Origin: an uncultured Lentisphaerota bacterium
Lineage (GTDB): Bacteria > Verrucomicrobiota > Kiritimatiellia > CAIQIC01
Reading direction: 5' to 3'
Assembly (NCBI GenBank): GCA_903889245.1
Contig: CAISWQ010000042.1
Span: 1-64,000, forward strand
Length of the DNA: 64,000 nucleotides
A model generated the notes under the pieces. That model searched no databases and had not been told where the DNA came from. It saw only the letters and a program-made list of their open reading frames with translations. Both the position numbers and the translations under genes were made by a program. Shown piece after piece: positions 1 to 64,000 of the stretch (its first letter is position 1; each line of letters opens with the position of its first letter).

Positions 1-4
1 CTCG

Positions 5-36
5 GTTTCAGGTTTCAGGTTTCAGGTTTCAGGTTT
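5..36. repeat. TTTCAGG heptamer array upstream of nuoM
   Basis: Four tandem TTTCAGG units and a partial fifth end six bases before the nuoM start codon. Other heptamer-type arrays lie at 3137-3195, 57249-57288, 59057-59115 and 59505-59536. Confidence 0.9.
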
Positions 37-41
37 CGGCT

Positions 42-1673
42 ATGGCTGATCTGCTTGTCATAACGGTGCTGCTGCCGCTGGTGATGGCGCTGGCGGGCGT
101 GACGGTCCCGGCGTTTTCCGGCCGGCTGTTCCGCCTGATCGCGCAGTTGACCACCGGCCTGACGCTGCTCGCCAGCCTGGTGCTGTTCGCCGGCCTCGAC
201 CGCGCGCAGACCGGCGTGCAGTTCGCCTCCACGCACGACTGGCTTGGCGATATCCTGAAGTTCTCGCTCGGCCTCGATGGCGTCAGCGCGGTGGGCTTCG
301 TGCTGGCGGCGCTGGTCGGGTTCGCGGGTACGCTGCTCGGCCGCGACGTGCAGGTGCGCCAGAAGGAATTCCACCTGCTCTACCTCGTGCTCGTGGGCGG
401 CGCGCTCGGCGCGTTCGCGGTGCGCAACCTGTTCTTCTTCTACTTCTTCATGGAGTTCGAGGTGCTCGTCTCCTACGTGCTGATCGCTGGCTGGGGCCGC
501 GGCGGCCACCCCGAGGATTCCGTCCAGCGCGAGCGCGCCGCCATGCAGCTCTCGCTCTTCGCCTCCGCCGGCGCGCTGCTCGCGCTGCTCGGCATCCTCG
601 CGCTCTTCAGCTTCGCGCCCGGCGCGCTCAACCTCGACCAGCAGGCCGCCGCGCTGCAACAGACGCCGCTCTCCGTCACCGCCGCGAACTGGATCGTGCT
701 GCTGCTCGCGGTCGGCTTCGGGGTTTTGCTCTCCGCGTGGCCGCTGCACATTTGGGCGCCGGCCGCCTACGCCGCCGCGCCGACCCCCGTTGCGATGTTC
801 AGCGCCGGCGTGCTCAAGCAGCTCGCCGCCTACGGCCTGCTACGCCTCGTTCTGCCGCTGCTGCCTGCCGCGAGCGCGCCGCTGTGGAGCCGTACGCTCG
901 CGATCATCGCCGTCATCAACATCCTCTACCTCGGCTGGATCACGCTGCGCCAAACCGACGGCAAGAAACTGATCGCGTGGGCCTCGGTCAGCCACGCCGG
1001 CTATCTCCTGCTCGGCCTCGCCGCGCTCACCGGCGTTGGCGCGCAGGGCGTCGCGCTGATGCTCTTCGCCAGCGGCGTCAGCGCCGCGCTGCTCTTCGGC
1101 CTGTGGGGCCTGCTCGAGGCGCAGACGAACAAACGCGAGCTGGCCGACTACGGCGGACTCGCGCGCCGCGCGCCGTTCCTCGGCGTCGCCTTCACGATGG
1201 CCGTGCTTGCCGCCCTCGGCCTGCCGGGCTTCGCGAATTTCGTCAGCGAGATCCTCGTCCTGTTCGGCGCGTGGCTGCACGGCGAACTGTGGATGCGGCT
1301 CGCCGTCGCCGCGGGTGTCTGGGGCCTGGTGCTGACCGCGACCTATTTCCTGCGCGCCGTCCGCACGGTCTGCTTCGGCCCCGTCGCGCCGGCGACCGAG
1401 AAACTGTTCGGGCCCAGCGACGCCGAAAAATTCGCCGTCGCGCTGTTGCTGGCGTTCCTGCTCGCCGTGGGCGTCTGGCCGCGCCTCGCCACCGACCTGA
1501 CGAAGCAAAGTTTTCCAAGCCTTGGAAAAAACAGCCCCGCGCTTTTCCAAGCCTTGGAAAAGTCTGCTCCCGTGGGCGGGGTTTGCAACCCCGCGAACCC
1601 AATCACAACTGACGCGGGGTTACAAACCCCGCCCACAACGGCAGCAAAAAACAAAGCTGGGAATCAACCCTGA
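42..1673 (+). CDS. nuoM: NADH-quinone oxidoreductase subunit M (complex I antiporter-like)
   Basis: Polytopic inner-membrane subunit of respiratory complex I, one of the antiporter-like proton-pumping subunits. The 543-residue product is hydrophobic throughout and carries family landmarks: the acidic motif MEFE at residues 137-140, the WAPAAYAAAPTPV stretch, the SAGVLKQLAAYG lysine helix and KKLIAWASVSHAGY. The start lies just after a TTTCAGG heptamer array, and the upstream gene is outside the window. The stop overlaps the nuoN start by one base, so the two are translationally coupled. Oddity: residues from about 489 to the end are not NuoM-like. They are encoded by two copies of the 19-bp palindrome (reading SFPSLGK and FQALEK) followed by a 65-bp hairpin element (about residues 511-532), so the tail is repeat-derived. 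NuoM versus another antiporter-like subunit is judged from residue patterns only. Confidence 0.9.
   Translation: MADLLVITVLLPLVMALAGVTVPAFSGRLFRLIAQLTTGLTLLASLVLFAGLDRAQTGVQFASTHDWLGDILKFSLGLDGVSAVGFVLAALVGFAGTLLGRDVQVRQKEFHLLYLVLVGGALGAFAVRNLFFFYFFMEFEVLVSYVLIAGWGRGGHPEDSVQRERAAMQLSLFASAGALLALLGILALFSFAPGALNLDQQAAALQQTPLSVTAANWIVLLLAVGFGVLLSAWPLHIWAPAAYAAAPTPVAMFSAGVLKQLAAYGLLRLVLPLLPAASAPLWSRTLAIIAVINILYLGWITLRQTDGKKLIAWASVSHAGYLLLGLAALTGVGAQGVALMLFASGVSAALLFGLWGLLEAQTNKRELADYGGLARRAPFLGVAFTMAVLAALGLPGFANFVSEILVLFGAWLHGELWMRLAVAAGVWGLVLTATYFLRAVRTVCFGPVAPATEKLFGPSDAEKFAVALLLAFLLAVGVWPRLATDLTKQSFPSLGKNSPALFQALEKSAPVGGVCNPANPITTDAGLQTPPTTAAKNKAGNQP
1511..1561. repeat. 31-bp-period palindrome array, 2 units (in nuoM)
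   Basis: Two copies of TTTTCCAAGCCTTGGAAAA with cores (first C of CCAAG) at 1515 and 1547, 32 bp apart. Both lie inside the nuoM reading frame. Confidence 0.92.
1572..1636. repeat. Twin-hairpin repeat element inside the nuoM reading frame
   Basis: Two 24-bp arms (beginning GTGGGCGGGGTTTG and ending CAAACCCCGCCCAC) are inverted around a 17-nt loop with one mismatch. Each arm is itself a small hairpin (GGGGTTTGCAACCCC). The 40414-40481 element has the same architecture. It is read as protein in the nuoM tail. Confidence 0.85.
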
Positions 1674-3109
1674 TGGCCTTCTACGTACTCCAGATGGAAA
1701 TCGCGGTGGTGGTGCTGGCGGTGCTCGGCCTGCTGGCGGGCGCGTTCTGGCCGAAGCACACCAGCCTGATCCGGCGCGGGCTGGCGGAGGGCGCGCTGGT
1801 GGTTTTGGTCGCGAGCCTTTTCCTCGTCTTCCCGCAACACCACGCGCTGTTCGGCGGCGCCTATGTGCTCGACCGCTTCGCCATCGTCTTCAAGCAGGTG
1901 CTGCTGGGCGCGGCGGCGCTGGTGCTGCTGCTGGCCGACGCGCACGAGCCGCTGCGCAAGCAGGGCGGCACGGAGTTCGCCGCGCTCGTGTTGCTGGCGA
2001 CCGCGGGCATGATGCTGCTGACCTCGGCCAACGATTTCATCTTCCTGTTCGTCGCGCTGGAACTGGTGACCATCACTTTCTATGTGCTCAACAGCTTCCT
2101 GCGCGGCGAGTCGCGCGCGCTGGAGGCGGGCTTGAAATATCTCGTGCTCGGCGCGCTCTCGGCGGGCTTCATGGCCTACGGCCTCGCCTATGTCTTCGGC
2201 GCGGCCGATAGCCTGAACTTCGGCGACATCCACCACGCGCTGCACGACGACAAGACTGCGCAGGGCATCTACCTGTTCGGCTTCGCGCTGGTGCTGCTCG
2301 GCCTCGGCTTCAAGCTGGCGATGGTGCCGATGCAAATCTGGGCGCCGGATGTCTATCAGGGCGCGCCGACGCCCGCGGCGGCGTTCCTCGCCAGCGGCAG
2401 CAAGATCGCCGGCTTCGTCGTCCTGCTGCGGCTGGTCTTCGCCGACGTGTTCCCGCCCGCGTGGGAGGCACAGCCGGTGGTGCTGATGGCGCTCGCCGCG
2501 CTCACGCTGCTTTATGGCGCGCTCGGCGGCTTGGCGCAGACCGATGTGAAGCGCCTGCTCGGCTACTCCTCGATCGCCAACGCGGGCTTCCTGCTGCTCG
2601 GTATCGCGGCCGGCGGCGACTTCGGCCATGCCGCGGTGATCTACTATCTCGTGCAATATCTGTTCGCCGTCATTGCCGTGTTTGCCGTGTTGACGGTGGT
2701 CGCCAACGCACACGACACCGCCGACCGTCACACGCTGATGGGCCTGCACCGCCGCTCGCCGTTGCTCGCGCTGGCGCTGCTGCTGGCGATGCTCTCGCTC
2801 GCGGGCGTGCCGCCGCTCGGCGGCGCGCTGGGCAAGTTCTTTGTGCTCGTGGCCACGGTGATGCGCGCGCGGATTGATCCCGCCTTCTACGCACTCGCCG
2901 GTGTCGCCATCGTGGGCGCGGTCATCGCGTTGTTCTACTATCTGCGCGTGCTGCGCGGCGCGTGGGCCGATCCCGCGCCCGACGCCGCCGCGCGGATCAC
3001 CGTGCCGTGGACCGTGCGCGTCGTGCTCTATATCTGCATGGCGGGCATGTTGTTCCTCGGCATCTGGCCGCAGCCCCTGCTGGCGCTGGCGACGCGCTGT
3101 CTTCATTGA
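1673..3109 (+). CDS. nuoN: NADH-quinone oxidoreductase subunit N
   Basis: Antiporter-like membrane subunit of complex I, 478 residues, the usual NuoN length. Visible family signs are the FVALELVTITFYVLN helix, the LGFKLAMVPMQIWAPDVYQGAPTP loop typical of NuoN, the lysine-bearing SGSKIAGFVVLLR helix and TDVKRLLGYSSIANAGF. It begins in the TGATG overlap with nuoM and is normally the last gene of a nuo operon. Here it is followed by about 80 bp of repeats and a small secreted protein. No repeat intrudes into its coding sequence, in contrast to nuoM. Confidence 0.93.
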   Translation: MAFYVLQMEIAVVVLAVLGLLAGAFWPKHTSLIRRGLAEGALVVLVASLFLVFPQHHALFGGAYVLDRFAIVFKQVLLGAAALVLLLADAHEPLRKQGGTEFAALVLLATAGMMLLTSANDFIFLFVALELVTITFYVLNSFLRGESRALEAGLKYLVLGALSAGFMAYGLAYVFGAADSLNFGDIHHALHDDKTAQGIYLFGFALVLLGLGFKLAMVPMQIWAPDVYQGAPTPAAAFLASGSKIAGFVVLLRLVFADVFPPAWEAQPVVLMALAALTLLYGALGGLAQTDVKRLLGYSSIANAGFLLLGIAAGGDFGHAAVIYYLVQYLFAVIAVFAVLTVVANAHDTADRHTLMGLHRRSPLLALALLLAMLSLAGVPPLGGALGKFFVLVATVMRARIDPAFYALAGVAIVGAVIALFYYLRVLRGAWADPAPDAAARITVPWTVRVVLYICMAGMLFLGIWPQPLLALATRCLH

Positions 3110-3136
3110 GTTGACGCTGGAAGAAGACAGGAAATT

Positions 3137-3195
3137 TATGATTTACGATTTAAGATTTATGTGTCCACGACGACAAAGGACAAGTGACCAATGAC
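3137..3195. repeat. Heptamer repeats before the 3191 gene
   Basis: A run of degenerate heptamers (ATTTATG, ATTTACG, ATTTAAG, ATTTATG) is followed by AAGTGACCAATGAC, a member of the TGACCAA-type repeats. The second part contains the ATG used by the next gene. Confidence 0.75.
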
Positions 3196-3658
3196 GCGTC
3201 TATTCTCCATGTTGATAGGTTTGTGGGTCGGGGCTGGTCTGGTTGCGGCGGGGCAGGATGCGCCGCTGGCGGCCATCACCAAGGTCGTCAAGGAAGAGCG
3301 GACGGGCGCGGCCAACCCGATGCCGCAGGCCAGCGCGCAACTGCCGAAGTTCTTCGATGACGACGCGCGGCGCGGCGAAACCTTCGCCGTCTATTGGAGC
3401 GCCGCCGGGCGCGGCCTGCCGGAGGGCGTGACGGTGATGTTCGAGTACGTGCTGGAGAACGCGCCGGAGGTCCGCGCGCAGCACATCCAGTATGACTTCA
3501 AGACCGAGGGCGCGCGCAAGGCGGTGTTCACCATCCCCGAAAAGGATTTCCGCGAGGGCGGCAAGGTCAAGGCCTGGCGCGCCCGCGTCCTGCGCGGCCG
3601 CCTGCTCGCGGAGCAGGCCTCGCCCACCTGGGCCGCCGCCACCGAGCGCAAAAAATAG
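3191..3658 (+). CDS. Small secreted protein of unknown function
   Basis: A 155-residue protein with an N-terminal Sec-type signal (hydrophobic residues about 5-20, probable cleavage after AAG). The mature part is rich in charged residues with alternating short strands (GVTVMFEYVLEN, QHIQYDFKT, RKAVFTIPEKDF), suggesting a small beta-sandwich, but no family is recognised. The start codon lies inside a TGACCAATGAC repeat, no good Shine-Dalgarno sequence precedes it, and an internal start cannot be excluded. It follows nuoN by 81 bp on the same strand; a role in complex I is not implied. Confidence 0.7.
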   Translation: MTRLFSMLIGLWVGAGLVAAGQDAPLAAITKVVKEERTGAANPMPQASAQLPKFFDDDARRGETFAVYWSAAGRGLPEGVTVMFEYVLENAPEVRAQHIQYDFKTEGARKAVFTIPEKDFREGGKVKAWRARVLRGRLLAEQASPTWAAATERKK

Positions 3659-3740
3659 CTGCGGCTTATCCCTCCCAAACTCCATTGTACGCTTGCACAA
3701 GTGTGCCATGGCTGCTGTTGGCGGCGGCTGGAATGCGGTA

Positions 3741-3768
3741 TTGACGCGGGGGATTTTTTCCGTAGCAT
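3741..3768 (+). promoter_or_regulatory. Sigma-70-type promoter of tRNA(CAU)
   Basis: TTGACG, 16-bp spacer, TAGCAT, ending 14 bp before the tRNA. It matches the TTGnnn-N16/17-TAGnAT pattern found before several other genes here. Confidence 0.65.
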
Positions 3769-3782
3769 CTCCGCGCCCCTTT

Positions 3783-3858
3783 GGCGGGATAGCTCAGTTG
3801 GCAGAGCAAGGGACTCATAAGCCCTGGGTCGGGGGTTCAATTCCCTCTCCCGCCACCA
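3783..3858 (+). tRNA. tRNA with CAU anticodon (elongator Met or Ile2)
   Basis: A complete cloverleaf folds: acceptor GGCGGGA/TCCCGCC, D arm GCTC/GAGC, anticodon loop CTCATAA, T arm with the TTCAATT loop, discriminator A and an encoded CCA. The G1-C72 pair excludes the initiator tRNA. Position 31-39 is an A-G mismatch at the base of the anticodon loop. Sequence alone does not decide between elongator Met and lysidine-modified Ile tRNA. Confidence 0.92.
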
Positions 3859-3865
3859 GTCACTT

Positions 3866-5851
3866 TCACTCGCACAAATGCCAGGCGGCGAAGCGCGAGC
3901 GGGTGTCCCACGTGTTGCCGGCCGACGAGAAGTCGCAGAGCTTCAACTCGCCGCCGGCCGGCAGTTTCAGCGTGAACGCTTTCCAGATGCCCGCCGGCGC
4001 GGCCACGGGTTGCAAGGCGGTCGCGGGCAGGGTGGCCGGCACCTGCTTGAGCACAGCGCGGAAATCAACCTCACCCAGCCGCGCGTCGCGCGCCAGCGCC
4101 ATCGGCCCGCGGAAGAACATGCACGCCTTGTGTTGCGGCAGGGCGTCGGCGTCAGTCACGGTCTTTTGCTGAACGATCTTGTAGGTCTTCGGGTCAAGCT
4201 GGATCACGCCCAGCGCGCCCCATTCTTTTCGGTGCCACGCGACGAGCGCCTCATCGGCCGGCGCGCTCACCGGATCAAAGAATTCCGCGCGCACCGGCAT
4301 CTCGAAGGCGACGCGGACCACGTCGCCCTTCTGCCATGAGCGGCGGATAGCCAGCCATGATTTGTCGCTGCCCGCATCGGTGGTTTTGCCGTTCACCAGC
4401 GCGGAGGTCTTCGTACTCCACCATGGTTTGCGGACGAAGAGCGTGAACTCCACCGGCTGCGCGGGATCGAACGCGATTTCCACGGCGCCATCGGCCAGGA
4501 AGTCACCCGCGATGCGCAGCGGGACGCGGCCTTTGCCGGGCAGTTCCACCGCACCCGTCGCCGGATTGAACAGGCAGAGATAAAGGCCGTCCTGGTCGGT
4601 GAACAGGCTGGTCTCGACCGCCTGGAACCAGCCGCGCGGCAGGTTATCCACGCAGCATTGGTGATGTTTCAGAAAATGCGGATGGGCCGGGACGTGCTCG
4701 TGCGTCAGGCGCAGGCGGCGCAGGCCCCACGTGCCGTCCGGCTTCACGCCGCACGGCAGCGCGTTGTAGAGCGTGCGCTCGATCTCGTCGAGGTACGCGG
4801 GATTTTTCGTCAGGCGGAACAGGTCGAACGAGAGCCGGTTCCAGTACACGGCGTCGCACAGCTCGGCGACGATGTTGATCAGCCGCCGCGAGCCGACACA
4901 CTTGTCGTTGAAACTGACCGTGCCGACCGGCGACCGCTCCCACGCCACGAGCTGCCGGTGGATATTTTCCGCGGCGGTCAGGAAATCGCGCTCGCCGGTG
5001 AGGCGATAGAGTTCCACCATGCCCTCGACGCAGGAGATGAACTCGTAGCTCTTGGCCCATTTCTCCGGCTCGGGGAACCACGTGTGCAGCGGCTGGCCCG
5101 CGAGCCCCTTGCGCAGCACGTCCGGCAGCCCGGCCGGATGCTGCGTCCACTGCTGGACGATGTAACGCGCATAGTCGAGGAAGCGCGGCTCGCCCGAGGC
5201 GCGGTAGAGCATCAACAGCGGCGTCAGGATCGAGTCGCTCGGCAAGCCGTAGAAGTTGCCGGTCTCGCAGATCGGCATGTGGCCGGGGCCGACCTCGCTG
5301 CGCAGGTGGTCCATGAACCTTTCTGCCGCCGGCAGGATGGGCGGTTCATCGCCGAGCAGGTCGCGCGCCTCCAGCAGGCCCCAGAGCGTGTACTTCCGGC
5401 TCCAGACATTCCAGGTGTTGCCGCGGAAGAAATCGGAGTGCTTGTAGGTGCCGAGATAGCCGTTGGCCTCCTGCGCGGAAAGCAGGCCGCGCGCCGCCTG
5501 CGCCAGCCGCTGCTTCAGCCCGGCCGACTGGTAATAGCGCTGCGCCGCCAGCGCCGCGAGCGTGTACTTGCCCCAGAACTCGCCGCGCCAGACACCCTGC
5601 TTCGGAAATTTTTCGTCGTCCTGCCGCAGCCGGAACGCGTCCTCGGTTTCGGGATAAAATTTCTGCCACGCCTCGGCGTCGAGGATGCGGGCCTTGGCCA
5701 TGGTGTCGAGGCGCGCGCCCAAATGGCCCTCCCAGCGCAGCGCGCCGAGCGGCACGGGGCTGACGCAATCCTGCACCTGGTCCGCCACCGGCGCCGCATG
5801 GGCGTAGATCGCGAAGGAGAAAACGAACACCAACCTGGTCAGTGGTTTCAT
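3866..5851 (-). CDS. Secreted GH127-type glycoside hydrolase (DUF1680 fold)
   Basis: Predicted exported beta-L-arabinofuranosidase-like enzyme of the GH127/GH146 group, 661 residues. It has a Sec signal (residues 1-19), an (alpha/alpha)6 barrel to about residue 420 and C-terminal beta-sandwich domains. The family's Zn-thiolate active-site pattern is visible: E330 and C332 in AELC, and the pair C399-C400 in HHQCCVDN; in characterised members these ligate zinc and supply the nucleophilic cysteine. A promoter-like pair lies upstream at 5888-5917. It is transcribed convergently with the tRNA, ends eight bases from it, and is divergent from the protease cluster. Substrate is inferred from the family only. 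Confidence 0.85.
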   Translation of the reverse strand: MKPLTRLVFVFSFAIYAHAAPVADQVQDCVSPVPLGALRWEGHLGARLDTMAKARILDAEAWQKFYPETEDAFRLRQDDEKFPKQGVWRGEFWGKYTLAALAAQRYYQSAGLKQRLAQAARGLLSAQEANGYLGTYKHSDFFRGNTWNVWSRKYTLWGLLEARDLLGDEPPILPAAERFMDHLRSEVGPGHMPICETGNFYGLPSDSILTPLLMLYRASGEPRFLDYARYIVQQWTQHPAGLPDVLRKGLAGQPLHTWFPEPEKWAKSYEFISCVEGMVELYRLTGERDFLTAAENIHRQLVAWERSPVGTVSFNDKCVGSRRLINIVAELCDAVYWNRLSFDLFRLTKNPAYLDEIERTLYNALPCGVKPDGTWGLRRLRLTHEHVPAHPHFLKHHQCCVDNLPRGWFQAVETSLFTDQDGLYLCLFNPATGAVELPGKGRVPLRIAGDFLADGAVEIAFDPAQPVEFTLFVRKPWWSTKTSALVNGKTTDAGSDKSWLAIRRSWQKGDVVRVAFEMPVRAEFFDPVSAPADEALVAWHRKEWGALGVIQLDPKTYKIVQQKTVTDADALPQHKACMFFRGPMALARDARLGEVDFRAVLKQVPATLPATALQPVAAPAGIWKAFTLKLPAGGELKLCDFSSAGNTWDTRSRFAAWHLCE

Positions 5852-5887
5852 AGGGCCTTTCCGCGCGGCGTACCTGCCCGCGCCGCC

Positions 5888-5917
5888 AACCTAGCGGTTG
5901 CCCGTACGGCGGGTCAA
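5888..5917 (-). promoter_or_regulatory. Promoter of the GH127 gene
   Basis: Reading the minus strand: TTGACC, 18-bp spacer, TAGGTT, ending about 37 bp before the start codon. Confidence 0.55.
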
Positions 5918-5949
5918 GACTGCGCTGGCCGCCACCCGCCGCGGCTCCC

Positions 5950-5980
5950 AATTCTCACACCTTTATAGGTGTGAGAATTT
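5950..5980. repeat. 32-bp-family palindrome upstream of the protease cluster
   Basis: A near-perfect palindrome with arms AATTCTCACACC/GGTGTGAGAATT around TTTATA. It belongs to the family with copies at 10744, 11102 and 11443. It lies in the divergent 346-bp gap between GH127 and the HtrA-like gene. Confidence 0.9.
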
Positions 5981-5982
5981 GA

Positions 5983-6097
5983 TTTTCCAAGGATTGGACC
6001 GGGAGCGGGCCGGGTTCCCCTGGGTCTGGGAAAGTTCGTCACCCGGTAGTCCTCGGTCTGGAAAACGGCGGTTGCTTTTTTCCAAGCCTTGGAACAA
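5983..6097. repeat. 31-bp-period palindrome array, 2 clear and 2 degenerate units
   Basis: Recognisable units have cores at about 5987 and 6082. Degenerate units (TTCCCCTGGGTCTGGGAA near 6017 and CCTCGGTCTGGAAA near 6051) fall on the same 31-32 bp spacing, so the phase survives sequence decay. With the palindrome at 5950 this fills most of the gene-free stretch 5852-6197; the remainder (6100-6180) holds a short GC-rich inverted segment only. Confidence 0.75.
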
Positions 6098-6197
6098 GCT
6101 CCCGCCGCATTTTTTCCCGCGCACGCAGGAATAAGTGAACACCGGCGCCGCCGGGGCTGTCTGAACCCCGCAACCGCCATTGCAAAGGATGCCCGTG

Positions 6198-8270
6198 ATG
6201 AAACTGAAACTCGGTCCCGCCCTGCTGCTCTCGGCCGCCTGCTGGACCGGTCTGCCCGCCGCCCCGGCCGCCCCCGATATCCTGAACCAGGAGGTCGTGG
6301 ATCGCGCCGTCAACCAGATGTATAAATCGCTCGTGCGGATCATGGTGGTGATGGAGGCGCCGCGCAGCGGCCGGCTGGAAAAAAATCTGGGCGCGGGCAG
6401 CGGCGCGATCATCTCGGAGAAGGGTTACATCATCACCAACCACCACGTCGCGGGGCGCGGCAAGCGGCTGATCTGCCGGATGTGGGACGGCGAGGAGGTC
6501 GAGTCGCGGCTCGTCGCGACCGATCCGCTGACGGATATCGCGATCGTCCAGCTCGACCTTGCCAAGCGCAAGGACAAGGAGCCGCTGCACGTCGCAAAGT
6601 TCGGCGCTTCCGACAAGCTGAAGATCGGCGACGTGGTCCTGGCGATGGGCTGCCCGGCGGCCGTTTCGCAGTCGGTGACGAAAGGGATCGTCAGCAATAC
6701 GCAGCTCATGCTGCCGGCGTTCCTCGGCGGCGACCTGCGCGAGGAAGGCGAGCAGGTCGGCTCGGTCGTGCGCTGGATCGGGCACGATGCGGTGATTTTC
6801 CCCGGCAACAGCGGCGGGCCGCTGGTGAACCTCGCGGGCGAAATCGTCGGCGTCAACGAGATCGGGCTGGGCTCGCTCGGCGGCGCGATTCCGAGCGCGA
6901 TCGCGCAGGATGTGGCGCAGCAACTCATCGGGTCCGGCCGCGTACAGCGGAGCTGGACGGGCATCGAGGGCCAGGCGCGGCCGAAGAACCTCGGTGTCGA
7001 GCGCGGCGTGCTCGTCGGCGGCGTGCTGCCGGATTCGCCCGCGCTGGCGGCGGGCCTTGCCGCCGGCGACGTGCTGGTGAAATATGACGGCGTCGCGGTG
7101 GATGCGCGCATCAACGAGGACCTGCCCGCGTTCAACCGGCTGCTGCTCTCGACGCCGGTCGGCAAAAAGGTCGAGGCTGTTGCGCTGCGCGAGGGGAAGG
7201 AAAAGACGTTCGCGTTCACGACGCGCGTGCGCGGCAAGGCGTGGGCCGACGAGGTCGAGTTCAAGGAGTGGGGCATGGTCGTGCGCAACCTGACGCTGCT
7301 CGCGGCGATCGAGCGGCAGCGGCCGGATACGAACGGCGTGCTCGTCGCGTCGGTCGGCCTCGCGAGCGCGGTGACGGACGCGAAGCCGGCGATCCGCGAG
7401 GGCTGCATCCTGCTGGAAGTCGCCGGCCAGCCGGTCCGTTCCGCCGCCGAGTTACGCAAGGTGACCAACGACCAGCTCAAGGGTGTCGAGGGCACGAAGC
7501 CCGTGCTGGTGAAATTCGACCAGGGCAAGCGCCAGCTCTTGACGGTCGTGAAGATCGGCAAGGAGCAGAAGAAGCCCGACGTGGAGCCGGCGCGCAAGCC
7601 GGGCCTCTCGACGGAATTCCAGGCGTTGAGCCCGGACCTCGCCGAGGCGCTGGGCCTCAAGGGCCGGAGCGGCGCGCTCGTGACGCTGGTCTATCGCGGC
7701 CACAACGCCGCGCGCGCGGGCCTGAAGCAGGGCGACATCCTCCTGAAGCTCGACGGCGAGCCGGTCAAGTGCGAGCGGCCGGAGGACGTGGATGATCTCT
7801 ACGCGCAGGTCCGGCGTTACCGCATCGGCAAGGAAATCCCGCTGGAGATTCTGCGCGAGGGCCAGGCGCAGACGATCAGCCTCAAGCTCGAGGAGGATTT
7901 GAGCACCTCCGAGGAACGCGATCCTTATAAGGACGACGTTTTCGATCTGACGGTGGAGAAGCTGACCGAGCTCGAACGCATCATGCGCGACCTGCCGGCG
8001 GACCTCAAGGCGGTGAAGATCGCGTCGGTGGAAACCGGCGGGTGGGCGCAGCTCGCCAGCATCGGCGGCGGCGACGTGCTCCTCGCGATTGATGGCACGA
8101 CCACCGCCGATGTCGCGACCGCGAAGAAGCTGCTCAAGCAGGCCGCGGCCAACAAGGCCAAGCGCGTCGTGTTCTTCCTGCGGCGCGGCATCCACACGTT
8201 CTTTGCCGAGGTCGAGCCCGACTGGTCCAACGGCAACAATGCCGGGAAAAAGAAAGCCGCGAAGAAGTGA
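6198..8270 (+). CDS. HtrA/DegP-type periplasmic serine protease with multiple PDZ domains
   Basis: Exported trypsin-like serine protease, 690 residues from the ATG at 6198. That start is chosen because AAAGGA lies eight bases upstream and a signal peptide follows; a longer TTG start at 6180 is possible. The catalytic triad is intact: His83 in TNHHV, Asp113 in DPLTDIAIVQ and Ser205 in GNSGGPL. After the protease domain (about 35-235) come what look like four PDZ-type segments, each with a GD(V/I)L core: about 255-340, 365-460, 485-580 and 595-670. HtrA family members usually have one or two PDZ domains. It is the first of three co-oriented genes whose two downstream products carry degenerate versions of the same protease fold. 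Likely role is envelope protein quality control; targets are unknown. Confidence 0.88.
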   Translation: MKLKLGPALLLSAACWTGLPAAPAAPDILNQEVVDRAVNQMYKSLVRIMVVMEAPRSGRLEKNLGAGSGAIISEKGYIITNHHVAGRGKRLICRMWDGEEVESRLVATDPLTDIAIVQLDLAKRKDKEPLHVAKFGASDKLKIGDVVLAMGCPAAVSQSVTKGIVSNTQLMLPAFLGGDLREEGEQVGSVVRWIGHDAVIFPGNSGGPLVNLAGEIVGVNEIGLGSLGGAIPSAIAQDVAQQLIGSGRVQRSWTGIEGQARPKNLGVERGVLVGGVLPDSPALAAGLAAGDVLVKYDGVAVDARINEDLPAFNRLLLSTPVGKKVEAVALREGKEKTFAFTTRVRGKAWADEVEFKEWGMVVRNLTLLAAIERQRPDTNGVLVASVGLASAVTDAKPAIREGCILLEVAGQPVRSAAELRKVTNDQLKGVEGTKPVLVKFDQGKRQLLTVVKIGKEQKKPDVEPARKPGLSTEFQALSPDLAEALGLKGRSGALVTLVYRGHNAARAGLKQGDILLKLDGEPVKCERPEDVDDLYAQVRRYRIGKEIPLEILREGQAQTISLKLEEDLSTSEERDPYKDDVFDLTVEKLTELERIMRDLPADLKAVKIASVETGGWAQLASIGGGDVLLAIDGTTTADVATAKKLLKQAAANKAKRVVFFLRRGIHTFFAEVEPDWSNGNNAGKKKAAKK

Positions 8271-8273
8271 GCG

Positions 8274-8325
8274 ATTTCCAAGGCTTGGAAAAGTTGGGGC
8301 CGATTTTTCCAAGCCTTGGAAAAAT
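8274..8325. repeat. 31-bp-period palindrome array, 2 units
   Basis: Cores at 8278 (CCAAGGCTTGG) and 8309 (CCAAGCCTTGG), 31 bp apart, begin three bases after the HtrA stop codon. Confidence 0.92.
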
Positions 8326-8346
8326 TCGATGAAGGAGTGAGAAGCC

Positions 8347-9057
8347 ATGAAGCTGAAACTGTTGCTCTGCGGCGCGTTCCTCTCCACTGTGGCGGCGCGC
8401 GCCGAGCTGCCGCCCGCCACCGTCAAGGCGATCCACGACGCCAACCAGGATTCCGTGCTCATGTTGAGCGGCACGCTCAAATATGAGGCGCAGAAGCTGC
8501 GCGAGCTGACGGTCGAGGGGCCCGCCACCGTGGTGGATGCCAAGGGCCTGCTGATCACATCCTATAGCATCGTGCGCCTGCCGATGGGCGCGCGCAAAAC
8601 GGAGATTCGCGAGTCCACGCTCAAGGTCAAGCTGCCGTCCGGCGCCGAACTGCCGGTGCGCGTGGTGCTGACCGATGCCGACCTCGGCGCGGTCCTGCTC
8701 GTGCCGGAAAATCCCGCCGCCGTGCCAGCCGGCGCTTTCAAACCGGTCAAGTGGGACACCGCCGCCAAGGCGCAGCCGATGGACCCGGTCGTCATCGTCG
8801 GGCGCACCGAGAAAAATTACGGCGGACTGCCGGATGCCGCGCCGGGCAAGATCAACGCCGTGGACCGCAAGCCGCGCCTGCTCTATACCTGCGCGCTGCT
8901 CGCCAGCGGCGATGGCGAGGCCGCGTTCGACAAGGACGGCAAGCTGTTCGGCATCGGTATCGGCCCGCAGACCATCGTCGCCGCGGAGGAGTTGCCGGAC
9001 CTCTTTGACCAGGCGCGCCGCGCCGCCGCGAAGAAACCGACGGCGGACAAGGAGTGA
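8347..9057 (+). CDS. Secreted pseudoprotease, trypsin-like fold without catalytic residues
   Basis: A 236-residue exported protein; the signal peptide ends at about residue 20 (ARA). It aligns by eye to the HtrA protease domain: the VVDAKGLLITSYSIV segment corresponds to the catalytic-His strand but has Ser in place of His. DADLGAVLLV keeps the Asp, and GDGEAAFDKDGKLFGIGIG replaces GNSGGP, losing the Ser. No PDZ domain follows. The motif QDSVLMLSGTLKY near the N-terminus recurs in both halves of the next gene, showing duplication. AGGAGTGAGAAGCC precedes the start, and the next start is 3 bp after its stop, so it is operonic. Probably a binding or regulatory subunit rather than an enzyme (inference). 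Confidence 0.75.
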   Translation: MKLKLLLCGAFLSTVAARAELPPATVKAIHDANQDSVLMLSGTLKYEAQKLRELTVEGPATVVDAKGLLITSYSIVRLPMGARKTEIRESTLKVKLPSGAELPVRVVLTDADLGAVLLVPENPAAVPAGAFKPVKWDTAAKAQPMDPVVIVGRTEKNYGGLPDAAPGKINAVDRKPRLLYTCALLASGDGEAAFDKDGKLFGIGIGPQTIVAAEELPDLFDQARRAAAKKPTADKE

Positions 9058-9059
9058 GC

Positions 9060-10658
9060 ATGAAAAACTTTTTCAAGAACCTGGCTGTCAGCTTGTGCGT
9101 GGTCGGTTTACTCGCGGGCTGCGTCACGCCGCCGCGCGGCACAGCGGGCGCGTCGTCGGCCGCCAAGGCGCGCGACCTGACGGCCAAATATCAGGACGCC
9201 ATCGTCAGCGTCTCCGGCACACTCAAGGTCAGCATGACCATCCGTAACATGGGCATGAGCCAGACCGAGGAGACGCCGGTGGAGGCCTTTGGAACGGTGG
9301 TGGATCCTTCCGGCCTCGTCATCTGCGGCACGCTGATGCTCGACCCGGTCGGCAGCGTCATCCGCAGTCCGCTGCGCCTCCAGCAGGGCGACCAGACGAT
9401 CGAGATTGACATGAAGTCGAACCTCGACAACCTCCGCCTCCTGCTGGCCGACAAGACCGAGGTGCCCATGCGCATCGCCGCGCGCGATGACGATCTCGGC
9501 CTCGCCGTGCTCGCGCCCGTGGCGAAGGCCGGTGCCAAGCTGCCGGTGTTCACCGCCATCCCGTTGGCCCAGGAGGAAACACCGCAGTGCTACGCCTCCT
9601 ATTTCGTGTTTGGCCGCGCCGGCGAAATTTTCCAGCGCGCCATCCTGCTCGGGCGCGGCATGCCGGTGAACACGCTGGCCAAGCCGCGGCCGTGCCACAC
9701 CTTCCTGACGGCGATGATGCCGGTGGGTATGCCGGTGTTCTCCGGCGAGGGCCGGCTGGTCGGCATCGGCGGGCTGCTCTTCCGCAAACCCGACTTGGAG
9801 CATCCCGAGACGATGGAGAAAAATCATCCGCTGCCCTGCCTCTATCCCGTGGCCGAGGTGCGCGAACTGGTGACGCGGGCGCAGAAAGCCGGCGCGAAAA
9901 CCACTGCTGCGGACAAGCCCGCGCCGCCGACCGCGGCCACCCTTGGCGAGCCCACCCCGGAGCAGGCGCGCGCGCTGATCGCCGCCCAGCAGAACGCCAT
10001 CGTCAGCTTGCGCGGCACCGTCAAATACACCGATGGCGCCAACCCGCGCGTGCAGGAGGAGCGGATCGAGTGCGTCGCCACCTTTGTGAACGCCGAGGGC
10101 TTTGCCGTGTGCGGCAGCGGCGGCCGCGCCGTCAACCGCAAATATCAGGAGCAACGCCTAAACTTTGTGCTCAACGATGGCACCGAGGTCCCTGCCCGTA
10201 TCGTCGTGCAGGATGACGACCTCGCCCTGACTGTGCTGATGCCCGCGCCCGCTGCCGGCGTGGCCGTTCCCAAGCTGCCGTTCGTGCCCTTGCAAACGAG
10301 TGTGCGTGCCGGTTTGTTCGATGACGTGCTCACCATCAGCCGCCTTGACCAGCGGCGGCACTTCACGCCCACCGCCGACACCGGCAAGATTACCGGCCTC
10401 GTCATGCAGCCGCGCCCCTTCTATCTGATTGATGGCAATATCGGTGGCCGCAACGCGCTCGGCGCGCCGACCTTCCTTGCCGATGGCCGCCTGTTGGGCC
10501 TGCTCGCCATGACGCCGCAGAAACGGCAGCAACGCCCACGTGCCGCCGGTGCGCTGCAGTCGGAGATCAACGTACAGCAGGAGTTTGTTCGCGTCGTACC
10601 TGCTGCCGCCATCGCCGACCTTGTCGAACAGGGCCGCCAAGCCGCCGCCAAAAAATAA
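9060..10658 (+). CDS. Lipoprotein with two tandem degenerate trypsin-like domains
   Basis: A 532-residue lipoprotein with lipobox LLAGC at about residues 17-21. Two homologous halves follow (about 35-280 and 300-530). Each starts with the QDAIVSVSGTLKV or QNAIVSLRGTVKY motif, contains a DDDL(G/A)L(A/T)VL strand, and ends with a substituted Ser loop (VGMPVFSGEGRLVGI and LGAPTFLADGRLLGL). His and Ser are missing in both halves. The start is the ATG at 9060, with GGAG at 9051 as ribosome binding site; the in-frame GTG at 9054 overlaps the preceding stop. It is likely anchored in the outer or inner membrane and co-transcribed with the active protease at 6198. Confidence 0.78.
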   Translation: MKNFFKNLAVSLCVVGLLAGCVTPPRGTAGASSAAKARDLTAKYQDAIVSVSGTLKVSMTIRNMGMSQTEETPVEAFGTVVDPSGLVICGTLMLDPVGSVIRSPLRLQQGDQTIEIDMKSNLDNLRLLLADKTEVPMRIAARDDDLGLAVLAPVAKAGAKLPVFTAIPLAQEETPQCYASYFVFGRAGEIFQRAILLGRGMPVNTLAKPRPCHTFLTAMMPVGMPVFSGEGRLVGIGGLLFRKPDLEHPETMEKNHPLPCLYPVAEVRELVTRAQKAGAKTTAADKPAPPTAATLGEPTPEQARALIAAQQNAIVSLRGTVKYTDGANPRVQEERIECVATFVNAEGFAVCGSGGRAVNRKYQEQRLNFVLNDGTEVPARIVVQDDDLALTVLMPAPAAGVAVPKLPFVPLQTSVRAGLFDDVLTISRLDQRRHFTPTADTGKITGLVMQPRPFYLIDGNIGGRNALGAPTFLADGRLLGLLAMTPQKRQQRPRAAGALQSEINVQQEFVRVVPAAAIADLVEQGRQAAAKK

Positions 10659-10743
10659 AAAGGGCACACCGCGGTATAGCGCGCATCCTTCCCCAGCCAA
10701 GCAGCCCAAAGAGGCGTTCAGAAGCGGCCATAGCCCATGGGGC

Positions 10744-10775
10744 AAATTCGCACACCTTTACAGGTGTGCGAATTT
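10744..10775. repeat. 32-bp palindrome upstream of the winged-helix regulator
   Basis: Arms AAATTCGCACACC/GGTGTGCGAATTT flank TTTACA. It ends 34 bp before the regulator start codon, a plausible operator position. Confidence 0.92.
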
Positions 10776-10809
10776 GGGGTAAAAGCGCTGCCGCACATAG
10801 GAGCGCAAT

Positions 10810-11460
10810 ATGCAATTGATCGTCAGTGCCTGCCGGACCCTCGCCAACCGTCTGCGGTTGCGCCTGCTGCGGGTTATCCATGACAAACCGGGGCAGCCCG
10901 TTCATGTCCTGGCGGCCGCCGTAAAGCAGCCGCCAGATGCGGTTTCGCACCAGTTGAAGCTGCTCTGCGACTACCAATTTGCCCGGGCCGCGCCGAGCGG
11001 CCGGCGGGTGTTCTATCATCCGGTCGCATCGGGCGCAACGAGCCATCCCTTCTTGCGGGGACTGAGGGAACTGCTTGACGAGGCTTTATTGGCTGCCTGG
11101 AAAATTCGTACACCTGATAAGGTGTGCGAATTTGAAACTGGGCGCTGGGATGACAGCTTGCTGAAATTATTCACCACCTATACGCATCTGCGGCGGTTAT
11201 TGATCTTGCGACTGCTTGATTCCCACGGCGCAGTGACGATCGCCAGTGTGTCCGAGCAGATTGGCATGTCGCCAGATGCCGCCTACCGCCATCTGGACAA
11301 GCTGCGCCGCCGCGGTGTGGTGGCAAGCAGCGGAACGCATCCGGTGTACTGGAGCGTGGTTCCCGTCACAGGGGCCGCCCTACGGCAGCGACTGCTCGCC
11401 TGCGTGCTGCGCGAGCTGCAACGCTCACAGACCGCTGTGGGCAAATTCGCACACCTATAA
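10810..11460 (+). CDS. Double winged-helix ArsR-type regulator interrupted by palindromes
   Basis: A 216-residue DNA-binding protein made of two winged-helix domains. Domain 1 (about 1-90) shows ANRLRLRLLRVIHDKPG, recognition helix PPDAVSHQLKLLCDY and wing SGRRVFYHPV. Domain 2 (about 115-205) shows THLRRLLILRLLDSHGAV, helix SPDAAYRHLDKLRRRGVV and wing GTHPVYWSVV. The linker (residues about 98-108, KIRTPDKVCEFE) is encoded by a copy of the 32-bp palindrome, and the last codons plus the TAA stop come from another copy. AGGAG lies seven bases before the ATG. Autoregulation through these palindromes is a hypothesis. Confidence 0.75.
   Translation: MQLIVSACRTLANRLRLRLLRVIHDKPGQPVHVLAAAVKQPPDAVSHQLKLLCDYQFARAAPSGRRVFYHPVASGATSHPFLRGLRELLDEALLAAWKIRTPDKVCEFETGRWDDSLLKLFTTYTHLRRLLILRLLDSHGAVTIASVSEQIGMSPDAAYRHLDKLRRRGVVASSGTHPVYWSVVPVTGAALRQRLLACVLRELQRSQTAVGKFAHL
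11102..11133. repeat. 32-bp palindrome coding the regulator's interdomain linker
   Basis: Arms AAATTCGTACACC/GGTGTGCGAATTT around TGATAA, in frame between the two winged-helix domains. Confidence 0.92.
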
Positions 11461-11474
11461 AGGTGTGCGAATTT
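11443..11474. repeat. 32-bp palindrome carrying the regulator's stop codon
   Basis: Arms AAATTCGCACACC/GGTGTGCGAATTT around TATAAA; the TAA at 11458-11460 is the stop. It ends 50 bp before sanA. Confidence 0.93.
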
Positions 11475-11524
11475 GGCGGGAGCCTCCAATGGACGATAGG
11501 GAGAGGTCTGCGCAGAGGAGCAAC

Positions 11525-12172
11525 ATGAAAATTTCTGTCCGCAAAATGGGCCTGATGCTGCTGGCGTTGGGGGCCTTGGCGGCGGCGGGGGTGTGGGGAG
11601 CCGGCGCAATGATCCGGAAGGCGGCGGAAGGGCGGACCTATGCGGAGGTCGCGGCGGTACCGGCGCGCAAGGTGGGACTTGTGTTGGGCTGCGGCAGCAA
11701 ATTGGCGGACGGACGGCGCAATCTTTTCTTTGAACACCGCGTGCAGGCGGCGGCGGAACTCTTCCGCGCCGGCAAGGTCCGCTACCTGATCGTCAGCGGC
11801 GATAACCACATCCGCACCTACGACGAAGCCACCGACATGCGCGACGCGCTCGTCCGCCGCGGCGTGCCGGCGGAACGGATTCAATGCGACTACGCCGGCT
11901 TCCGTACCTTCGATTCGGTCGTCCGCGCGAAGGAGGTGTTCTGCGAATCGGAATTGATCGTGATCTCGCAGCAGTTCCACAACGAGCGCGCGATCTTCAT
12001 CGGGCGGCACAAGGGCCTCGACCTGCTCGGCTTCAATGCGCGGGAGGTCGGCGGCCACGATGGTTTCCTGGTGCGTTGCCGCGAAGTGCTGGCGCGCGTG
12101 CGGACAGTACTCGATGTCTATGTGCTGCCGACGCGCCCGCATTTTCTGGGTCCGAAAATCCAGATCGGGTAG
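11525..12172 (+). CDS. sanA: SanA/YdcF-like DUF218 envelope protein
   Basis: A 215-residue inner-membrane-anchored protein of the DUF218 family, closest by pattern to SanA, which in enterobacteria affects vancomycin exclusion at high temperature. One N-terminal membrane segment (about 9-30) is followed by the DUF218 domain: LGCGSKLADG, FEHRVQAAAELFRAGKVRYLIVSGDN, YAGFRTFDSVVRAKEVF and ISQQFHNERAIFI. AGAGGAG lies seven bases before the ATG; longer upstream starts overlap the regulator and are less likely. It follows the regulator at short distance and may be co-transcribed. Family recognition is strong, exact activity unknown. Confidence 0.88.
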   Translation: MKISVRKMGLMLLALGALAAAGVWGAGAMIRKAAEGRTYAEVAAVPARKVGLVLGCGSKLADGRRNLFFEHRVQAAAELFRAGKVRYLIVSGDNHIRTYDEATDMRDALVRRGVPAERIQCDYAGFRTFDSVVRAKEVFCESELIVISQQFHNERAIFIGRHKGLDLLGFNAREVGGHDGFLVRCREVLARVRTVLDVYVLPTRPHFLGPKIQIG

Positions 12173-12177
12173 GCAGC

Positions 12178-12290
12178 GTTCCAAGGATTGGAAGACGGCG
12201 ACCCCGCTTTTTCCAAGGCTTGGAAAAAGGTTGCGCGGTTTTTCCAAACCTTGGACACTCCCGCGCGGCGTTTTCCAAGCCTTGGAAAAA
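12178..12290. repeat. 31-bp-period palindrome array, 4 units
   Basis: Cores at 12181, 12213, 12244 and 12275, spaced 32, 31 and 31 bp. The array fills the entire 117-bp gap between sanA and the next gene. Its last base is the A of the next gene's ATG, and GGAAAA of the last unit takes the ribosome-binding position. Confidence 0.93.
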
Positions 12291-14536
12291 TGAAGAACGG
12301 GCTGAAATATTTTCTGGCGGGCGGCGCGCTGCTGCTGGCGGCGCGGGCCGAGGCGCCCGACCCGGCGGCGGTCGCGGAGCTGCGCGCGGCGGGCGTCGAG
12401 CAACTGGTCTTCGTCAAGCGGCTCACTTACAGCGCCAATCACTACTACACCGAGTTCATCAACAGCGCGTGGACGCCCGGCGGCAATCTCTGCGTGCTTG
12501 ATCTGAAAAGCGGCAGAGTGCGCGACCTGCTGCCGCAGATGACCAATGGCGTGTTCGAGCGGTTCGATGTTTCGTTCGACGCGAAGAAAATCGTCTTCGC
12601 GTGGAAGCGCGCCGCGCAGGAAGGCTACCGCCTCTTTGAGGTCGGTGTGGACGGCCGGCACCTGCGGCAATTGACCTTCCCGCCGACGAACGAGGCGGAG
12701 TTGCAGCGCGACTACCGCGTCTTCCCGCACTATCACCATGGCTCCGACGACATGCAGCCGTGTTACCTGCCGGACGGCGGCATCGCGTTCATCTCGACGC
12801 GCTGCCAATATGGGATTTTGTGCGACGCACCCGACGATTTCACGACGACCGTGCTCTACCGGATGGACGGCGATGGGAAGAATCTCCAAAAGTTGAGCAA
12901 CAGCTCGGTCAGCGAGGCCGCGCCGGTGATGTTGCCCGACGGGCGGCTGATGTACACGCGCTGGGAATACGTGGACAAGGGCGCGGTCAGCGTGAAGTGC
13001 CTGTGGGCGATGCGGCCCGATGGCACGGCGTCGCAGGAGATCTACGGCAACGACCTCGCGCTACCGCCGACGCTGCTTTATGGGCGGCCGATCCCCGACG
13101 CGGCGAACCAGTTTGTTGTCCTCGGTACGCCACACTGCCCGCAGAATGGCGTCGGCACGGTCATCCGGCTCGACATGGCCAAGCCGATCCGCACGCGCGA
13201 GCCGATGACCTACCTCACCGCTGACGTGGACATCCGCGCCGAGGCGGGCTTTGCCTTCCGCGAGGACGGCGGCGACTGGAAGCGGGACCACGAAGGCCGC
13301 GGGCGGTTGTTCAAGGATCCGTATCCGCTTTCGCCGGAGAAATTCCTCGTCGCGCATAAGCCGGCGGGCGCGAAGTGGAACGCGCCGAAGGGCTACGGGC
13401 TCTACCTGCTCGACGAACGCGGCGCGGTGCGGCCGATCTATCGCGACAACGGGATTTCCTGCTGGCTGCCGTATCCGCTGAAGCCGCGCGTCAAGCCGCC
13501 GGTGCTCGCGACGCCGCGCGAGGCCGCGCGCGCCCGGGCCGGCGAGGCCGTCTGCATGGTCAGCGATGTCTATCACGGGCTGGAAAAGGTGGACCGCGGC
13601 ACGATCAAGTGGCTGCGGATTCTGGAGCAGGTGCCGCGGCCGTGGGCCGCGCGCCGGCGCTGGGCGGGCGACGAATATGACCAGCAGCACGTCTGCCTCA
13701 CGAAGGACACGCACCTCGGCCTGAAGGTGCAGCATGGCATCGTGCCGGTGGAGGAGGATGGTTCCGCGCACTTCATCGTGCCCGCCGGCCGCAACATTTT
13801 CTTCCAGGCGCTCGACGCGCGCTGTATGGCGGTGCAGACCGAGCGGACGTTCGTCAACTACATGCCCGGCGAGACGCGCAGTTGCATCGGCTGCCACGAG
13901 ACGCCGCGCGACGCCGCGCGCAGCCACGGCCACAGCGCGCCGCTCGCCTTCGCCCGCCCTCCCTCCGTGCCCGGCCCGCAGCCGGGCGAGACTGCCGCGC
14001 GCAAAGTGCTGCACTATCCCACCGAAGTGCAGAAGGTGTTTGACGACCACTGCGTCCGCTGTCACGCCGGCGATGAACCCGCCGGCGAGTTGAGCCTCGA
14101 GAACACCCTGACCGAGCGCTTCAACGTCTCCTACGAGCAACTGATCCCCGAACGCCGGCGCGGCGCGCGCAACCGCGACCGCGGCCTGCTCGGTCCGGTG
14201 ATCGGCGAGAACCATCCGAAGACCGGCAACGTGGACTATCTGCCCGCGCGCAGCCTCGGTTCGCACGCCAGCATCCTCGTCGCCATGTTCAGCGAGGGCT
14301 GGGTGGAGCTGGCCGACGACACCGCCGCCGAGCGCGCCAAGAAACTCGCCAAGCTGCACCAGCGGATTCATCTGCCGCCGGAGAGCCTGCTAAAAATATC
14401 CAACTGGGTGGACACCAACGGCCAGTTCTACGGCAGTTACTGGGGCCGCCGCAACCTGCGTTACCGCGACCTGCCCGACTTCCGTCCCGCGCCGACCTTC
14501 GCGGAAGCCATCAGCCCGTTTCCGCCGACCAAGTAG
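12290..14536 (+). CDS. Secreted diheme HzsA-like beta-propeller protein
   Basis: A 748-residue exported protein; signal peptide about residues 1-20, from the start at 12290. The N-terminal half has WD/PD40-like repeats (DVSFDAKKIVFAWKR, MQPCYLPDGGIAFISTR, APVMLPDGRLMYTRWEY). The C-terminal part has two CXXCH heme motifs, CIGCH (near 13884) and CVRCH (near 14052), and belongs to the group often annotated as HzsA-related. Such proteins are frequent in Planctomycetes and Verrucomicrobia that do not make hydrazine, so a hydrazine synthase role should not be assumed. No conventional Shine-Dalgarno sequence is present because the start abuts the palindrome array. Electron transfer or binding in the periplasm is inferred. 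Confidence 0.78.
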   Translation: MKNGLKYFLAGGALLLAARAEAPDPAAVAELRAAGVEQLVFVKRLTYSANHYYTEFINSAWTPGGNLCVLDLKSGRVRDLLPQMTNGVFERFDVSFDAKKIVFAWKRAAQEGYRLFEVGVDGRHLRQLTFPPTNEAELQRDYRVFPHYHHGSDDMQPCYLPDGGIAFISTRCQYGILCDAPDDFTTTVLYRMDGDGKNLQKLSNSSVSEAAPVMLPDGRLMYTRWEYVDKGAVSVKCLWAMRPDGTASQEIYGNDLALPPTLLYGRPIPDAANQFVVLGTPHCPQNGVGTVIRLDMAKPIRTREPMTYLTADVDIRAEAGFAFREDGGDWKRDHEGRGRLFKDPYPLSPEKFLVAHKPAGAKWNAPKGYGLYLLDERGAVRPIYRDNGISCWLPYPLKPRVKPPVLATPREAARARAGEAVCMVSDVYHGLEKVDRGTIKWLRILEQVPRPWAARRRWAGDEYDQQHVCLTKDTHLGLKVQHGIVPVEEDGSAHFIVPAGRNIFFQALDARCMAVQTERTFVNYMPGETRSCIGCHETPRDAARSHGHSAPLAFARPPSVPGPQPGETAARKVLHYPTEVQKVFDDHCVRCHAGDEPAGELSLENTLTERFNVSYEQLIPERRRGARNRDRGLLGPVIGENHPKTGNVDYLPARSLGSHASILVAMFSEGWVELADDTAAERAKKLAKLHQRIHLPPESLLKISNWVDTNGQFYGSYWGRRNLRYRDLPDFRPAPTFAEAISPFPPTK

Positions 14537-14620
14537 CCGTGGGGCGCGGGTGCCAAGAAAGGCTGTTTTCCCGGAAAGACAGAGGACCCTGCTGCCACAA
14601 CCCAAGAGGGCCGGCCCGCC

Positions 14621-15229
14621 CTATTCCGGCACAGGTGCGGTACGACTGACGTTCAGGTCACGGATTAACCCATCCTCAATGCCGTAAATCCAGCCATGGA
14701 TGGCGAACACCTGTCCGCGTGCCCAAGCATCGCGTGCCACGGTGGTGCGCGCAACATTAGTCACCTGCTCGATCACGTTCAATTCACACAACCGATTCAC
14801 CCGGGTCTGGTCATCCGGCAGGGCGGCCAGTTCGGCGGTGTTGCGCAAATGAATGTCGCCAATGTGCCGCAGCCAGTTATCAATCAGCCCATGCGGGTGC
14901 TCCTCGATGGCGGCCTTGATGCCGCCGCAGCCGTAATGCCCGCAAACGATGACATGCTTCACGTGCAACACGTCGAGCGCATATTGCAGCACCGAGAGGC
15001 AGTTCATGTCGGAGTGCACGACGATATTGGCGACGTTGCGATGGACAAAGAGCTCACCCGGCAGCAAGCCGACGATTTCATTGGCCGGGACACGGCTATC
15101 GGAGCAGCCGATCCAGAGGTATTCCGGGGCCTGCTGCGCGGCCAGCTTGTGGAAAAAGCGCGGATGCCGCTGCTTGATGTCTTCGGCCCAGGCGCGGTTG
15201 TTGGCGAACAACGTCGCGAGCGATTTCAT
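14621..15229 (-). CDS. can: Beta-class carbonic anhydrase
   Basis: Cytoplasmic zinc enzyme interconverting CO2 and bicarbonate, 202 residues. Zinc ligands are Cys42, Asp44 (CSDSR), His98 and Cys101 (GHYGCGG), at the same residue numbers as in the E. coli Can enzyme. GLIDNWLRHI and HGWIYGIEDG are further family blocks. The start is the ATG at 15229; longer readings run through the palindrome array at 15247-15295, which contains no stops. It is convergent with the HzsA-like gene and divergent from the Gfo/Idh/MocA gene. Confidence 0.95.
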   Translation of the reverse strand: MKSLATLFANNRAWAEDIKQRHPRFFHKLAAQQAPEYLWIGCSDSRVPANEIVGLLPGELFVHRNVANIVVHSDMNCLSVLQYALDVLHVKHVIVCGHYGCGGIKAAIEEHPHGLIDNWLRHIGDIHLRNTAELAALPDDQTRVNRLCELNVIEQVTNVARTTVARDAWARGQVFAIHGWIYGIEDGLIRDLNVSRTAPVPE

Positions 15230-15246
15230 GGCGGTGACTCTACACC

Positions 15247-15295
15247 GTTTCCAGGGATTGGAAAGCCGCAAGGCATTTTTTCCAAGCCTTGGAAC
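15247..15295. repeat. 31-bp-period palindrome array, 2 units
   Basis: Cores at 15251 and 15282, in the divergent gap between can and the oxidoreductase. Confidence 0.9.
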
Positions 15296-15367
15296 CGCGG
15301 AGTTTGGCATTGCGACGGGCGCAGGTTCATGGCACAAAGCCGCCCACGCCGCGACGAAAGGAAACCG

Positions 15368-16714
15368 ATGATGAAGCGCCGGACATTTCTCAAGCAGGCC
15401 GCCGCCACAGCGTTCGCCTGCCAGTTCATTCCGCGCCAGGTGCTCGGCGCGCCGGGCGTCACGCCGCCGAGCCGCAAACTGAACCTCGCCGTCATCGGCT
15501 GCGGCGGACAGGGCGGCAGTGACCTGGGCAACATGGCCGAGGAAAACATCGTCGCACTCTGCGACGTGGATGACCGCCGCGCCGCGGACACCTTTAAGCG
15601 CTTCCCGCAGGCAAAACGCTTCAAGGATTTCCGCAAGATGCTCGACGCGATGAGCAGCCAGCTCGACTGCGTCCTCGTCGGCACGCCGGACCACACACAC
15701 GCGGTCGCGGCGATGGCGGCGATGAAACATGGCAAGCACGTCTTCTGCGAGAAGCCGCTCGCGCATTCCGTCGGCGAACTGCGTGCGCTGCGCCAGGAAG
15801 CGGCGGCGCGCAAGCTGATCACGCAGGTCGGCAACCAGGGGCATTCGAGCGACTCGATCCGCAACCTCGTCGAGTGGGTGCAGGCTGGCGCGCTCGGCAA
15901 CGTCACGGAGGTTCACGCCGGTTGCGGCATCTTCCGCGACACCTACTGCCGCATCAACCGCCTGTCCGCGATCCAAAGCGAGCGGCCGCCGGTGCCGGCG
16001 GAGCTGGATTGGGACTTGTGGCAGGGACCGGTCGCCGCGCGGCCCTATCACAACGACTACCTGCCGTGGAACTGGCGCGGCTGGCTGCCCTATGGCGGTG
16101 GCGCGCTCGGCGACTGGGTCTGCCACGTGATGGACCCGACCTTCTGGGCGCTCGACCTCGACATGCCGAAGAGCATCGTTGCCGAGGTGGATGACTTTGA
16201 TCCCGTGAAGCACGCCGACTGCTATCCTCCTGGCGCGCAGGTCACCATGGAATTCGCGGCCAAGGGTAAGCGCGGGCCGGTGAAGCTCGTGTGGTTTGAC
16301 GGCAAGCGTTCTATTCCGCGGCCGGCCGAGTTGGAAAAGGAACGCAAGATGGAGGAGGTCGGCGCGGTGCTGATCGGCGACCGCGGCAAGATCATGCACG
16401 GCTCGCACGGCGCGGGCGGCTGCCGGCTGATCCCGGAGGCCGCGATGCGGGCCTACCAGCGGCCGGAGAAGACCATCCCGCGCTGCCGCGAGGGCCACTA
16501 CAAAAACTGGCTCAACGCCATCCGCGACGGCAAACCAGCCAGCTCACCATTTGAGTACGGCGGACGGCTCTCGGAACTCGGCCTGCTCGGCGTGATCGCC
16601 ATCCGGCTCGCGGGCGAGAAGCTGCTCTACGACGAACAGGCCATGCGCTTCACCAACAACAGCGCCGCGAACGCGCTGCTCGCGCCGCCCTACCGCGCTG
16701 GCTGGACGCTGTAG
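15368..16714 (+). CDS. Tat-exported Gfo/Idh/MocA-family oxidoreductase
   Basis: A 448-residue NAD(P)-dependent sugar dehydrogenase-like protein with a twin-arginine signal (KRRTFLKQ). The Rossmann nucleotide site is VIGCGGQGG. The signature EKPLAHS follows the GTPDHTHA strand, and the C-terminal domain contains the WDLWQGP and GGGALGDWVCH blocks common in PVC representatives. AAAGGA lies just upstream; ATG codons at 15368 and 15371 are both possible. Export of such enzymes is common in planctomycetal and verrucomicrobial sugar catabolism. Substrate unknown. Confidence 0.9.
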   Translation: MMKRRTFLKQAAATAFACQFIPRQVLGAPGVTPPSRKLNLAVIGCGGQGGSDLGNMAEENIVALCDVDDRRAADTFKRFPQAKRFKDFRKMLDAMSSQLDCVLVGTPDHTHAVAAMAAMKHGKHVFCEKPLAHSVGELRALRQEAAARKLITQVGNQGHSSDSIRNLVEWVQAGALGNVTEVHAGCGIFRDTYCRINRLSAIQSERPPVPAELDWDLWQGPVAARPYHNDYLPWNWRGWLPYGGGALGDWVCHVMDPTFWALDLDMPKSIVAEVDDFDPVKHADCYPPGAQVTMEFAAKGKRGPVKLVWFDGKRSIPRPAELEKERKMEEVGAVLIGDRGKIMHGSHGAGGCRLIPEAAMRAYQRPEKTIPRCREGHYKNWLNAIRDGKPASSPFEYGGRLSELGLLGVIAIRLAGEKLLYDEQAMRFTNNSAANALLAPPYRAGWTL

Positions 16715-16715
16715 C

Positions 16716-16797
16716 CGTTCCAAGCCTTGGAAAAACCGGAACGAAATTTCCCAAGGTTTGGAAAAAATGAGGAGGAATTTTCCAAGCCTGGGAAACC
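16716..16797. repeat. 31-bp-period palindrome array, 3 units
   Basis: Cores at 16720, 16751 and 16782 (31 and 31 bp) fill the gap between two convergent genes. Confidence 0.92.
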
Positions 16798-16798
16798 G

Positions 16799-17764
16799 TC
16801 AGGCGCGCCACGGGCGGGCGCGCGGCTGGAGCTTGGCGAGGGCGTCGCGCGTGATCTGGCAGTCCTCGACCACGTCGAAATCGAACATGCCGCAGAGCGC
16901 GAAGTCGGCGCCGCTCTTGAAGGCGTAGGGGATCGCGTCCTGCGGCGGGATCGCGCCGGCGGCCATGATCTTGAAGGCGATCCACGGTTTGGTCACGGTC
17001 TGCATGAAGGCGATGGTCTCCTCCGGGTTGCGGCACCAGTAGCCGGGGACTTCCGTCGTGGACTTCACCGCCTCGCCGGCGCGCGGGGCGGTGGGATATT
17101 TGTGGTGGTGCAGCGTCTTGATGTAGAAATCCACCGGCCACTTTTGTTCCTCGACGAGCTGGATGGTCTGCAATTCGTGCGCGCCGAGGCCGCACGGCAG
17201 GCCGAGGCCCTTGGCGACATCGAGCGCGCGGCGCATCACGTCCATTCTCTTCTCGCGGAAGTAGCGGTCGGCCTGCTCGCCCCAGAGATAGACGGCCTCG
17301 GAGCCGAAGTCGGCGATCTTCTGCAGGTCCTCGCGGTAATGCGCGAGGTCCTCGATGTTGCTGGTGCAGTAGAGGATGGTCTGGATTTTGCCGCCGTTCT
17401 TGCGGTGGTCGCCGAGCGTCAGCATCACGGAGGGCGTGACGTTGACCGAGAGGGTGTTGATGCCGCTGGCCTCGGCCAGCTCGATGGTCTCGCGCACCTT
17501 CGCGTCCGTGTTGTAGGACTTGACGAGCTTGTTGATGTAGCGGAGGTCGCGGCCGTGCTGGTAGCGCGTCAGCAGATTGCCGCCGAGGATCAGGCGGGTG
17601 ACGTTGAACTCGCCGAGCTTGCCGGTGGGCAACAACGGCTGCGGGGCTGGCTGGGCGGCGGGGGCCTTGGTTTCCTCGGCGCGCGCGGCGCCGGCGGCGG
17701 TCAGGCCCGTGGCGGCGAGCAGGGAACCGCGGATGAACGACCGGCGATTCAGCGACTGTTTCAT
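16799..17764 (-). CDS. Tat-exported aldo/keto reductase-like TIM-barrel protein
   Basis: A 321-residue protein with a twin-arginine signal (NRRSFIRGS, cleavage near ARA). The mature part reads [13 protein letters not shown], an AKR-like first strand, then [16 protein letters not shown], a [21 protein letters not shown] segment and [21 protein letters not shown] near the end. This matches the TIM-barrel aldo/keto reductase-like group of exported proteins in this lineage. The Tyr/Lys catalytic tetrad of classical reductases is not obvious, so enzymatic activity is uncertain. It is convergent with the oxidoreductase at 15368 across a palindrome array. Confidence 0.7.
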
Positions 17765-17808
17765 GGTTGCTCCTCGTGCAGTTCCAGCCCAACGCAACAC
17801 GGTCGGGA

Positions 17809-17900
17809 TGGCGGAGGGGGAGGGATTTGAACCCCCGGAGCCCGTTAAAGAGCTCTCACGATTTCGAGTCGTGCGCCTTAAACCACTCAGCCACCCCTCC
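17809..17900 (-). tRNA. tRNA-Ser (CGA)
   Basis: On the minus strand the gene starts GGAGGGGTGGCTGAGTGG, has anticodon loop CTCGAAA with anticodon CGA, the long variable arm of class II tRNAs, a GGTTCAAAT T loop, discriminator G and an encoded CCA. Confidence 0.95.
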
Positions 17901-17916
17901 GGGATGACCGGCGCGG

Positions 17917-17945
17917 AAGATAGCGGCTTGCCGCAGCCGGCGCAA
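17917..17945 (-). promoter_or_regulatory. Promoter of tRNA-Ser
   Basis: Minus strand: TTGCGC, 17-bp spacer, TATCTT, ending 16 bp before the tRNA. Confidence 0.7.
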
Positions 17946-17993
17946 CCCCGGAATCGGCTCCGCCCCTCACCTAAAACTCACCGTATTTTCCGC

Positions 17994-18021
17994 TTGCGCG
18001 GGGGGATTTCGCGGCTACACT
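17994..18021 (+). promoter_or_regulatory. Possible fusA promoter
   Basis: TTGCGC, 16-bp spacer, TACACT, followed about 105 bp later by the fusA ATG. The stretch resembles the tRNA promoter at 3741 (shared GGGGGATTT spacer and CGCGCCC after the -10). Confidence 0.4.
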
Positions 18022-18125
18022 ACCGCGCCCTTTGCAGGCTCGTCACGAGTTTGGCGCCACTGTGGCGCCCCAATTTTCCTCGTTCGGGTTCACGCAAGCA
18101 ACGCAAGAAAGGCAGTGGTCTGGTT

Positions 18126-20210
18126 ATGGCTCGGCAGTTTCCGTTGGAACACGTGCGCAACATCGGCATCATGGCGCACATTGACGCAGGCAAGACGACC
18201 TGCAGTGAGCGCATTCTTTTCTTCGCCGGCAAAACCCACAAGCTGGGCGAGGTCCATGATGGCACGACCGTCCTCGACTGGATGCCGCAGGAACGCGAGC
18301 GCGGCATCACCATCACCTCGGCCGCGACCTCGCTGGAGTGGGCCGGCCACCAGATTTCGCTGATTGACACCCCAGGCCATGTGGACTTCACGGTCGAGGT
18401 CGAGCGCAGCTTGCGCGTGCTCGATGGCGCGATCGCGCTGTTCTGCGCCGTCGGCGGCGTCGAGCCGCAGTCGGAGCAGGTCTGGCACCAGAGCGAGAAG
18501 TACAACGTGCCGAAGCTGGCGTTCATCAACAAGATGGACCGCACCGGCGCGGACTTCTTCGGCGTGCTCGAACAGATCCAGAAGGAACTCGGCGCCAACG
18601 CCGTCCCGGTCGTCGTGCCCATCGGCAAGGAAGAGCAGTTCAAGGGCATCATTGACCTGATCAAGATGAAGGCCATCGTCTATGACGAGGAGTCCGAGGG
18701 CCGCATCTATCACGAGGAAGCCATCCCCGCCGACAAGCTGGAGAAGGCGAAGAAGTGGCGCGCTTTCCTCGTCGAGAAGTGCGCCGAGCAGTGCGATACG
18801 CTGCTGGAGAAGTTCGTCGAGACCGGCGACCTGACCGAGGCGGAGATGTGGGACGTGCTGCGCCGCGCGACCGTCGCGCGCCGCGTGGTGCCGGTGTATT
18901 GCGGCGCCGCCTTCAAGAACAAGGGCGTCCAGCAACTGCTCGATGGCGTCGTGAAGCTGTTGCCCGCGCCCAACCAGATTCCCTCCATCATCTGCTCCAA
19001 CGACCCGAACAACACGCGCGCGGTCGCCGACGACGTGCCGTTCTCCGGCCTGGCGTTCAAAATCATGGCCGACAAACATATCGGCAAGCTGACCTACGTC
19101 CGCATCTACTCCGGCACGTTGCACGCCGGCGATAACATCCTCAACAGTTCGCGCGACAAGATGCAGCGCGTCGGCCGCATCCTGCGCATGCACGCCAACC
19201 GGCAGGAGCCGCTCGAGGAAGCGCACGCCGGCGACATCGTCGCCGTGGTCGGGTTGAGCGAGACCAAGACCGGCGACACGATCTGTGACTCCGACAATCC
19301 CATCCACCTGATGCCGATCGAGTTCCCGACGCCGGTCGTCTCGATCTCCATCGCGCCGGAATCCAAGGGCGATAACGAGCGCCTTGGCGAGGCGCTGCAC
19401 CGGCTCGCCGATGAGGATCCGACGTTCACGGTCGCCTTCGACCAGGAGACCAGCGAGACGATCATCTCCGGCATGGGCGAGCTGCACCTCGAAATCATCG
19501 TGGACCGCCTCAAGCGCGAGTTCAACGTCACCGCCAAGGTCGGCCGCCCGGAGGTCGCCTATCGCGAGACCGCGACCAATGGCGTCGAGGGCCAGTACAA
19601 GCACGTCAAGCAATCGGGCGGCCGCGGCCAGTTCGCCGATGTCTGCCTGCGCCTCGAGCCGACCGGTTCGGGCACCGGCTTCGAGTTCGTCAACGATGTG
19701 GTCGGCGGCCACATTCCGCAGAACTTCATCCCGTCGGTCGAGAAGGGCGTGGTCAAGGCGATGCACCACGGCCCGTTTGCGGGCTACCCGGTCGTGGATA
19801 TGAGGGTCACGCTCTACGACGGCAGCTATCACGAGGTGGACTCGAACGACTTCGCCTTCCAGGAGGCGGCGCGCGCCGGCTTCAAGATGCTGTTCCTGAG
19901 GGCCCACCCGACGCTGCTCGAGCCCGTGATGTCCGTCGAGGTCGTCACGCCCGAGGAGTTCATGGGTCCCGTCTCCAGCTCGATCTGCCAGCGCCGCGGC
20001 CGCATCGAGACGATGGAGGCCAAAGGCGACTTCCGCATCGTCAGCGGTCTCGTGCCGCTGGCCGAGATGTTCGGCTATGCCAACGCGCTCCGCACCGCGA
20101 CGCAGGGCCGCGCCTCGTTCTCCATGGTGTTCGAGCACTATGAGCCCGTGCCGTTCGCCATCATCGAGGAGATCGTCAAGCGCCGCCGCGAGCAGAACAA
20201 GATTCGATAA
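18126..20210 (+). CDS. fusA: Elongation factor G
   Basis: Cytoplasmic translocation GTPase, 694 residues. P-loop AHIDAGKT (17-24), switch region [14 protein letters not shown] and NKMD motifs are all present. Domain IV includes GGRGQFADV, and the C-terminal domain ends [18 protein letters not shown]. The P-loop is followed by TCSE rather than the usual TTTE. The start is the ATG at 18126; the frame is open far upstream, across the tRNA on the other strand, but that part is not coding. It is not in a str operon here: no rpsL, rpsG or tuf adjoins it, and a rhodanese follows eight bases after the stop. Confidence 0.97.
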
Positions 20211-20218
20211 TCACATTC

Positions 20219-20575
20219 ATGAGCCTACTTGACATGTTGCTGGGTCCACGGCTGCCGCAAATCACGGCGGATGATTTGCTGGGGCGGTTGAATTCCGCGC
20301 AACCGCCGGTGCTGCTCGACGTCCGCTCCACGGTCGAATATGCCGGTGGCCACATCGCCGGAGCCATCAACATTCCGCACGAGCAGTTGCCGGCGCGGGC
20401 TGCCGAACTGATGGCGCATAAGGATCGCGACATTGTCATCTACTGCCGTAGTGGTGTGCGCGCCGGCCATGCCGCCCGTGCGCTCCAGAAAAGCGGCTTC
20501 CTCCGGCTCGCGCTCTTGAGCGGTCATATCCAAGGCTGGCATGCCGGTGGTCGGCCCATCCATCGCCATCACTGA
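20219..20575 (+). CDS. Single-domain rhodanese
   Basis: A 118-residue cytoplasmic sulfurtransferase-like protein consisting of one rhodanese domain: VLLDVRSTVEYAGGHIAGAINIP, then the active-site loop CRSGVR with Cys76, and a GHIQGWHAGG end. Loop size six fits sulfur rather than phosphate transfer. It begins eight bases after fusA and is probably co-transcribed. Confidence 0.9.
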   Translation: MSLLDMLLGPRLPQITADDLLGRLNSAQPPVLLDVRSTVEYAGGHIAGAINIPHEQLPARAAELMAHKDRDIVIYCRSGVRAGHAARALQKSGFLRLALLSGHIQGWHAGGRPIHRHH

Positions 20576-20693
20576 TCGCAACCTTGGTGCTGCCGGCGCG
20601 CCACGCCCCCAGCCTGAAAGAACGCTCGCACCATGGTGGGGCCGGCACACCCGTCCTTCCCGTGTTCCTTTGGGCGGGCTGGTGGGATTTGGC

Positions 20694-20722
20694 TTGTCGG
20701 GCTGCGCGGCGGCGGTTATGCA
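20694..20722 (+). promoter_or_regulatory. Promoter-like pair directly at the beta-helix gene start
   Basis: TTGTCG, 17-bp spacer, TATGCA. The -10 element ends six bases before the ATG at 20729, so transcription from it would give a leaderless message. Confidence 0.35.
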
Positions 20723-20728
20723 GGGCGC

Positions 20729-23395
20729 ATGAACACGAGCGTGCTGGCGGTCATCATGGTCCTGGCCCTGTTCGGGGTGCGGGAGAGCGGCGATATTTTT
20801 GTGGGGCCGAGCGGCAACGATGCGGACTCGGGCCGGCATAACCATCCGGTGGCCTCGCTCGCGGCGGCGCGCGATGCGGCGCGCAAGCTGCCCAAGCCGG
20901 CGCGCATCATCATCGCCGACGGCCGCTACGAGCTTGCCGCGCCGCTCGTGCTGACACCGGAGGACAGCGGTCTGTCGTTCGAGGCCGGACCGGACGCGCA
21001 TCCGGTGATCAGCGGCGGGAAAACCATCACGGGCTGGCAGCCGGCGGCAAACGGGCTGTGGCAGACGCGCCTCCCGGAAGTCGCGGAGGGCAAACTCTAT
21101 TTCGAGCAGCTCACGGTCAACGGCCAGCGTGCGGTGCGTGCGCGGACGCCGAACAAGTTCTGGTTCTATACGCGCTCCGTCCGCGAGGAGTCGCTGGACG
21201 CCGTCAAGAAAACCGGCCCGAAGGCGCGGCCGGGCAAGGCGCGGCAGACAGTGGGGCTCCAGCCCGCCGATTACGCCACCATCGCCAACCTGACGCCGGC
21301 GGAACTGAAGGATGTCAATTTCGTCGCGCTGCACAAGTGGGACAACACGCGGCGGTTCCTCGAGGGGTTGCTCCCGGACGAGCAGGCGGTGACGACGACC
21401 GGCGGCGGCATGAAGCCGTGGAATTCCTGGGGCCGCAACACGCCGTGCTATTTCGAGAATTTCCGCGCCGCGCTCGATGAGCCGGGTGAGTGGTTCCTCG
21501 CACGCGATGGCGTGCTCTCCTATCTGCCGCGGCCGGGCGAGGACATGACGAAGGCCGTGGTCGTCGCGCCGGTCGCGGAGAAGCTCGTCGTCATTCAGGG
21601 CGATGTCGCGGCGGGCAGGTTCGTCGAGAACGTGCACTTCCGCGGGCTGACGCTCCGCGACGCGGCATGGCGGATGCCGCCGGGCGGCTTTGAGCCGGCG
21701 CAGGCGGCGGCGGGCGTGGAGGCGGCGGTGCAGGTGGATGGCGCGCGACGGGTGACGTTCGAGAACTGCGAGCTCGCGCACGTCGGCGCGTACGCGCTCT
21801 GGTTCCGGCAGGGCTGCCAGGACGACGCGGTCCGCCGTTGCCACATCCACGACTTCGGCGCGGGCGGCGTCCGCCTCGGCGAGGCGCGCATCACGCACAA
21901 CGCGAACGAGACCACGCAGCGCGTCACGGTGGATAACAACATCATCCGCCACGGTGGCTACACGCTGCCGTGCGCGGTCGGCTTGTGGGTGGGCCAGAGC
22001 GGCGAGAACACGGTGACGCACAATGAGATCGCCGACCTGTTTTATACCGGCATCAGCGCCGGCTGGACGTGGGGCTATGGCGACAACCTCGCGAAGTCAA
22101 ACACGTTTGCGTTCAACCACGTCCACCATCTCGGCAAGGGCGTGCTCTCCGATATGGGCGGCATCTACACACTCGGCCCCTCGCAGGGCACGGTGGTGAC
22201 GAACAACGTTTTCCATGACATCTACGCCTATTCCTACGGCGGCTGGGGCCTCTATACCGATGAAGGCAGCACCGGCATCCTGTTCGAGAACAACCTCGTC
22301 TATGACACCAAGACCGGCGGCTTCCATCAGCACTATGGCAAGGAGAACATCGTCCGCAACAACATCTTCGCGTTCAGCAAGACGCCGCAGCTCGCGGCGA
22401 CGCGCGTCGAGCCGCACCGCTCGTTCACCTTCGAGCGCAACCTGGTGATCTGGACCAACGACTCGCCGCTGCTCGGCGGGCCGTGGGACAAGATCCAGCT
22501 CGTCACGCGCAGCAACTGCTACTGGAACGCCGGCGGCGGCAAGGTGGAGTTCCTCGGCAAACCGCTCGCCGACTGGCAGGCGCGCGGGCAGGACGCCGGC
22601 AGCCTGATTGCCGACCCGCTCTTCGTGAACGCGCTGCAGCGCGACTTCCGGCTGCAAGCCGGTTCACCCGTGACCCAGATCGGCTTCCAGCCGTTCGACC
22701 CGGCGCTCGCCGGCGTCTATGGCGACGCCGCATGGGTCGCCCTGGCGCAGAACGAAAAATATGCGCCGCTCGAAATTGCGCCAGAGCCGCCGCCGACTGC
22801 CATCAACGACACGTTCGAGCACGAGGTCATTGGTTCCACACCGAAAAGTTTCGAGGCGCACGTCGAAAACAAGGGCGACAGCATCCGCGTCACCGAGGAA
22901 AGCGCCGCCAGCGGTAAGCGTGCGCTGAAGGTCACCTGTGTGCCCCGCCTCTCGCGCAGCTACTATCCCTATCTGCATTACAAGGTGAACTATACCAACG
23001 GGATCATCCGCAACAGCTTTGACCTGCACCTCGCAAAGCAGGCGGGCGTCAGCTTCGAGTGGCGCGACGACCACGAGTCGCCCTACCAGACGGGTCTGCG
23101 CTTCACCATCCGCGGCGGCAAGCTGGTGATGGGTCGCGAAATACCGGTGGAGCTTCCCGCCGGGGAGTGGGTGCATTTTGAGGTCACCGGCGGCGTAGGC
23201 GCGGCGAATACCGGCACATGCGCGTTGAAGGTGGAGGTGCCCGGCCAGCCGCCGCGCGAGTTCAAGAACCTGCCGTGGGTCGCGCCAAAGTTCCAGCGGC
23301 TGACTTGGGTCGGCTTCACCAACGGCGCGACCACGAACACCGCCTTCTTCCTCGACAACTTCCACCTCAACCTGACCGTACCCGCCAAACCGTGA
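20729..23395 (+). CDS. Secreted right-handed beta-helix protein, GH141-like
   Basis: An 888-residue exported protein. After a short signal-like segment comes [15 protein letters not shown]...[14 protein letters not shown], then [20 protein letters not shown], the start of a right-handed parallel beta-helix as in GH141-type enzymes. Helix turns with asparagine ladders follow ([44 protein letters not shown]). The last 200 residues form a separate beta-sandwich domain ([28 protein letters not shown]) resembling carbohydrate-binding or LamG-like modules. The start is the ATG at 20729. Polysaccharide cleavage is likely; the linkage cannot be told from sequence. Confidence 0.82.
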
Positions 23396-23471
23396 GCGGC
23401 GAAATAAAGCCATGGACGGCAGGCGGAGTGCCACCTAGGATGCGCCGCGTGCAACCCAAAGGGAGTAGATC

Positions 23472-24824
23472 ATGAAGTGGAACGGAATTTTCTTCGGTGC
23501 AACGCTGCTCGGCACAGCCTTGCTCATCACGCCGCCGCTGGCGCAGGCGGTCAGGCCGCCCCTTGATACCAACGTCATCTACAAACTTGAAACCATGCTT
23601 GAGCGCGAAAATCTTTGGGCGATCACGACCAACAACATCGGCCCAGTGGTCAAGGACGGCGGCTTCACGTGGGGTGACGCCGAAAAAACTACTGTACGTG
23701 GCGGTATCAAGATACTGATTCAGTTTCACGGTTTGCGCATCTGGGAAGTACTGGTCCGTTTCGAGAGTAACCATGTCGGCCGCGTGGAAGCCTTCTTCTA
23801 TAATCGCGGCGACGCCGGCTATCTGAACGAAGCGGAATTCAAGGCGCAGCTAACGAAAGTTACCACCGTACTTTCCAACTGGACTGGCACGGCCGCCGCA
23901 CCGCTGCCCGATGTGGATGGCCCATTGCGCACTAAAATCCAACGTTGTATGTGGACGCGTGGCCCGACGCGGTTGGAATTAGAGTGGAGCGTGACCAAGC
24001 CGCATGTCCAGAACGGCCAGCGCGTGGAGTATCGCTCCGAGTTCATCCGCCTGAAGGTGTTGCCGCTCGCGGCGACGACCAACGCGACCGCCCGGCCTGT
24101 CGTCGGCCGCCCTGCGCCGCCATCCGGCCGTACCGCCGCCGAGCTCAAGAAACGCCTTCGTACCGCAGAAAATGGTGATATTTACGTGGGAGAGGTGCCC
24201 ATGGTGGATCAAGGCGAGAAAGGTTTCTGTTCCGCCGCGGTCATGGCGCGTGTTATGGGCTACTTCGGACTCGACTTCGACATGCACCAGGCCGCGCAGC
24301 TTGCCAACACCAAAACATCTGGCGGCACGGAACGCTCCAGTATTGTGGATGCGCTCAAGCGTATCTCCCTAAAGAACAGTATGCGCCTGCTCATCATTGA
24401 GGAGTTGGATTTCCAGCGTCTGATTGCCGATTACAATCGCGCCGCGCAGACCGCAAAAAAGGAAAAAGTGAAGCTGGAGCACGACTTGGGTAACGTCTTC
24501 GACGCGATGGACGGTGAGCTAGTGAAACAGGTGCGCACCAAGCGGCAGAGCGAGCTCAACAAGTTCAAAAACGATGTGGTCAAAAATATAGATTTGGGCA
24601 TTCCGCTCGTCTGGAGCGTCACCATTGGCTGGGTCAAGGAGGAATTCATCCTGCCACAAACCAAGGGCGGTCATACACGGATGATCATCGGCTACAACAA
24701 GCAGACCGACGAGATTCTCTACACAGACTCCTGGGGTCCGCGCCACGCGCTCAAGCGCATGCCCGCGCCCGACGCCTGGACCATCACCAAAGGTCTCTAC
24801 GTCGTCAAACCCAACAGCCTTTAA
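23472..24824 (+). CDS. Secreted C39-like cysteine peptidase
   Basis: A 450-residue exported protein, signal cleaved about residue 26 (AQA). Residues about 30-205 form an unrecognised N-terminal domain. The C-terminal domain is C39-like: VPMVDQGEKGFCSAAVMARVMGYFG with Cys253, then GGHTRMIIGYN supplying His and YTDSWG supplying Asp. A lysine-rich helical insertion (about 320-370) separates the Cys and His parts. GGGAGTAGATC precedes the start. Lower GC than its neighbours hints at separate acquisition. Targets unknown. Confidence 0.75.
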   Translation: MKWNGIFFGATLLGTALLITPPLAQAVRPPLDTNVIYKLETMLERENLWAITTNNIGPVVKDGGFTWGDAEKTTVRGGIKILIQFHGLRIWEVLVRFESNHVGRVEAFFYNRGDAGYLNEAEFKAQLTKVTTVLSNWTGTAAAPLPDVDGPLRTKIQRCMWTRGPTRLELEWSVTKPHVQNGQRVEYRSEFIRLKVLPLAATTNATARPVVGRPAPPSGRTAAELKKRLRTAENGDIYVGEVPMVDQGEKGFCSAAVMARVMGYFGLDFDMHQAAQLANTKTSGGTERSSIVDALKRISLKNSMRLLIIEELDFQRLIADYNRAAQTAKKEKVKLEHDLGNVFDAMDGELVKQVRTKRQSELNKFKNDVVKNIDLGIPLVWSVTIGWVKEEFILPQTKGGHTRMIIGYNKQTDEILYTDSWGPRHALKRMPAPDAWTITKGLYVVKPNSL

Positions 24825-24852
24825 GTTCATCAACAACGAAAGGTGGAAGGTC

Positions 24853-25716
24853 ATGAAGCATGCGAAGCAAAGTCGCGCTGCATGGTTGCTGTGCTCGCTG
24901 GTGTTTATACTGGGCGGTCACACGCTGGCGGGGCCGTTGTTCCCCGAAGCGCCGGGCATGTGCTCCTATACCCACCGCGAGCAGTTCAAGAAGGATGTGC
25001 CGGGCACGCTCGACGCGCTCAAGGCGCTCGGCATCCGCGACATGGAATTTTCCAACCTCTTCGGCCTGAAAGCCGCGGAGCTGCGCCGCCTGCTCGACGA
25101 GCGCGGCATGGTCTGCTCGTCGTTCGGTGTGGGCTATGACGACCTCATGAAGAAAACCGACGAGGTCGCGGCCCAGGCCAAGGCTCTCGGCGCCAAGTTC
25201 GTCCGCGTTGCTTGGATTCCGCACAAGCCGCCGTTTACGCTGGAGGCGGCGCGCCAGGCCGCGGCCGATTTCAATCGCGTCGGCAAGCTGCTGCGCGAGC
25301 GGCACGGCCTGACCTTCTGCTACCACAACCACGGCTACGAGTTCAGCAAGCACGGGCAAGGCACGCTCTTCGACCTGCTCGCGGCGGAGACGAACCCGCA
25401 GGATGTCAGCTTCGAGCTCGACATCCTCTGGGCGCACTTCCCCGGCGCCAACCCCGCCAAACTGCTGGAGCAATACGGCGCGCGCATCAAGCTGCTGCAC
25501 CTGAAGGACCTCAAGAAGGGCGTGCCCGGCGACTTCAGCGGCAAGACGGACACGGAGAACGATGTTGCGCTCGGCACCGGCCAGCTCGACCTGCCGGCGA
25601 TCCTCAAGGCCGCGCGCAAGGCCGGCGTGCAGCACTACTACATCGAGGACGAAAGCTCGCGCATCGCGACGCAGGTGCCCCAGACCATCCAGTACCTGAA
25701 GAACCTCAAGGATTGA
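24853..25716 (+). CDS. Exported xylose isomerase-like TIM-barrel protein
   Basis: A 287-residue sugar phosphate isomerase/epimerase-family protein with an N-terminal signal (about 1-27). Barrel strands include [44 protein letters not shown] (metal-binding HNH), [20 protein letters not shown] and HYYIEDESS, consistent with a divalent-metal site made of Glu, Asp, His and Glu. GTGGAAGG precedes the ATG. It is probably part of exported sugar catabolism with its neighbours. Confidence 0.85.
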
Positions 25717-25797
25717 TCCAAGGCTTGGAAAAAAATCCGGGCGCTTTTCCAAGCCTTGGAAGAGTTGGCCGTGCAATTTTCCAAGGCTTGGAACTTC
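25716..25797. repeat. 31-bp-period palindrome array, 3 units
   Basis: Cores at 25718, 25749 and 25781 (31 and 32 bp) occupy nearly all of the gap before the LamG gene. Confidence 0.92.
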
Positions 25798-25819
25798 CCA
25801 CCAACACCGACCGCAAACC

Positions 25820-26776
25820 ATGAACACCAAGCTATGCAAGACCACCGTGGGCGCGCTGGCGCTCGCCGCGGCCACCGCGCAGGCCGGCGACATGGGCGTG
25901 GTGACCAACACGCCGGGGCTCGTCGCGTTCTGGACGTTCGGCGAGGCGGCGGGGCAACCGCGCAACTCCATCGGTACAAAACAGCCGCACCCGCTCGCCG
26001 AGGTTGGCGGGCCGATGGCGCGCGTCGCGGGTGGACCTTTCTCCGGCTACGCGGCAATGCTGAACGGGCGGCAATACTTCCGCATCCCGTACGCGGAAAC
26101 CGGCGACCTGAACATCTCCGGCAAGGACGCGCAGGTCTCGATGTTCGCCGTCGTGCGGATCGTGGACCTCCAGCAGAGCCGCACGATCGCGGGCATGTGG
26201 AGCGAGGGCAGGGGCGCCCACGATGACACCGGCACGCGCCAGTACGCGCTGCTGATGAACATGCCGACCTACGGCGGTCCGAACAAACTCGTGCCGCACA
26301 TCTCCAGCGAGGGCGGCGTCAGCCGGCGCGCGGACGGGAGCGCATTCCCGTGGTGTTGCGACTACGCGGTGAGCGGGCACGAGGTGCCCACCGGGCAATG
26401 GTGCACGCTCGGCTTCACGTATGATGGCCAGTACATCCGCGCCTACCTCAACGGCGAACTCGACCAGCTTGAACTCGACCCGGTCAAACACAAGCGCACC
26501 GATCCCTACTTCACGCGCGGCGGTCCCGGCGGCCAGTCGCGCGGGATGAATCCCTACTTCCACGGCCGCGGCGTCTTCGCCTATAATTCCGCCCGGCACG
26601 CGGCAACAAAAATTCCGCCGTCGCCCTTCACGGTCGGCTCGCGTTTTGCGCTGGGCAAGGAATTTCCCGAAGGCACGCGGGGCCGCTTCGGCGGGTTGGC
26701 GGTTTTCAACCGCGCGCTGACCGCCGCTGAGATGCAGGCGCTGCACGGCGCGGCCCGTGTCACGGAACTGAAATAG
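25820..26776 (+). CDS. Secreted LamG/concanavalin-like protein
   Basis: A 318-residue exported protein, signal cleaved near AQA/GDM. It has a single jelly-roll LamG-like domain: [64 protein letters not shown] and [22 protein letters not shown], the usual LamG ending. Probably binds carbohydrate or is a surface protein. It begins just after a palindrome array; the next gene follows 15 bp after its stop. Confidence 0.82.
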
Positions 26777-26791
26777 AAGGAGTGGTTGGCT

Positions 26792-27970
26792 GTGAAACCA
26801 ATCAGGATGCGAGCGCAACGGCCTGGTTCCCCGGGAGTGGCAACCGTACAGGCCCTTTTTTCCAAGGGTTGGAAAAAAGCACGCGGCTTTTTCCAAGCCT
26901 TGGGAAAAAGCGCCGGGACATTTCCAAGCCTTGGAAACGCCGCGTTCGTGTGGCTGGCGTGCGGCAGCCTGGCCGCGGGCGCGGCGGAGGCGCCGGACGT
27001 GGCGGCCTTGCGCGCGGAGGTGCGCGGCCTGGGCTGGCTGGTGTTCGCGGCGCGCTCGGCCGCGGGCGACTACGATCTGTTTCTCTGCCGCCCCGATGGC
27101 AGCGCGCTCCGCAACCTCACGCAGACGCCGGACGCCAACGAAGCCTATCCGCTGTTCTCCCGCGATGGCACGCGGCTGCTCTACCGCCGGCTCGCACGCA
27201 CCGAGACCATCAACGGTAACGACTACGGCACGCAGGGGCGCCTGTGCCTCGCCCGCGCCGATGGCGCCGGCGCGCAGACGCTGGGCGGCGACGGCGAATT
27301 CCCCTGGGCCAGTTGGAGCCCGGATGGCCGGCAACTGCTCTGCCTCGCGCCGCAGGGTTTTCAGATCGTGGACCTCGCGAGCCGGAAGGTGGTGCGCACG
27401 CTGCCGCGCGCCGGTTTTTTCCAGCAACCGACGTGGTCGCCCGACGGCCGGGCCATTGTCGGCGTCGCCAATGCCTTCGGCGAAAGCTGGAGCATCGGCC
27501 GGATGGATATGGCCGGCGGCGCAGCGTCCGCCGTGCATGTGCAGGATTGTTGCACGCCCGACTGGTTTCCCGATTCCGCGCACATCATCTTCTCGTGGCG
27601 GCCGGCCGGGCAGACGCTCAACAAGGGCTACGGCTGGACGCAGCTCTGGCGCAAAGCGGCCAAGGGCGGGCCGGCGCAGCTCGTCTTGGCCGAGGAAGGC
27701 CGGCACATCTATGGCGGCCATGTTTCGCCCGACGGCCGGTACGTCATCTGCACCGGCAACATGCAGGAGGATGGCGACCCGGCCCATAGCGGCGCGCCCA
27801 TGAGCCTGATGCGCTTATGCGACGCGCCCCTGATCATCGGCGCCAATGCGGCGCTGCGCACCATCCATCCGGCGGCGAAAAGTGGGCCGGTGCTCGCGTT
27901 GCCCGTCGGCTGGGAACCCTGCTGGACGTTGCACGAGCTGCCGGCCGGCGGCGGGGGCGCCAAGCCATGA
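26792..27970 (+). CDS. TolB/PD40-type beta-propeller protein with repeat-derived N-terminus
   Basis: A 392-residue protein whose C-terminal 330 residues are PD40-like propeller blades (LFSRDGTRLLYRR, ASWSPDGRQLLCLAP, PTWSPDGRAIVGVAN, GHVSPDGRYVICTG). The GTG at 26792 is chosen because AGAAGGAG lies nine bases upstream; a TTG at 26786 is the alternative. Residues about 22-49 are translated palindrome units (ALFSKGWKK, FFQALGK, TFPSLG). Only after them comes a signal-like hydrophobic stretch, FVWLACGSLAAGAAEAP. The array therefore either sits in the coding sequence or hides a disrupted start. The stop overlaps the next start (ATGA). Confidence 0.7.
   Translation: MKPIRMRAQRPGSPGVATVQALFSKGWKKARGFFQALGKSAGTFPSLGNAAFVWLACGSLAAGAAEAPDVAALRAEVRGLGWLVFAARSAAGDYDLFLCRPDGSALRNLTQTPDANEAYPLFSRDGTRLLYRRLARTETINGNDYGTQGRLCLARADGAGAQTLGGDGEFPWASWSPDGRQLLCLAPQGFQIVDLASRKVVRTLPRAGFFQQPTWSPDGRAIVGVANAFGESWSIGRMDMAGGAASAVHVQDCCTPDWFPDSAHIIFSWRPAGQTLNKGYGWTQLWRKAAKGGPAQLVLAEEGRHIYGGHVSPDGRYVICTGNMQEDGDPAHSGAPMSLMRLCDAPLIIGANAALRTIHPAAKSGPVLALPVGWEPCWTLHELPAGGGGAKP
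26856..26938. repeat. 31-bp-period palindrome array, 3 units (in the TolB-like gene)
   Basis: Cores at 26862, 26893 and 26924, exactly 31 bp apart, in frame near the 5' end of the TolB-like gene. Confidence 0.93.
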
Positions 27971-28434
27971 GAGTGATGTACGCGCTGTCCGTGGTGTTGC
28001 TGACCGGCGCGTGCAGCGACCTGGCCAGATCTCCCGCGCACGCCGGCGCGGATGCGCAGGTGCAGACGCTGGGCACGGTGGAGGTCACCGCGCGCCTGGT
28101 CGAGGTGCCGGAGGGCGCGATCTTCAAGCGCGACCTCTATGACTACGCGACCATCCTGAAATACGAGGTGGTGACGGTGCATCGCGGCGCCCTGAAGCAG
28201 GGTGCCGTGATTTATGTGGGCCAGTACAATCCGTGGAAGCCGCGCGCCGCGGCGGCGGACAGGAAGGCGCCGAACCTCGGCGGCAACGCGCGGCAGTTCC
28301 ACGCGGGCCGGCTCCAGCGCCTGGCGCTCGCCACGCCGCTGGATGATTTTTTCATGGGCGGCCTCGTGGATAAATACTTCGGCCGCCGCGCCGGCCCGGC
28401 CTACTGGGCGGTCTGGACAAACGACGCGGATTGA
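27967..28434 (+). CDS. Small lipoprotein of the O-acetylation locus
   Basis: A 155-residue lipoprotein with lipobox LTGAC at about residues 12-16. The mature part has strands such as LGTVEVTARLVEVPEG and YATILKYEVVTVHRGALKQGAVIYVGQYNPW, an OB-like or small beta-barrel pattern without a recognised family. It starts in the ATGA overlap with the TolB-like gene and is followed seven bases later by the AlgI-like acyltransferase, so it is translationally linked to both. A role alongside polysaccharide acetylation is inferred from position only. Confidence 0.75.
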   Translation: MRVMYALSVVLLTGACSDLARSPAHAGADAQVQTLGTVEVTARLVEVPEGAIFKRDLYDYATILKYEVVTVHRGALKQGAVIYVGQYNPWKPRAAAADRKAPNLGGNARQFHAGRLQRLALATPLDDFFMGGLVDKYFGRRAGPAYWAVWTNDAD

Positions 28435-28440
28435 CGCGCG

Positions 28441-29847
28441 ATGGTTTTCACCACCCACATTTTCCTGTTCTATTTCCTGCCGCTTTTTCTGCTGGTCTAT
28501 TTCAGCCTGCCGGCCCGGTGGCGCAACCTCTGGATCACGCTGGCGAGTTATGTGTTCTACGGCTGGTGGGAGCCGTGGTTCGTCACGCTGATGTTGTTCA
28601 CCACGCTCCTGGATTTCATCTGGGGCCGGGTCATCACGCGGACCGGCGCAACGCCCGGCCAGCGCCGGGCGGCGGTGGCGGCCTGCGTGGTGACGAACCT
28701 GGGCCTGCTCGGCTTTTTCAAATACTACATGTTCGCGGCGACGACGCTGAACCAACTGCTGGCCGCGGTCGGCGTCGGGACGTTCCACATCTGGCAGGTG
28801 GTGCTGCCGATCGGGATTTCGTTCTACACGTTCCATTCGCTGACCTACATCCTGGACCTCTACCGCGGCCACGCCACGCCAGCCAGATCATTCACGGACT
28901 TCTCGGCGTTCGTGGCGTTGTTCCCGGATCTCGTGGCGGGGCCGATCATCCGCTACAAGACCTTGGCCGCCCAACTGGCCGCGCGCGAGACGACGGTGGC
29001 GCGGTTCGCGTCGGGCGTAAGCATCTTCGTGCTCGGCTTCGCCAAGAAAATCCTGCTGGCCAATCCCGCGGGCGACGTGGCCGACGCCGTCTTCGGCGCG
29101 GAGGGGCCGCTGGTCCTGGAGGCGTGGGTGGGCGTGCTGGCCTATGCCTTCCAGATTTACTTTGATTTCTGCGGCTACTCCGACATGGCGGTCGGGCTGG
29201 GCCGGATGCTGGGGTTCGAGTTCTTGAAAAATTTCGACGCGCCCTACCGGGCGGAAAGCATCACCGAGCTGTGGCGGCGGTGGCACATCTCGCTCTCGAC
29301 CGTGCTCCGCGACTACCTCTATCTGCCGCTGGGCGGCAACCGCCTGGGCCCCGTCCGCACCTACGGCAACCTGCTCGTCGTGATGTTGCTGGGCGGTTTG
29401 TGGCATGGCGCCAAGTGGAACTTCCTGGCCTGGGGCGCCTATCACGGCCTGTGGCTGGCCGTGGAACGCTGGCGCGGCAAGCAGAGCCTCTGCCCGGCGC
29501 TGCCGCGGCCGGCGCGGATCGGGCTGACGTTCGTGCTCGTGCTCTTCTCCTGGGTCCTGTTCCGCGCCGAAAACCTGACCGCGGCGGCGCACTACTTCGG
29601 CGCGCTGCTGGGTCTAACGACCCCGGGCGCGGCGGCGCCGCTGCTGGCCGCCAGCCTCTACACGCCGCATCATCTGCTGGTGCTCGCGGTGTGTGCCTGG
29701 CTCGTGTTCCAGCCCGTACAGGCGCATGACTGGGTCCAGCAGCCGCTGACGTGGAACCGCGTGGCCGCGCTGGCGCCGCTGTTCCTCGCCGCCCTCGCCG
29801 CCATGTTTGCGCAAAGCTTCAACCCGTTTCTCTACTTCCAATTCTGA
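28441..29847 (+). CDS. MBOAT-family O-acyltransferase, AlgI-like
   Basis: A 468-residue polytopic membrane protein that in characterised relatives passes acetyl groups across the membrane for polysaccharide O-acetylation. Family blocks: FYFLPLFLLVYF start, LPIGISFYTFHSLTYILDLYRG, FPDLVAGPIIRY, FDFCGYSDMAVGLGRMLGFEFL, RRWHISLSTVLRDYLYLPLGG and GLWHGAKWNFLAWGAYHG. The two conserved histidines are in RRWHIS and GLWHGAKW. Five bases separate it from the AlgJ-like gene. Which polymer is modified is unknown; no alginate genes are present. Confidence 0.92.
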   Translation: MVFTTHIFLFYFLPLFLLVYFSLPARWRNLWITLASYVFYGWWEPWFVTLMLFTTLLDFIWGRVITRTGATPGQRRAAVAACVVTNLGLLGFFKYYMFAATTLNQLLAAVGVGTFHIWQVVLPIGISFYTFHSLTYILDLYRGHATPARSFTDFSAFVALFPDLVAGPIIRYKTLAAQLAARETTVARFASGVSIFVLGFAKKILLANPAGDVADAVFGAEGPLVLEAWVGVLAYAFQIYFDFCGYSDMAVGLGRMLGFEFLKNFDAPYRAESITELWRRWHISLSTVLRDYLYLPLGGNRLGPVRTYGNLLVVMLLGGLWHGAKWNFLAWGAYHGLWLAVERWRGKQSLCPALPRPARIGLTFVLVLFSWVLFRAENLTAAAHYFGALLGLTTPGAAAPLLAASLYTPHHLLVLAVCAWLVFQPVQAHDWVQQPLTWNRVAALAPLFLAALAAMFAQSFNPFLYFQF

Positions 29848-29852
29848 AACCC

Positions 29853-30986
29853 ATGCCCTCCACCCGCCAACCACAACTCTGCCTGATCCTGATGTTCCTC
29901 GCGCTCATCGGCAGCGTACCGTTGCTCCAGGCCGCGCTGGAACTGGCGGCGGGCGCGCGACCGCAGGCGCTGGAGGTCTTCCGGCAAAAACCCACCGCGC
30001 CCAACCTGCGCCGCTACGAGCACGACCTGACCGAGGCCAGCCGGGTCGCCGGCTGGCTCCGGCCCTGGGCGCAATATGTTTTGTTCGCCGGGCTCGGCGA
30101 TGGCGGCGGGAAAACACTCGTCGGGCGCGCGGGCTGGCTCTTCTATAAACCGGGCGTCCAGGGCCTGACCGACCGGCCGGCCCACGGGAGCCACACCGTG
30201 GAGGAAGCCGCCGCCGCCATCGTGGATTTTCGCGATCAACTCCAGGCGCGCGGCCTCCGGTTGCTCATCGTGCCCGCGCCGAACAAGGAGAGCATCTACC
30301 CGGAGTATGTGACCCGCCGCGCCGCCGGGTTGGGTGCCGTGCCCGGCGCCGGGACGCGCGCGCTGTTGCAGCAGTTGGCCGCAGCTGGCGTCGAGGTGGC
30401 CGACTTGTTCGCGCTGTTCGCGGCAGGCAAGACCAACGCCACGGCGCCGCTCTATCTCGCGCAGGATAGCCACTGGTCGCCGGCCGGCGTCGAGCTGGCC
30501 GCGCAACTCGTCGCCCGGCGCATCACCGGGCGCGGCTGGCTCCAGACCGGAACGACGGCCTACCTCTGCCGGCCGGCGCCCATCGAGCGGGTGGGTGATC
30601 TGCTGGATATGCTGCAGTTGCCGCGCACCCTGACGCGCGAGACCGTTCCCTGCCGACAGGTCGTACGCGCCGATGACGGCGCGCCCTATCGCGATGAACC
30701 CGGCGCGGAAGTGCTCGTGCTCGGCGACAGCTTTCTGCGGATTTACGCCACCGATGAGCCCGGCGCCGCCGGGTTCAGCGCGCACCTGGCCCGGGAGCTG
30801 AAGCAGCCCGTGCTCTCCCTGATCAACGATGGCGGCGGGGCGACGCTGGTGCGACAGGAACTCTGCCGCCGTCCGCAGTTGCTCGCCGGGAAGAAAGTGG
30901 TCATCTGGGAATTCGTCGAACGCGACCTGCGCCTCGCCACCGAAGGCTGGCCGCGCGTCTCGCTGCCGCCGCCTGCCCACCCCTGA
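29853..30986 (+). CDS. AlgJ/AlgX-like SGNH-type acetyltransferase
   Basis: A 377-residue membrane-anchored or exported partner of the AlgI-like protein. One N-terminal hydrophobic segment (about 9-28) precedes an SGNH-fold domain: TLVGRAGWLFYKPG, RLLIVPAPNKESIYPEY, QDSHWSPAGVELAA with the Asp-x-His pair, and VLVLGDSFLRIY with the Ser. This is the pattern of AlgJ/AlgX, which transfer acetyl groups to the polymer in the periplasm. It starts five bases after algI-like stops. The stop is followed by convergent genes without an obvious terminator. Confidence 0.88.
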   Translation: MPSTRQPQLCLILMFLALIGSVPLLQAALELAAGARPQALEVFRQKPTAPNLRRYEHDLTEASRVAGWLRPWAQYVLFAGLGDGGGKTLVGRAGWLFYKPGVQGLTDRPAHGSHTVEEAAAAIVDFRDQLQARGLRLLIVPAPNKESIYPEYVTRRAAGLGAVPGAGTRALLQQLAAAGVEVADLFALFAAGKTNATAPLYLAQDSHWSPAGVELAAQLVARRITGRGWLQTGTTAYLCRPAPIERVGDLLDMLQLPRTLTRETVPCRQVVRADDGAPYRDEPGAEVLVLGDSFLRIYATDEPGAAGFSAHLARELKQPVLSLINDGGGATLVRQELCRRPQLLAGKKVVIWEFVERDLRLATEGWPRVSLPPPAHP

Positions 30987-31064
30987 AACAACAGCCCGTC
31001 TGCCGGGGCCGATGATAAACGCCGACCTCCGCCGCGCCAGTCGCAAGGGCGGGCGGGTTGCGCG

Positions 31065-32594
31065 TCAGGTTTCGAGAACGATTTTCCAGCCGAGGCGGTC
31101 GGCGAGCGCCTGCACCGGCGCCTTGAGGTCGCCGTAGGCGGTGACGCGATGCCAGCCCCAGCGATCCCACTCGGTGAACAGTTTCTCGAAGTCGCCGAGC
31201 GGCTCGCCGCAGAGCTTGGTGCGGCACGCGCGGTCATCGGGATCGTTGGCAACAGCCTTGGCCTGATGCATCAGGATTTCTTTGCGCGCGGGCTGGATCT
31301 CCAGCGTCGTGGTCAGGTAGCCGGTGGGCAGCAGCGAGCGCACCGAGGCGCCCTGCCGGTCCTCGGAGTGCGTCAGAATCTGGAACGGGTTGATCGGTCC
31401 CTGCGGGCCGAACGCCTTGTTCGGCGCCACACAGTGCGCATAGATGATCTGCCGCTTGGCGCTGTCCATCACGGGGTCAGAGATGTAGCCGGGCCGCCCC
31501 TGCGTCAGCGTGGTGATGGCGACCATGGTCGCGGTCGAGCGCACGTCGCACTCGCACGCGCCGATCAGGCCCTCGTTGCACAGCTCGTGGAAGCCGAGGC
31601 ACGGATAGGCGTGGATGTGCCCGCCATAGAAGCCGCCGAGGCAGTTGACCGTGATGGCGTTCGCGTCGTGCTTCTTCAGGACGGCCTTCATGCCCAGGTA
31701 CATCGCGGCGGACGTCTCGAGCGTTTCGCGCGAGACGCCCTCGATCACGGCGGCAGTCTTCTGCCAGCGGTCGGCGAGGGCGCGCGCGGCGTCCTTATCG
31801 GCCGCCTGCCACGCGGCGTTGACCTCGGCGAACGAGACCCGCTCCATCGGAATCTCGAAGAGCGGCTCGGCCGGGCCGGATTCCTGGTTGCGGACGGCGA
31901 GAATCTTCGAGGCCTTCATCCGCTGCACGCATTCCTCCGTCCCCAGCAGCTTGAGCGCGTCGTCCTTGCAGCCGAGGTCGCCGACCTTCGGCGTGCGCTC
32001 GCCGCGCACCCGCGCGGTCGCGGCGGCGAACTCTGCCGGCGTCCCGCCCTTTGCCACCAGCGCGAAACAGCGCACGGCCGCGACGAAATCTTCCAGCCGC
32101 GACGACGCCACGAAGCCGACGTTCGCCGCCTGCGCGCGCAGGAAGGCCGCCGTATAGACGAGGAAGCCGCCGCTGCCCGCGAACTGGAAATCGGCGTAGA
32201 GCACCGGTTTGCCGGAGGTCGCAATCGTCTGCACGACCTTGTTCCAGCAGTTCATCTGCATGACGATGTAGCCGAGCACCGGCGCGGCCTTGTCCTCGTC
32301 GAGGATCTTTTGCGCCTGCTCCGGGCCGGTCGCCTGCGTCGGGACGAACTCGAACGCGGGGCACTGCTGCGCGAGTGCGGTGTTGAAGCGCTCCATCACC
32401 GGCGCGAAGTCGAAGCCGACGTTCGGCCAGTCAGGCCGCGGCTGCTTCGTCGCGTGTAGCGCGTAGATGAGGCGGATTTTCGGTTTGGCTTCCGCGGCGC
32501 GGGCGAGCAGGCCCGCGGCGCAGACCGCGCCGCTGGCGGCGAAAAACCGGCGGCGATTCATCGGACAACCGGCACAACCGAGGTTTGTCTGCAT
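31065..32594 (-). CDS. Exported L-fucose/L-arabinose isomerase-like protein
   Basis: A 509-residue protein with a twin-arginine signal (MNRRRFFAASGAVC, about 12-36). The start at 32594 is preferred because AGGAG lies six bases upstream; M12 has none. The mature part resembles the fucose isomerase fold: KIRLIYALHATKQPRPDWPNVGFDFAPVME, later ITVNCLGGFYGGHIHAYPCLGFHELCNEGLIGACECDV, typical of the C-terminal metal-binding region, and GYISDPVMDSAKRQIIYAHC. Export of such proteins is a feature of this lineage. Whether it isomerises a sugar is not known. Confidence 0.8.
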   Translation of the reverse strand: MQTNLGCAGCPMNRRRFFAASGAVCAAGLLARAAEAKPKIRLIYALHATKQPRPDWPNVGFDFAPVMERFNTALAQQCPAFEFVPTQATGPEQAQKILDEDKAAPVLGYIVMQMNCWNKVVQTIATSGKPVLYADFQFAGSGGFLVYTAAFLRAQAANVGFVASSRLEDFVAAVRCFALVAKGGTPAEFAAATARVRGERTPKVGDLGCKDDALKLLGTEECVQRMKASKILAVRNQESGPAEPLFEIPMERVSFAEVNAAWQAADKDAARALADRWQKTAAVIEGVSRETLETSAAMYLGMKAVLKKHDANAITVNCLGGFYGGHIHAYPCLGFHELCNEGLIGACECDVRSTATMVAITTLTQGRPGYISDPVMDSAKRQIIYAHCVAPNKAFGPQGPINPFQILTHSEDRQGASVRSLLPTGYLTTTLEIQPARKEILMHQAKAVANDPDDRACRTKLCGEPLGDFEKLFTEWDRWGWHRVTAYGDLKAPVQALADRLGWKIVLET

Positions 32595-32645
32595 GGTGGC
32601 TCCTGCGTGGCGGGGGTTGGTTGGCGACCCCGCCCAACGGTGGCG

Positions 32646-32674
32646 AAACTAGCAGAACGCGCCCCGCGCGTCAG
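32646..32674 (-). promoter_or_regulatory. Promoter of the isomerase-like gene
   Basis: Minus strand: CTGACG, 17-bp spacer, TAGTTT, about 50 bp before the start codon. It is divergent from the cobalamin-riboswitch promoter. Confidence 0.5.
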
Positions 32675-32745
32675 TCGGGAAATTCCCCAATCTTGAAGCG
32701 GTGAAAGCCCCTCTGGTCGAAGGCTGAAATTTTCCGGTTGTCGCC

Positions 32746-32773
32746 TTGACACAGGCGGGGCATCCGCTAGTCT
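32746..32773 (+). promoter_or_regulatory. Promoter of the cobalamin-regulated receptor
   Basis: TTGACA, 16-bp spacer, TAGTCT. The predicted start of transcription, about 32780, lies just ahead of the riboswitch aptamer. Confidence 0.75.
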
Positions 32774-32799
32774 CGCCGCAGCTCTTTGCCAGAGAAATT

Positions 32800-32955
32800 T
32801 TGAGGACCGGGCTAACGGAAGTCCGTGCAATTCGGACGCGGTCGCGCCGCTGTAACCGGCTGCGAAACCCGACGCGCCACTGTCCCGCCAGAGCGGGATG
32901 GGAAGGCCGGGGAGTAGGACAACGCTGGAAGCCAGAAGACGAGCCCGGTTGGTAC
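32800..32955 (+). ncRNA. Cobalamin riboswitch
   Basis: Class I cobalamin aptamer. The conserved core is plain: GGAAGTCCGTGCAATTCGGA, then CGCCGCTGTAACCGG, GCCACTGTC, GGGATGGGAAGGCCGG and the B12 box GCCAGAAGACGAGC at about 32931-32944. It lies 150-300 bp ahead of a BtuB-like receptor. Confidence 0.95.
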
Positions 32956-33017
32956 TCATCGGTCCGCCGTGTGGCGGGCCGGCTCTTCCGCGGATGGAGA
33001 GGCTGACGAAGAAAGAC

Positions 33018-33059
33018 GCCTTCGTCCCGATGCTGCATCGGGACGGAGGCCTTTTGTTT
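33018..33059 (+). terminator. Intrinsic terminator of the cobalamin leader
   Basis: A 14-bp stem (GCCTTCGTCCCGAT/ATCGGGACGGAGGC, one G-U pair) is followed by CTTTTGTTT. Lying between riboswitch and btuB, it indicates control by transcription attenuation. Confidence 0.85.
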
Positions 33060-33102
33060 CCCCCCCACCGCCGGCAAAGACCGTTCGCACAGGAGTCCGA
33101 CC

Positions 33103-35085
33103 ATGAAGATGCATACCCTGCTCGCCGGCGTCGTGTTCACCGCCGCGGCCGCGACAGCCGCGCCAGTGACGAACACCGCCGAGGAAATCGTCATCACCGC
33201 CAGCCGCGCCGGCCGCGCGGCTGTGGAGATGCCGCAGAACGTCTCGATCATCACCGCTAGGGATATCGAGAAGTCCGGCGCGGCCAACGTGGTGGAGGCG
33301 CTCAAGAATACCGGCGGGATCGAGTTCCGCTCGACCTCCGGCAACTCCGCGCAGGCCGAGATTGCGCTACGCGGCTTTGGCGAGAACAGCTTCGGCCGCG
33401 TGCTGGTGCTGCTCGACGGTCAGCGGCTGAACCGGCCCGACATGGCCGGCATCAACTGGCTGCAAATCCCGCTCGCCAACGTCGAGCGCATCGAGGTGCT
33501 GCGCGGCGGCCAGAGCGCGCTCTACGGCGACAACGCGACCGCCGGCGTCATCAACATCGTCACGCGCAAAGGCACGGCGGAGCCGGTGACGGCCGCGGCC
33601 GTGGACGTGGCCAGCTACGGCACGCTGAACCTGCGCGCCGGCACGCAGGGCAGCGCCGGCCCCGTCACCTACGCCGCGAACATCGAGCGTGACGAGACCG
33701 CCGGTTACCGCGACCGCAGCGCCTACCGCGCGTGGGGTGCGGGCGGCAGCCTCGGCCTGGAAAAGAAGGAAGTCGCCGGCCTCACGCTCGGCGCCGCCTA
33801 TAACGTGATTGATTTCCAACTGCCCGGCTACCTGACGAAGCAGCAGATGGAGGACAACCCGCGGCAGAGTGTTTTCCCGAACGACGACGCGCACACCGCG
33901 ACGCTCAACCTGAACCTCGGCCTCAAGGCAGAGCGCGTCGCCGGCGGCCGTCTCGAAATCAGCGGCGTCTATGGCCGCCAGGATTTGCAAAGCAACACGG
34001 CGAGCTGGCAGAGCTGGTCCGATGTGACGATCAACAGCTTTGGCGTGATGCCCAAGTGGATCGCCGAGGGCGAGCTCGCCGGACGCCACAATTTGTTTCT
34101 CGCCGGCGTGGACCTCGACTTCGACCGGTTGAGCATCAACCGCTTCGCCGACGACGCGCGTACCCTGCCCGCCCTCAACGGCGCGGTCGAGAAGCGCGTC
34201 ATCGGCGTCTATGCCCGCGACGAATACGAGCTCGTGGACAAGCTGACGCTCGGCCTCGGCGCGCGCGCGGAGCAGTGCCGCGTTAGCGCCAACATTTCGC
34301 CGGCGCTGGGCGGCGGCTTCGATGACGCCAAGACCCACCACGCCAACGTCGCCGAGGGCTCCTTGCTCTACCAGCTCGACCCGCACTCGAAGCTGTTCGC
34401 GCGCGCCGGCATGGTCTACCGCTTCCCGTTCGTGGATGAGCAGGTCAGTTACGTCGGCTACGGCGCCGACGCGTTCAACGCCAACCTCGATCCCGAACAG
34501 GGCGCGAACTTCGAGGCCGGCGCCGAACTCGCGCTCGGCCAGGGCCTGACGCTCGCCGCCACCGCGTTCCTGCTGAACATGCGCGACGAGATCGCCTTCA
34601 ACGCCGTCACCATGCAGAACGAGAACCTGGACGCGACGCGGCACGCCGGGCTGGAGACCGCGCTGACCTACCAGCCGTGTCCGGCGTTCCGACTCAACGC
34701 CGCCTACACCTTCACCAGCGCGCGCTTCACCGCCGGCGCGAACGATGGCAACGATGTGCCGCTCGTGCCGCGCCACCACCTCACCGTCGGCGGCGAGGTC
34801 AGCCTCCCGCTCGACCTCGCGGCGGGCGCGCAGGCCAACTGGATCAGCCGGCAGTATCTCGGTGGCGACTACACCAACGTCGGGCCGCAGCTCGACGCCT
34901 ACGCAACGCTCGACCTCCTGCTGCGCTGGACGCCGGGCTTCCTCAACGGCCTGCAGATCTTCGGCGGCCTCGATAACGTCACCGACGAGCAGTATGCCTC
35001 CGTCGCCTACCGCGGGTTCATGGCCGATGGCTACTATCCCTCGGCCGGCCGCACGTGGAAGGCCGGCGCTTCCTATAAATTCTGA
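33103..35085 (+). CDS. btuB: TonB-dependent outer-membrane receptor, probably for cobalamin
   Basis: A 660-residue outer-membrane transporter. After the signal (about 1-19) comes the TonB box EEIVITAS, the plug domain (ENSFGRVLVLLDGQRLNRPDM, NVERIEVLRGGQSALYGDNATAGVINIVTR) and a 22-strand-type barrel ending in YPSAGRTWKAGASYKF with C-terminal Phe. Cobalamin as substrate follows from the riboswitch and attenuator directly upstream rather than from the protein itself. No btuFCD genes are in the window. AGGAG precedes the ATG. Confidence 0.9.
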   Translation: MKMHTLLAGVVFTAAAATAAPVTNTAEEIVITASRAGRAAVEMPQNVSIITARDIEKSGAANVVEALKNTGGIEFRSTSGNSAQAEIALRGFGENSFGRVLVLLDGQRLNRPDMAGINWLQIPLANVERIEVLRGGQSALYGDNATAGVINIVTRKGTAEPVTAAAVDVASYGTLNLRAGTQGSAGPVTYAANIERDETAGYRDRSAYRAWGAGGSLGLEKKEVAGLTLGAAYNVIDFQLPGYLTKQQMEDNPRQSVFPNDDAHTATLNLNLGLKAERVAGGRLEISGVYGRQDLQSNTASWQSWSDVTINSFGVMPKWIAEGELAGRHNLFLAGVDLDFDRLSINRFADDARTLPALNGAVEKRVIGVYARDEYELVDKLTLGLGARAEQCRVSANISPALGGGFDDAKTHHANVAEGSLLYQLDPHSKLFARAGMVYRFPFVDEQVSYVGYGADAFNANLDPEQGANFEAGAELALGQGLTLAATAFLLNMRDEIAFNAVTMQNENLDATRHAGLETALTYQPCPAFRLNAAYTFTSARFTAGANDGNDVPLVPRHHLTVGGEVSLPLDLAAGAQANWISRQYLGGDYTNVGPQLDAYATLDLLLRWTPGFLNGLQIFGGLDNVTDEQYASVAYRGFMADGYYPSAGRTWKAGASYKF

Positions 35086-35159
35086 TGGGACCGGCGGGGC
35101 GGGCGCGTGCCGAAAATTGCGCTCGGCAGGGCGCGCGTGGACGCGCAGAATACGGCCCC

Positions 35160-36644
35160 ATGAAAACATCCACGACGCGGCGCTCGTTTTTGAAGACCTC
35201 GGCGTTCGGTGTCGCCGGCTCGGCGGCGCTGGCGCGGCAGATAACGACGGCAGAAGCACCGGCGGGAAAGACTTTTTCGTTCACGCGCGATATTCCGGTC
35301 GAGGAGGGTTGGGACGTGATCGTCGCCGGCGGCGGGCCGGCGGGCTCGGCCGCAGCCATCTGCGCCGCGCGGCTCGGCGCGAAAGTCCTGCTGCTCGAGG
35401 GACTCGGCTGCCTCGGCGGCACGGGCACGAGCGCGCTGGTCTCCTACTGGTATTCGCTGACCGATGGCGTGAACAGTCTCGTCGGCGGCCTGTGTCTGGA
35501 ACTGGTCCAGACGCTGTGCAAGGGAAACGCGGCGTCGCCGAACGCCATCGAGAAATTCCAGCAGGGCAAGCCGGTCGGCTCGATCGGCTTCCAGCCGGAG
35601 GCGATGAAGATCCTGCTCGACAAGCTCTGCCGCGACGCGGGTGTCGAGATCCGTTTCTTCACGCACGTCATCGCGGCCGACGCCGATCGCGAAGCGCGGC
35701 GCGTCCGTAGTGTCATCACCAGCAGCGTCGAGGGCCTGCGCTGCCTGCGCGCGCCGATGTTCATTGATGCGACGGGCGACGCGGTCCTTGCCGACTGCTG
35801 CGGCGCGCCGGCGCGCGCGGCGGGTCGCGATACGCCCAAGATTATGCCGCCGACGCTCTGCGCCGCGTTGGCCGACGTGGACTGGGACCGCTTCTACAAA
35901 AAGAACCAGCAGGCGACGATCGAGCAGGCGATTGCCGATGGCTTTTTCTCGCAGGCCGACCGCCATGTGCCGGGCGTCATCCGCAACGGGCCGGGCAACA
36001 CGGCCATGATGAATGCCGGCCACCTCTTCCACGCTAACGCGCTCCAGACGCGCAGCCTCTCCGATGCGATGGTGCGCGGCCGCCAGCTCGTGCAGGAATA
36101 CGCCGCGTTCTACCGCAAGTACATGCCCGGCTGCGAAAAAATGCAGGTGCTCGCCACCGGCGCGCTGCTCGGCATCCGCGAGTCGCGGCGTGTGGTCGGC
36201 GAGTACGAACTGGGCCACGCCGACTTCAAGGCGCGCCGCCACTTCCCTGACCAGATCGCCGTTTACTCGAAGGCCATTGACATCCACGTCTATGACTTGA
36301 GCCCGGAGGAGTACAAGCGCTACCACGAGGAATACACGCAGCTCGACAAGCCCAAGCGTGGCGAGAGCTACGGTCTGCCCTACGGCATCCTCGTGCCCAG
36401 GGGCTGGGCGAACTTGTGGGTCGCCGGCCGCTGCAACAGCAGCGACGTGAAGGTCAACGGCGCGATCCGCGACCAGCCCGCGTGCTCGCTGATGGGCCAG
36501 GCCGCCGGCACCGCCGCCGTGCAGGCGCTGCGCCTTAACCAGACCGCGTGCAACCTCGATACCGCGCAGCTCGTCGAGACACTCCGCAAGCACGGTGCCT
36601 GCCTGCCACAACCGGAACTCACCAAAACCATGACGCGGTCATGA
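35160..36644 (+). CDS. Tat-exported FAD-dependent oxidoreductase
   Basis: A 494-residue flavoprotein of the FAD_oxidored group. The twin-arginine signal is TRRSFLKTS. The dinucleotide-binding motif is VIVAGGGPAGSAAAICAARLGAKVLLLE, followed by GCLGGTGTSALV. The C-terminal nucleotide block reads NLWVAGRCNSSDVKVNGAIRDQPACSLMGQAAGTAA. Substrate unknown. The start is the ATG at 35160, and the stop overlaps the next start (ATGA). Confidence 0.88.
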   Translation: MKTSTTRRSFLKTSAFGVAGSAALARQITTAEAPAGKTFSFTRDIPVEEGWDVIVAGGGPAGSAAAICAARLGAKVLLLEGLGCLGGTGTSALVSYWYSLTDGVNSLVGGLCLELVQTLCKGNAASPNAIEKFQQGKPVGSIGFQPEAMKILLDKLCRDAGVEIRFFTHVIAADADREARRVRSVITSSVEGLRCLRAPMFIDATGDAVLADCCGAPARAAGRDTPKIMPPTLCAALADVDWDRFYKKNQQATIEQAIADGFFSQADRHVPGVIRNGPGNTAMMNAGHLFHANALQTRSLSDAMVRGRQLVQEYAAFYRKYMPGCEKMQVLATGALLGIRESRRVVGEYELGHADFKARRHFPDQIAVYSKAIDIHVYDLSPEEYKRYHEEYTQLDKPKRGESYGLPYGILVPRGWANLWVAGRCNSSDVKVNGAIRDQPACSLMGQAAGTAAVQALRLNQTACNLDTAQLVETLRKHGACLPQPELTKTMTRS

Positions 36645-37102
36645 AGCTGTGTACCAGCACGACCATACGTACGAGTTGCGAGCGGCTGTGGCCGCTGCTT
36701 ACGAGTTCGCAGATGACAGCCTCGGACTTTTTTTGTTTGGGCCTTCCCCGGCCGGTGGCCTGTGAGTTACCCGACCAGGCGGGCGGGGTGGGATGTGAGC
36801 GGCGCTGCATCTCCGATCGCGGCACCATCACGCAGGTCCTCACCGAGTGGAAGCCGCCGCAGCGGCTGGCCTTTCGCATGGTCGCCACGGACCACACATG
36901 GGGTCGGCACGTGGCGTCCATCGAGGAGACTTTCGTGCTGACGGCCGTGCGCGCCGGCACGCGTATCACGCGGATCACCCGGCTGACTGCGCGCGGACCA
37001 TGGAGCTGGCTGAAGGAACTCCTGTTTTGCGTGGGCGTGAAGCGGGTGCATCTCTACGTTTTCAAGAACTGGCGGCTCCAGACCGAGGTCGCCAAGGTGT
37101 GA
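36641..37102 (+). CDS. SRPBCC (START-like) domain protein
   Basis: A 153-residue cytoplasmic protein with the SRPBCC helix-grip pattern: TIRTSCERLWPLL at the start, RGTITQVLTEWKPPQRLAFRMV, SIEETFVLTAVRAGTRITRITRLT and a C-terminal helix VKRVHLYVFKNW. Such proteins bind small hydrophobic ligands. The start lies in an ATGA overlap with the FAD oxidoreductase. Function unknown. Confidence 0.7.
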   Translation: MKLCTSTTIRTSCERLWPLLTSSQMTASDFFCLGLPRPVACELPDQAGGVGCERRCISDRGTITQVLTEWKPPQRLAFRMVATDHTWGRHVASIEETFVLTAVRAGTRITRITRLTARGPWSWLKELLFCVGVKRVHLYVFKNWRLQTEVAKV

Positions 37103-37123
37103 ATGTGCCGCCAGGCGGCCCGC

Positions 37124-37206
37124 TTTTTCCAGGGCTTGGAAATGGAACCGGATGTTTTTCCAAGCCTTGGAAGATTTCGCGGAGATTTTTCCAGGGCTTG
37201 GAAATA
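37124..37206. repeat. 31-bp-period palindrome array, 3 units
   Basis: Cores at 37129, 37160 and 37191 (31 and 31 bp). The outer two have CCAGGGCTTGG instead of CCAAGCCTTGG. Confidence 0.92.
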
Positions 37207-37222
37207 TTGGAGCACGCCGTAC

Positions 37223-37251
37223 TTGCCTCGCCGGGGCCGCTGCCCTAGCAT
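37223..37251 (+). promoter_or_regulatory. Promoter of the FNT channel gene
   Basis: TTGCCT, 17-bp spacer, TAGCAT, 29 bp before the start codon. Confidence 0.65.
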
Positions 37252-37280
37252 GGCCGCGCTTGTGCAACAGGAGAGCGAAA

Positions 37281-38114
37281 ATGGCCGATAACGCAGGCAG
37301 ACAGGAACAGATGTCGCAGTCCTACAACCCGGTGCTCTCGCCGCGCGAGGCGTCGCAGACGATCTCCGCGCTGGGCATCCGCAAGGCCAACACCCGCAGT
37401 TGGCAACTGCTGCTCCTGGGCGTGCTGGCGGGCGTCTATATCGGCATCGGCTCGCACCTGTTCCTCGTCGCCATGCAGGCCGGTATGGGCCGGCTGGTCG
37501 GCGGCGCGGCCTTCGGCGTCGGGCTGGTGCTGGTGGTCGTCGCGGGCGCGGAGCTGTTCACCGGCAACATCATCATGGTCATCGGCACGCTGACGCGCAA
37601 GTTCACCATCGGCCGCATGGTGCGGAGCTGGCTGGCGGTGTACATCGGCAACGCGGTCGGCGCGCTGCTCTTCGTGGCGCTGATGTGGCACGCCGGGCTG
37701 CTCGCCCAGCATGGGACGGCGACGGCGGTCGGCCAGTATGCCGGCGAGGTCGCCACCGCGAAGCTCCAGCTTACGTTCACGGAGGCGTTCATCCGCGGCA
37801 TCCTCTGCAACATGCTGGTCGTCCTCGCGATCATTATGGCGATCCTCTCGAAGGACATCATCTCGAAGATCGCCTGCTGCATTTTGCCGATCATGGCGTT
37901 CGTCGCCTCCGGCTTCGAGCACAGCATCGCCAACATGTACCTGATCCCCGCCGGCCTGCTGGCCCAGGGCGGCGGCTGGTCCACGCTTGGCGCGAGCCTG
38001 CAGAACATCATCCCCGTCACGCTGGGCAACATCGTCGGCGGCCTCGCCATCCTGCTGCTGCACCCCAACCGCATCCGCCAGTTCATCCTGCTCACGACGG
38101 GAAAATCGGTTTGA
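37281..38114 (+). CDS. Formate/nitrite transporter family channel
   Basis: A 277-residue inner-membrane FNT-family channel (FocA, NirC or HSC type) with six membrane helices. Family blocks: LLLGVLAGVYIGIGSHLFLVAM, VVAGAELFTGNIIMVIG, FIRGILCNMLVVLAI and CCILPIMAFVASGFEHSIANMYLIPAG, which supplies the family His in GFEHS. AGGAG lies seven bases before the ATG at 37281. Upstream extension runs through a stop-free palindrome array and is rejected. Whether formate, nitrite or hydrosulfide is carried cannot be decided. Confidence 0.9.
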   Translation: MADNAGRQEQMSQSYNPVLSPREASQTISALGIRKANTRSWQLLLLGVLAGVYIGIGSHLFLVAMQAGMGRLVGGAAFGVGLVLVVVAGAELFTGNIIMVIGTLTRKFTIGRMVRSWLAVYIGNAVGALLFVALMWHAGLLAQHGTATAVGQYAGEVATAKLQLTFTEAFIRGILCNMLVVLAIIMAILSKDIISKIACCILPIMAFVASGFEHSIANMYLIPAGLLAQGGGWSTLGASLQNIIPVTLGNIVGGLAILLLHPNRIRQFILLTTGKSV

Positions 38115-38132
38115 CCGCGTGGGGCTTTTGCC

Positions 38133-38354
38133 ATGCGCTATGTGGAATTTAAGGCGGCGATCGAGCGGCACCTGCGGGAAAATCGCGGCGGGGCGACATG
38201 GGTGGACCTGCGCGACACACTCGCGCTGCCCTATGACCGGCCGTGCCCGGAATGGACGGCCCGCCTGGAAAAAGAAATCGGCCTCGTCCGCCGCAAAAGC
38301 TCCGGCCGCGCCCTCGTCTGGCAACTGCGGCCACGGGCCAAGGCCAAAAGCTGA
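38133..38354 (+). CDS. Small conserved-looking protein, function unknown
   Basis: A 73-residue protein starting 18 bp after the FNT stop: VEFKAAIERHLRENRGGATWVDLRDTLALPYDRPCPEWTARLEKEIGL is its main body in outline, consistent with a small winged-helix-like fold (helix, turn, helix, then RALVWQLR as a wing strand). No catalytic motif. Coding is supported by its compact, hydrophobically patterned sequence and close spacing to the FNT gene. Confidence 0.6.
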   Translation: MRYVEFKAAIERHLRENRGGATWVDLRDTLALPYDRPCPEWTARLEKEIGLVRRKSSGRALVWQLRPRAKAKS

Positions 38355-38444
38355 CCTCCGCGCCACCCGCCACAAACGGATGACTTCATGGACACGGCGG
38401 CCAGTCGGCTTGTCCGTTGTGTCTTTTCTGTCTGTTGCTGCGAT

Positions 38445-38473
38445 TTAGGCTGGCCGCACTCTGACGAGCGCGG
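38445..38473. repeat. GTAGCCGCGTTCGT-family palindrome
   Basis: Reverse-oriented copy (GCCGCACTCTGACGAGCGCG GCTAC) of the family found at 40241, 40355, 40504, 40620 and 41947. Confidence 0.65.
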
Positions 38474-38545
38474 CTACAGGACAAAATTCCTTCCCCGCCG
38501 CTCTTTCTTAATTCTTCCTTCTGCCCTCTACCTTTCTTTCCGCGC

Positions 38546-38574
38546 TTGCCCCGCCCCCGCCGCGGCCCTAGCAT
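38546..38574 (+). promoter_or_regulatory. Promoter of the small membrane protein gene
   Basis: TTGCCC, 17-bp spacer, TAGCAT, 46 bp before the ATG. Nearly the same as the FNT promoter, including a GCCGC-rich spacer. Confidence 0.6.
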
Positions 38575-38620
38575 CGCCGCAGGCGGAGAACCATCCCCAA
38601 AGCGGCAAAAGGGCGCGAAC

Positions 38621-38938
38621 ATGAAAACGGATGACAGAAAAATCATTCTCTCTCAGTGGCAAGCCTTGCATCAAGGCGAGGGGTTGAAACACGTTGTCCG
38701 TATTTATCGGATACTGTGGGCCTTGGGCTTTCTCGCCTGCCTGGCTGCCGTTGTGTGCGTTTTTCTTGGCACACACCCAATCCTGCCGGCGGTAATTTCA
38801 GCTGTCATGGGGTGGCTTGTAGCCGAGAGTAACGCATTGCGAACACGGTTATCGCAGTGGCCGATCATTGAGGCGTATATCAAGTGGGATCAGGTTCAGA
38901 TGGATCTGAATGCTGAAACAGAAAACCGCGCCAAATAG
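38621..38938 (+). CDS. Small inner-membrane protein with two hydrophobic segments
   Basis: A 105-residue protein with membrane segments at about 28-50 (ILWALGFLACLAAVVCVFLG) and 55-68, flanked by charged ends. Its GC content is visibly lower than that of its neighbours, suggesting separate origin. A promoter matching the local consensus precedes it. No family recognised. Confidence 0.65.
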   Translation: MKTDDRKIILSQWQALHQGEGLKHVVRIYRILWALGFLACLAAVVCVFLGTHPILPAVISAVMGWLVAESNALRTRLSQWPIIEAYIKWDQVQMDLNAETENRAK

Positions 38939-38989
38939 AAAAGCTGAATCACACCGCCTGATTTTGCCGGAATAATCTTGGTTGTTTCC

Positions 38990-39026
38990 GAAACAAACCA
39001 GCGGATGGCGATTGCTCGCCATCCGC
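38990..39026 (-). terminator. Probable terminator of the sugar kinase gene
   Basis: Minus strand: 11-bp stem GCGGATGGCGA/TCGCCATCCGC with a four-base loop, followed by TGGTTTGTTT. It lies 31 bp past the kinase stop. Confidence 0.55.
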
Positions 39027-39056
39027 TGTTCGCTATCTGCTAACCGCTATGTCCGC

Positions 39057-40139
39057 TTAGCGCTGGATGCGGGCGGAACCGCCTTTGGAGAGGTTCTTGA
39101 CCTGCTCGAGTGTGGCCATGGTGGTATCGCCGATGAAGGTCGTCAGCAGCGCGCCGTGGGCCCAGCCGAGGTTGACCGCTTCCTGCTCGGTGACGCCGGA
39201 GAGCAGGCCGTAGATGAAGCCGGCCGCGTAGCCATCGCCGCCGCCGACGCGGTCCACCACGTCGAGCTCGCAGGTCGGGGCCTGGAAGGTCTGGCCATCA
39301 ATCCACGCGACCGCGCTCCACGAGTGGCGGTTGGTGGAGTGGACTTCGCGCAGGGTGGTGGCGACGACCTTGACGTTCGGGAACTTCTTCGTGGCCTGCT
39401 TGATGACGGCGAAGAAGGCGCTCGGGTCGAGCTTCGACTTGGCTTCCACGTCCTGGCCCTCGATGCCGAGGCCCTTCTGCAAATCCTCCTCGTTGCCGAC
39501 GAGCACATCCACGTGCTGGACGATGCGCGCGAGGACGTCCACGGCCTTGTCCTGCCCGCCCCAGATGTCCCAGAGCTTCTGGCGGTAGTTGAGGTCAAAC
39601 GAGGTGATCGCGCCGGCGGCCTTGGCGGCCTTCATGGCCTCGACAATCAATTCGCCGGTGGTCTCGGAGAGCGCGGCGAAGATGCCGCCGCTGTGGAACC
39701 ACCGCACGCCGGAGCCGAAGATTTCCTGCCAGTTGAAGTCGCCGGGCTTGAGCTGGCCGGCGGCCTCGTTGGAGCGGTTATAGAACACCACGGGCGCGCG
39801 GACGCCGTGGCCGCGGTCGCTGAAGACCGTCGCCATGTTCGGGCCGCGGACGCCGTCGTGCTTGAACTGTTTGAAGAACGGCTTGACGCCCATCGCGCGG
39901 ACGCGCTCGGCGATCAGGTCGCCGATGGGATAGTTGACCATCGCGCTGGCGATGCCGGTCTTGAGGCGGAAGCAGTCGGACAGGTTCGCCGAGACGTTGA
40001 ACTCGCCGCCGCTGACGTGGATGTCGCAGTGCGAGGCCTTGCGGAACGGGATGATGCCGGGATCGAGGCGGTGAACCAGCGCGCCGAGCGAGAGGAAGTC
40101 GAGCGCGCCATCGGGACGGATATTCAGACCATATTTCAT
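39057..40139 (-). CDS. PfkB-family sugar kinase, KdgK-like
   Basis: A 360-residue cytoplasmic carbohydrate kinase of the ribokinase family. Motif HVSGGEFNVSANLSDCF is the N-terminal sugar-binding signature. SFDLNYRQKLW and VLVGNEEDL resemble 2-keto-3-deoxygluconate kinases, and DRVGGGDGYAAGFIYG carries the catalytic Asp and anion hole. AGGAGAAAAAG lies just before the ATG. It phosphorylates a sugar acid or sugar; KDG is the best guess from SFDLNYR and is not proven. A hairpin terminator follows. Confidence 0.85.
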   Translation of the reverse strand: MKYGLNIRPDGALDFLSLGALVHRLDPGIIPFRKASHCDIHVSGGEFNVSANLSDCFRLKTGIASAMVNYPIGDLIAERVRAMGVKPFFKQFKHDGVRGPNMATVFSDRGHGVRAPVVFYNRSNEAAGQLKPGDFNWQEIFGSGVRWFHSGGIFAALSETTGELIVEAMKAAKAAGAITSFDLNYRQKLWDIWGGQDKAVDVLARIVQHVDVLVGNEEDLQKGLGIEGQDVEAKSKLDPSAFFAVIKQATKKFPNVKVVATTLREVHSTNRHSWSAVAWIDGQTFQAPTCELDVVDRVGGGDGYAAGFIYGLLSGVTEQEAVNLGWAHGALLTTFIGDTTMATLEQVKNLSKGGSARIQR

Positions 40140-40275
40140 CTTTTTCTCCTGGGTTGAAAAACCGGCGCGGACGCTGCCACAGCCGCCCCGCGCCGGTCAA
40201 GCTCAAACGTTTGAGACTGCTGCGGGCGCGCGCTCGTCCTGTAGCCGCTTTCGTTAGAAGGAGGTGGCCGGACAA

Positions 40276-40342
40276 CAAAATCATGAGAACAAAATCATTG
40301 GGGAGCACGTTTCCTCCGCATTATTTTGTAACCATGATTTTG
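40276..40342. repeat. 67-bp CAAAATCATG inverted-repeat element, copy 1
   Basis: Ends are CAAAATCATG and CATGATTTTG; an inner ACAAAATCAT and TTTTGTAAC are conserved with copy 2, while the middle differs. Same length as copy 2. Confidence 0.88.
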
Positions 40343-40413
40343 TGGGATCCAATCCGTAGCCGCGTTCGTCAGAATGCGGCCCACCCCAGACATGCTAAAC
40401 CACGTTTGCGCTT

Positions 40414-40481
40414 GTGGGCGGGAGCTACAGCTCCCGCGTCGGTGTGTGGCGGGGTTCGCGGGACTTGAAAGTCCCACCCAC
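40414..40481. repeat. Twin-hairpin repeat element
   Basis: Arms GTGGGCGGGAGCTACAGC.. and ..AAAGTCCCACCCAC; each arm folds separately (GGGAGCTACAGCTCCC, GGGACTTGAAAGTCCC). Same layout as the element in nuoM. Confidence 0.7.
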
Positions 40482-40538
40482 AAAACCTTTTGGTTGCTGT
40501 CTGGGCCGCACCCCGACGAGTGCGGTTTTGGAGCCACT

Positions 40539-40605
40539 CAAAATCATGGGGACAAAATCATAGGCGCATGCACATGCTCTGCGTGCTTTTATAACCATGA
40601 TTTTG
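40539..40605. repeat. 67-bp CAAAATCATG inverted-repeat element, copy 2
   Basis: Identical ends and length to copy 1, different centre (contains GCATGCACATGC). Confidence 0.88.
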
Positions 40606-40665
40606 AGGGGGTCGCTTTCGTAGCCGCGTTCGTGGGAACGCGGTTCCACGCGGCGAGCCGCGGAG

Positions 40666-41424
40666 CTAGTCCGCCACGCGGCCGAAGCCGAGCGCGATGC
40701 CATGGGAGGGCCGCGTGATCTCCTTTTTGCCCTCGCCCCACCACGTGCCTTCCCAGTAGCCGATGACCTTGTCGTGCTCGTCGAGCCAGAGCTTGATGTT
40801 GCCGTAGCCGAGGCCGTTGCGTTCGGTCTGGTGCGCGAGCGGCGGGTAGACCTCGGGCGCGAAGTGCTTTACCGAGGAACTGTCGAGCACGCGGATGGTG
40901 GTGAACTTGTGCGGCTTGCCGGCGACCGTCTCCACCTGCGGCGCGCCCGGCGGCGCGGCGATGATGGCGGCGTGCCCGGAACTGCTGACTTTTTTGGTCG
41001 TCGCGTTCGTACGCGGCGTCGAGGCCCACGCGATGATGTCGCCCACTTTCAGATCGCGCCAGTCCGCAACCGTCTGCCAGCCGTTGGCGGTGTGGTTCGT
41101 GGCCAGCCCCTGGAAGAAGGCCGCGTAGAAGCGGGCGCGCGGATGTTTGTACTTCGTGTCGAGCGCCTGCACGGAGGCCAGCGCGCGCGGCGCGCATTGC
41201 GACAACACATAGCTGACGAAGCCGGAGCAGTCGTTGCTCGAGAGACAGGCGCCCTGCGCATTGGTCCGGACCTGCTCGGCGCCCGGCGCGTTGAGGTGGC
41301 GGTAGCTCACCGCCGTGGCGTGCGCGAAAACGTTGGTCGCCGTGGCGAAGACCTCCGCCCCGCCCGCCCACGCGCGCGCCGCCAGCAGCAAGCCCAACAA
41401 ACAAAAGCTAGCGATAGACTTCAC
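40666..41424 (-). CDS. Secreted NlpC/P60-like cysteine hydrolase
   Basis: A 252-residue exported protein from a GTG start at 41424, chosen because it gives a clean signal peptide (KSIASFCLLGLLLAARAWA). An ATG at 41478 would add 18 polar residues and overlap the toxin gene more. SNDCSGFVSYVL matches the NlpC/P60 catalytic Cys motif, and SSGHAAIIAA supplies the His. WRDLKVGDIIAW is the usual strand between them. It probably cleaves peptidoglycan peptides or acts as an amidase. The start overlaps the 3' end of the RelE-type toxin gene by 17 bp. Confidence 0.75.
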   Translation of the reverse strand: MKSIASFCLLGLLLAARAWAGGAEVFATATNVFAHATAVSYRHLNAPGAEQVRTNAQGACLSSNDCSGFVSYVLSQCAPRALASVQALDTKYKHPRARFYAAFFQGLATNHTANGWQTVADWRDLKVGDIIAWASTPRTNATTKKVSSSGHAAIIAAPPGAPQVETVAGKPHKFTTIRVLDSSSVKHFAPEVYPPLAHQTERNGLGYGNIKLWLDEHDKVIGYWEGTWWGEGKKEITRPSHGIALGFGRVAD

Positions 41425-41665
41425 GTCGGTGCCCGATTTTGACCACGACCACGGTGATGATGTCATCATGGATTTCATAAAGAATCCGATACACGCCCTG
41501 CCGCACGCGATATTTTTCCTCGCCGGTAAGTTTCTCGCAGCCGACTGGGCGGGGATGATCGGCCAGCGCCTTGATGCGCTCGATGATGCGCAGGCGATCA
41601 GGCTTGGGCAGGGCCTCCAGTTCCTTCGCGGCCGAGGCCTTGAGCAGAATTTTATATTTTGCCAC
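41408..41665 (-). CDS. RelE/ParE-family toxin
   Basis: An 85-residue toxin of the RelE superfamily: YKILLKASAAKELEALPKPDRLRIIERIKALADHPRP is the typical N-terminal helix pair, followed by KLTGEEKYRVRQGVYRILYEI and the basic end VVKIGHRREVYR. These toxins usually cleave mRNA on the ribosome. It overlaps the antitoxin gene by 14 bp, the normal arrangement. Confidence 0.93.
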   Translation of the reverse strand: MAKYKILLKASAAKELEALPKPDRLRIIERIKALADHPRPVGCEKLTGEEKYRVRQGVYRILYEIHDDIITVVVVKIGHRREVYR

Positions 41666-41885
41666 GGCGTTTCAGGTCCTTGAGAACGTCTTCGAACGCC
41701 AGGGTGGGTTCCTTGGCGCGATGTTCAAAAGCGGCCAGATCCTCGGCATCCTCGCGCAGGCTCCAGCGCACGGCGGAGTTGATCAGGGCCGAGAGGGTAC
41801 TCTCCGTCTCCACGGCCTTGAATTGCAGGGCGCGTTGCAGGTCGGGTTCGAGGTAGACCGTCGCGCGTTGTAGGGCTGTCTTCAT
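41652..41885 (-). CDS. Ribbon-helix-helix antitoxin partner
   Basis: A 77-residue protein with an N-terminal RHH strand and helices (RATVYLEPDLQRALQFKAVETESTLSALINSAV in outline) and an acidic C-terminal tail that would wrap the toxin (DAEDLAAFEHRAKEPTLAFEDVLKDL). It is located first in the pair, as in RelB/CopG-type modules. Confidence 0.88.
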   Translation of the reverse strand: MKTALQRATVYLEPDLQRALQFKAVETESTLSALINSAVRWSLREDAEDLAAFEHRAKEPTLAFEDVLKDLKRRGKI

Positions 41886-41892
41886 GGCGGCA

Positions 41893-41920
41893 CCATAACG
41901 TTATAACGCCATGGCGTCAA
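41893..41920 (-). promoter_or_regulatory. Toxin-antitoxin promoter and operator
   Basis: Minus strand: TTGACG, 16-bp spacer, TTATGG, seven bases before the antitoxin ATG. The overlapping palindromes ATAACGTTAT (41895-41904) and GTTATAAC (41900-41907) cover the -10 and look like an RHH operator. Confidence 0.6.
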
Positions 41921-41946
41921 ACAGTGACTGTACGGGTGGAGCATGC

Positions 41947-41975
41947 GTAGCCGCGTTCATGAGAACGCGGCCCGC
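41947..41975. repeat. GTAGCCGCGTTCAT-family palindrome
   Basis: CCGCGTTC/GAACGCGG arms around ATGA, between the toxin-antitoxin pair and the LarA-like gene. Confidence 0.8.
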
Positions 41976-42046
41976 CCTGCCCACAGAATGGCTCGCGAGT
42001 ACGCTCGCCCTCCCGTTGGAGGATTGGTCACGGCCCGGCTTTTTCC

Positions 42047-42075
42047 TTGCGGGCGGGCGGGCGCGCCGCTAGCTT
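42047..42075 (+). promoter_or_regulatory. Promoter of the LarA-like gene
   Basis: TTGCGG, 17-bp spacer, TAGCTT, 28 bp before the ATG. Confidence 0.6.
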
Positions 42076-42103
42076 TCCGCGTCAACTTTCAGGAGCACTC
42101 ATC

Positions 42104-43375
42104 ATGAACGGACAAGGTTCTGCGGAGCGGATGCTGACGGCGGCGGAAGCGGAAAAGATCGTACAGCAGGCGGCGGCGGGCTGGCAGCTCGATGGGAAAC
42201 GCGTGCTCGCGCTGATCCCCGACCACACGCGCTCGTGCCCGCTCGACCTGCTCTACCGCCTCGCCTACGAGGCGATCGCCCCGCGCGCAAAGTGCCTCGA
42301 CGTGCTCGTCGCGCTCGGCACGCACCCGCCGATGCCGATGGACGCTATCTATCACCGCGTCGGCATCACGCCGGAGCAGCACCGAAGCAAGTACACCAAG
42401 ACGCGCTTCTTCAACCACGCGTGGAACGATCCGGCGCAGCTCATCGAGGTCGGCCGCTTCACGAAGAAGGACATCCGCGAGCTGACCGATGGCCTCTTCG
42501 AGATGGATGTGGGCGTCTCGGTCAACAAGATGATCAACGACTATGATCTGCTGCTGATCCTCGGCCCGGTGTTCCCGCACGAGGTCGTTGGTTTCTCCGG
42601 CGGCTGCAAGTACATCTTCCCCGGCATCGCGGGCGAGGAAATCCTGAACTTCTTCCACTGGCTCGGCGCGGTCATCAGCAACCCGAAGATCATCGGCTGC
42701 AAGTACACGCCGGTGCGCAAGGTGGTGGACCGCGCGGCGGCGCTCCTGCCGATCGAGCGCCGCGCGTTCTGCATGGTCGTGCGCGGCCACGACGGGCTCG
42801 CCGGCCTCTACGCGGGCACGCCGGAGGAGGCGTGGAGCGCTGCCGCCGACCTCTCGCGGCAGGTCCACATCGAGTTCAAGGACCAGCCGTATCACACCGT
42901 GCTCTCGTGCGCGCCGAAGATGTACGACGAGCTGTGGGTGGGCGCCAAGTGCATGTACAAGCTTGAGCCCGTCGTCGCCGATGGCGGCAAGCTGATCATC
43001 TACGCGCCGCACATCCACGAAATCGCCGTCGCGCACGACAAGACCATCCGCGCGATCGGCTACCACACGCGCGACTACTTCCTCAAGCAGTGGGACAAGT
43101 TCAAACATTACCCGTGGGGCGTGATCGCACACTCCACGCACGTCAAGGGTATCGGCAAGTTCGAGAACGGCGTCGAGCAGCCGCGCATCGAGTGCATCCT
43201 CGCCACCGGCATCCCGGAGGCGACGTGTCGCCAGATCAACCTTGGCTACCTGGATCCGGCCAGCATCAACCCCGTCGACTACGCGAATCGCGAGGCCGAG
43301 GGGATCCTGCACGTACCCAAAGCCGGCGAAGTCCTCTACCGCCTGAAGAACGCCCCGCCCGAACTCGGCGGCTGA
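42104..43375 (+). CDS. LarA-family (DUF2088) nickel-pincer racemase-like protein
   Basis: A 423-residue protein of the lactate racemase LarA family. PDHTRSCP and VALGTHPPMP are N-terminal signatures. GGCKYIFPGIAGEEILNFFHW contains the Lys that in LarA carries the pincer cofactor and a His near the nickel site. The DUF2088 members racemise or epimerise different 2-hydroxy acids and sugar acids. No larB, larC or larE cofactor genes are in the window. AGGAGC lies eight bases before the ATG. Confidence 0.85.
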   Translation: MNGQGSAERMLTAAEAEKIVQQAAAGWQLDGKRVLALIPDHTRSCPLDLLYRLAYEAIAPRAKCLDVLVALGTHPPMPMDAIYHRVGITPEQHRSKYTKTRFFNHAWNDPAQLIEVGRFTKKDIRELTDGLFEMDVGVSVNKMINDYDLLLILGPVFPHEVVGFSGGCKYIFPGIAGEEILNFFHWLGAVISNPKIIGCKYTPVRKVVDRAAALLPIERRAFCMVVRGHDGLAGLYAGTPEEAWSAAADLSRQVHIEFKDQPYHTVLSCAPKMYDELWVGAKCMYKLEPVVADGGKLIIYAPHIHEIAVAHDKTIRAIGYHTRDYFLKQWDKFKHYPWGVIAHSTHVKGIGKFENGVEQPRIECILATGIPEATCRQINLGYLDPASINPVDYANREAEGILHVPKAGEVLYRLKNAPPELGG

Positions 43376-43381
43376 AAACGC

Positions 43382-43429
43382 TTCCAAGCTTTGGGGGAAA
43401 TCCCGTCCTTTTTTCCAAGCCTTGGAAAG
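43382..43429. repeat. 31-bp-period palindrome array, 2 units
   Basis: Cores at 43384 (degenerate, CCAAGCTTTGG) and 43415, 31 bp apart. Confidence 0.88.
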
Positions 43430-43440
43430 GCGCGACCGGC

Positions 43441-44679
43441 TTACGGCTTCTTGTCCGCCAGCGGCGGCTGCGGCGCGATGTCGAGCGCGGGCAGCGCGGG
43501 GAAGGGCGCGTGCGGCTCCTGCTGATACCAGAAGGCGGTGGAGGCGATGTCGTCCTCGAGCGGCAGATACTTCCCGCCCTGCTGCCAGCCGAGCGCCTGG
43601 ATGGTGACGCGCAAATCTTTTTCAAAACGCACGGGATCTGTGATGTGCCAGCGGTAGAGGCCAAAGCGCTGGCCGGGCACGTAGATGAGGTCGGGCGGCA
43701 GCACCTGGATGAGCCCGCTGTAGGGCGTGGAGAAGATTTGGTATTTCTTCGTCTCGCGGTTCTCAAAGTTATAGCTGCCGCAGAAATAATCCTCGGTGCC
43801 GGTGCCGCAGATGGTCGGGAACTCCCGGTCGCCATCCATGAAGAACTTGATCTCGCCCTCGCCCCACCAGCCGGGGCTGTGGACTTCCCACGCGAGGTAG
43901 GTGCCCACAAACTGGCCGCGGCCGGTCACGCCATCGAGGATCGTGAACGTGCCCTGCTGCTTGAGCGGGCCCTCGCGGCGGAACTGCGCATGGAAGGTCG
44001 CGGCGTCGGCGGGCACGGCGCCGAGCGCGTAGTTGATCTGGTAATAGAGCGTCATGTCCTTCGCATCGCGGTTTTCCAGCGTGACGCGCGCCGCGGAGTG
44101 GAACGGCATCGGCCAGTAGCAGTTGAACGCGCTGCCGGGATTGACGCACACGGCGAGCGAGTTGATCTGGCAATACTTGCCCCAGCCGCAGGCGAAGAAA
44201 TCGCCGACGGGACACTCGACCGAGGGCGCGGTCTCGCCGTCCCAATAGAAGCGCAGGATCGAGTGCCGCCAGTTGCCGGTCGGCGTCATCCAGATTTGCT
44301 GGATGCAGCCCGGCCCCTTGATGTCGGCGAGCGTGAAGGTCGTGCCCGCCTTGATGCGGACCGAGGGCGAGACCTTCCAGCCGCGGCCGAGTTCGCTGGC
44401 GGCATTCCGGCCCGTGCCGTTGGTCGCCATCGCGGCCGCGCCTTTTTCGCCGGTGAAATTTTCCGGGCAAATCGAGCGCGTTTGCGCGGACGACGTGCGG
44501 TAGAGGTTGTCGAGGTTCGTGGTCAGGCCGCTGAACGGCGTGGCGCAGCCGGCGAGGAACAACGTCATCACGCCGATACAAATTCCCGGCTCACCAAGGT
44601 TCGCCCTCCAGAAATTTTTCCGACCCTTGGAGGGCGAGGCTTGCCGAGCCGCAAACAGACCGGAGGTGTTTTTCTTCAT
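43441..44679 (-). CDS. GH172 (DUF2961) lipoprotein
   Basis: A 412-residue exported lipoprotein of the DUF2961/GH172 family, whose known members act on arabinofuranose- and fructofuranose-containing sugars. Blocks: IKGPGCIQQIWMTPTGNWRHSILRFYWDG, SVECPVGDFFACGWG and HSPGWWGEGEIKFFMDGDREFPTICGTGTEDYFCGSYNF, the usual active-site region with Glu pairs. The lipobox FLAGC is unusually deep (about residues 41-45) because residues about 10-31 come from a 63-bp inverted-repeat element. The start overlaps the nucleoside hydrolase stop (ATGA). Confidence 0.85.
   Translation of the reverse strand: MKKNTSGLFAARQASPSKGRKNFWRANLGEPGICIGVMTLFLAGCATPFSGLTTNLDNLYRTSSAQTRSICPENFTGEKGAAAMATNGTGRNAASELGRGWKVSPSVRIKAGTTFTLADIKGPGCIQQIWMTPTGNWRHSILRFYWDGETAPSVECPVGDFFACGWGKYCQINSLAVCVNPGSAFNCYWPMPFHSAARVTLENRDAKDMTLYYQINYALGAVPADAATFHAQFRREGPLKQQGTFTILDGVTGRGQFVGTYLAWEVHSPGWWGEGEIKFFMDGDREFPTICGTGTEDYFCGSYNFENRETKKYQIFSTPYSGLIQVLPPDLIYVPGQRFGLYRWHITDPVRFEKDLRVTIQALGWQQGGKYLPLEDDIASTAFWYQQEPHAPFPALPALDIAPQPPLADKKP
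44588..44650. repeat. 63-bp inverted repeat inside the GH172 signal region
   Basis: Arms GGCTCACCAAGGTTCGCC.. and ..GGGCGAGGCTTGCCGAGCC match over about 23 bp with several mismatches; the centre contains TTTTTCCGACCCTTGG. Confidence 0.8.
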
Positions 44680-45698
44680 GGTTTCTTTTCTCCCTTGGGC
44701 AACTGGTCGGGCGGCTGCGACGAAAGCTGGATCAGCGCCTCGAGCGCGCGCGCCTTCTGTTCCGGCGTCGCCGAGAGGATGAAGTGCTTGCCCTGCGTGT
44801 CGGCGTGGAATTCCGTCTGGCCCTTGTCGTTCACCGTGATGCGGCATGGCTCGCTCACGGTGAAGTAGCCGCGGTCGGGCCGTACGGCGTAGAGCACGCT
44901 CGTCAGGTCCCACGTCTGGCGGTCATAGGGGAATTTCATGTAGGCGCGGTAGGCATCGGTCACCGGGTGATGCGCCACCCAGCTGAAGTCCCGCTCGATG
45001 CTGATGGCGGGGAATTTCATGCTGTCGCCCAGCTCCCAAGGCGAAAAGTAGATGGGCGTTGGCCAGTCCTTGCAGAGCTGTTGCGAGGCCGGCGTATCGA
45101 TGAAGACGTTGTATTCCTTGCTCTTCTTGTCGGTGAACCGCCCGGCCATCGCGGAGAGGAACTTGACCTTGCGCGCGACCAGGTCGCGGCCCGCGAGCGA
45201 CGAGGCCGCGTCGGCCGGTGTCGCCAGCAGCCGCGCGAGGTTGGAGAAGAAGCCCACCTGGATCAGCACCACCGAGCCATCGGGCTGCGCGGCGAGCGTC
45301 TTGCGCAGCAGCTCAACCGCGTCCGGCACGGCCGCGTCCGCCGCGAGCCGCCGCGGATATAGCAGCGCGCCACTCGCGTCGCGCGCCTCGGTGACGGCCT
45401 TCAGGAATTTGCCCGGCTCCGGCGTCTTGCCGTTGGTGACGCGGCCGATGGGGATCCCGCCGTGGCCGTAGAAGGTGTTGATGACATCGGTGAAGGCGAC
45501 GGCGTGCGAGTTGTCCTTGGTCAACGTCACCGCGAGCAGCCGGCATTCACCGCGGCTCTGGAGGGAGTGGAGCATGGCGAGCGCGAGCGCGTCATCCACG
45601 TCGTTGCCCACGTCGGTATCGAAGATCACGCGGAGCGGTTCGGCGGGCGCGGCCACGGCGAGCGCGAAGGCCAACAGCGGCAGGAGGAATTTTTTCAT
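44676..45698 (-). CDS. Exported inosine-uridine nucleoside hydrolase-like protein
   Basis: A 340-residue exported protein of the IUNH family. The signal is FLLPLLAFALAVAAPAE. The calcium-binding N-terminal motif reads FDTDVGNDVDDALALAML, slightly longer than the usual DTDPGIDDA. The C-terminal His/Asp region is present as HHPVTDAYRAYM and RQTWDLTSVLYAV. The ATG at 45698 is preferred, with AGGA nine bases upstream. It is translationally coupled to the GH172 gene. Confidence 0.85.
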   Translation of the reverse strand: MKKFLLPLLAFALAVAAPAEPLRVIFDTDVGNDVDDALALAMLHSLQSRGECRLLAVTLTKDNSHAVAFTDVINTFYGHGGIPIGRVTNGKTPEPGKFLKAVTEARDASGALLYPRRLAADAAVPDAVELLRKTLAAQPDGSVVLIQVGFFSNLARLLATPADAASSLAGRDLVARKVKFLSAMAGRFTDKKSKEYNVFIDTPASQQLCKDWPTPIYFSPWELGDSMKFPAISIERDFSWVAHHPVTDAYRAYMKFPYDRQTWDLTSVLYAVRPDRGYFTVSEPCRITVNDKGQTEFHADTQGKHFILSATPEQKARALEALIQLSSQPPDQLPKGEKKP

Positions 45699-45726
45699 GG
45701 AGCGCATCCTAGTCGCCCGCCGCGCC

Positions 45727-45808
45727 TTTTCCAAGGCTGGGAAAGAGCAACGCCGTTTTTTCCAGGCTTTGGAAAAAACGCAGCGGAATTTTCCAAGGCT
45801 GGGAAGCC
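45727..45808. repeat. 31-bp-period palindrome array, 3 units
   Basis: Cores at 45731, 45762 and 45793, exactly 31 bp apart, between two co-oriented genes. Confidence 0.93.
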
Positions 45809-46831
45809 TCACCGCGCGGCGGGCGCGAGCGGGCCAAGGTACTGCCGCGCGACGACGACGTGCGCGAATCGGACCGTGCTGGCGGCGGGATTCTGCGTAA
45901 CGCCGGGCCGCGGCTTGAACTGCGCGTCGCCCTGGAAGACGCCTTCCAGGTAGTAGAGCAGCCAGAAGGTGTTGAGCTTCACGGCGTCGTCGGTGCGCCA
46001 GCGGAAGCCCTCGAACGGCTCGCCATCGTCGCGCGCGAGGAAGCGGTCCTTGACCCAGTGGCCGCGCGGTGTGCCCGGCGCCCAACGGCCCGCGAGTTGG
46101 CCGTCAATCCAGAACGCCTGCTCGCCGTCGTGCCGGTCGGGCGCGCTGTTGGCCTTGACCATGAACTCGACGCACTGCCAGCGGTCACGCGGCACGGGCT
46201 GCGGCGCGGCGGGCGCAAAAGCGTTGCCGTAGCAGCTCGTGCCGGCCGGGCCCTGCCAGCTCCGCATCTCGCACCAGTAGGTGTAGAAGTGCCACGCGCC
46301 CGGCGGATCAAAGCGGCCATGGGCCGACATCGGCTCGAGGCCGGTCTGGAAACTTTTCGCGCCGTCGTGGCGGTGTCCGGCCTCGCCCTGCGGCCAGTTC
46401 GGCGAATCGCGCCACGCGCCAATTTTCACGAAGTGGTGGACGTAGGGATGGTCCTGGCTGAACTTCACGTAGAACCGCGCATACAGCTCGTCCACACCCG
46501 GCTTGAACAGCTTCCACAGGTGCCCGCCGGTATTTTGGCCTTTCACCGCGGCAATTTGCAGCGACTGCCGGCCGGGGCTGCCCGGCGGCACGTCGGCGGC
46601 GAACGAGAGCGTGCCATCCCGCGCACCTTTCGCCTCGGTCCAGTTTTCCACCAGCGCCGCGATGGAGTCTTCCGCGAACGACTCCGCAAACAGCACGGCT
46701 GGATCCTGCGCGATGTTCACATCGCCGGGATAGCGCGTGGCCAGCCCCTGCACCACCGGTTCACCAGCGCCGACCCACAGCGGCAGCGCCACCAACCATA
46801 GCGGATGGAGGTTCATCACGCGGCGGAGCAT
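45809..46831 (-). CDS. Secreted concanavalin/LamG-fold protein, possible polysaccharide lyase
   Basis: A 340-residue exported protein, signal about 1-22 from the start at 46831; an ATG at 46816 is nearly as good and no ribosome site decides. The mature part looks like a jelly-roll: LYARFYVKFSQDHPYVHHFVKIGAW, WHFYTYWCEMRSW, RWQCVEFMVKANSAPDRHDGEQAFWIDGQLAGRW and KLNTFWLLYYLEG. This resembles secreted beta-jelly-roll lyase or binding proteins, and no catalytic set is certain. It is the first gene of a minus-strand group with the nucleoside hydrolase and GH172. Confidence 0.7.
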   Translation of the reverse strand: MLRRVMNLHPLWLVALPLWVGAGEPVVQGLATRYPGDVNIAQDPAVLFAESFAEDSIAALVENWTEAKGARDGTLSFAADVPPGSPGRQSLQIAAVKGQNTGGHLWKLFKPGVDELYARFYVKFSQDHPYVHHFVKIGAWRDSPNWPQGEAGHRHDGAKSFQTGLEPMSAHGRFDPPGAWHFYTYWCEMRSWQGPAGTSCYGNAFAPAAPQPVPRDRWQCVEFMVKANSAPDRHDGEQAFWIDGQLAGRWAPGTPRGHWVKDRFLARDDGEPFEGFRWRTDDAVKLNTFWLLYYLEGVFQGDAQFKPRPGVTQNPAASTVRFAHVVVARQYLGPLAPAAR

Positions 46832-46908
46832 AGGCCCGCCGTCATGCTGTGGCAAGCCGGCCCCCCCGGGCCGGATTTATGGAACCCGCTTCTGGCCGGG
46901 GAATTCCA

Positions 46909-46937
46909 TTGCAGGAAAGGCGCGAACGCTTTAGTAT
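46909..46937 (+). promoter_or_regulatory. Promoter of the glycosyltransferase gene
   Basis: TTGCAG, 17-bp spacer, TAGTAT, 19 bp before the ATG at 46957. Confidence 0.65.
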
Positions 46938-46956
46938 CGCGCGCCGTTTTTCAGGC

Positions 46957-48690
46957 ATGTCCATGGCGGATACAAAAAAACCATTTGCGGTCAAGGTTCA
47001 GGACCTGGTCTATAACGTGGAGGTGGGGCTTGGCCTGCGCATCGTTCAGGGGGTGCTCTATGCGCTCTTGATCCTGGGTGTGATGGTGGTTTTCACAGCC
47101 AAGCGGTTTGCGGGTCTGAAGGAAGCGGAGGCGATGGACCAGGCGCAACTCGCGCGCAACTTCATGGAGGGCCATCGGCTGGTGACTCAAAACATCCGGC
47201 CGGCTTCCATGTGGTATCTGATCGAGAACTCGCGCCAGCATGCCCCACAGATGGAACGGCATCCGGATATTGTCAATCCGCCGCTGTACCCGGCCCTGCT
47301 TTCGGTGGGCTTCCTGGCCACGCGTGGCGCATTTGCGAGCGAGAACATCGGCGGCGTCTTCACGCCGGAGCAGTGGATCATTGTGCCGTTCGGCCATCTC
47401 TGTACCATTTTGAGTGGCCTGCTTGTCTATCTGCTGGGCCGCCGGTTGTTCGATAACCGTCACGGCTTCTGGGCCATGACGGCCTTTTATGTCAGCGCCT
47501 CGGTCTGGGAAGTGAGCGTATCGGGGTTGAATCTCTCGCTGCTGGTGCTGGAAACGCTGGGCGCGTGGTACTTCGCGCTGGCGGCGGTGGACAAGCGGTT
47601 GACGCCGGAAGGCACCCGGGGCTGGACGGGCTTCTTACTGCTCTCGCTGTTGTGCTCCATCGCGGCGGTCTATACGCGCTACATCGGCGTCGTGGTGGCG
47701 CCTGCCGTCGCCTTCTTCATCGGCCTGATGCTGCGGCGGGCGGTGGGTTGGAAACTGACGTTCATCTATTTGCTGCTGTTTACACTGGCCCTGGCGCCAT
47801 GGATGGTGCGTAACGTATTCGTCAGCGGTGGGGCGTTCGGTCTGGCGCCCTATCTGCTGCTGAACGGCACCAAGGTGTTCGAGGGCGACACGTTCGAACG
47901 CATGCTTGCGCCAGCCTTGGGTGCCGGGCGCATAGTCCATACGCTGGCCGGCAAGTGGGCCACCAATTTCGCCGCGCTCTATGACACCGGCCTCCGGGGA
48001 CTGGGCGAAGGGTTGCTGACCTGTTTCTTCCTGGCCTCGTTCTTCTTCCGGTTCAGCAAGCCGCTGGTCAACCAGTTCCAGTGGTGCGCGGGCGGCGGCC
48101 TGTTGTTGTTCCTGCTGCTGGCGCCCTTGGGGAGCGCGGCCACGCAGCGTGCGGTGGCGCTCTTCTGGCCGCTGGCTCTTGTCTATGGTCTCGCCTTTTT
48201 CTTCGTGCTGCTCCACCGCCTGCAGTTCCAGTACCGCCTGCTCAATCAGGGCATGACGCTGGTCATCATCCTGCTTACCGCCGCGCCGCTGGTCATGCTG
48301 CTGGTGCCTGCGCGCATCGGGCCGCCTTATCCGCCCTACTATCCGCCGTTCATCAAGCATGTCACCACGCTCGTGCGTCCCAACGAGTTGCTCTGTACCG
48401 ATATGTCGTGGGCCACCGCCTGGTACGGCAAGCGCGATTCACTCATGCTGCCGTTGAGTCTCGACGAATTCTACGCGATCAACGACAACACGCGGCGCAT
48501 CAACGGCCTCTATTTCACCACATTTACGCGTGATCGCTCCTATGTGCGTGAGCTGCTGACCGGTCCTTACCGGAATTGGTTCCCGCTCAACGAGGGCCGC
48601 ATCCCGCCCGATTTTCCGCTCAACCAGGGCTTCCCACTGAACAACATGGACCAGTTGTTCCTGACCGACCGCACACGCTGGGGGGATTGA
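46957..48690 (+). CDS. ArnT/GT39-like polytopic membrane glycosyltransferase
   Basis: A 577-residue inner-membrane protein with about ten to twelve hydrophobic segments. The first loop holds EAEAMDQAQLARNFMEGHRLVTQNIRP and later NPPLYPALLSVGF, which match the acidic lipid-sugar-binding loop of GT-C enzymes such as ArnT and PMT. A large periplasmic C-terminal part follows (about 470-577). It probably transfers a sugar from polyprenyl phosphate to a surface acceptor. The start is ATG 46957 (46963 also possible). The next gene starts one base after its stop, tying it to the gsp genes. Confidence 0.72.
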   Translation: MSMADTKKPFAVKVQDLVYNVEVGLGLRIVQGVLYALLILGVMVVFTAKRFAGLKEAEAMDQAQLARNFMEGHRLVTQNIRPASMWYLIENSRQHAPQMERHPDIVNPPLYPALLSVGFLATRGAFASENIGGVFTPEQWIIVPFGHLCTILSGLLVYLLGRRLFDNRHGFWAMTAFYVSASVWEVSVSGLNLSLLVLETLGAWYFALAAVDKRLTPEGTRGWTGFLLLSLLCSIAAVYTRYIGVVVAPAVAFFIGLMLRRAVGWKLTFIYLLLFTLALAPWMVRNVFVSGGAFGLAPYLLLNGTKVFEGDTFERMLAPALGAGRIVHTLAGKWATNFAALYDTGLRGLGEGLLTCFFLASFFFRFSKPLVNQFQWCAGGGLLLFLLLAPLGSAATQRAVALFWPLALVYGLAFFFVLLHRLQFQYRLLNQGMTLVIILLTAAPLVMLLVPARIGPPYPPYYPPFIKHVTTLVRPNELLCTDMSWATAWYGKRDSLMLPLSLDEFYAINDNTRRINGLYFTTFTRDRSYVRELLTGPYRNWFPLNEGRIPPDFPLNQGFPLNNMDQLFLTDRTRWGD

Positions 48691-48691
48691 C

Positions 48692-49072
48692 ATGCTGCTG
48701 CCACCCACCGCCCGTAGTTCCCGCTCCAACCGCTCTACCCGGTTCGGGCGCGAGCGCCGCCACATCCGTAAACTGGCCGTGGTGTGTCGCCTTCTTGGGA
48801 TCCTATGCGCGCTGGTGGCGGTGGGCTTCTTCATCTCCAGCCGGATGCAGGAGAAGAAGGTGGCTCGCAAGCAGTTGCTGGTCAGCGTGGGCTTCCTGAC
48901 GGCCACGCCAGCCCTGTTGATCATGGGTGCCGGTCTCGACTGGTGGAAGCACCGCTTCTATGGCCGCGGCCAGAAACGACGCTCGCCTTCGTCCAACGGT
49001 GGTAACGGTGGCCCGGACGGCGGCCGCAACGGCCCGGAGGTTCCGCGTGCCGAAAACTTTCCAGCGCGCTAG
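48692..49072 (+). CDS. Small membrane protein upstream of gspK
   Basis: A 126-residue protein with two hydrophobic segments (about 29-50 and 63-80) between strongly basic termini (SSRSNRSTRFGRERRHIRK, and a Gly/Asn/Arg-rich tail). No family recognised. It overlaps the following gspK start by 26 bp in another frame. Confidence 0.6.
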   Translation: MLLPPTARSSRSNRSTRFGRERRHIRKLAVVCRLLGILCALVAVGFFISSRMQEKKVARKQLLVSVGFLTATPALLIMGAGLDWWKHRFYGRGQKRRSPSSNGGNGGPDGGRNGPEVPRAENFPAR

Positions 49073-50024
49073 GGTCCGCGGTTCGACGCTGGTACTGGTT
49101 CTCGTCCTCGCAGCCGTCCTCACCAGTCTGGTTCTCTTTGCGCAGTGGCAAGCGCGCCGCGAACTGGTTGCCAGCCGGCAAGCACTGACGCAACTCGCGT
49201 TGCACCAGGCCGCCGCCGAGGGTATCCGCACGGCGCTGTTGCGCCTTGCGGCCGACGACGAACCCACCGTGGATCACTTGCGCAAGCCGTGGGCGCAGCC
49301 ACAACTCGTGACCAACCCCGTCGGGATTGTCGTGGCCGTGCGCATCACTGACGAGAACCGGTGCTTCGACTGGAATAACCTGGCCATTCCGCCGCTCGGC
49401 CCGCAGTCGCGCAGCGCCAGCGATGTGGCGCTGGATCTGATGAATCTTTCAGGCGACTACGCGCCGGTGGAGCGCCTCGCCGCGTTGGGCGACTGGGTGG
49501 ATGCCGACGCCAACGGCCTCTGGGAAACGCCGTTCTACCGGCAGCAGTCACCGGGCTACGAGGCGGCCAACCGCCCGCTCTATACCTTGAGCGAATTACT
49601 GCACGTACAGGGGTTCAGCCGTGATCTGTTCCGGCCGCACACCGGCGAAACGGCGTTCACCCGCGCCGCCACCAACCTGCTGGAAAATTTCACGGTCGTC
49701 CCCCTCCCGCGCGACCGCCCGGTCCGTATCAACGCCAACACCGCCAGCCGCGAAGTCCTGCTGGCCCTTGCCGGCGTGGACCAGGCTGGCGTGGTCATGC
49801 AGGTGCTCGCCCTGCGCGAAAGCGGCCCGCTGCGCTCGCTGCAGCCGGTCCGCCGCGCCGTCGGCCCGGCCCTGCAGGATGTGGTCGAGCGTTTCCTCGA
49901 CGTACGCAGCCTGTACTTCCGCGTCGAGTCCGTCGCCGTACAGCACGAGCAGGCCGAACGCATCACTGCGCTCGCACGGCGCGATGAGAACGGCGCGCTC
50001 GCCATCGTGCAGTGGCTTTTCTGA
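49047..50024 (+). CDS. gspK: Type II secretion minor pseudopilin GspK
   Basis: A 325-residue GspK-family protein from the GTG at 49047, preceded by CGGAGG at six bases. The N-terminal pseudopilin-like helix is GSTLVLVLVLAAVLTSLVLFA. The large soluble part contains NRCFDWNNLAIPP, ALGDWVDADANGLWE, LYTLSELLHVQGFSRDLFRPHT and VRINANTASREVLLALAG, all characteristic of GspK. The usual Glu5 is absent, also typical of GspK. gspL and gspM follow; the rest of the system is outside the window. Confidence 0.9.
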   Translation: MPKTFQRARVRGSTLVLVLVLAAVLTSLVLFAQWQARRELVASRQALTQLALHQAAAEGIRTALLRLAADDEPTVDHLRKPWAQPQLVTNPVGIVVAVRITDENRCFDWNNLAIPPLGPQSRSASDVALDLMNLSGDYAPVERLAALGDWVDADANGLWETPFYRQQSPGYEAANRPLYTLSELLHVQGFSRDLFRPHTGETAFTRAATNLLENFTVVPLPRDRPVRINANTASREVLLALAGVDQAGVVMQVLALRESGPLRSLQPVRRAVGPALQDVVERFLDVRSLYFRVESVAVQHEQAERITALARRDENGALAIVQWLF

Positions 50025-50049
50025 CCCCGGCTTGCTATAAGCCCGCCCT

Positions 50050-51441
50050 GTGGCCTCGCTGTCCATACCTCGTTGTCGCGCCGCCTATGGCGTTGACCTC
50101 GGTCGCCGCCGTCTCGTGCTGGTGCGCGTTGAGCGCGGCGGCGCGAGTACCACGCTGTGGAATGGCGACGCTGACGTGCCGCGGTTGCAGGCGGCCGTGA
50201 CCGCACTCAACGCAACCGGCGACCGTGCCCTGCTCGCCGCCGCCCTGCCCGCCACCGAGTCGTTCGCGCGCTGGCTTGAAACACCGCTCACCGCCGCTGA
50301 CAAGGCGCGCAAGGTTCTGCCCGCGCTGCTCGATGTACAACTCCCTTTTCCGCTCGAAACCAGCCTCTATGATTTTTCCGATGTCCGGCCCGGCGTCGGT
50401 GGCCACATCCACGCGCTGGCTTGCGCCGCGCGCCGCACCGATGTCGAGGCGCGACTGGCGCAACACCGCGAGCTGGGCCTCGAGCCCATGTTGCTGACAC
50501 ACGAGGGTCTCATACTCTGGCGGCAGGCGCTCGCTGAAATTCCACTGCTGTCCAAAACGCTGCGCATCGTCGCCTATGTCGGCGACGGCCGCTCCGCGCT
50601 CGCGGTTGGCAGCGGCGCGGAACTCATCAGCCTCCACGGCATCCGGCTCGGCGCCGATGAACTCGCCAGCGCCGATGCGCCCACAGTGCGCCAGTGGGCC
50701 GGCCGCGTCGCGCAATTGTTGCGTACGCTGCCCGCTGCGGGTGCTGAACCCATCCAATGGCTCTGGTGCGGACCCGGCGCGGACATGGCGGTGCAGCTCG
50801 AGGCTGCCCTCGCGACCGGCGACCGCATCCGCTTCAAGAAACTGGCTGATCCGGCCACGTTCCTGCCGCGTGCCCTCGCGCAGGCCGCGCTGGCCGGCCA
50901 TACCGCCGGCCAGTTGCGCAATGGCGACCTGACGCATCCCGCGCTGCTGGCCCACGCCGAGGCCGGCCGGCGGCGTACCGCCATCCACCTGCTCGTGGCC
51001 GGTGGCGCGCTCTGCGCGCTCACCCTGGGCTGGCAGCTCTGGTTGCAGTACACCAACGACCGGCTGCAGTCCGAGTTGCTGGCGCAGGCGCAGCAGTTGA
51101 CCGGCTCGGCGAGCATCCCCTATGGCCAGGAGCTGCCCACCGTCCAGCGCGCGCTCAAGTTGCGTGCCGCCGAACTACAACCGTTCCTTAATGCGCTTGC
51201 GCCCGGCGCAACGCGCGACCTCGCTGTGTTGCTTGCTGCCGCACGCGAACTGCGCCTGACCATCGAGACGTGTTCCTACAGCGGCAAAGCGTTGCTGCTT
51301 CGCGGCGCCACCGAGGACTGGAACCGCTGCGATCCGCTCGTCATACGCCTCCGCGCCCTCGGTTACGCCGTCGAACTCTCGCGTGAAGAGGCCGGCGTGG
51401 ATGAACTCGTCCGCTTCACGTTGAAAGGCACGCGCCGATGA
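50050..51441 (+). CDS. GspL/PilM-like assembly protein
   Basis: A 463-residue protein with an N-terminal actin-like cytoplasmic domain (YGVDLGRRRLVLVRVERG, RIVAYVGDGRSALAVGSG), one membrane segment at about 313-332 (AIHLLVAGGALCALTLGW) and a ferredoxin-like periplasmic part. This is the GspL arrangement, equivalent to PilM plus PilN. The start codon is GTG. The stop overlaps the GspM-like start by four bases (ATGA). Confidence 0.78.
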   Translation: MASLSIPRCRAAYGVDLGRRRLVLVRVERGGASTTLWNGDADVPRLQAAVTALNATGDRALLAAALPATESFARWLETPLTAADKARKVLPALLDVQLPFPLETSLYDFSDVRPGVGGHIHALACAARRTDVEARLAQHRELGLEPMLLTHEGLILWRQALAEIPLLSKTLRIVAYVGDGRSALAVGSGAELISLHGIRLGADELASADAPTVRQWAGRVAQLLRTLPAAGAEPIQWLWCGPGADMAVQLEAALATGDRIRFKKLADPATFLPRALAQAALAGHTAGQLRNGDLTHPALLAHAEAGRRRTAIHLLVAGGALCALTLGWQLWLQYTNDRLQSELLAQAQQLTGSASIPYGQELPTVQRALKLRAAELQPFLNALAPGATRDLAVLLAAARELRLTIETCSYSGKALLLRGATEDWNRCDPLVIRLRALGYAVELSREEAGVDELVRFTLKGTRR

Positions 51442-51929
51442 ACCGCGCCTTATCCATCCAGATATGGAACGGCGTAGCCGGTGTGGTTTTGGCCGCGGGT
51501 GTGGTGCTTGTGGCCTACACGCTCTCTGCACTGCCCAACGAACTGCGCAAGCTCGAACGCAAGACTGCCGACCTGACTGCGCTCAAGCAGCTCGCCGCCG
51601 CTGACCGCACCAGCCGGCGGGCGCTCGCGCCATTCGAGGCTCTGGCCAACAAGACGCCACCGGCGCTAGCCGGGCTGGCCGCGCAGACGCTGGCCGGCAT
51701 CACACCCGCTATCCGCCAGCGCGAAAGTCAGGCCGCTGCCAACGGCTGGCAGGCGCGCCGCGCCGAGGTCAAGTGTGATGCGTCACCAGCCACGCTCGGT
51801 GCCTTTCTGGCCGCCGCCGAAGCCGTGCGGCCGCCGTGGCGGCTGGTCGAGTTCGACTTTGTCTCCGGCGTCACCGCACCCGATACCGTCCGCGCCACGC
51901 TCCTCCTCGAAGCGCTGGAAAATAAATAG
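51438..51929 (+). CDS. GspM/PilO-like assembly protein
   Basis: A 163-residue protein with one membrane helix (about 12-32), a coiled-coil-prone stretch (ELRKLERKTADLTALKQLAAADR) and a small C-terminal ferredoxin-like domain ending APDTVRATLLLEALENK. Position after gspL and the ATGA overlap support GspM. It is the last gene of this group; two palindromes lie downstream. Confidence 0.72.
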   Translation: MNRALSIQIWNGVAGVVLAAGVVLVAYTLSALPNELRKLERKTADLTALKQLAAADRTSRRALAPFEALANKTPPALAGLAAQTLAGITPAIRQRESQAAANGWQARRAEVKCDASPATLGAFLAAAEAVRPPWRLVEFDFVSGVTAPDTVRATLLLEALENK

Positions 51930-52185
51930 CCGCCAATTCAATCGCACACTTGTACAAGTGTACGGCTGAAGCCTTTTTGAGTTTAACCTGTTTTTCCGGG
52001 GACATCCTGGTACCGATGTTCGGCCGGCCGTGACAGCCGTATTTTCGCGCGTCATACCAAGGCTTTTCTGCACATTCTCCACCAACTGCACGTTGCCGCC
52101 GCCCACCCGATCTGCGGCCTGAAAAACCGCACACTTGCACAAGTGTGCGATTGGATGGGGGCCGGCGGTTTCCAAGCCTTGGGCA
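51930..52185. repeat. Gene-free gap with two CGCACACTTG-type palindromes and one array unit
   Basis: CGCACACTTGTACAAGTGTACG (51943-51964) and its relative at 52128-52149 are 22-bp palindromes; a third, weaker copy is at 3687-3707. They share the CGCACAC/GTGTGCG ends of the 32-bp family. A single 19-bp-family unit (core 52172) follows. The gap lies between convergent genes. Confidence 0.8.
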
Positions 52186-52187
52186 AA

Positions 52188-53984
52188 TCAGGGGAGGCGG
52201 GCGCGGAGGGGAGCCTGGCTGGCGGCGAGGCCGCCGGGCCGGTTGCGCGCGAGCCAGAGGCGGCGGTGCCCGGCGAGGAGTGCGCGCAAGTTCTGCACGT
52301 TTTCTTCCCCGGCGCTGGCGCGTTGCAGGCCGTGACGTAGCATCTGCGCGACCAGCGCAAACTCATCGCGGACGAGTTCGGCGTCGGCACAGCGCAGCCG
52401 GGCGCGATTGAGAGGGGCCACCATCTCTTCCAGACGTTGCGTGGTCTTCTCCAGTACGCCAGTTGATGTTTTTGCCAGCCACGGAGAGAGGTCGGCCTTG
52501 TGCAGGAGCTGGAACAGGAGGCTGGCGTTCGCCAGCTCGACGCCGGTGGCGCGGTAGAGATTTCCCAACTCGAGCGCGAGCTGACCCATCACGCCGGCGT
52601 CGTCCATGAACGCGTGACGGTCCAGCAGCGCGGCGAGCGGCAGATTTTTTGCGGCATCCGTGTTCCAGCCGCAGGCGGCGGCGGTGGCGAAGCCGGCATA
52701 GCTGACAGGCAGCGGTTGCCAGTGGCCGTTGTCGCCCCAGTCGGTGACGAGCAGGCCTTCCGCGCCGTGCGCGAGTCCCGCGGCGGCGGCGGCGCGGATA
52801 TTGGCCAGCATGTTATCGGTCCGCCCCGCGAGGCTGTTCCACGCTGACGTGCCGGGGCAGACCCAGAACGGCAGACCGGCGGCGGCGAAGGTCGCGGCCT
52901 CGCGCGCGAACGGATGATTGGCCTCGTAACCCCAGTTCAGCGCGACCAGGTCGCGCGGCAACTCGCCGACGAGTTCGGGATGCTGGAGGATGATGTCGCC
53001 CCAGAATTGCATGGTGCGACCGCGGCGCGTGACCTCGTCGCGGATTTTCAGCAGGAACTCCAGATAGACGCGGCCCTTGCCGCGCGCGGCGCAGGCGGCG
53101 GCGCTGTGGCCCTGGCCAAGGTCCCACGTCTCGTCGCAGCCGACGTTGAACAGGCGGCTGGAGAAATTCGGCAGAAGTTCATCGAACAGCTCGCGCAGCA
53201 GAGCGAGGCTCGCCGGATTCGCCGGATCGAGGCTCATCGGCTCGGTGCGGCGTTCGCCCCACGGCGTCACGTAGCCAGCGGGCGCCTCGGCGAGCGCGCG
53301 ATAGCGCGGCAGCCGCAGCCAGCGCGTCAGGTGGCCGAAGGAGTTTTGGTTGGCGGCCAGTTCAATGCCGCGCGCGCGGCAGTAGGTGTCGAGCCAGCGC
53401 ACGTCTGCGGCTGTCATGGGATCGGCCTCCGCCCAAACGTCGCGATGGTTTTGGTAGGCGAAGGTGTGTTCGGTGTAGAGCTGGAGATGGTTGAACTTCC
53501 ACTCGGCGAGGCGGTCCACCAGCGCGGCCAGCGTCGTGGTGGTCGGAATCTTGTCGCGGCTGATATCGAGCATGACGCCGCGGACGGCGTAGTCGGGCCA
53601 GTCGGTGATGACGCATGCGGGCAGCGCCGCCGGGAACTGGCGCAGCAACTGGCGCAGCGTCATCAGGCCGTGATGCAGCCCGGCGCGATCGGGCGCGGTC
53701 AGGCAGAGCGAAGCGGGCGCAATATCGAGGCGGTAGCCCTGCGGCGGCAGACCGGCGTGCGGCTCCAGCGCCAACTGGATGGCTTTGGCCGCCGGCTCTG
53801 CCGCGAGAGTCCAGCCGGCGTGGCCCGCGTGGACGAGTTCATCGTGGAGGCGCAAGAGCAGCGGTTCGAGCGCGTCCGGCGCGCCGGCGGCGCAGAGCGT
53901 ACCCGGCGGCGCGAGGAGCAATTCCCCCGCGCGCCGCTCCAGCTTCCGCGGCGGCGGCAGCAGCAGAATTTCGGTGGCGGCCAT
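52188..53984 (-). CDS. GH20-family beta-N-acetylhexosaminidase-like protein
   Basis: A 598-residue protein. Residues about 1-125 form the GH20 N-terminal alpha/beta domain (PPQGYRLDIAPASLCLTAPDRAGLHHGLMTLRQLL). The TIM barrel starts at VRGVMLDISRDKIPT and carries the catalytic pair Asp284-Glu285 in NVGCDETWDLG. VALNWGYEANHP and LLVTDWGDNGHWQP are late barrel strands. No signal peptide is evident, so it may act in the cytoplasm. It removes terminal amino sugars by family inference. Confidence 0.85.
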   Translation of the reverse strand: MAATEILLLPPPRKLERRAGELLLAPPGTLCAAGAPDALEPLLLRLHDELVHAGHAGWTLAAEPAAKAIQLALEPHAGLPPQGYRLDIAPASLCLTAPDRAGLHHGLMTLRQLLRQFPAALPACVITDWPDYAVRGVMLDISRDKIPTTTTLAALVDRLAEWKFNHLQLYTEHTFAYQNHRDVWAEADPMTAADVRWLDTYCRARGIELAANQNSFGHLTRWLRLPRYRALAEAPAGYVTPWGERRTEPMSLDPANPASLALLRELFDELLPNFSSRLFNVGCDETWDLGQGHSAAACAARGKGRVYLEFLLKIRDEVTRRGRTMQFWGDIILQHPELVGELPRDLVALNWGYEANHPFAREAATFAAAGLPFWVCPGTSAWNSLAGRTDNMLANIRAAAAAGLAHGAEGLLVTDWGDNGHWQPLPVSYAGFATAAACGWNTDAAKNLPLAALLDRHAFMDDAGVMGQLALELGNLYRATGVELANASLLFQLLHKADLSPWLAKTSTGVLEKTTQRLEEMVAPLNRARLRCADAELVRDEFALVAQMLRHGLQRASAGEENVQNLRALLAGHRRLWLARNRPGGLAASQAPLRARLP

Positions 53985-54001
53985 GTGTTGTTTTTACCAT
54001 A

Positions 54002-55156
54002 TCAGTGCGGGCCACAGAAGGGCAGGTGGCGGCGGCAAAGCTGGCGCAGGGCAAAGGTCAAAACACCGCCAAGCACCCCGGGGTCATCAAATGGGATGTT
54101 ACGCCACGAAACTGCATGCGAACCCGGTAACCAATATTTCACATCGCTACGGTGTTCGGTCAGCGCCCACCAGAAGTGTGCAGGGAAATAGCAACCGAGC
54201 GGTGCGTACATCAGTTGTTCTGCGGATTGTGGTGCACGTAACGTGGCCGGGCGCTCGGCCAGCAAATCACGCAAGGCGGCCGGAACATCCACGCCCGCAT
54301 AGCGTCCCCAGCAGAAACCGGACGGGGCACGCGGATGAAATTCGAGGACTATCGTCCTGTCTGTCACCTCGTCCAGAATCCAATCAAACCCGCATAGACC
54401 ATGAAAGCCGGTGGCCGCCGCTATGGCCGCAACCACACCCGCCATGTCCGGTGGATTTATTAGGCGGCGCATAATTGAGGCCCCGAATGGTGTGACCGAG
54501 CGTTCCTTCATCGAGGCAAACCAGCCGGCAATATTTCCACGCTGCAAAATCAACTCGGTACAACCCACCGGGCCGTGGATGAATTTCTGAACCACAACGA
54601 CACCGGGATTATTCAGCCGTGGCCATACCTTCCGCACCCCTTCTGGGGAGTCCACCCGCCACACACCGTTACCGCCATGCACGGCATCACATTTGATGAC
54701 CGAGTCACCTTGTTGTTCCACCCAAGCTATGACTTCAGCGGGCGTCCGACAGACACGACCGGGCGGCACCGGTAACTGGTGTGCGACAGCCCAGGGATGA
54801 AAGTCCGTCTTGGTCGCCAAGGCTCGCGCCACATCCGGTGACAACCACTCCATCCCCGGTGGTGGTTGTTTACCACGCAGGAGTACTTCGACTACCGACG
54901 GATTGGCGTGGACGACCAAGTCATACTGGTTCTCCCGCAAGTGTGCCGCAAGGTGGGTCGCGATGGCTTCCGTGTTGGTGGCTGCCACGTCCAACCATTC
55001 ATCCACAAATCTGGAACGACGAAAACACTGGGTTTCCGGAGCCATCAAAACCAAATGAGCGCCGGTCCGATGAATCAACCGGGGCAGCGACCAGACCAGA
55101 TTCAGGTGTGAGTCAGCAACCAGCAAAACCCGCTTTTGCGGTGGTTTAGACAACAT
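54002..55156 (-). CDS. ATP-grasp domain protein
   Basis: A 384-residue cytoplasmic ligase-like protein. A Rossmann-like N-terminal domain (KRVLLVADSHLNLVWSLPRLI) leads to the ATP-grasp core: DSVIKCDAVHGGNGVWRV (ATP-binding loop), VVVQKFIHGPVGCTELILQRG, LCGFDWILDEVTDRTIVLEFHPRAP (Mg-binding Asp, Glu and His replacing the usual Asn). These proteins couple carboxylates to amines or thiols. GC content is lower than in the flanking genes, so acquisition by transfer is possible. Substrates unknown. Confidence 0.8.
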   Translation of the reverse strand: MLSKPPQKRVLLVADSHLNLVWSLPRLIHRTGAHLVLMAPETQCFRRSRFVDEWLDVAATNTEAIATHLAAHLRENQYDLVVHANPSVVEVLLRGKQPPPGMEWLSPDVARALATKTDFHPWAVAHQLPVPPGRVCRTPAEVIAWVEQQGDSVIKCDAVHGGNGVWRVDSPEGVRKVWPRLNNPGVVVVQKFIHGPVGCTELILQRGNIAGWFASMKERSVTPFGASIMRRLINPPDMAGVVAAIAAATGFHGLCGFDWILDEVTDRTIVLEFHPRAPSGFCWGRYAGVDVPAALRDLLAERPATLRAPQSAEQLMYAPLGCYFPAHFWWALTEHRSDVKYWLPGSHAVSWRNIPFDDPGVLGGVLTFALRQLCRRHLPFCGPH

Positions 55157-55189
55157 GTGATCTTTCGCGGCTGCAAACCGCAGCGACCC

Positions 55190-56818
<1,629 letters not shown>

Positions 56819-56852
56819 GGTTGGCCCTTGGGTGAAAGACGGGCGGAGCATA

Positions 56853-56967
56853 TTTTCCAAGCCTTGGAAAAACAACCCCAACTTTTTCCAAGCCTTGGGA
56901 AAAATATGGCGAAACTTTCCAATGTTCGGAAAAAACGACCTCGGTCGGTTCCAATCCTTGGAAACTT
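56853..56967. repeat. 31-bp-period palindrome array, 4 units
   Basis: Cores at 56857, 56888, 56919 and 56951 (31, 31, 32 bp) fill the gap between queG and purH. The third unit has decayed (CCAATGTTCGG) but keeps the phase. Confidence 0.92.
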
Positions 56968-58019
56968 CACGCCGGACCAAGGCGTTGCAAGGCCCAAGTG
57001 GCGTGGGTGCGGATGAGGTCATCGGGATCGGCGGCGGCGTGTTCGAGCGCGGGACGCGCGGCGGCCGCGCCGCTGTTGCCGAGCGCGACCGCGGCGTTCC
57101 GTAGCAGCCCGCGCCGCTTCGCGCGCGCCAGCGGCGTGCCGCCGAAGCGGTCGCGGAATTTTTTTTCGTCCAGCGCCAGCAGTTCATCCAAGCGGGGTGT
57201 GGCCAGGTCTGGTTGGAACCGAAACGTCGCATGTAGCTTGGAGTCGTCCAACAACTGACCACTGACAACCGGCCACTGACAACTGGTCTGGCACTCGTCG
57301 CAGCCAAAAATCCAGCGACCGAGGCGCGGGCGGAATTCGGTGGGGATATCGCCCTTGTTCTCGATCGTCAGCCACGAGATACAGCGGCGGGCATCGAGTT
57401 GGTACGGTTTGAAAAGCGCGCCGGTCGGGCAGGCGGTGCCGCAATAGTTCTCGGCACAGCAGGCGGGCGGCAACGGCGCATCGTAGGAGTCGAGCTCGAT
57501 ATCGAGCAGCAGTTCGCCGAGCAGCAGCAGCGAACCGAACTGCGGCGTGACGAGCATCGTGTTGCGGCCGAGGTAGCCGAGCCCGGCGCGCACCGCGTGG
57601 TCGCGCTCGAAAATCGGCGCGGAGTCCACGGCCACCTTCCACGCGAGCGGCCGGCCGAGGTCGGCGGCGATAAAGCGCGCGAGTTCCTCCAGCCGCGGCG
57701 CAATCAAGTCGTGATAGTCCGGGCCCCACGCAAAGCGCGCGACGCGACCGCGCAGGGGATCGTCCCAGAATTGCGCCGGCGGAATTTCCGCGCCGTAGGC
57801 CAGCGCGACGCAGACGATGGATTTGGCGCCGGCGAGCAGGCGCGCGGGATCGGCGCGGGTTTCCGGATCGCGCGCCAGCCAGCCCATGCCGGCGTGACAG
57901 CCGCTCTCCAACCACGGCAGCAACGCCTCGGCATGTTCCGCGCGACGCGCGGGCGCGAGCCCGACGAGATCAAAGCCCAGCGCCAGCGCCTGACTGCGGA
58001 TTTTTTCGCTCAACGACAT
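56967..58019 (-). CDS. queG: Epoxyqueuosine reductase
   Basis: Cobalamin- and iron-sulfur-dependent enzyme that reduces epoxyqueuosine in tRNA; 350 residues. Blocks: VCVALAYGAEIPP, FAWGPDYHDLIAPRLEELA, VDSAPIFERDHAVRAGLGYLGRNTMLVTPQFGS and ferredoxin cysteines in CCAENYCGTACPTGAL, RRCISWLTIENKG and GCDECQTSC. After the last Cys the family normally has Pro-Trp-Asn; here the sequence reads QWPVVSGQLLDD, encoded by CAACTGACCACTGACAAC-type repeats, so about 12 residues are repeat-derived. A HEAT-like C-terminal helix pair follows. Confidence 0.93.
   Translation of the reverse strand: MSLSEKIRSQALALGFDLVGLAPARRAEHAEALLPWLESGCHAGMGWLARDPETRADPARLLAGAKSIVCVALAYGAEIPPAQFWDDPLRGRVARFAWGPDYHDLIAPRLEELARFIAADLGRPLAWKVAVDSAPIFERDHAVRAGLGYLGRNTMLVTPQFGSLLLLGELLLDIELDSYDAPLPPACCAENYCGTACPTGALFKPYQLDARRCISWLTIENKGDIPTEFRPRLGRWIFGCDECQTSCQWPVVSGQLLDDSKLHATFRFQPDLATPRLDELLALDEKKFRDRFGGTPLARAKRRGLLRNAAVALGNSGAAAARPALEHAAADPDDLIRTHATWALQRLGPA
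57249..57288. repeat. Heptamer-type repeat inside queG
   Basis: ACAACTGACCACTGACAACC and GGCCACTGACAACTGG, the same unit type as at 59085-59115 and 59505-59536. Confidence 0.8.
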
Positions 58020-58032
58020 GGAACAACGGCGA

Positions 58033-59067
58033 TCAGCCGATCAGCCGCACGGGTTCGGGACCTTTTTCGACGAAGCCGACCGCGACGGGTTTCTCGCCGG
58101 CGGCGCGGAGCAGCTTCACGGTCTTTTCGGCGTCGGCGCGCGCGACAAAGAGGACGAGGCCGATGCCCATGTTGAAGACCTTATACATCTCGTCGCGATC
58201 CACCTTGCCCGCCTGCTGGATGAACTGGAAGATCGGCAGCGGCGTCCACGTGGAGCGATCCACGACGGCGCACAGGCCCTTGGGCAGGAAGCGATCAATG
58301 TTGTCCACGAAGCCGCCGCCGGTGATGTGCGCGAGCGCGTGGATTTTCACCGCGTCCATCAGCTTGCGGACGGGCTTGAGGTAGCTGCGGTGGACGGCGA
58401 GGAGCGCCTCGCCAAAAGTTTTTTTCGTGCCGGGCAGGATGTCGCTGACTTTTTTGCCGGCCTTCTCGAAGATCGTGCGGCGGGCAAGCGAGTAGCCGTT
58501 GGTGTGCAGGCCCGAGGATGGCAGGCCGATGAGCACGTCGCCGGACTTCACGCCCATGCCGGTGATCAGGCGCTTCTTGGAGACCGCGCCGACGATCGTG
58601 CCGACGAGGTCATATTCGCCCGCCGGATAGAGGCCGGGCATCTCGGCGGTCTCGCCGCCGACAAGCGCGCAGTTGTTCTCGCGGCACGCCTTGCACAGGC
58701 CCTCGATCACCTCGGCGAAAATACCCGGATCGAGCTTCTGCGCGCCGATGTAGTCGAGGAAGAACAGCGGCTCGGCGCCCTGCGCGAGAATGTCGTTGAC
58801 GCAGTGATTGACGATGTCCTGGCCCACGGTGTCGTGGCGGCCAACCATGTGCGCCACCTTGAGTTTGGTGCCGACACCATCGGTGCTGCTGACCAGCAGG
58901 TGGTCCTTGCCCGGCGACTTGAAGAGGCCGCCGAACAGGCCCCACTCGCCGGCGGAGCCTGCGGTACGCGTTCCGGCGATTTTTGATTTCGCGCGGCGTA
59001 GCAATTCCATTTTGGCGTCAATATCAACGCCGGATTTTGAATAAGCGCTTTGTTGGTCATTGGTCAT
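58033..59067 (-). CDS. purM: Phosphoribosylformylglycinamidine cyclo-ligase (AIR synthetase)
   Basis: Fifth step of purine synthesis; 344 residues. Conserved blocks: VSSTDGVGTKLKVA, DTVGQDIVNHCVNDILAQGAEPLFFLDY, ALVGGETAEMPGLYPAGEYDLVG, GLPSSGLHTNGYSLAR and AHITGGGFVDNIDRFLP. The start ATG lies inside a TGACCAATGACCAATGACC repeat (either 59067 or 59060 in the repeat could serve; only 59067 is in frame), giving the atypical start MTNDQQSAYS. queG follows 13 bp downstream. Confidence 0.95.
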   Translation of the reverse strand: MTNDQQSAYSKSGVDIDAKMELLRRAKSKIAGTRTAGSAGEWGLFGGLFKSPGKDHLLVSSTDGVGTKLKVAHMVGRHDTVGQDIVNHCVNDILAQGAEPLFFLDYIGAQKLDPGIFAEVIEGLCKACRENNCALVGGETAEMPGLYPAGEYDLVGTIVGAVSKKRLITGMGVKSGDVLIGLPSSGLHTNGYSLARRTIFEKAGKKVSDILPGTKKTFGEALLAVHRSYLKPVRKLMDAVKIHALAHITGGGFVDNIDRFLPKGLCAVVDRSTWTPLPIFQFIQQAGKVDRDEMYKVFNMGIGLVLFVARADAEKTVKLLRAAGEKPVAVGFVEKGPEPVRLIG

Positions 59068-59115
59068 TGGTCACTGGTCCTTCCGTCAGTTGTCCGTTGT
59101 CAGTCGTCAGTTGTT
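59057..59115. repeat. Heptamer repeats spanning the purM start and four-helix gene stop
   Basis: TTGGTCATTGGTCATTGGTC and CAGTTGTCCGTTGTCAGTCG units. The minus-strand ATG of purM and the TGA of the upstream gene both fall inside. Confidence 0.85.
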
Positions 59116-59492
59116 GTCGGAGCACGGACGCCCATCCTGCCGATAGAATTGAGAAAGGCATTCAGCTTGGGCGCGAGTTCATCCACGATCGGTTTCAGGG
59201 CCTGAACCTGTGCATCGGTCAGCAGTTTGCGGCGATAGGCGCGGCGAAGCCAGTGTTGCGTTTCGTGCAACGAGCCACGCGCTATGCGAACGAAACGGCG
59301 GGTGTCCGGGAATGTTCCGCGGCCTACGCCTTCTGCGATGTTCGCGCCGACACTGTCCGAGGCGCGCACGAGTTGTTTGCCAACGGTGTCTTTGGCAAAG
59401 GGCTTCCACGTCATCACGATGTTCCAGACGTCATCGGCCAATTTCTCGGACAACTGATACACACGCAGTTTTTCAAAATTGGAAGCGCTCAT
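59100..59492 (-). CDS. Four-helix bundle protein (S23/IVP family)
   Basis: A 130-residue protein of the four helix bundle family first seen as intervening-sequence proteins of 23S rRNA genes: KLRVYQLSEKLADDVWNIVMTWKPFAKDTVGKQLVRASDSVGANIAEG in outline, with the SVGANIAEG signature, then RFVRIARGSLHETQHWLRRA. Not in an rRNA gene here; it lies between purB and purM. The last residues (TTTDD) and stop are repeat-encoded. Role unknown; members often accompany mobile or diversity-generating elements, none of which is visible. Confidence 0.9.
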   Translation of the reverse strand: MSASNFEKLRVYQLSEKLADDVWNIVMTWKPFAKDTVGKQLVRASDSVGANIAEGVGRGTFPDTRRFVRIARGSLHETQHWLRRAYRRKLLTDAQVQALKPIVDELAPKLNAFLNSIGRMGVRAPTTTDD

Positions 59493-59504
59493 ACTTCACT
59501 CATA

Positions 59505-59536
59505 CAACTCACAACTGACCACTGACAACTGACGAT
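59505..59536. repeat. Heptamer repeat between purB and the four-helix gene
   Basis: CAACTCACAACTGACCACTG followed by ACAACTGACGATTC, ending at the purB stop codon. Confidence 0.8.
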
Positions 59537-60826
59537 TCACAATCCGACGGCTTTGAAAGTCCGTTTCACGTCCTTGAAATGCGGTTTGAGGTCGAAGGCC
59601 GCGTCGAGATCGGCTTTCTTGAGCTGGGCGGCGCGCGGGTCGGCCTCGATCAGGCCGCGCAGATCCTGCTGCGTCTCCCACGCCTTCATCGCGTTGTCCT
59701 GGACAATCTTGTAGGCGACCTCGCGCAGGATGCCGCCCTTGATCAGCGCGAGCAGCACCTGCTGCGAGTGGATCAAGCCATGCGTCTTCTGGAGATTCGC
59801 CTGCATGTTTTTGGGAAGCACGCGCAGCGTGCGCACGAGCCACTCGAGCTTATCCAGCATGTAGTCGAGCGCGATGGTTGCATCCGGCATGGCGACGCGC
59901 TCGGCGCTGGAGTGCGAGATGTCGCGCTCGTGCCAGAGCGGGACGTTCTCCATGCCGACCAGCGCGTAGCCGCGCAGCAGGCGCGCCATGCCGCAAAGCC
60001 GCTCGCCAATGATCGGGTTGCGCTTGTGCGGCATCGCGGAGGAGCCCTTCTGGCCCGCGGCGAAAAATTCCTCGACCTCGCGCACCTCGGTGCGCTGCAG
60101 GTGGCGGAATTCCTGCGCCCAGCGCTCGATCGAGCAGCCGACGAGCGCGAGCGCGGTCAGGAATTCCGCGTGGCGGTCGCGCTGCAACACCTGCGTCGAG
60201 ATCGCCGCCGGCTTGAGGCCGAGTTTCTGGCAGACGATTTTTTCGATCAGCGGGTCGCAGTGCGCATGCGTACCCACCGCGCCGGAGAGCTGGCCGACGC
60301 GGACGATCTCGCGCGCCGCCTCCAGCCGCTGGAGTGCGCGGCCGAATTCATCGTACATCAGCGCCATCTTCAGCCCGAAGGTGATCGGCTCGGCATGGAC
60401 GCCATGCGAGCGGCCCATCATCGGCGTGAACTTGTGCCTGCGCGCCTGCGCCGCCGCGGCCTTGCGGACCGCCTTGACGCCCGCGATCAGGATGTCCGCC
60501 GCCTGCACCATCTGGATGGCGAGCGCGGTATCGAGGATGTCGGAGCTGGTCAGGCCCATGTGGATGAAGCGCGACGACGGCCCGACGTATTTGGCCACGT
60601 TGGTCAGGAAGGCGATCACGTCGTGGTTGACCTTGGCCTCCAGCCGGTCGATGCCTTTGACGTCGAAATCCGCCTTGCTCAAAATCGTTTTGAGGTCCCT
60701 GGCGGGAATCTTGCCCAGCTTGTGCTGCGCCTCGCACGCGGCCAGCTCGATAGCGAGCCAGATGCGGAACTTGTTATCGTCTTTCCAGATGGCCGCCATC
60801 GCGGGCCGGGTATAACGCGGAATCAT
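59537..60826 (-). CDS. purB: Adenylosuccinate lyase
   Basis: Cleaves SAICAR and adenylosuccinate in purine synthesis; 429 residues. The fumarase-superfamily signature SSAMPHKRNPIIGERLCG is present, with MGRSHGVHAEPITFGLK supplying the catalytic His and THAHCDPLIEK and HMGLTSSDILDTALA as further blocks. AGGAA precedes the ATG at 60826. It heads the minus-strand purine group purB, four-helix gene, purM, queG, purH, and is divergent from alaS. Confidence 0.96.
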   Translation of the reverse strand: MIPRYTRPAMAAIWKDDNKFRIWLAIELAACEAQHKLGKIPARDLKTILSKADFDVKGIDRLEAKVNHDVIAFLTNVAKYVGPSSRFIHMGLTSSDILDTALAIQMVQAADILIAGVKAVRKAAAAQARRHKFTPMMGRSHGVHAEPITFGLKMALMYDEFGRALQRLEAAREIVRVGQLSGAVGTHAHCDPLIEKIVCQKLGLKPAAISTQVLQRDRHAEFLTALALVGCSIERWAQEFRHLQRTEVREVEEFFAAGQKGSSAMPHKRNPIIGERLCGMARLLRGYALVGMENVPLWHERDISHSSAERVAMPDATIALDYMLDKLEWLVRTLRVLPKNMQANLQKTHGLIHSQQVLLALIKGGILREVAYKIVQDNAMKAWETQQDLRGLIEADPRAAQLKKADLDAAFDLKPHFKDVKRTFKAVGL

Positions 60827-60875
60827 GGCTGTTTCCTTCCGTTGACCGGCGCGGACGGTAGCAAACGCCGCTGCA

Positions 60876-60894
60876 TTTTCCAAGGACGGGAACA
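60876..60894. repeat. Single degenerate 19-bp-family unit
   Basis: TTTTCCAAGGACGGGAA in the purB-alaS divergent gap; core at 60880. Confidence 0.6.
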
Positions 60895-60994
60895 GTACCG
60901 ACACGGTTTTTCGCAGCCATCTGCCACGGAGTCACCCATGATGCGAGGGTTGCTGGTCTTGCTCGCGCTTCACATCGCGTAACCCCCCGCGCCG

Positions 60995-61023
60995 TTGCGC
61001 CGGCGGGGACGCTGTGCTATGAA
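60995..61023 (+). promoter_or_regulatory. Promoter of alaS
   Basis: TTGCGC, 17-bp spacer, TATGAA, 31 bp before the ATG. Confidence 0.6.
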
Positions 61024-61054
61024 AGCGCCCGCTTTTTTCGCCCGAAAGGTATCC

Positions 61055-64000
61055 ATGAAAATCATGACGTCCGCGGAAATCCGGCAGTCGTTCCTGGACT
61101 TCTTCCAGTCCCGGCAGCACACCATCGTCAACTCCTCCAGCCTGATGCCGGATTCGCCGAACCTCCTCTTCACAAACGCCGGCATGAACCAGTTCGTGCC
61201 GATCTTCCTCGGCCAGCAGCCGTGCCCCTACAAGCCCGGCCGCGCGGCCGATACGCAGAAGTGCATCCGCGCCGGCGGCAAGCACAACGACCTCGAGGAC
61301 GTGGGGCTGGACACCTATCACCACACCTTCTTCGAGATGCTCGGCAACTGGAGCTTCGGCGACTACTTCAAGAAGGACGCCATCGAGTGGGCGTGGGAAC
61401 TTCTCACGCAGGTCTGGCACTTCCCGCCCGCGCGCCTCTTCGCCACGGTCTACTCACCCGACAAGTCCAAGAACGATCCCTCCGAATTCGACCAGGAGGC
61501 GTGGAATATCTGGGCCGCGATCTTCACCAAGGCCGGGCTCGACCCGAAGGTCCACATCGTCAACGGCAACAAGAAGGACAACTTCTGGATGATGGGCGAA
61601 ACCGGCCCGTGCGGCCCGTGCTCGGAAATCCACATCGACCTCACGCCCGGCGGCGACACCAAGGGCTCGCTCGTCAACAAGGGCAGCGCCGAGTGCATCG
61701 AAATCTGGAACCTCGTCTTCATGCAATTCAACGCCAACGCCGATGGCACCTTCGTCCCGCTCCCGGCGCAGAACGTGGATACGGGCATGGGCTTCGAGCG
61801 CGTCAGTGGCATCGTCCAGTGCACGCGCGGCTTCACCGACTTCACGCACGTCATCTCCAACTACGAGAGCGACGTCTTCCGGCCGATCTTCAATGAACTT
61901 GAGAAGTTGAGCGGCAAGAAATACACCTCCACGCTGCCCGCCGCCGGCACCACCGGCGCGAGCGAGCAGGAGAAGATTGATGTCGCGTTCCGCGTCATCG
62001 CCGACCACATCCGCACGCTCTCGTTCGCCATCGCCGACGGCATCCTGCCTGGCAACACCGACCGCAACTACGTCCTGCGCCGCATCCTGCGCCGCGCCGT
62101 CCGCTACGGCCGCGCCCTCGGCTTCCACCAGCCGTTCTTCTACAAGCTCGTCGACGTGCTCGCCGAGAAAATGGGCGACGTCTTCCCCGAAATCCGCGCG
62201 AAGAAGGACCAAGTCCAGACCGTCATCCGCACCGAGGAGGAAGCCTTCAACCGCACACTGGACATTGGTCTTTCGCTTTTCGTGGAGTTGGTTTCATTGC
62301 ATCGGCAAATCGAGGTATTGCCAAAGGCACTTGAGCCGCTAATAAAAACCGTTCAAATCAATATTCAGGGTACTGACCTCTCTGAAGAAAATCTGATACA
62401 AATTAAATGCAATTTCGAGAAGGCATGTTCGACACTCGATGCAGTTCCATGTGATCTCTGGGCTCAAATTGCGACTGACGCTGAATTAACTGTGGCAACA
62501 TGCAGTGTTGACCTGAAGGACATTATTCAGATTTCTAATATTGAAATCGCGAAATCTGCTCAACACCGAATGAGCCAGATGTGTGCGGACATTGCAACCG
62601 GACTCCGTGAAATACATGCTCGCCGAGGAATTTTCCGCCCTAAAGCAGCCTTTATGCTTTACGATACATACGGTTTCCCGCTGGATCTGACAGAACTTAT
62701 GGCGCGAGAGCATGGTTTAAAAGTAGACGCTGCGGACGTGGAAATATTTATGGAGGAGCAGAAAACACGCTCACGCGCTGCTCATAAAAAGGAAATAATC
62801 GAAGTTTCTCAAATCAAAGCAGCACCAACTATTTTCAATGGGTATGATAATTTCCAAATTGCTACCGGGGTTCAAGAAGTTGTTCAGGTTAAGGGGCGAA
62901 CCGCTGTGATTCTTGACGCAACTGTTTGTTATGCAGAAATGGGCGGACAGGTCGGTGATACTGGCACAATGAGCGTTGGCGGCCAGCTATGGAGAATATC
63001 TGATACTCAAAAAGCCGGGAATGTCTGGCTACATTTCCTTGAAGGCGGAGAGGCTCCCTTGCCAAGAACCGATGTAATTCTTGGAGTAGACCTCGAGCGC
63101 CGCGCCGCGATCCAGCGCCACCACACCGCGACGCACCTGCTGCACTGGGCACTGCACAAGCTCGTCAGCCCCGACGCCGTGCAGAAGGGTTCCTACGTCG
63201 GGCCGGAGAAGCTGACGTTCGACTTCAGCAGCGCGGCGCTGACGCCCGCGCAGCTCGTCGAGCTCGAGCGCGCGGTCAACGCGCGCATCGTCGAGAACGC
63301 GCCGGTGCTGTGGCGCGAAGTGCCCTATGCCGAGATCAAGGCGCGCAAGGAAATCCGCCAGTTCTTCGGCGAGAAATATGGCGACGTCGTCCGCGTCGTG
63401 CAGGTGGGCGGGCAGCCGGCGGGCTTCGATGGCTACTCGATGGAGCTGTGCGGCGGCACGCACGTCTCGCGCACCGGCGATATCGGCCAGTTCCGGATTG
63501 TCGCGGAAAGCTCCGTCTCCGCCGGCATCCGGCGCATCGAGGCCGTGTGCGGCCTGGCGGCGTGGGAGTATGGCCGCCGCGAGCATGAACTGTTGCACAA
63601 GATCGCGCAGGGCTTGAGCGCCGCGGTGGAGGATGTCCCCGTGCGCGTCGAGGCGCTCGCCGAGCAGGTGAAGAAGCTCGAAAAGGAATTGAAGCAGAAG
63701 TCCGCCGAATCCGCGCGCGGCCGCACCGATGAACTCATCGGCAAGGCGCAGATCCTCGCCGGCCTCTCGCTGATCGCCGCCGACGCCGGCGCGCTCGACG
63801 CCGATGCGCTCCGCGGCCTGCACGATGGCATCCGCGAGAAGCGGCCCGACGACCTGATCGTCCTCGGCGGCGCGGCTGATGGGAAAGTTTCGTTCATCGC
63901 CAGCGCGCCGGAGGCGCTGTGCAAGCGCGGCGTCCACTGCGGCAAGCTGATCGGCGCGGTTGCGAAGATCGCCGGCGGCGGCGGTGGCGGCCGCCCCGAC
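61055..64000 (+). CDS. alaS: Alanyl-tRNA synthetase, mosaic and cut by the window end
   Basis: Charges tRNA-Ala and edits mischarged Ser and Gly. 982 codons are open from the ATG to the window edge; only the extreme C-terminus is missing, since IAGGGGGGRPD lies near the usual end. Class II motifs (FTNAGMNQFVPIFLG, HHTFFEMLGNWSFGDYFK), the editing HHTATHLLH near residue 687 and CGGTHVSRTGDIG near 798 are intact. Bases about 62261-63090 are AT-rich (22 G+C of 60 at 62521-62580, against 44 of 60 at 63241-63300). They encode about 106 extra residues between FNRTL and YDTYGFPLDLT, with NIQGTDLSEENLIQIK as part of the insertion. The reading frame is unbroken. Likely intragenic recombination with a distant alaS; assembly chimerism is the alternative. 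Confidence 0.93.
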   Translation, partial: MKIMTSAEIRQSFLDFFQSRQHTIVNSSSLMPDSPNLLFTNAGMNQFVPIFLGQQPCPYKPGRAADTQKCIRAGGKHNDLEDVGLDTYHHTFFEMLGNWSFGDYFKKDAIEWAWELLTQVWHFPPARLFATVYSPDKSKNDPSEFDQEAWNIWAAIFTKAGLDPKVHIVNGNKKDNFWMMGETGPCGPCSEIHIDLTPGGDTKGSLVNKGSAECIEIWNLVFMQFNANADGTFVPLPAQNVDTGMGFERVSGIVQCTRGFTDFTHVISNYESDVFRPIFNELEKLSGKKYTSTLPAAGTTGASEQEKIDVAFRVIADHIRTLSFAIADGILPGNTDRNYVLRRILRRAVRYGRALGFHQPFFYKLVDVLAEKMGDVFPEIRAKKDQVQTVIRTEEEAFNRTLDIGLSLFVELVSLHRQIEVLPKALEPLIKTVQINIQGTDLSEENLIQIKCNFEKACSTLDAVPCDLWAQIATDAELTVATCSVDLKDIIQISNIEIAKSAQHRMSQMCADIATGLREIHARRGIFRPKAAFMLYDTYGFPLDLTELMAREHGLKVDAADVEIFMEEQKTRSRAAHKKEIIEVSQIKAAPTIFNGYDNFQIATGVQEVVQVKGRTAVILDATVCYAEMGGQVGDTGTMSVGGQLWRISDTQKAGNVWLHFLEGGEAPLPRTDVILGVDLERRAAIQRHHTATHLLHWALHKLVSPDAVQKGSYVGPEKLTFDFSSAALTPAQLVELERAVNARIVENAPVLWREVPYAEIKARKEIRQFFGEKYGDVVRVVQVGGQPAGFDGYSMELCGGTHVSRTGDIGQFRIVAESSVSAGIRRIEAVCGLAAWEYGRREHELLHKIAQGLSAAVEDVPVRVEALAEQVKKLEKELKQKSAESARGRTDELIGKAQILAGLSLIAADAGALDADALRGLHDGIREKRPDDLIVLGGAADGKVSFIASAPEALCKRGVHCGKLIGAVAKIAGGGGGGRPD
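62261..63090 (+). other. AT-rich foreign-looking block within alaS
   Basis: Composition switches within a few codons at both ends (CTGGACATTGGTC at the left, GTAGACCTCGAGCGC at the right). The block covers the end of the tRNA-recognition region, the insertion and the beginning of the editing domain, and keeps YDTYGFPLDLT and AEMGGQVGDTG. Confidence 0.85.

Follow-up and report, generated by a model that had tools for sequence, protein, structure and literature searches.

Repressors of the ArsR/SmtB family act on palindromic operators that overlap the promoter, and in this way repress their own genes. The dimer can be replaced by a single chain, as in SarS of Staphylococcus, where two homologous winged-helix halves are joined in one protein (PMC10715151). 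Genes bracketed by palindromes are known from the RAYT systems, in which the gene is flanked by REPs that are also dispersed in intergenic DNA (PMC2817692), and inverted doublets of such palindromes have been described as REPINs (PMC3116915). Here we analyze a gene that recalls all of these, located in a stretch of 64,000 nucleotides (hereafter the window) of an uncultured Lentisphaerota bacterium. Our search of the open-access literature found no description of the family to which it belongs.

The gene (10810 to 11460, forward strand, 216 amino acids) carries three copies of one palindrome. The upstream copy, CAAATTCGCACACCT-TTAC-AGGTGTGCGAATTTG (10743 to 10776), is centred 50 bp before the ATG at 10810, from which it is separated by a 33-bp gap, and is the proposed autoregulatory operator. 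A linker copy, AAATTCGTACACCT-GATA-AGGTGTGCGAATTT (11102 to 11133, centre at +308), is translated in frame as IRTPDKVCEF between the two domains of the protein, while the terminal copy, CAAATTCGCACACCT-ATAA-AGGTGTGCGAATTTG (11442 to 11475), holds the TAA stop codon (11458 to 11460) within its centre. The outer two copies have perfect 15-bp arms around a 4-bp centre, and the linker copy has one arm mismatch. This layout had been proposed in a first-pass annotation, and the placement at three gene boundaries, the in-frame linker and the palindrome-supplied stop codon are all real; the upstream position also stands, with a gap one base shorter than the 34 bp then given, and the length given as 32 bp is 32 to 34 bp when measured.

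Both halves of the protein are winged helices of the ArsR type according to Pfam and NCBIfam. The N-terminal domain (residues 1–98; 10810 to 11103, forward strand) is defined by HTH_20/HTH_24 matches and an AlphaFold2 model, and the C-terminal one (residues 113–214; 11146 to 11451, forward strand) likewise by Pfam matches and the model, in agreement with the double winged-helix protein first proposed. By sequence it belongs to the ArsR/SmtB type, with 65.8 bits against NF033788 (cut-off 55), 47 against HTH_20 (cut-off 27) and 34.9 against HTH_5 (cut-off 22). The model (pLDDT 92.6) shows the ArsR fold with its flanking dimer helices, and the single domains match CzrA, SmtB, HlyU and AntR in Foldseek and HMMER. 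Only residues 101–110, which the linker palindrome overlaps, are of low confidence (flexible or disordered). Since the aligned members hold two domains in one chain, in place of the single-domain homodimer of ArsR/SmtB proteins, we describe the family as a tandem ArsR variant. A domain search found no transposase domain in the product. Matches to Csa3/CARF entries of a defence library reflect shared winged-helix domains only. One query protein against a plasmid collection and one against a phage collection gave no hits, and an origin as a plasmid or phage gene was rejected at this scope. The hexamer coding score of 10810 to 11460 is 0.13 per codon, compared with 0.46–0.68 for its neighbours, and codon usage is therefore atypical for the host genome.

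At the level of the window, the half-site TTCGNACACCT has 11 matches with at most one mismatch, where 2.8 are expected, a number reached in none of 100 shuffles. The whole palindrome (up to three mismatches) is found 10 times in its own genome, with no hits for the reversed control, and is absent from all 55 relatives in which it was sought, three congeners included. The arrangement recurs in relatives. Seven paralogues lie elsewhere in this genome, and other genomes of the class contain homologues; in most of those first examined, one palindrome precedes the start and a second lies close to the stop, with a sequence that differs gene by gene. A scan of GTDB genomes added 80 loci in Kiritimatiellia, Lentisphaerota, Limisphaerales, Spartobacteria, Opitutia and a few other MAGs. 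The family is found in Verrucomicrobiota, Lentisphaerota and related MAGs.

Among 102 distinct genes with sequence on both sides, whose start codons were set by protein alignment independently of the palindrome, 73 are preceded by a palindrome, 48 are followed by one and 42 have it on both sides; about three in ten thus have no detectable upstream copy and half no downstream one. The two flanks of a gene agree at 20 or more of 24 positions in 35 of the 42, a level reached by 7% of between-gene pairs (median 22/24 within genes vs 14/24 between genes; observed mean reached in 0 of 10,000 permutations). Half-site shuffles, genome counts and this within-gene matching led us to reject a chance origin of the palindrome placement. 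The three boundary placements of the window gene likewise exceed chance, as first proposed, because paralogues with different palindromes repeat the pattern. The presence of gene-specific palindromes around so many relatives suggests that each protein may recognize its own, both for self-repression and at dozens of other sites in the genome. A covariation of the recognition helix with the palindrome (SQE with AACT, SQY/SQS with AAGT), in statistics that ignore kinship, is suggestive only, and we make no claim of it. In several orthologues the gene order is conserved on both sides, as in vertically inherited genes. At five loci (L051, L052, L042, L078, L057) some copies are lengthened into perfect palindromes with arms of up to 25 bp, the added outer sequence being unique to each place, as if one arm had been copied from the other. 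Where the centre is asymmetric, up- and downstream copies are inverted at L132, L030, L136 and L164, resembling terminal inverted repeats, and direct at L075.

The upstream copy is distinguished by its promoter context. In a leaderless subgroup, the palindrome centre lies 11–14 bp (typically 12) before the ATG. Among the 30 genes with a centre 10–16 bp before the ATG, a TTGACA-like -35 box (at least 5/6 matches) is found near the palindrome in 20 (shuffles about 11%), at -22 to -24 from its centre (typically 23 bp before it) in 17. Given a normal spacer after this box, the -10 element would coincide with the centre of the palindrome and transcription would begin at the ATG. Overall, such a box adjoins 25 of 86 gene-upstream copies, compared with 1 and 1 of 45 downstream copies on the two sides. 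Sequence evidence thus supports the upstream copy in relatives as a promoter operator for autorepression. The earlier idea of autoregulatory operators gains accordingly for the relatives, with their gene-specific palindromes and fixed -35 distance; upstream of the window gene we recognized no promoter. Its subgroup carries a Shine-Dalgarno sequence downstream of the palindrome, and its own palindrome centre lies 50 bp from the ATG where most of its clade have 33–37. Downstream copies were rejected as simple terminators, since the T-run of an intrinsic terminator follows 3 of 45, against a background of 4%.

The linker copy has a different history. In a tree of 87 proteins (midpoint rooting only), it is restricted to one clade, where 8 of 11 rows carry it (support 99/98); the other 76 rows have both domains and no linker palindrome. 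The two-domain architecture thus predates the linker palindrome, or at any rate does not require it, and the tree identifies the copy as a later gain in this clade of 11 proteins. This does not support the assembly of the gene from two single-domain regulators, one of two possibilities offered in the first-pass annotation, and the palindrome was rejected as a seam of domain fusion. The one single-domain case, L055 (G002:C189:43020-43331), has the N-terminal domain only and ends shortly past the linker palindrome; it looks like a truncation, with the C-terminal half deleted at or near the palindrome, and not like an ancestral form. The eight linker copies are centred 302–329 bp past the start and share one reading phase. 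Their mean match to the flanks of their own gene is 25/26 positions, vs 17/26 for the flanks of other genes and 17/26 among themselves, and none of 20,000 permutations gave so high an own-flank match. Selection on the peptide alone would not produce this agreement; a protein that binds all of the copies, or gene conversion, would account for it. The linker would tolerate such a sequence because it is the sole disordered part of a confident model.

Beyond the genes, the exact core CACACYT-N4-ARGTGTG occurs 58 times in the window's genome (G000), 35 times in G006 and 25 times in G046, with no reversed-control hits in any of the three. Across 145 genomes of the phylum, gene and core are both present in 10, the gene alone in 4, the core alone in 3 and neither in 128 (p=3e-10, in statistics that ignore kinship). 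In G000, 32 of the 39 dispersed copies examined match the palindrome of one of six own genes at 20 or more of 22 arm positions. By a home-made gene finder, and in a pattern that varies by genome, only 3 of 33 dispersed loci in G000 lie inside genes, though coding sequence makes up 88% of the window, and 22 of 30 are closer to a stop than to a start (null 44%); copies in G046 are more often in divergent regions, those in G000 near stops. Boxes of the TTGACA type are missing beside them (G000 0/39 per side; G006 0 and 1 of 31; G046 0/19 per side), and a promoter regulon was rejected on this ground. Being mostly scattered, intergenic and free of promoter boxes, the dispersed copies resemble the short palindromes known as REP elements and not the sites of a normal regulon.

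Within the window, a dispersed relative of the palindrome, TTCTCACACCT...AGGTGTGAGAA (5950 to 5979), lies between divergent genes with both arms symmetrically changed. Some dispersed copies differ by such paired changes (CGCATACC/GGTATGCG and TCTCACACC/GGTGTGAGA), so that dyad symmetry is kept. Two copies of a paralogue's palindrome (family C33:71.9k), at 51940 to 51965 and 52125 to 52152, form a doublet of dispersed copies 185 bp apart, the right half lying between convergent genes. The G000 doublets are spaced 188, 188 and 185 bp; a mobile two-palindrome composite was rejected there, as the sequences between the palindromes of the 188-bp pairs on C11 and C18 are unrelated to each other. In G006 many dispersed copies form inverted doublets with a family-specific spacing of 85–88 or 100 bp (L231–L237), the 100-bp spacing recurring in front of the gene that belongs to that family (L104). 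The G006 spacers are AT-rich and show no mutual similarity by eye, in place of the partly conserved spacer of REPINs. Several copies lie on the G006 contig that bears dnaA. The window also contains another and commoner palindrome family, TTCCAAGSCTTGGAA, at 18 places, often as close pairs and partly in reading frames (FFQGLEK-like): 1513, 1545, 6080, 8276, 8307, 12179, 12211, 12273, 15280, 16718, 25747, 25779, 26860, 26922, 37158, 43413, 56855 and 56949.

Taken together, we think it on balance probable that the gene encodes an ArsR-type tandem protein that represses its own gene and has cognate REP-like sites. Mechanistically, each of the two winged helices of a single-chain repressor would probably contact one half-site of its own palindrome, and the protein would repress its own gene from the upstream copy. 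The linker and stop-codon copies would be extra cognate sites evolving together with the upstream one, probably adding repression by roadblock or looping, and the dispersed copies of the paralogues' palindromes would be REP-like sites, built differently from the promoters. Binding, repression, looping and the way in which copies spread are what we infer from these sequence patterns. A wider proposal is more tentative, and less likely than not: a class of REP-like palindromes partnered by a non-catalytic tandem winged-helix protein, with a private set for each paralogue that includes the site in its own linker, spread or kept by binding and not by transposition.

The same layout could also be produced by a REP-like selfish or mobile unit, whose palindromes would be the ends used by an enzyme encoded elsewhere and whose dispersed copies would be offspring or scars. 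The match with RAYT genes flanked by REPs (PMC2817692), the scattered, mostly intergenic and often stop-proximal copies of G000, the absence of the window's palindrome from congeners and the G006 doublets at 85–88 and 100 bp, which recall REPINs (PMC3116915), all point this way. We nevertheless consider it unlikely: the encoded protein has no transposase domain, the doublet spacers share no similarity, several orthologues are syntenic on both sides, and the promoter geometry of the upstream copy is left unexplained. A RAYT partner elsewhere was rejected, as the 30 Y1-transposase loci inspected, drawn from six of these genomes, all lack the palindrome core.

Functional sites of a nucleoid-organizing or regulon system (looping, ParB/Noc-like, or regulated promoters), with the gene flanks as feedback sites, would account for the fixed family-specific spacing around unrelated AT-rich spacers in G006, including the 100 bp upstream of the family's own gene, for the doublets at 188, 188 and 185 bp in G000 and for the copies on the dnaA contig; yet this is quite improbable, given that dispersed copies have no promoter boxes, that the window's palindrome was found in no relative, not even in congeners, and that copies are few and form a different set for each paralogue. 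RNA hairpins at both ends of the transcript and in its middle, with a role in translation block, termination or processing, find some support in the perfect 13–16 bp stems, in the start codon at the palindrome edge of the leaderless subgroup and in the longer perfect arms of some downstream copies. Such hairpins need no shared sequence, however, and the three copies share theirs gene by gene; T-runs after downstream copies are at background, and dispersed copies do not lie at such transcript starts, making this reading highly improbable.

With the autorepressor as the preferred reading, the family links many different dispersed palindromes with DNA-binding proteins that can be identified, in phyla that have been little studied. 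It offers a natural series of putative protein/operator pairs with altered specificity, as well as a case of a DNA site maintained within coding sequence even as the site itself changes. If the dispersed sites are bound, they would represent a route to a REP-like system free of transposase, and would bear on why bacterial genomes retain such palindromes.

Compared with ArsR/SmtB repressors such as SmtB, CzrA, HlyU and AntR, the window protein shares the winged-helix fold and the sequence, and the system differs in its two domains per chain, in the extra cognate copies that occupy the linker and the region behind the gene, and in the dispersed ones. The tandem chain is also that of SarS-type regulators, SarS itself belonging to the SarA family, and we know of no palindrome bracketing among them. 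REP/RAYT systems differ in their protein, a Y1 tyrosine (HUH) transposase where a winged-helix regulator is found here, and in their copy number, which reaches hundreds where this family has tens; the likeness lies in the bracketed gene, in the inverted doublets, in the dispersed extragenic palindromes and in the presence of several families in one genome, each tied to a gene of its own.
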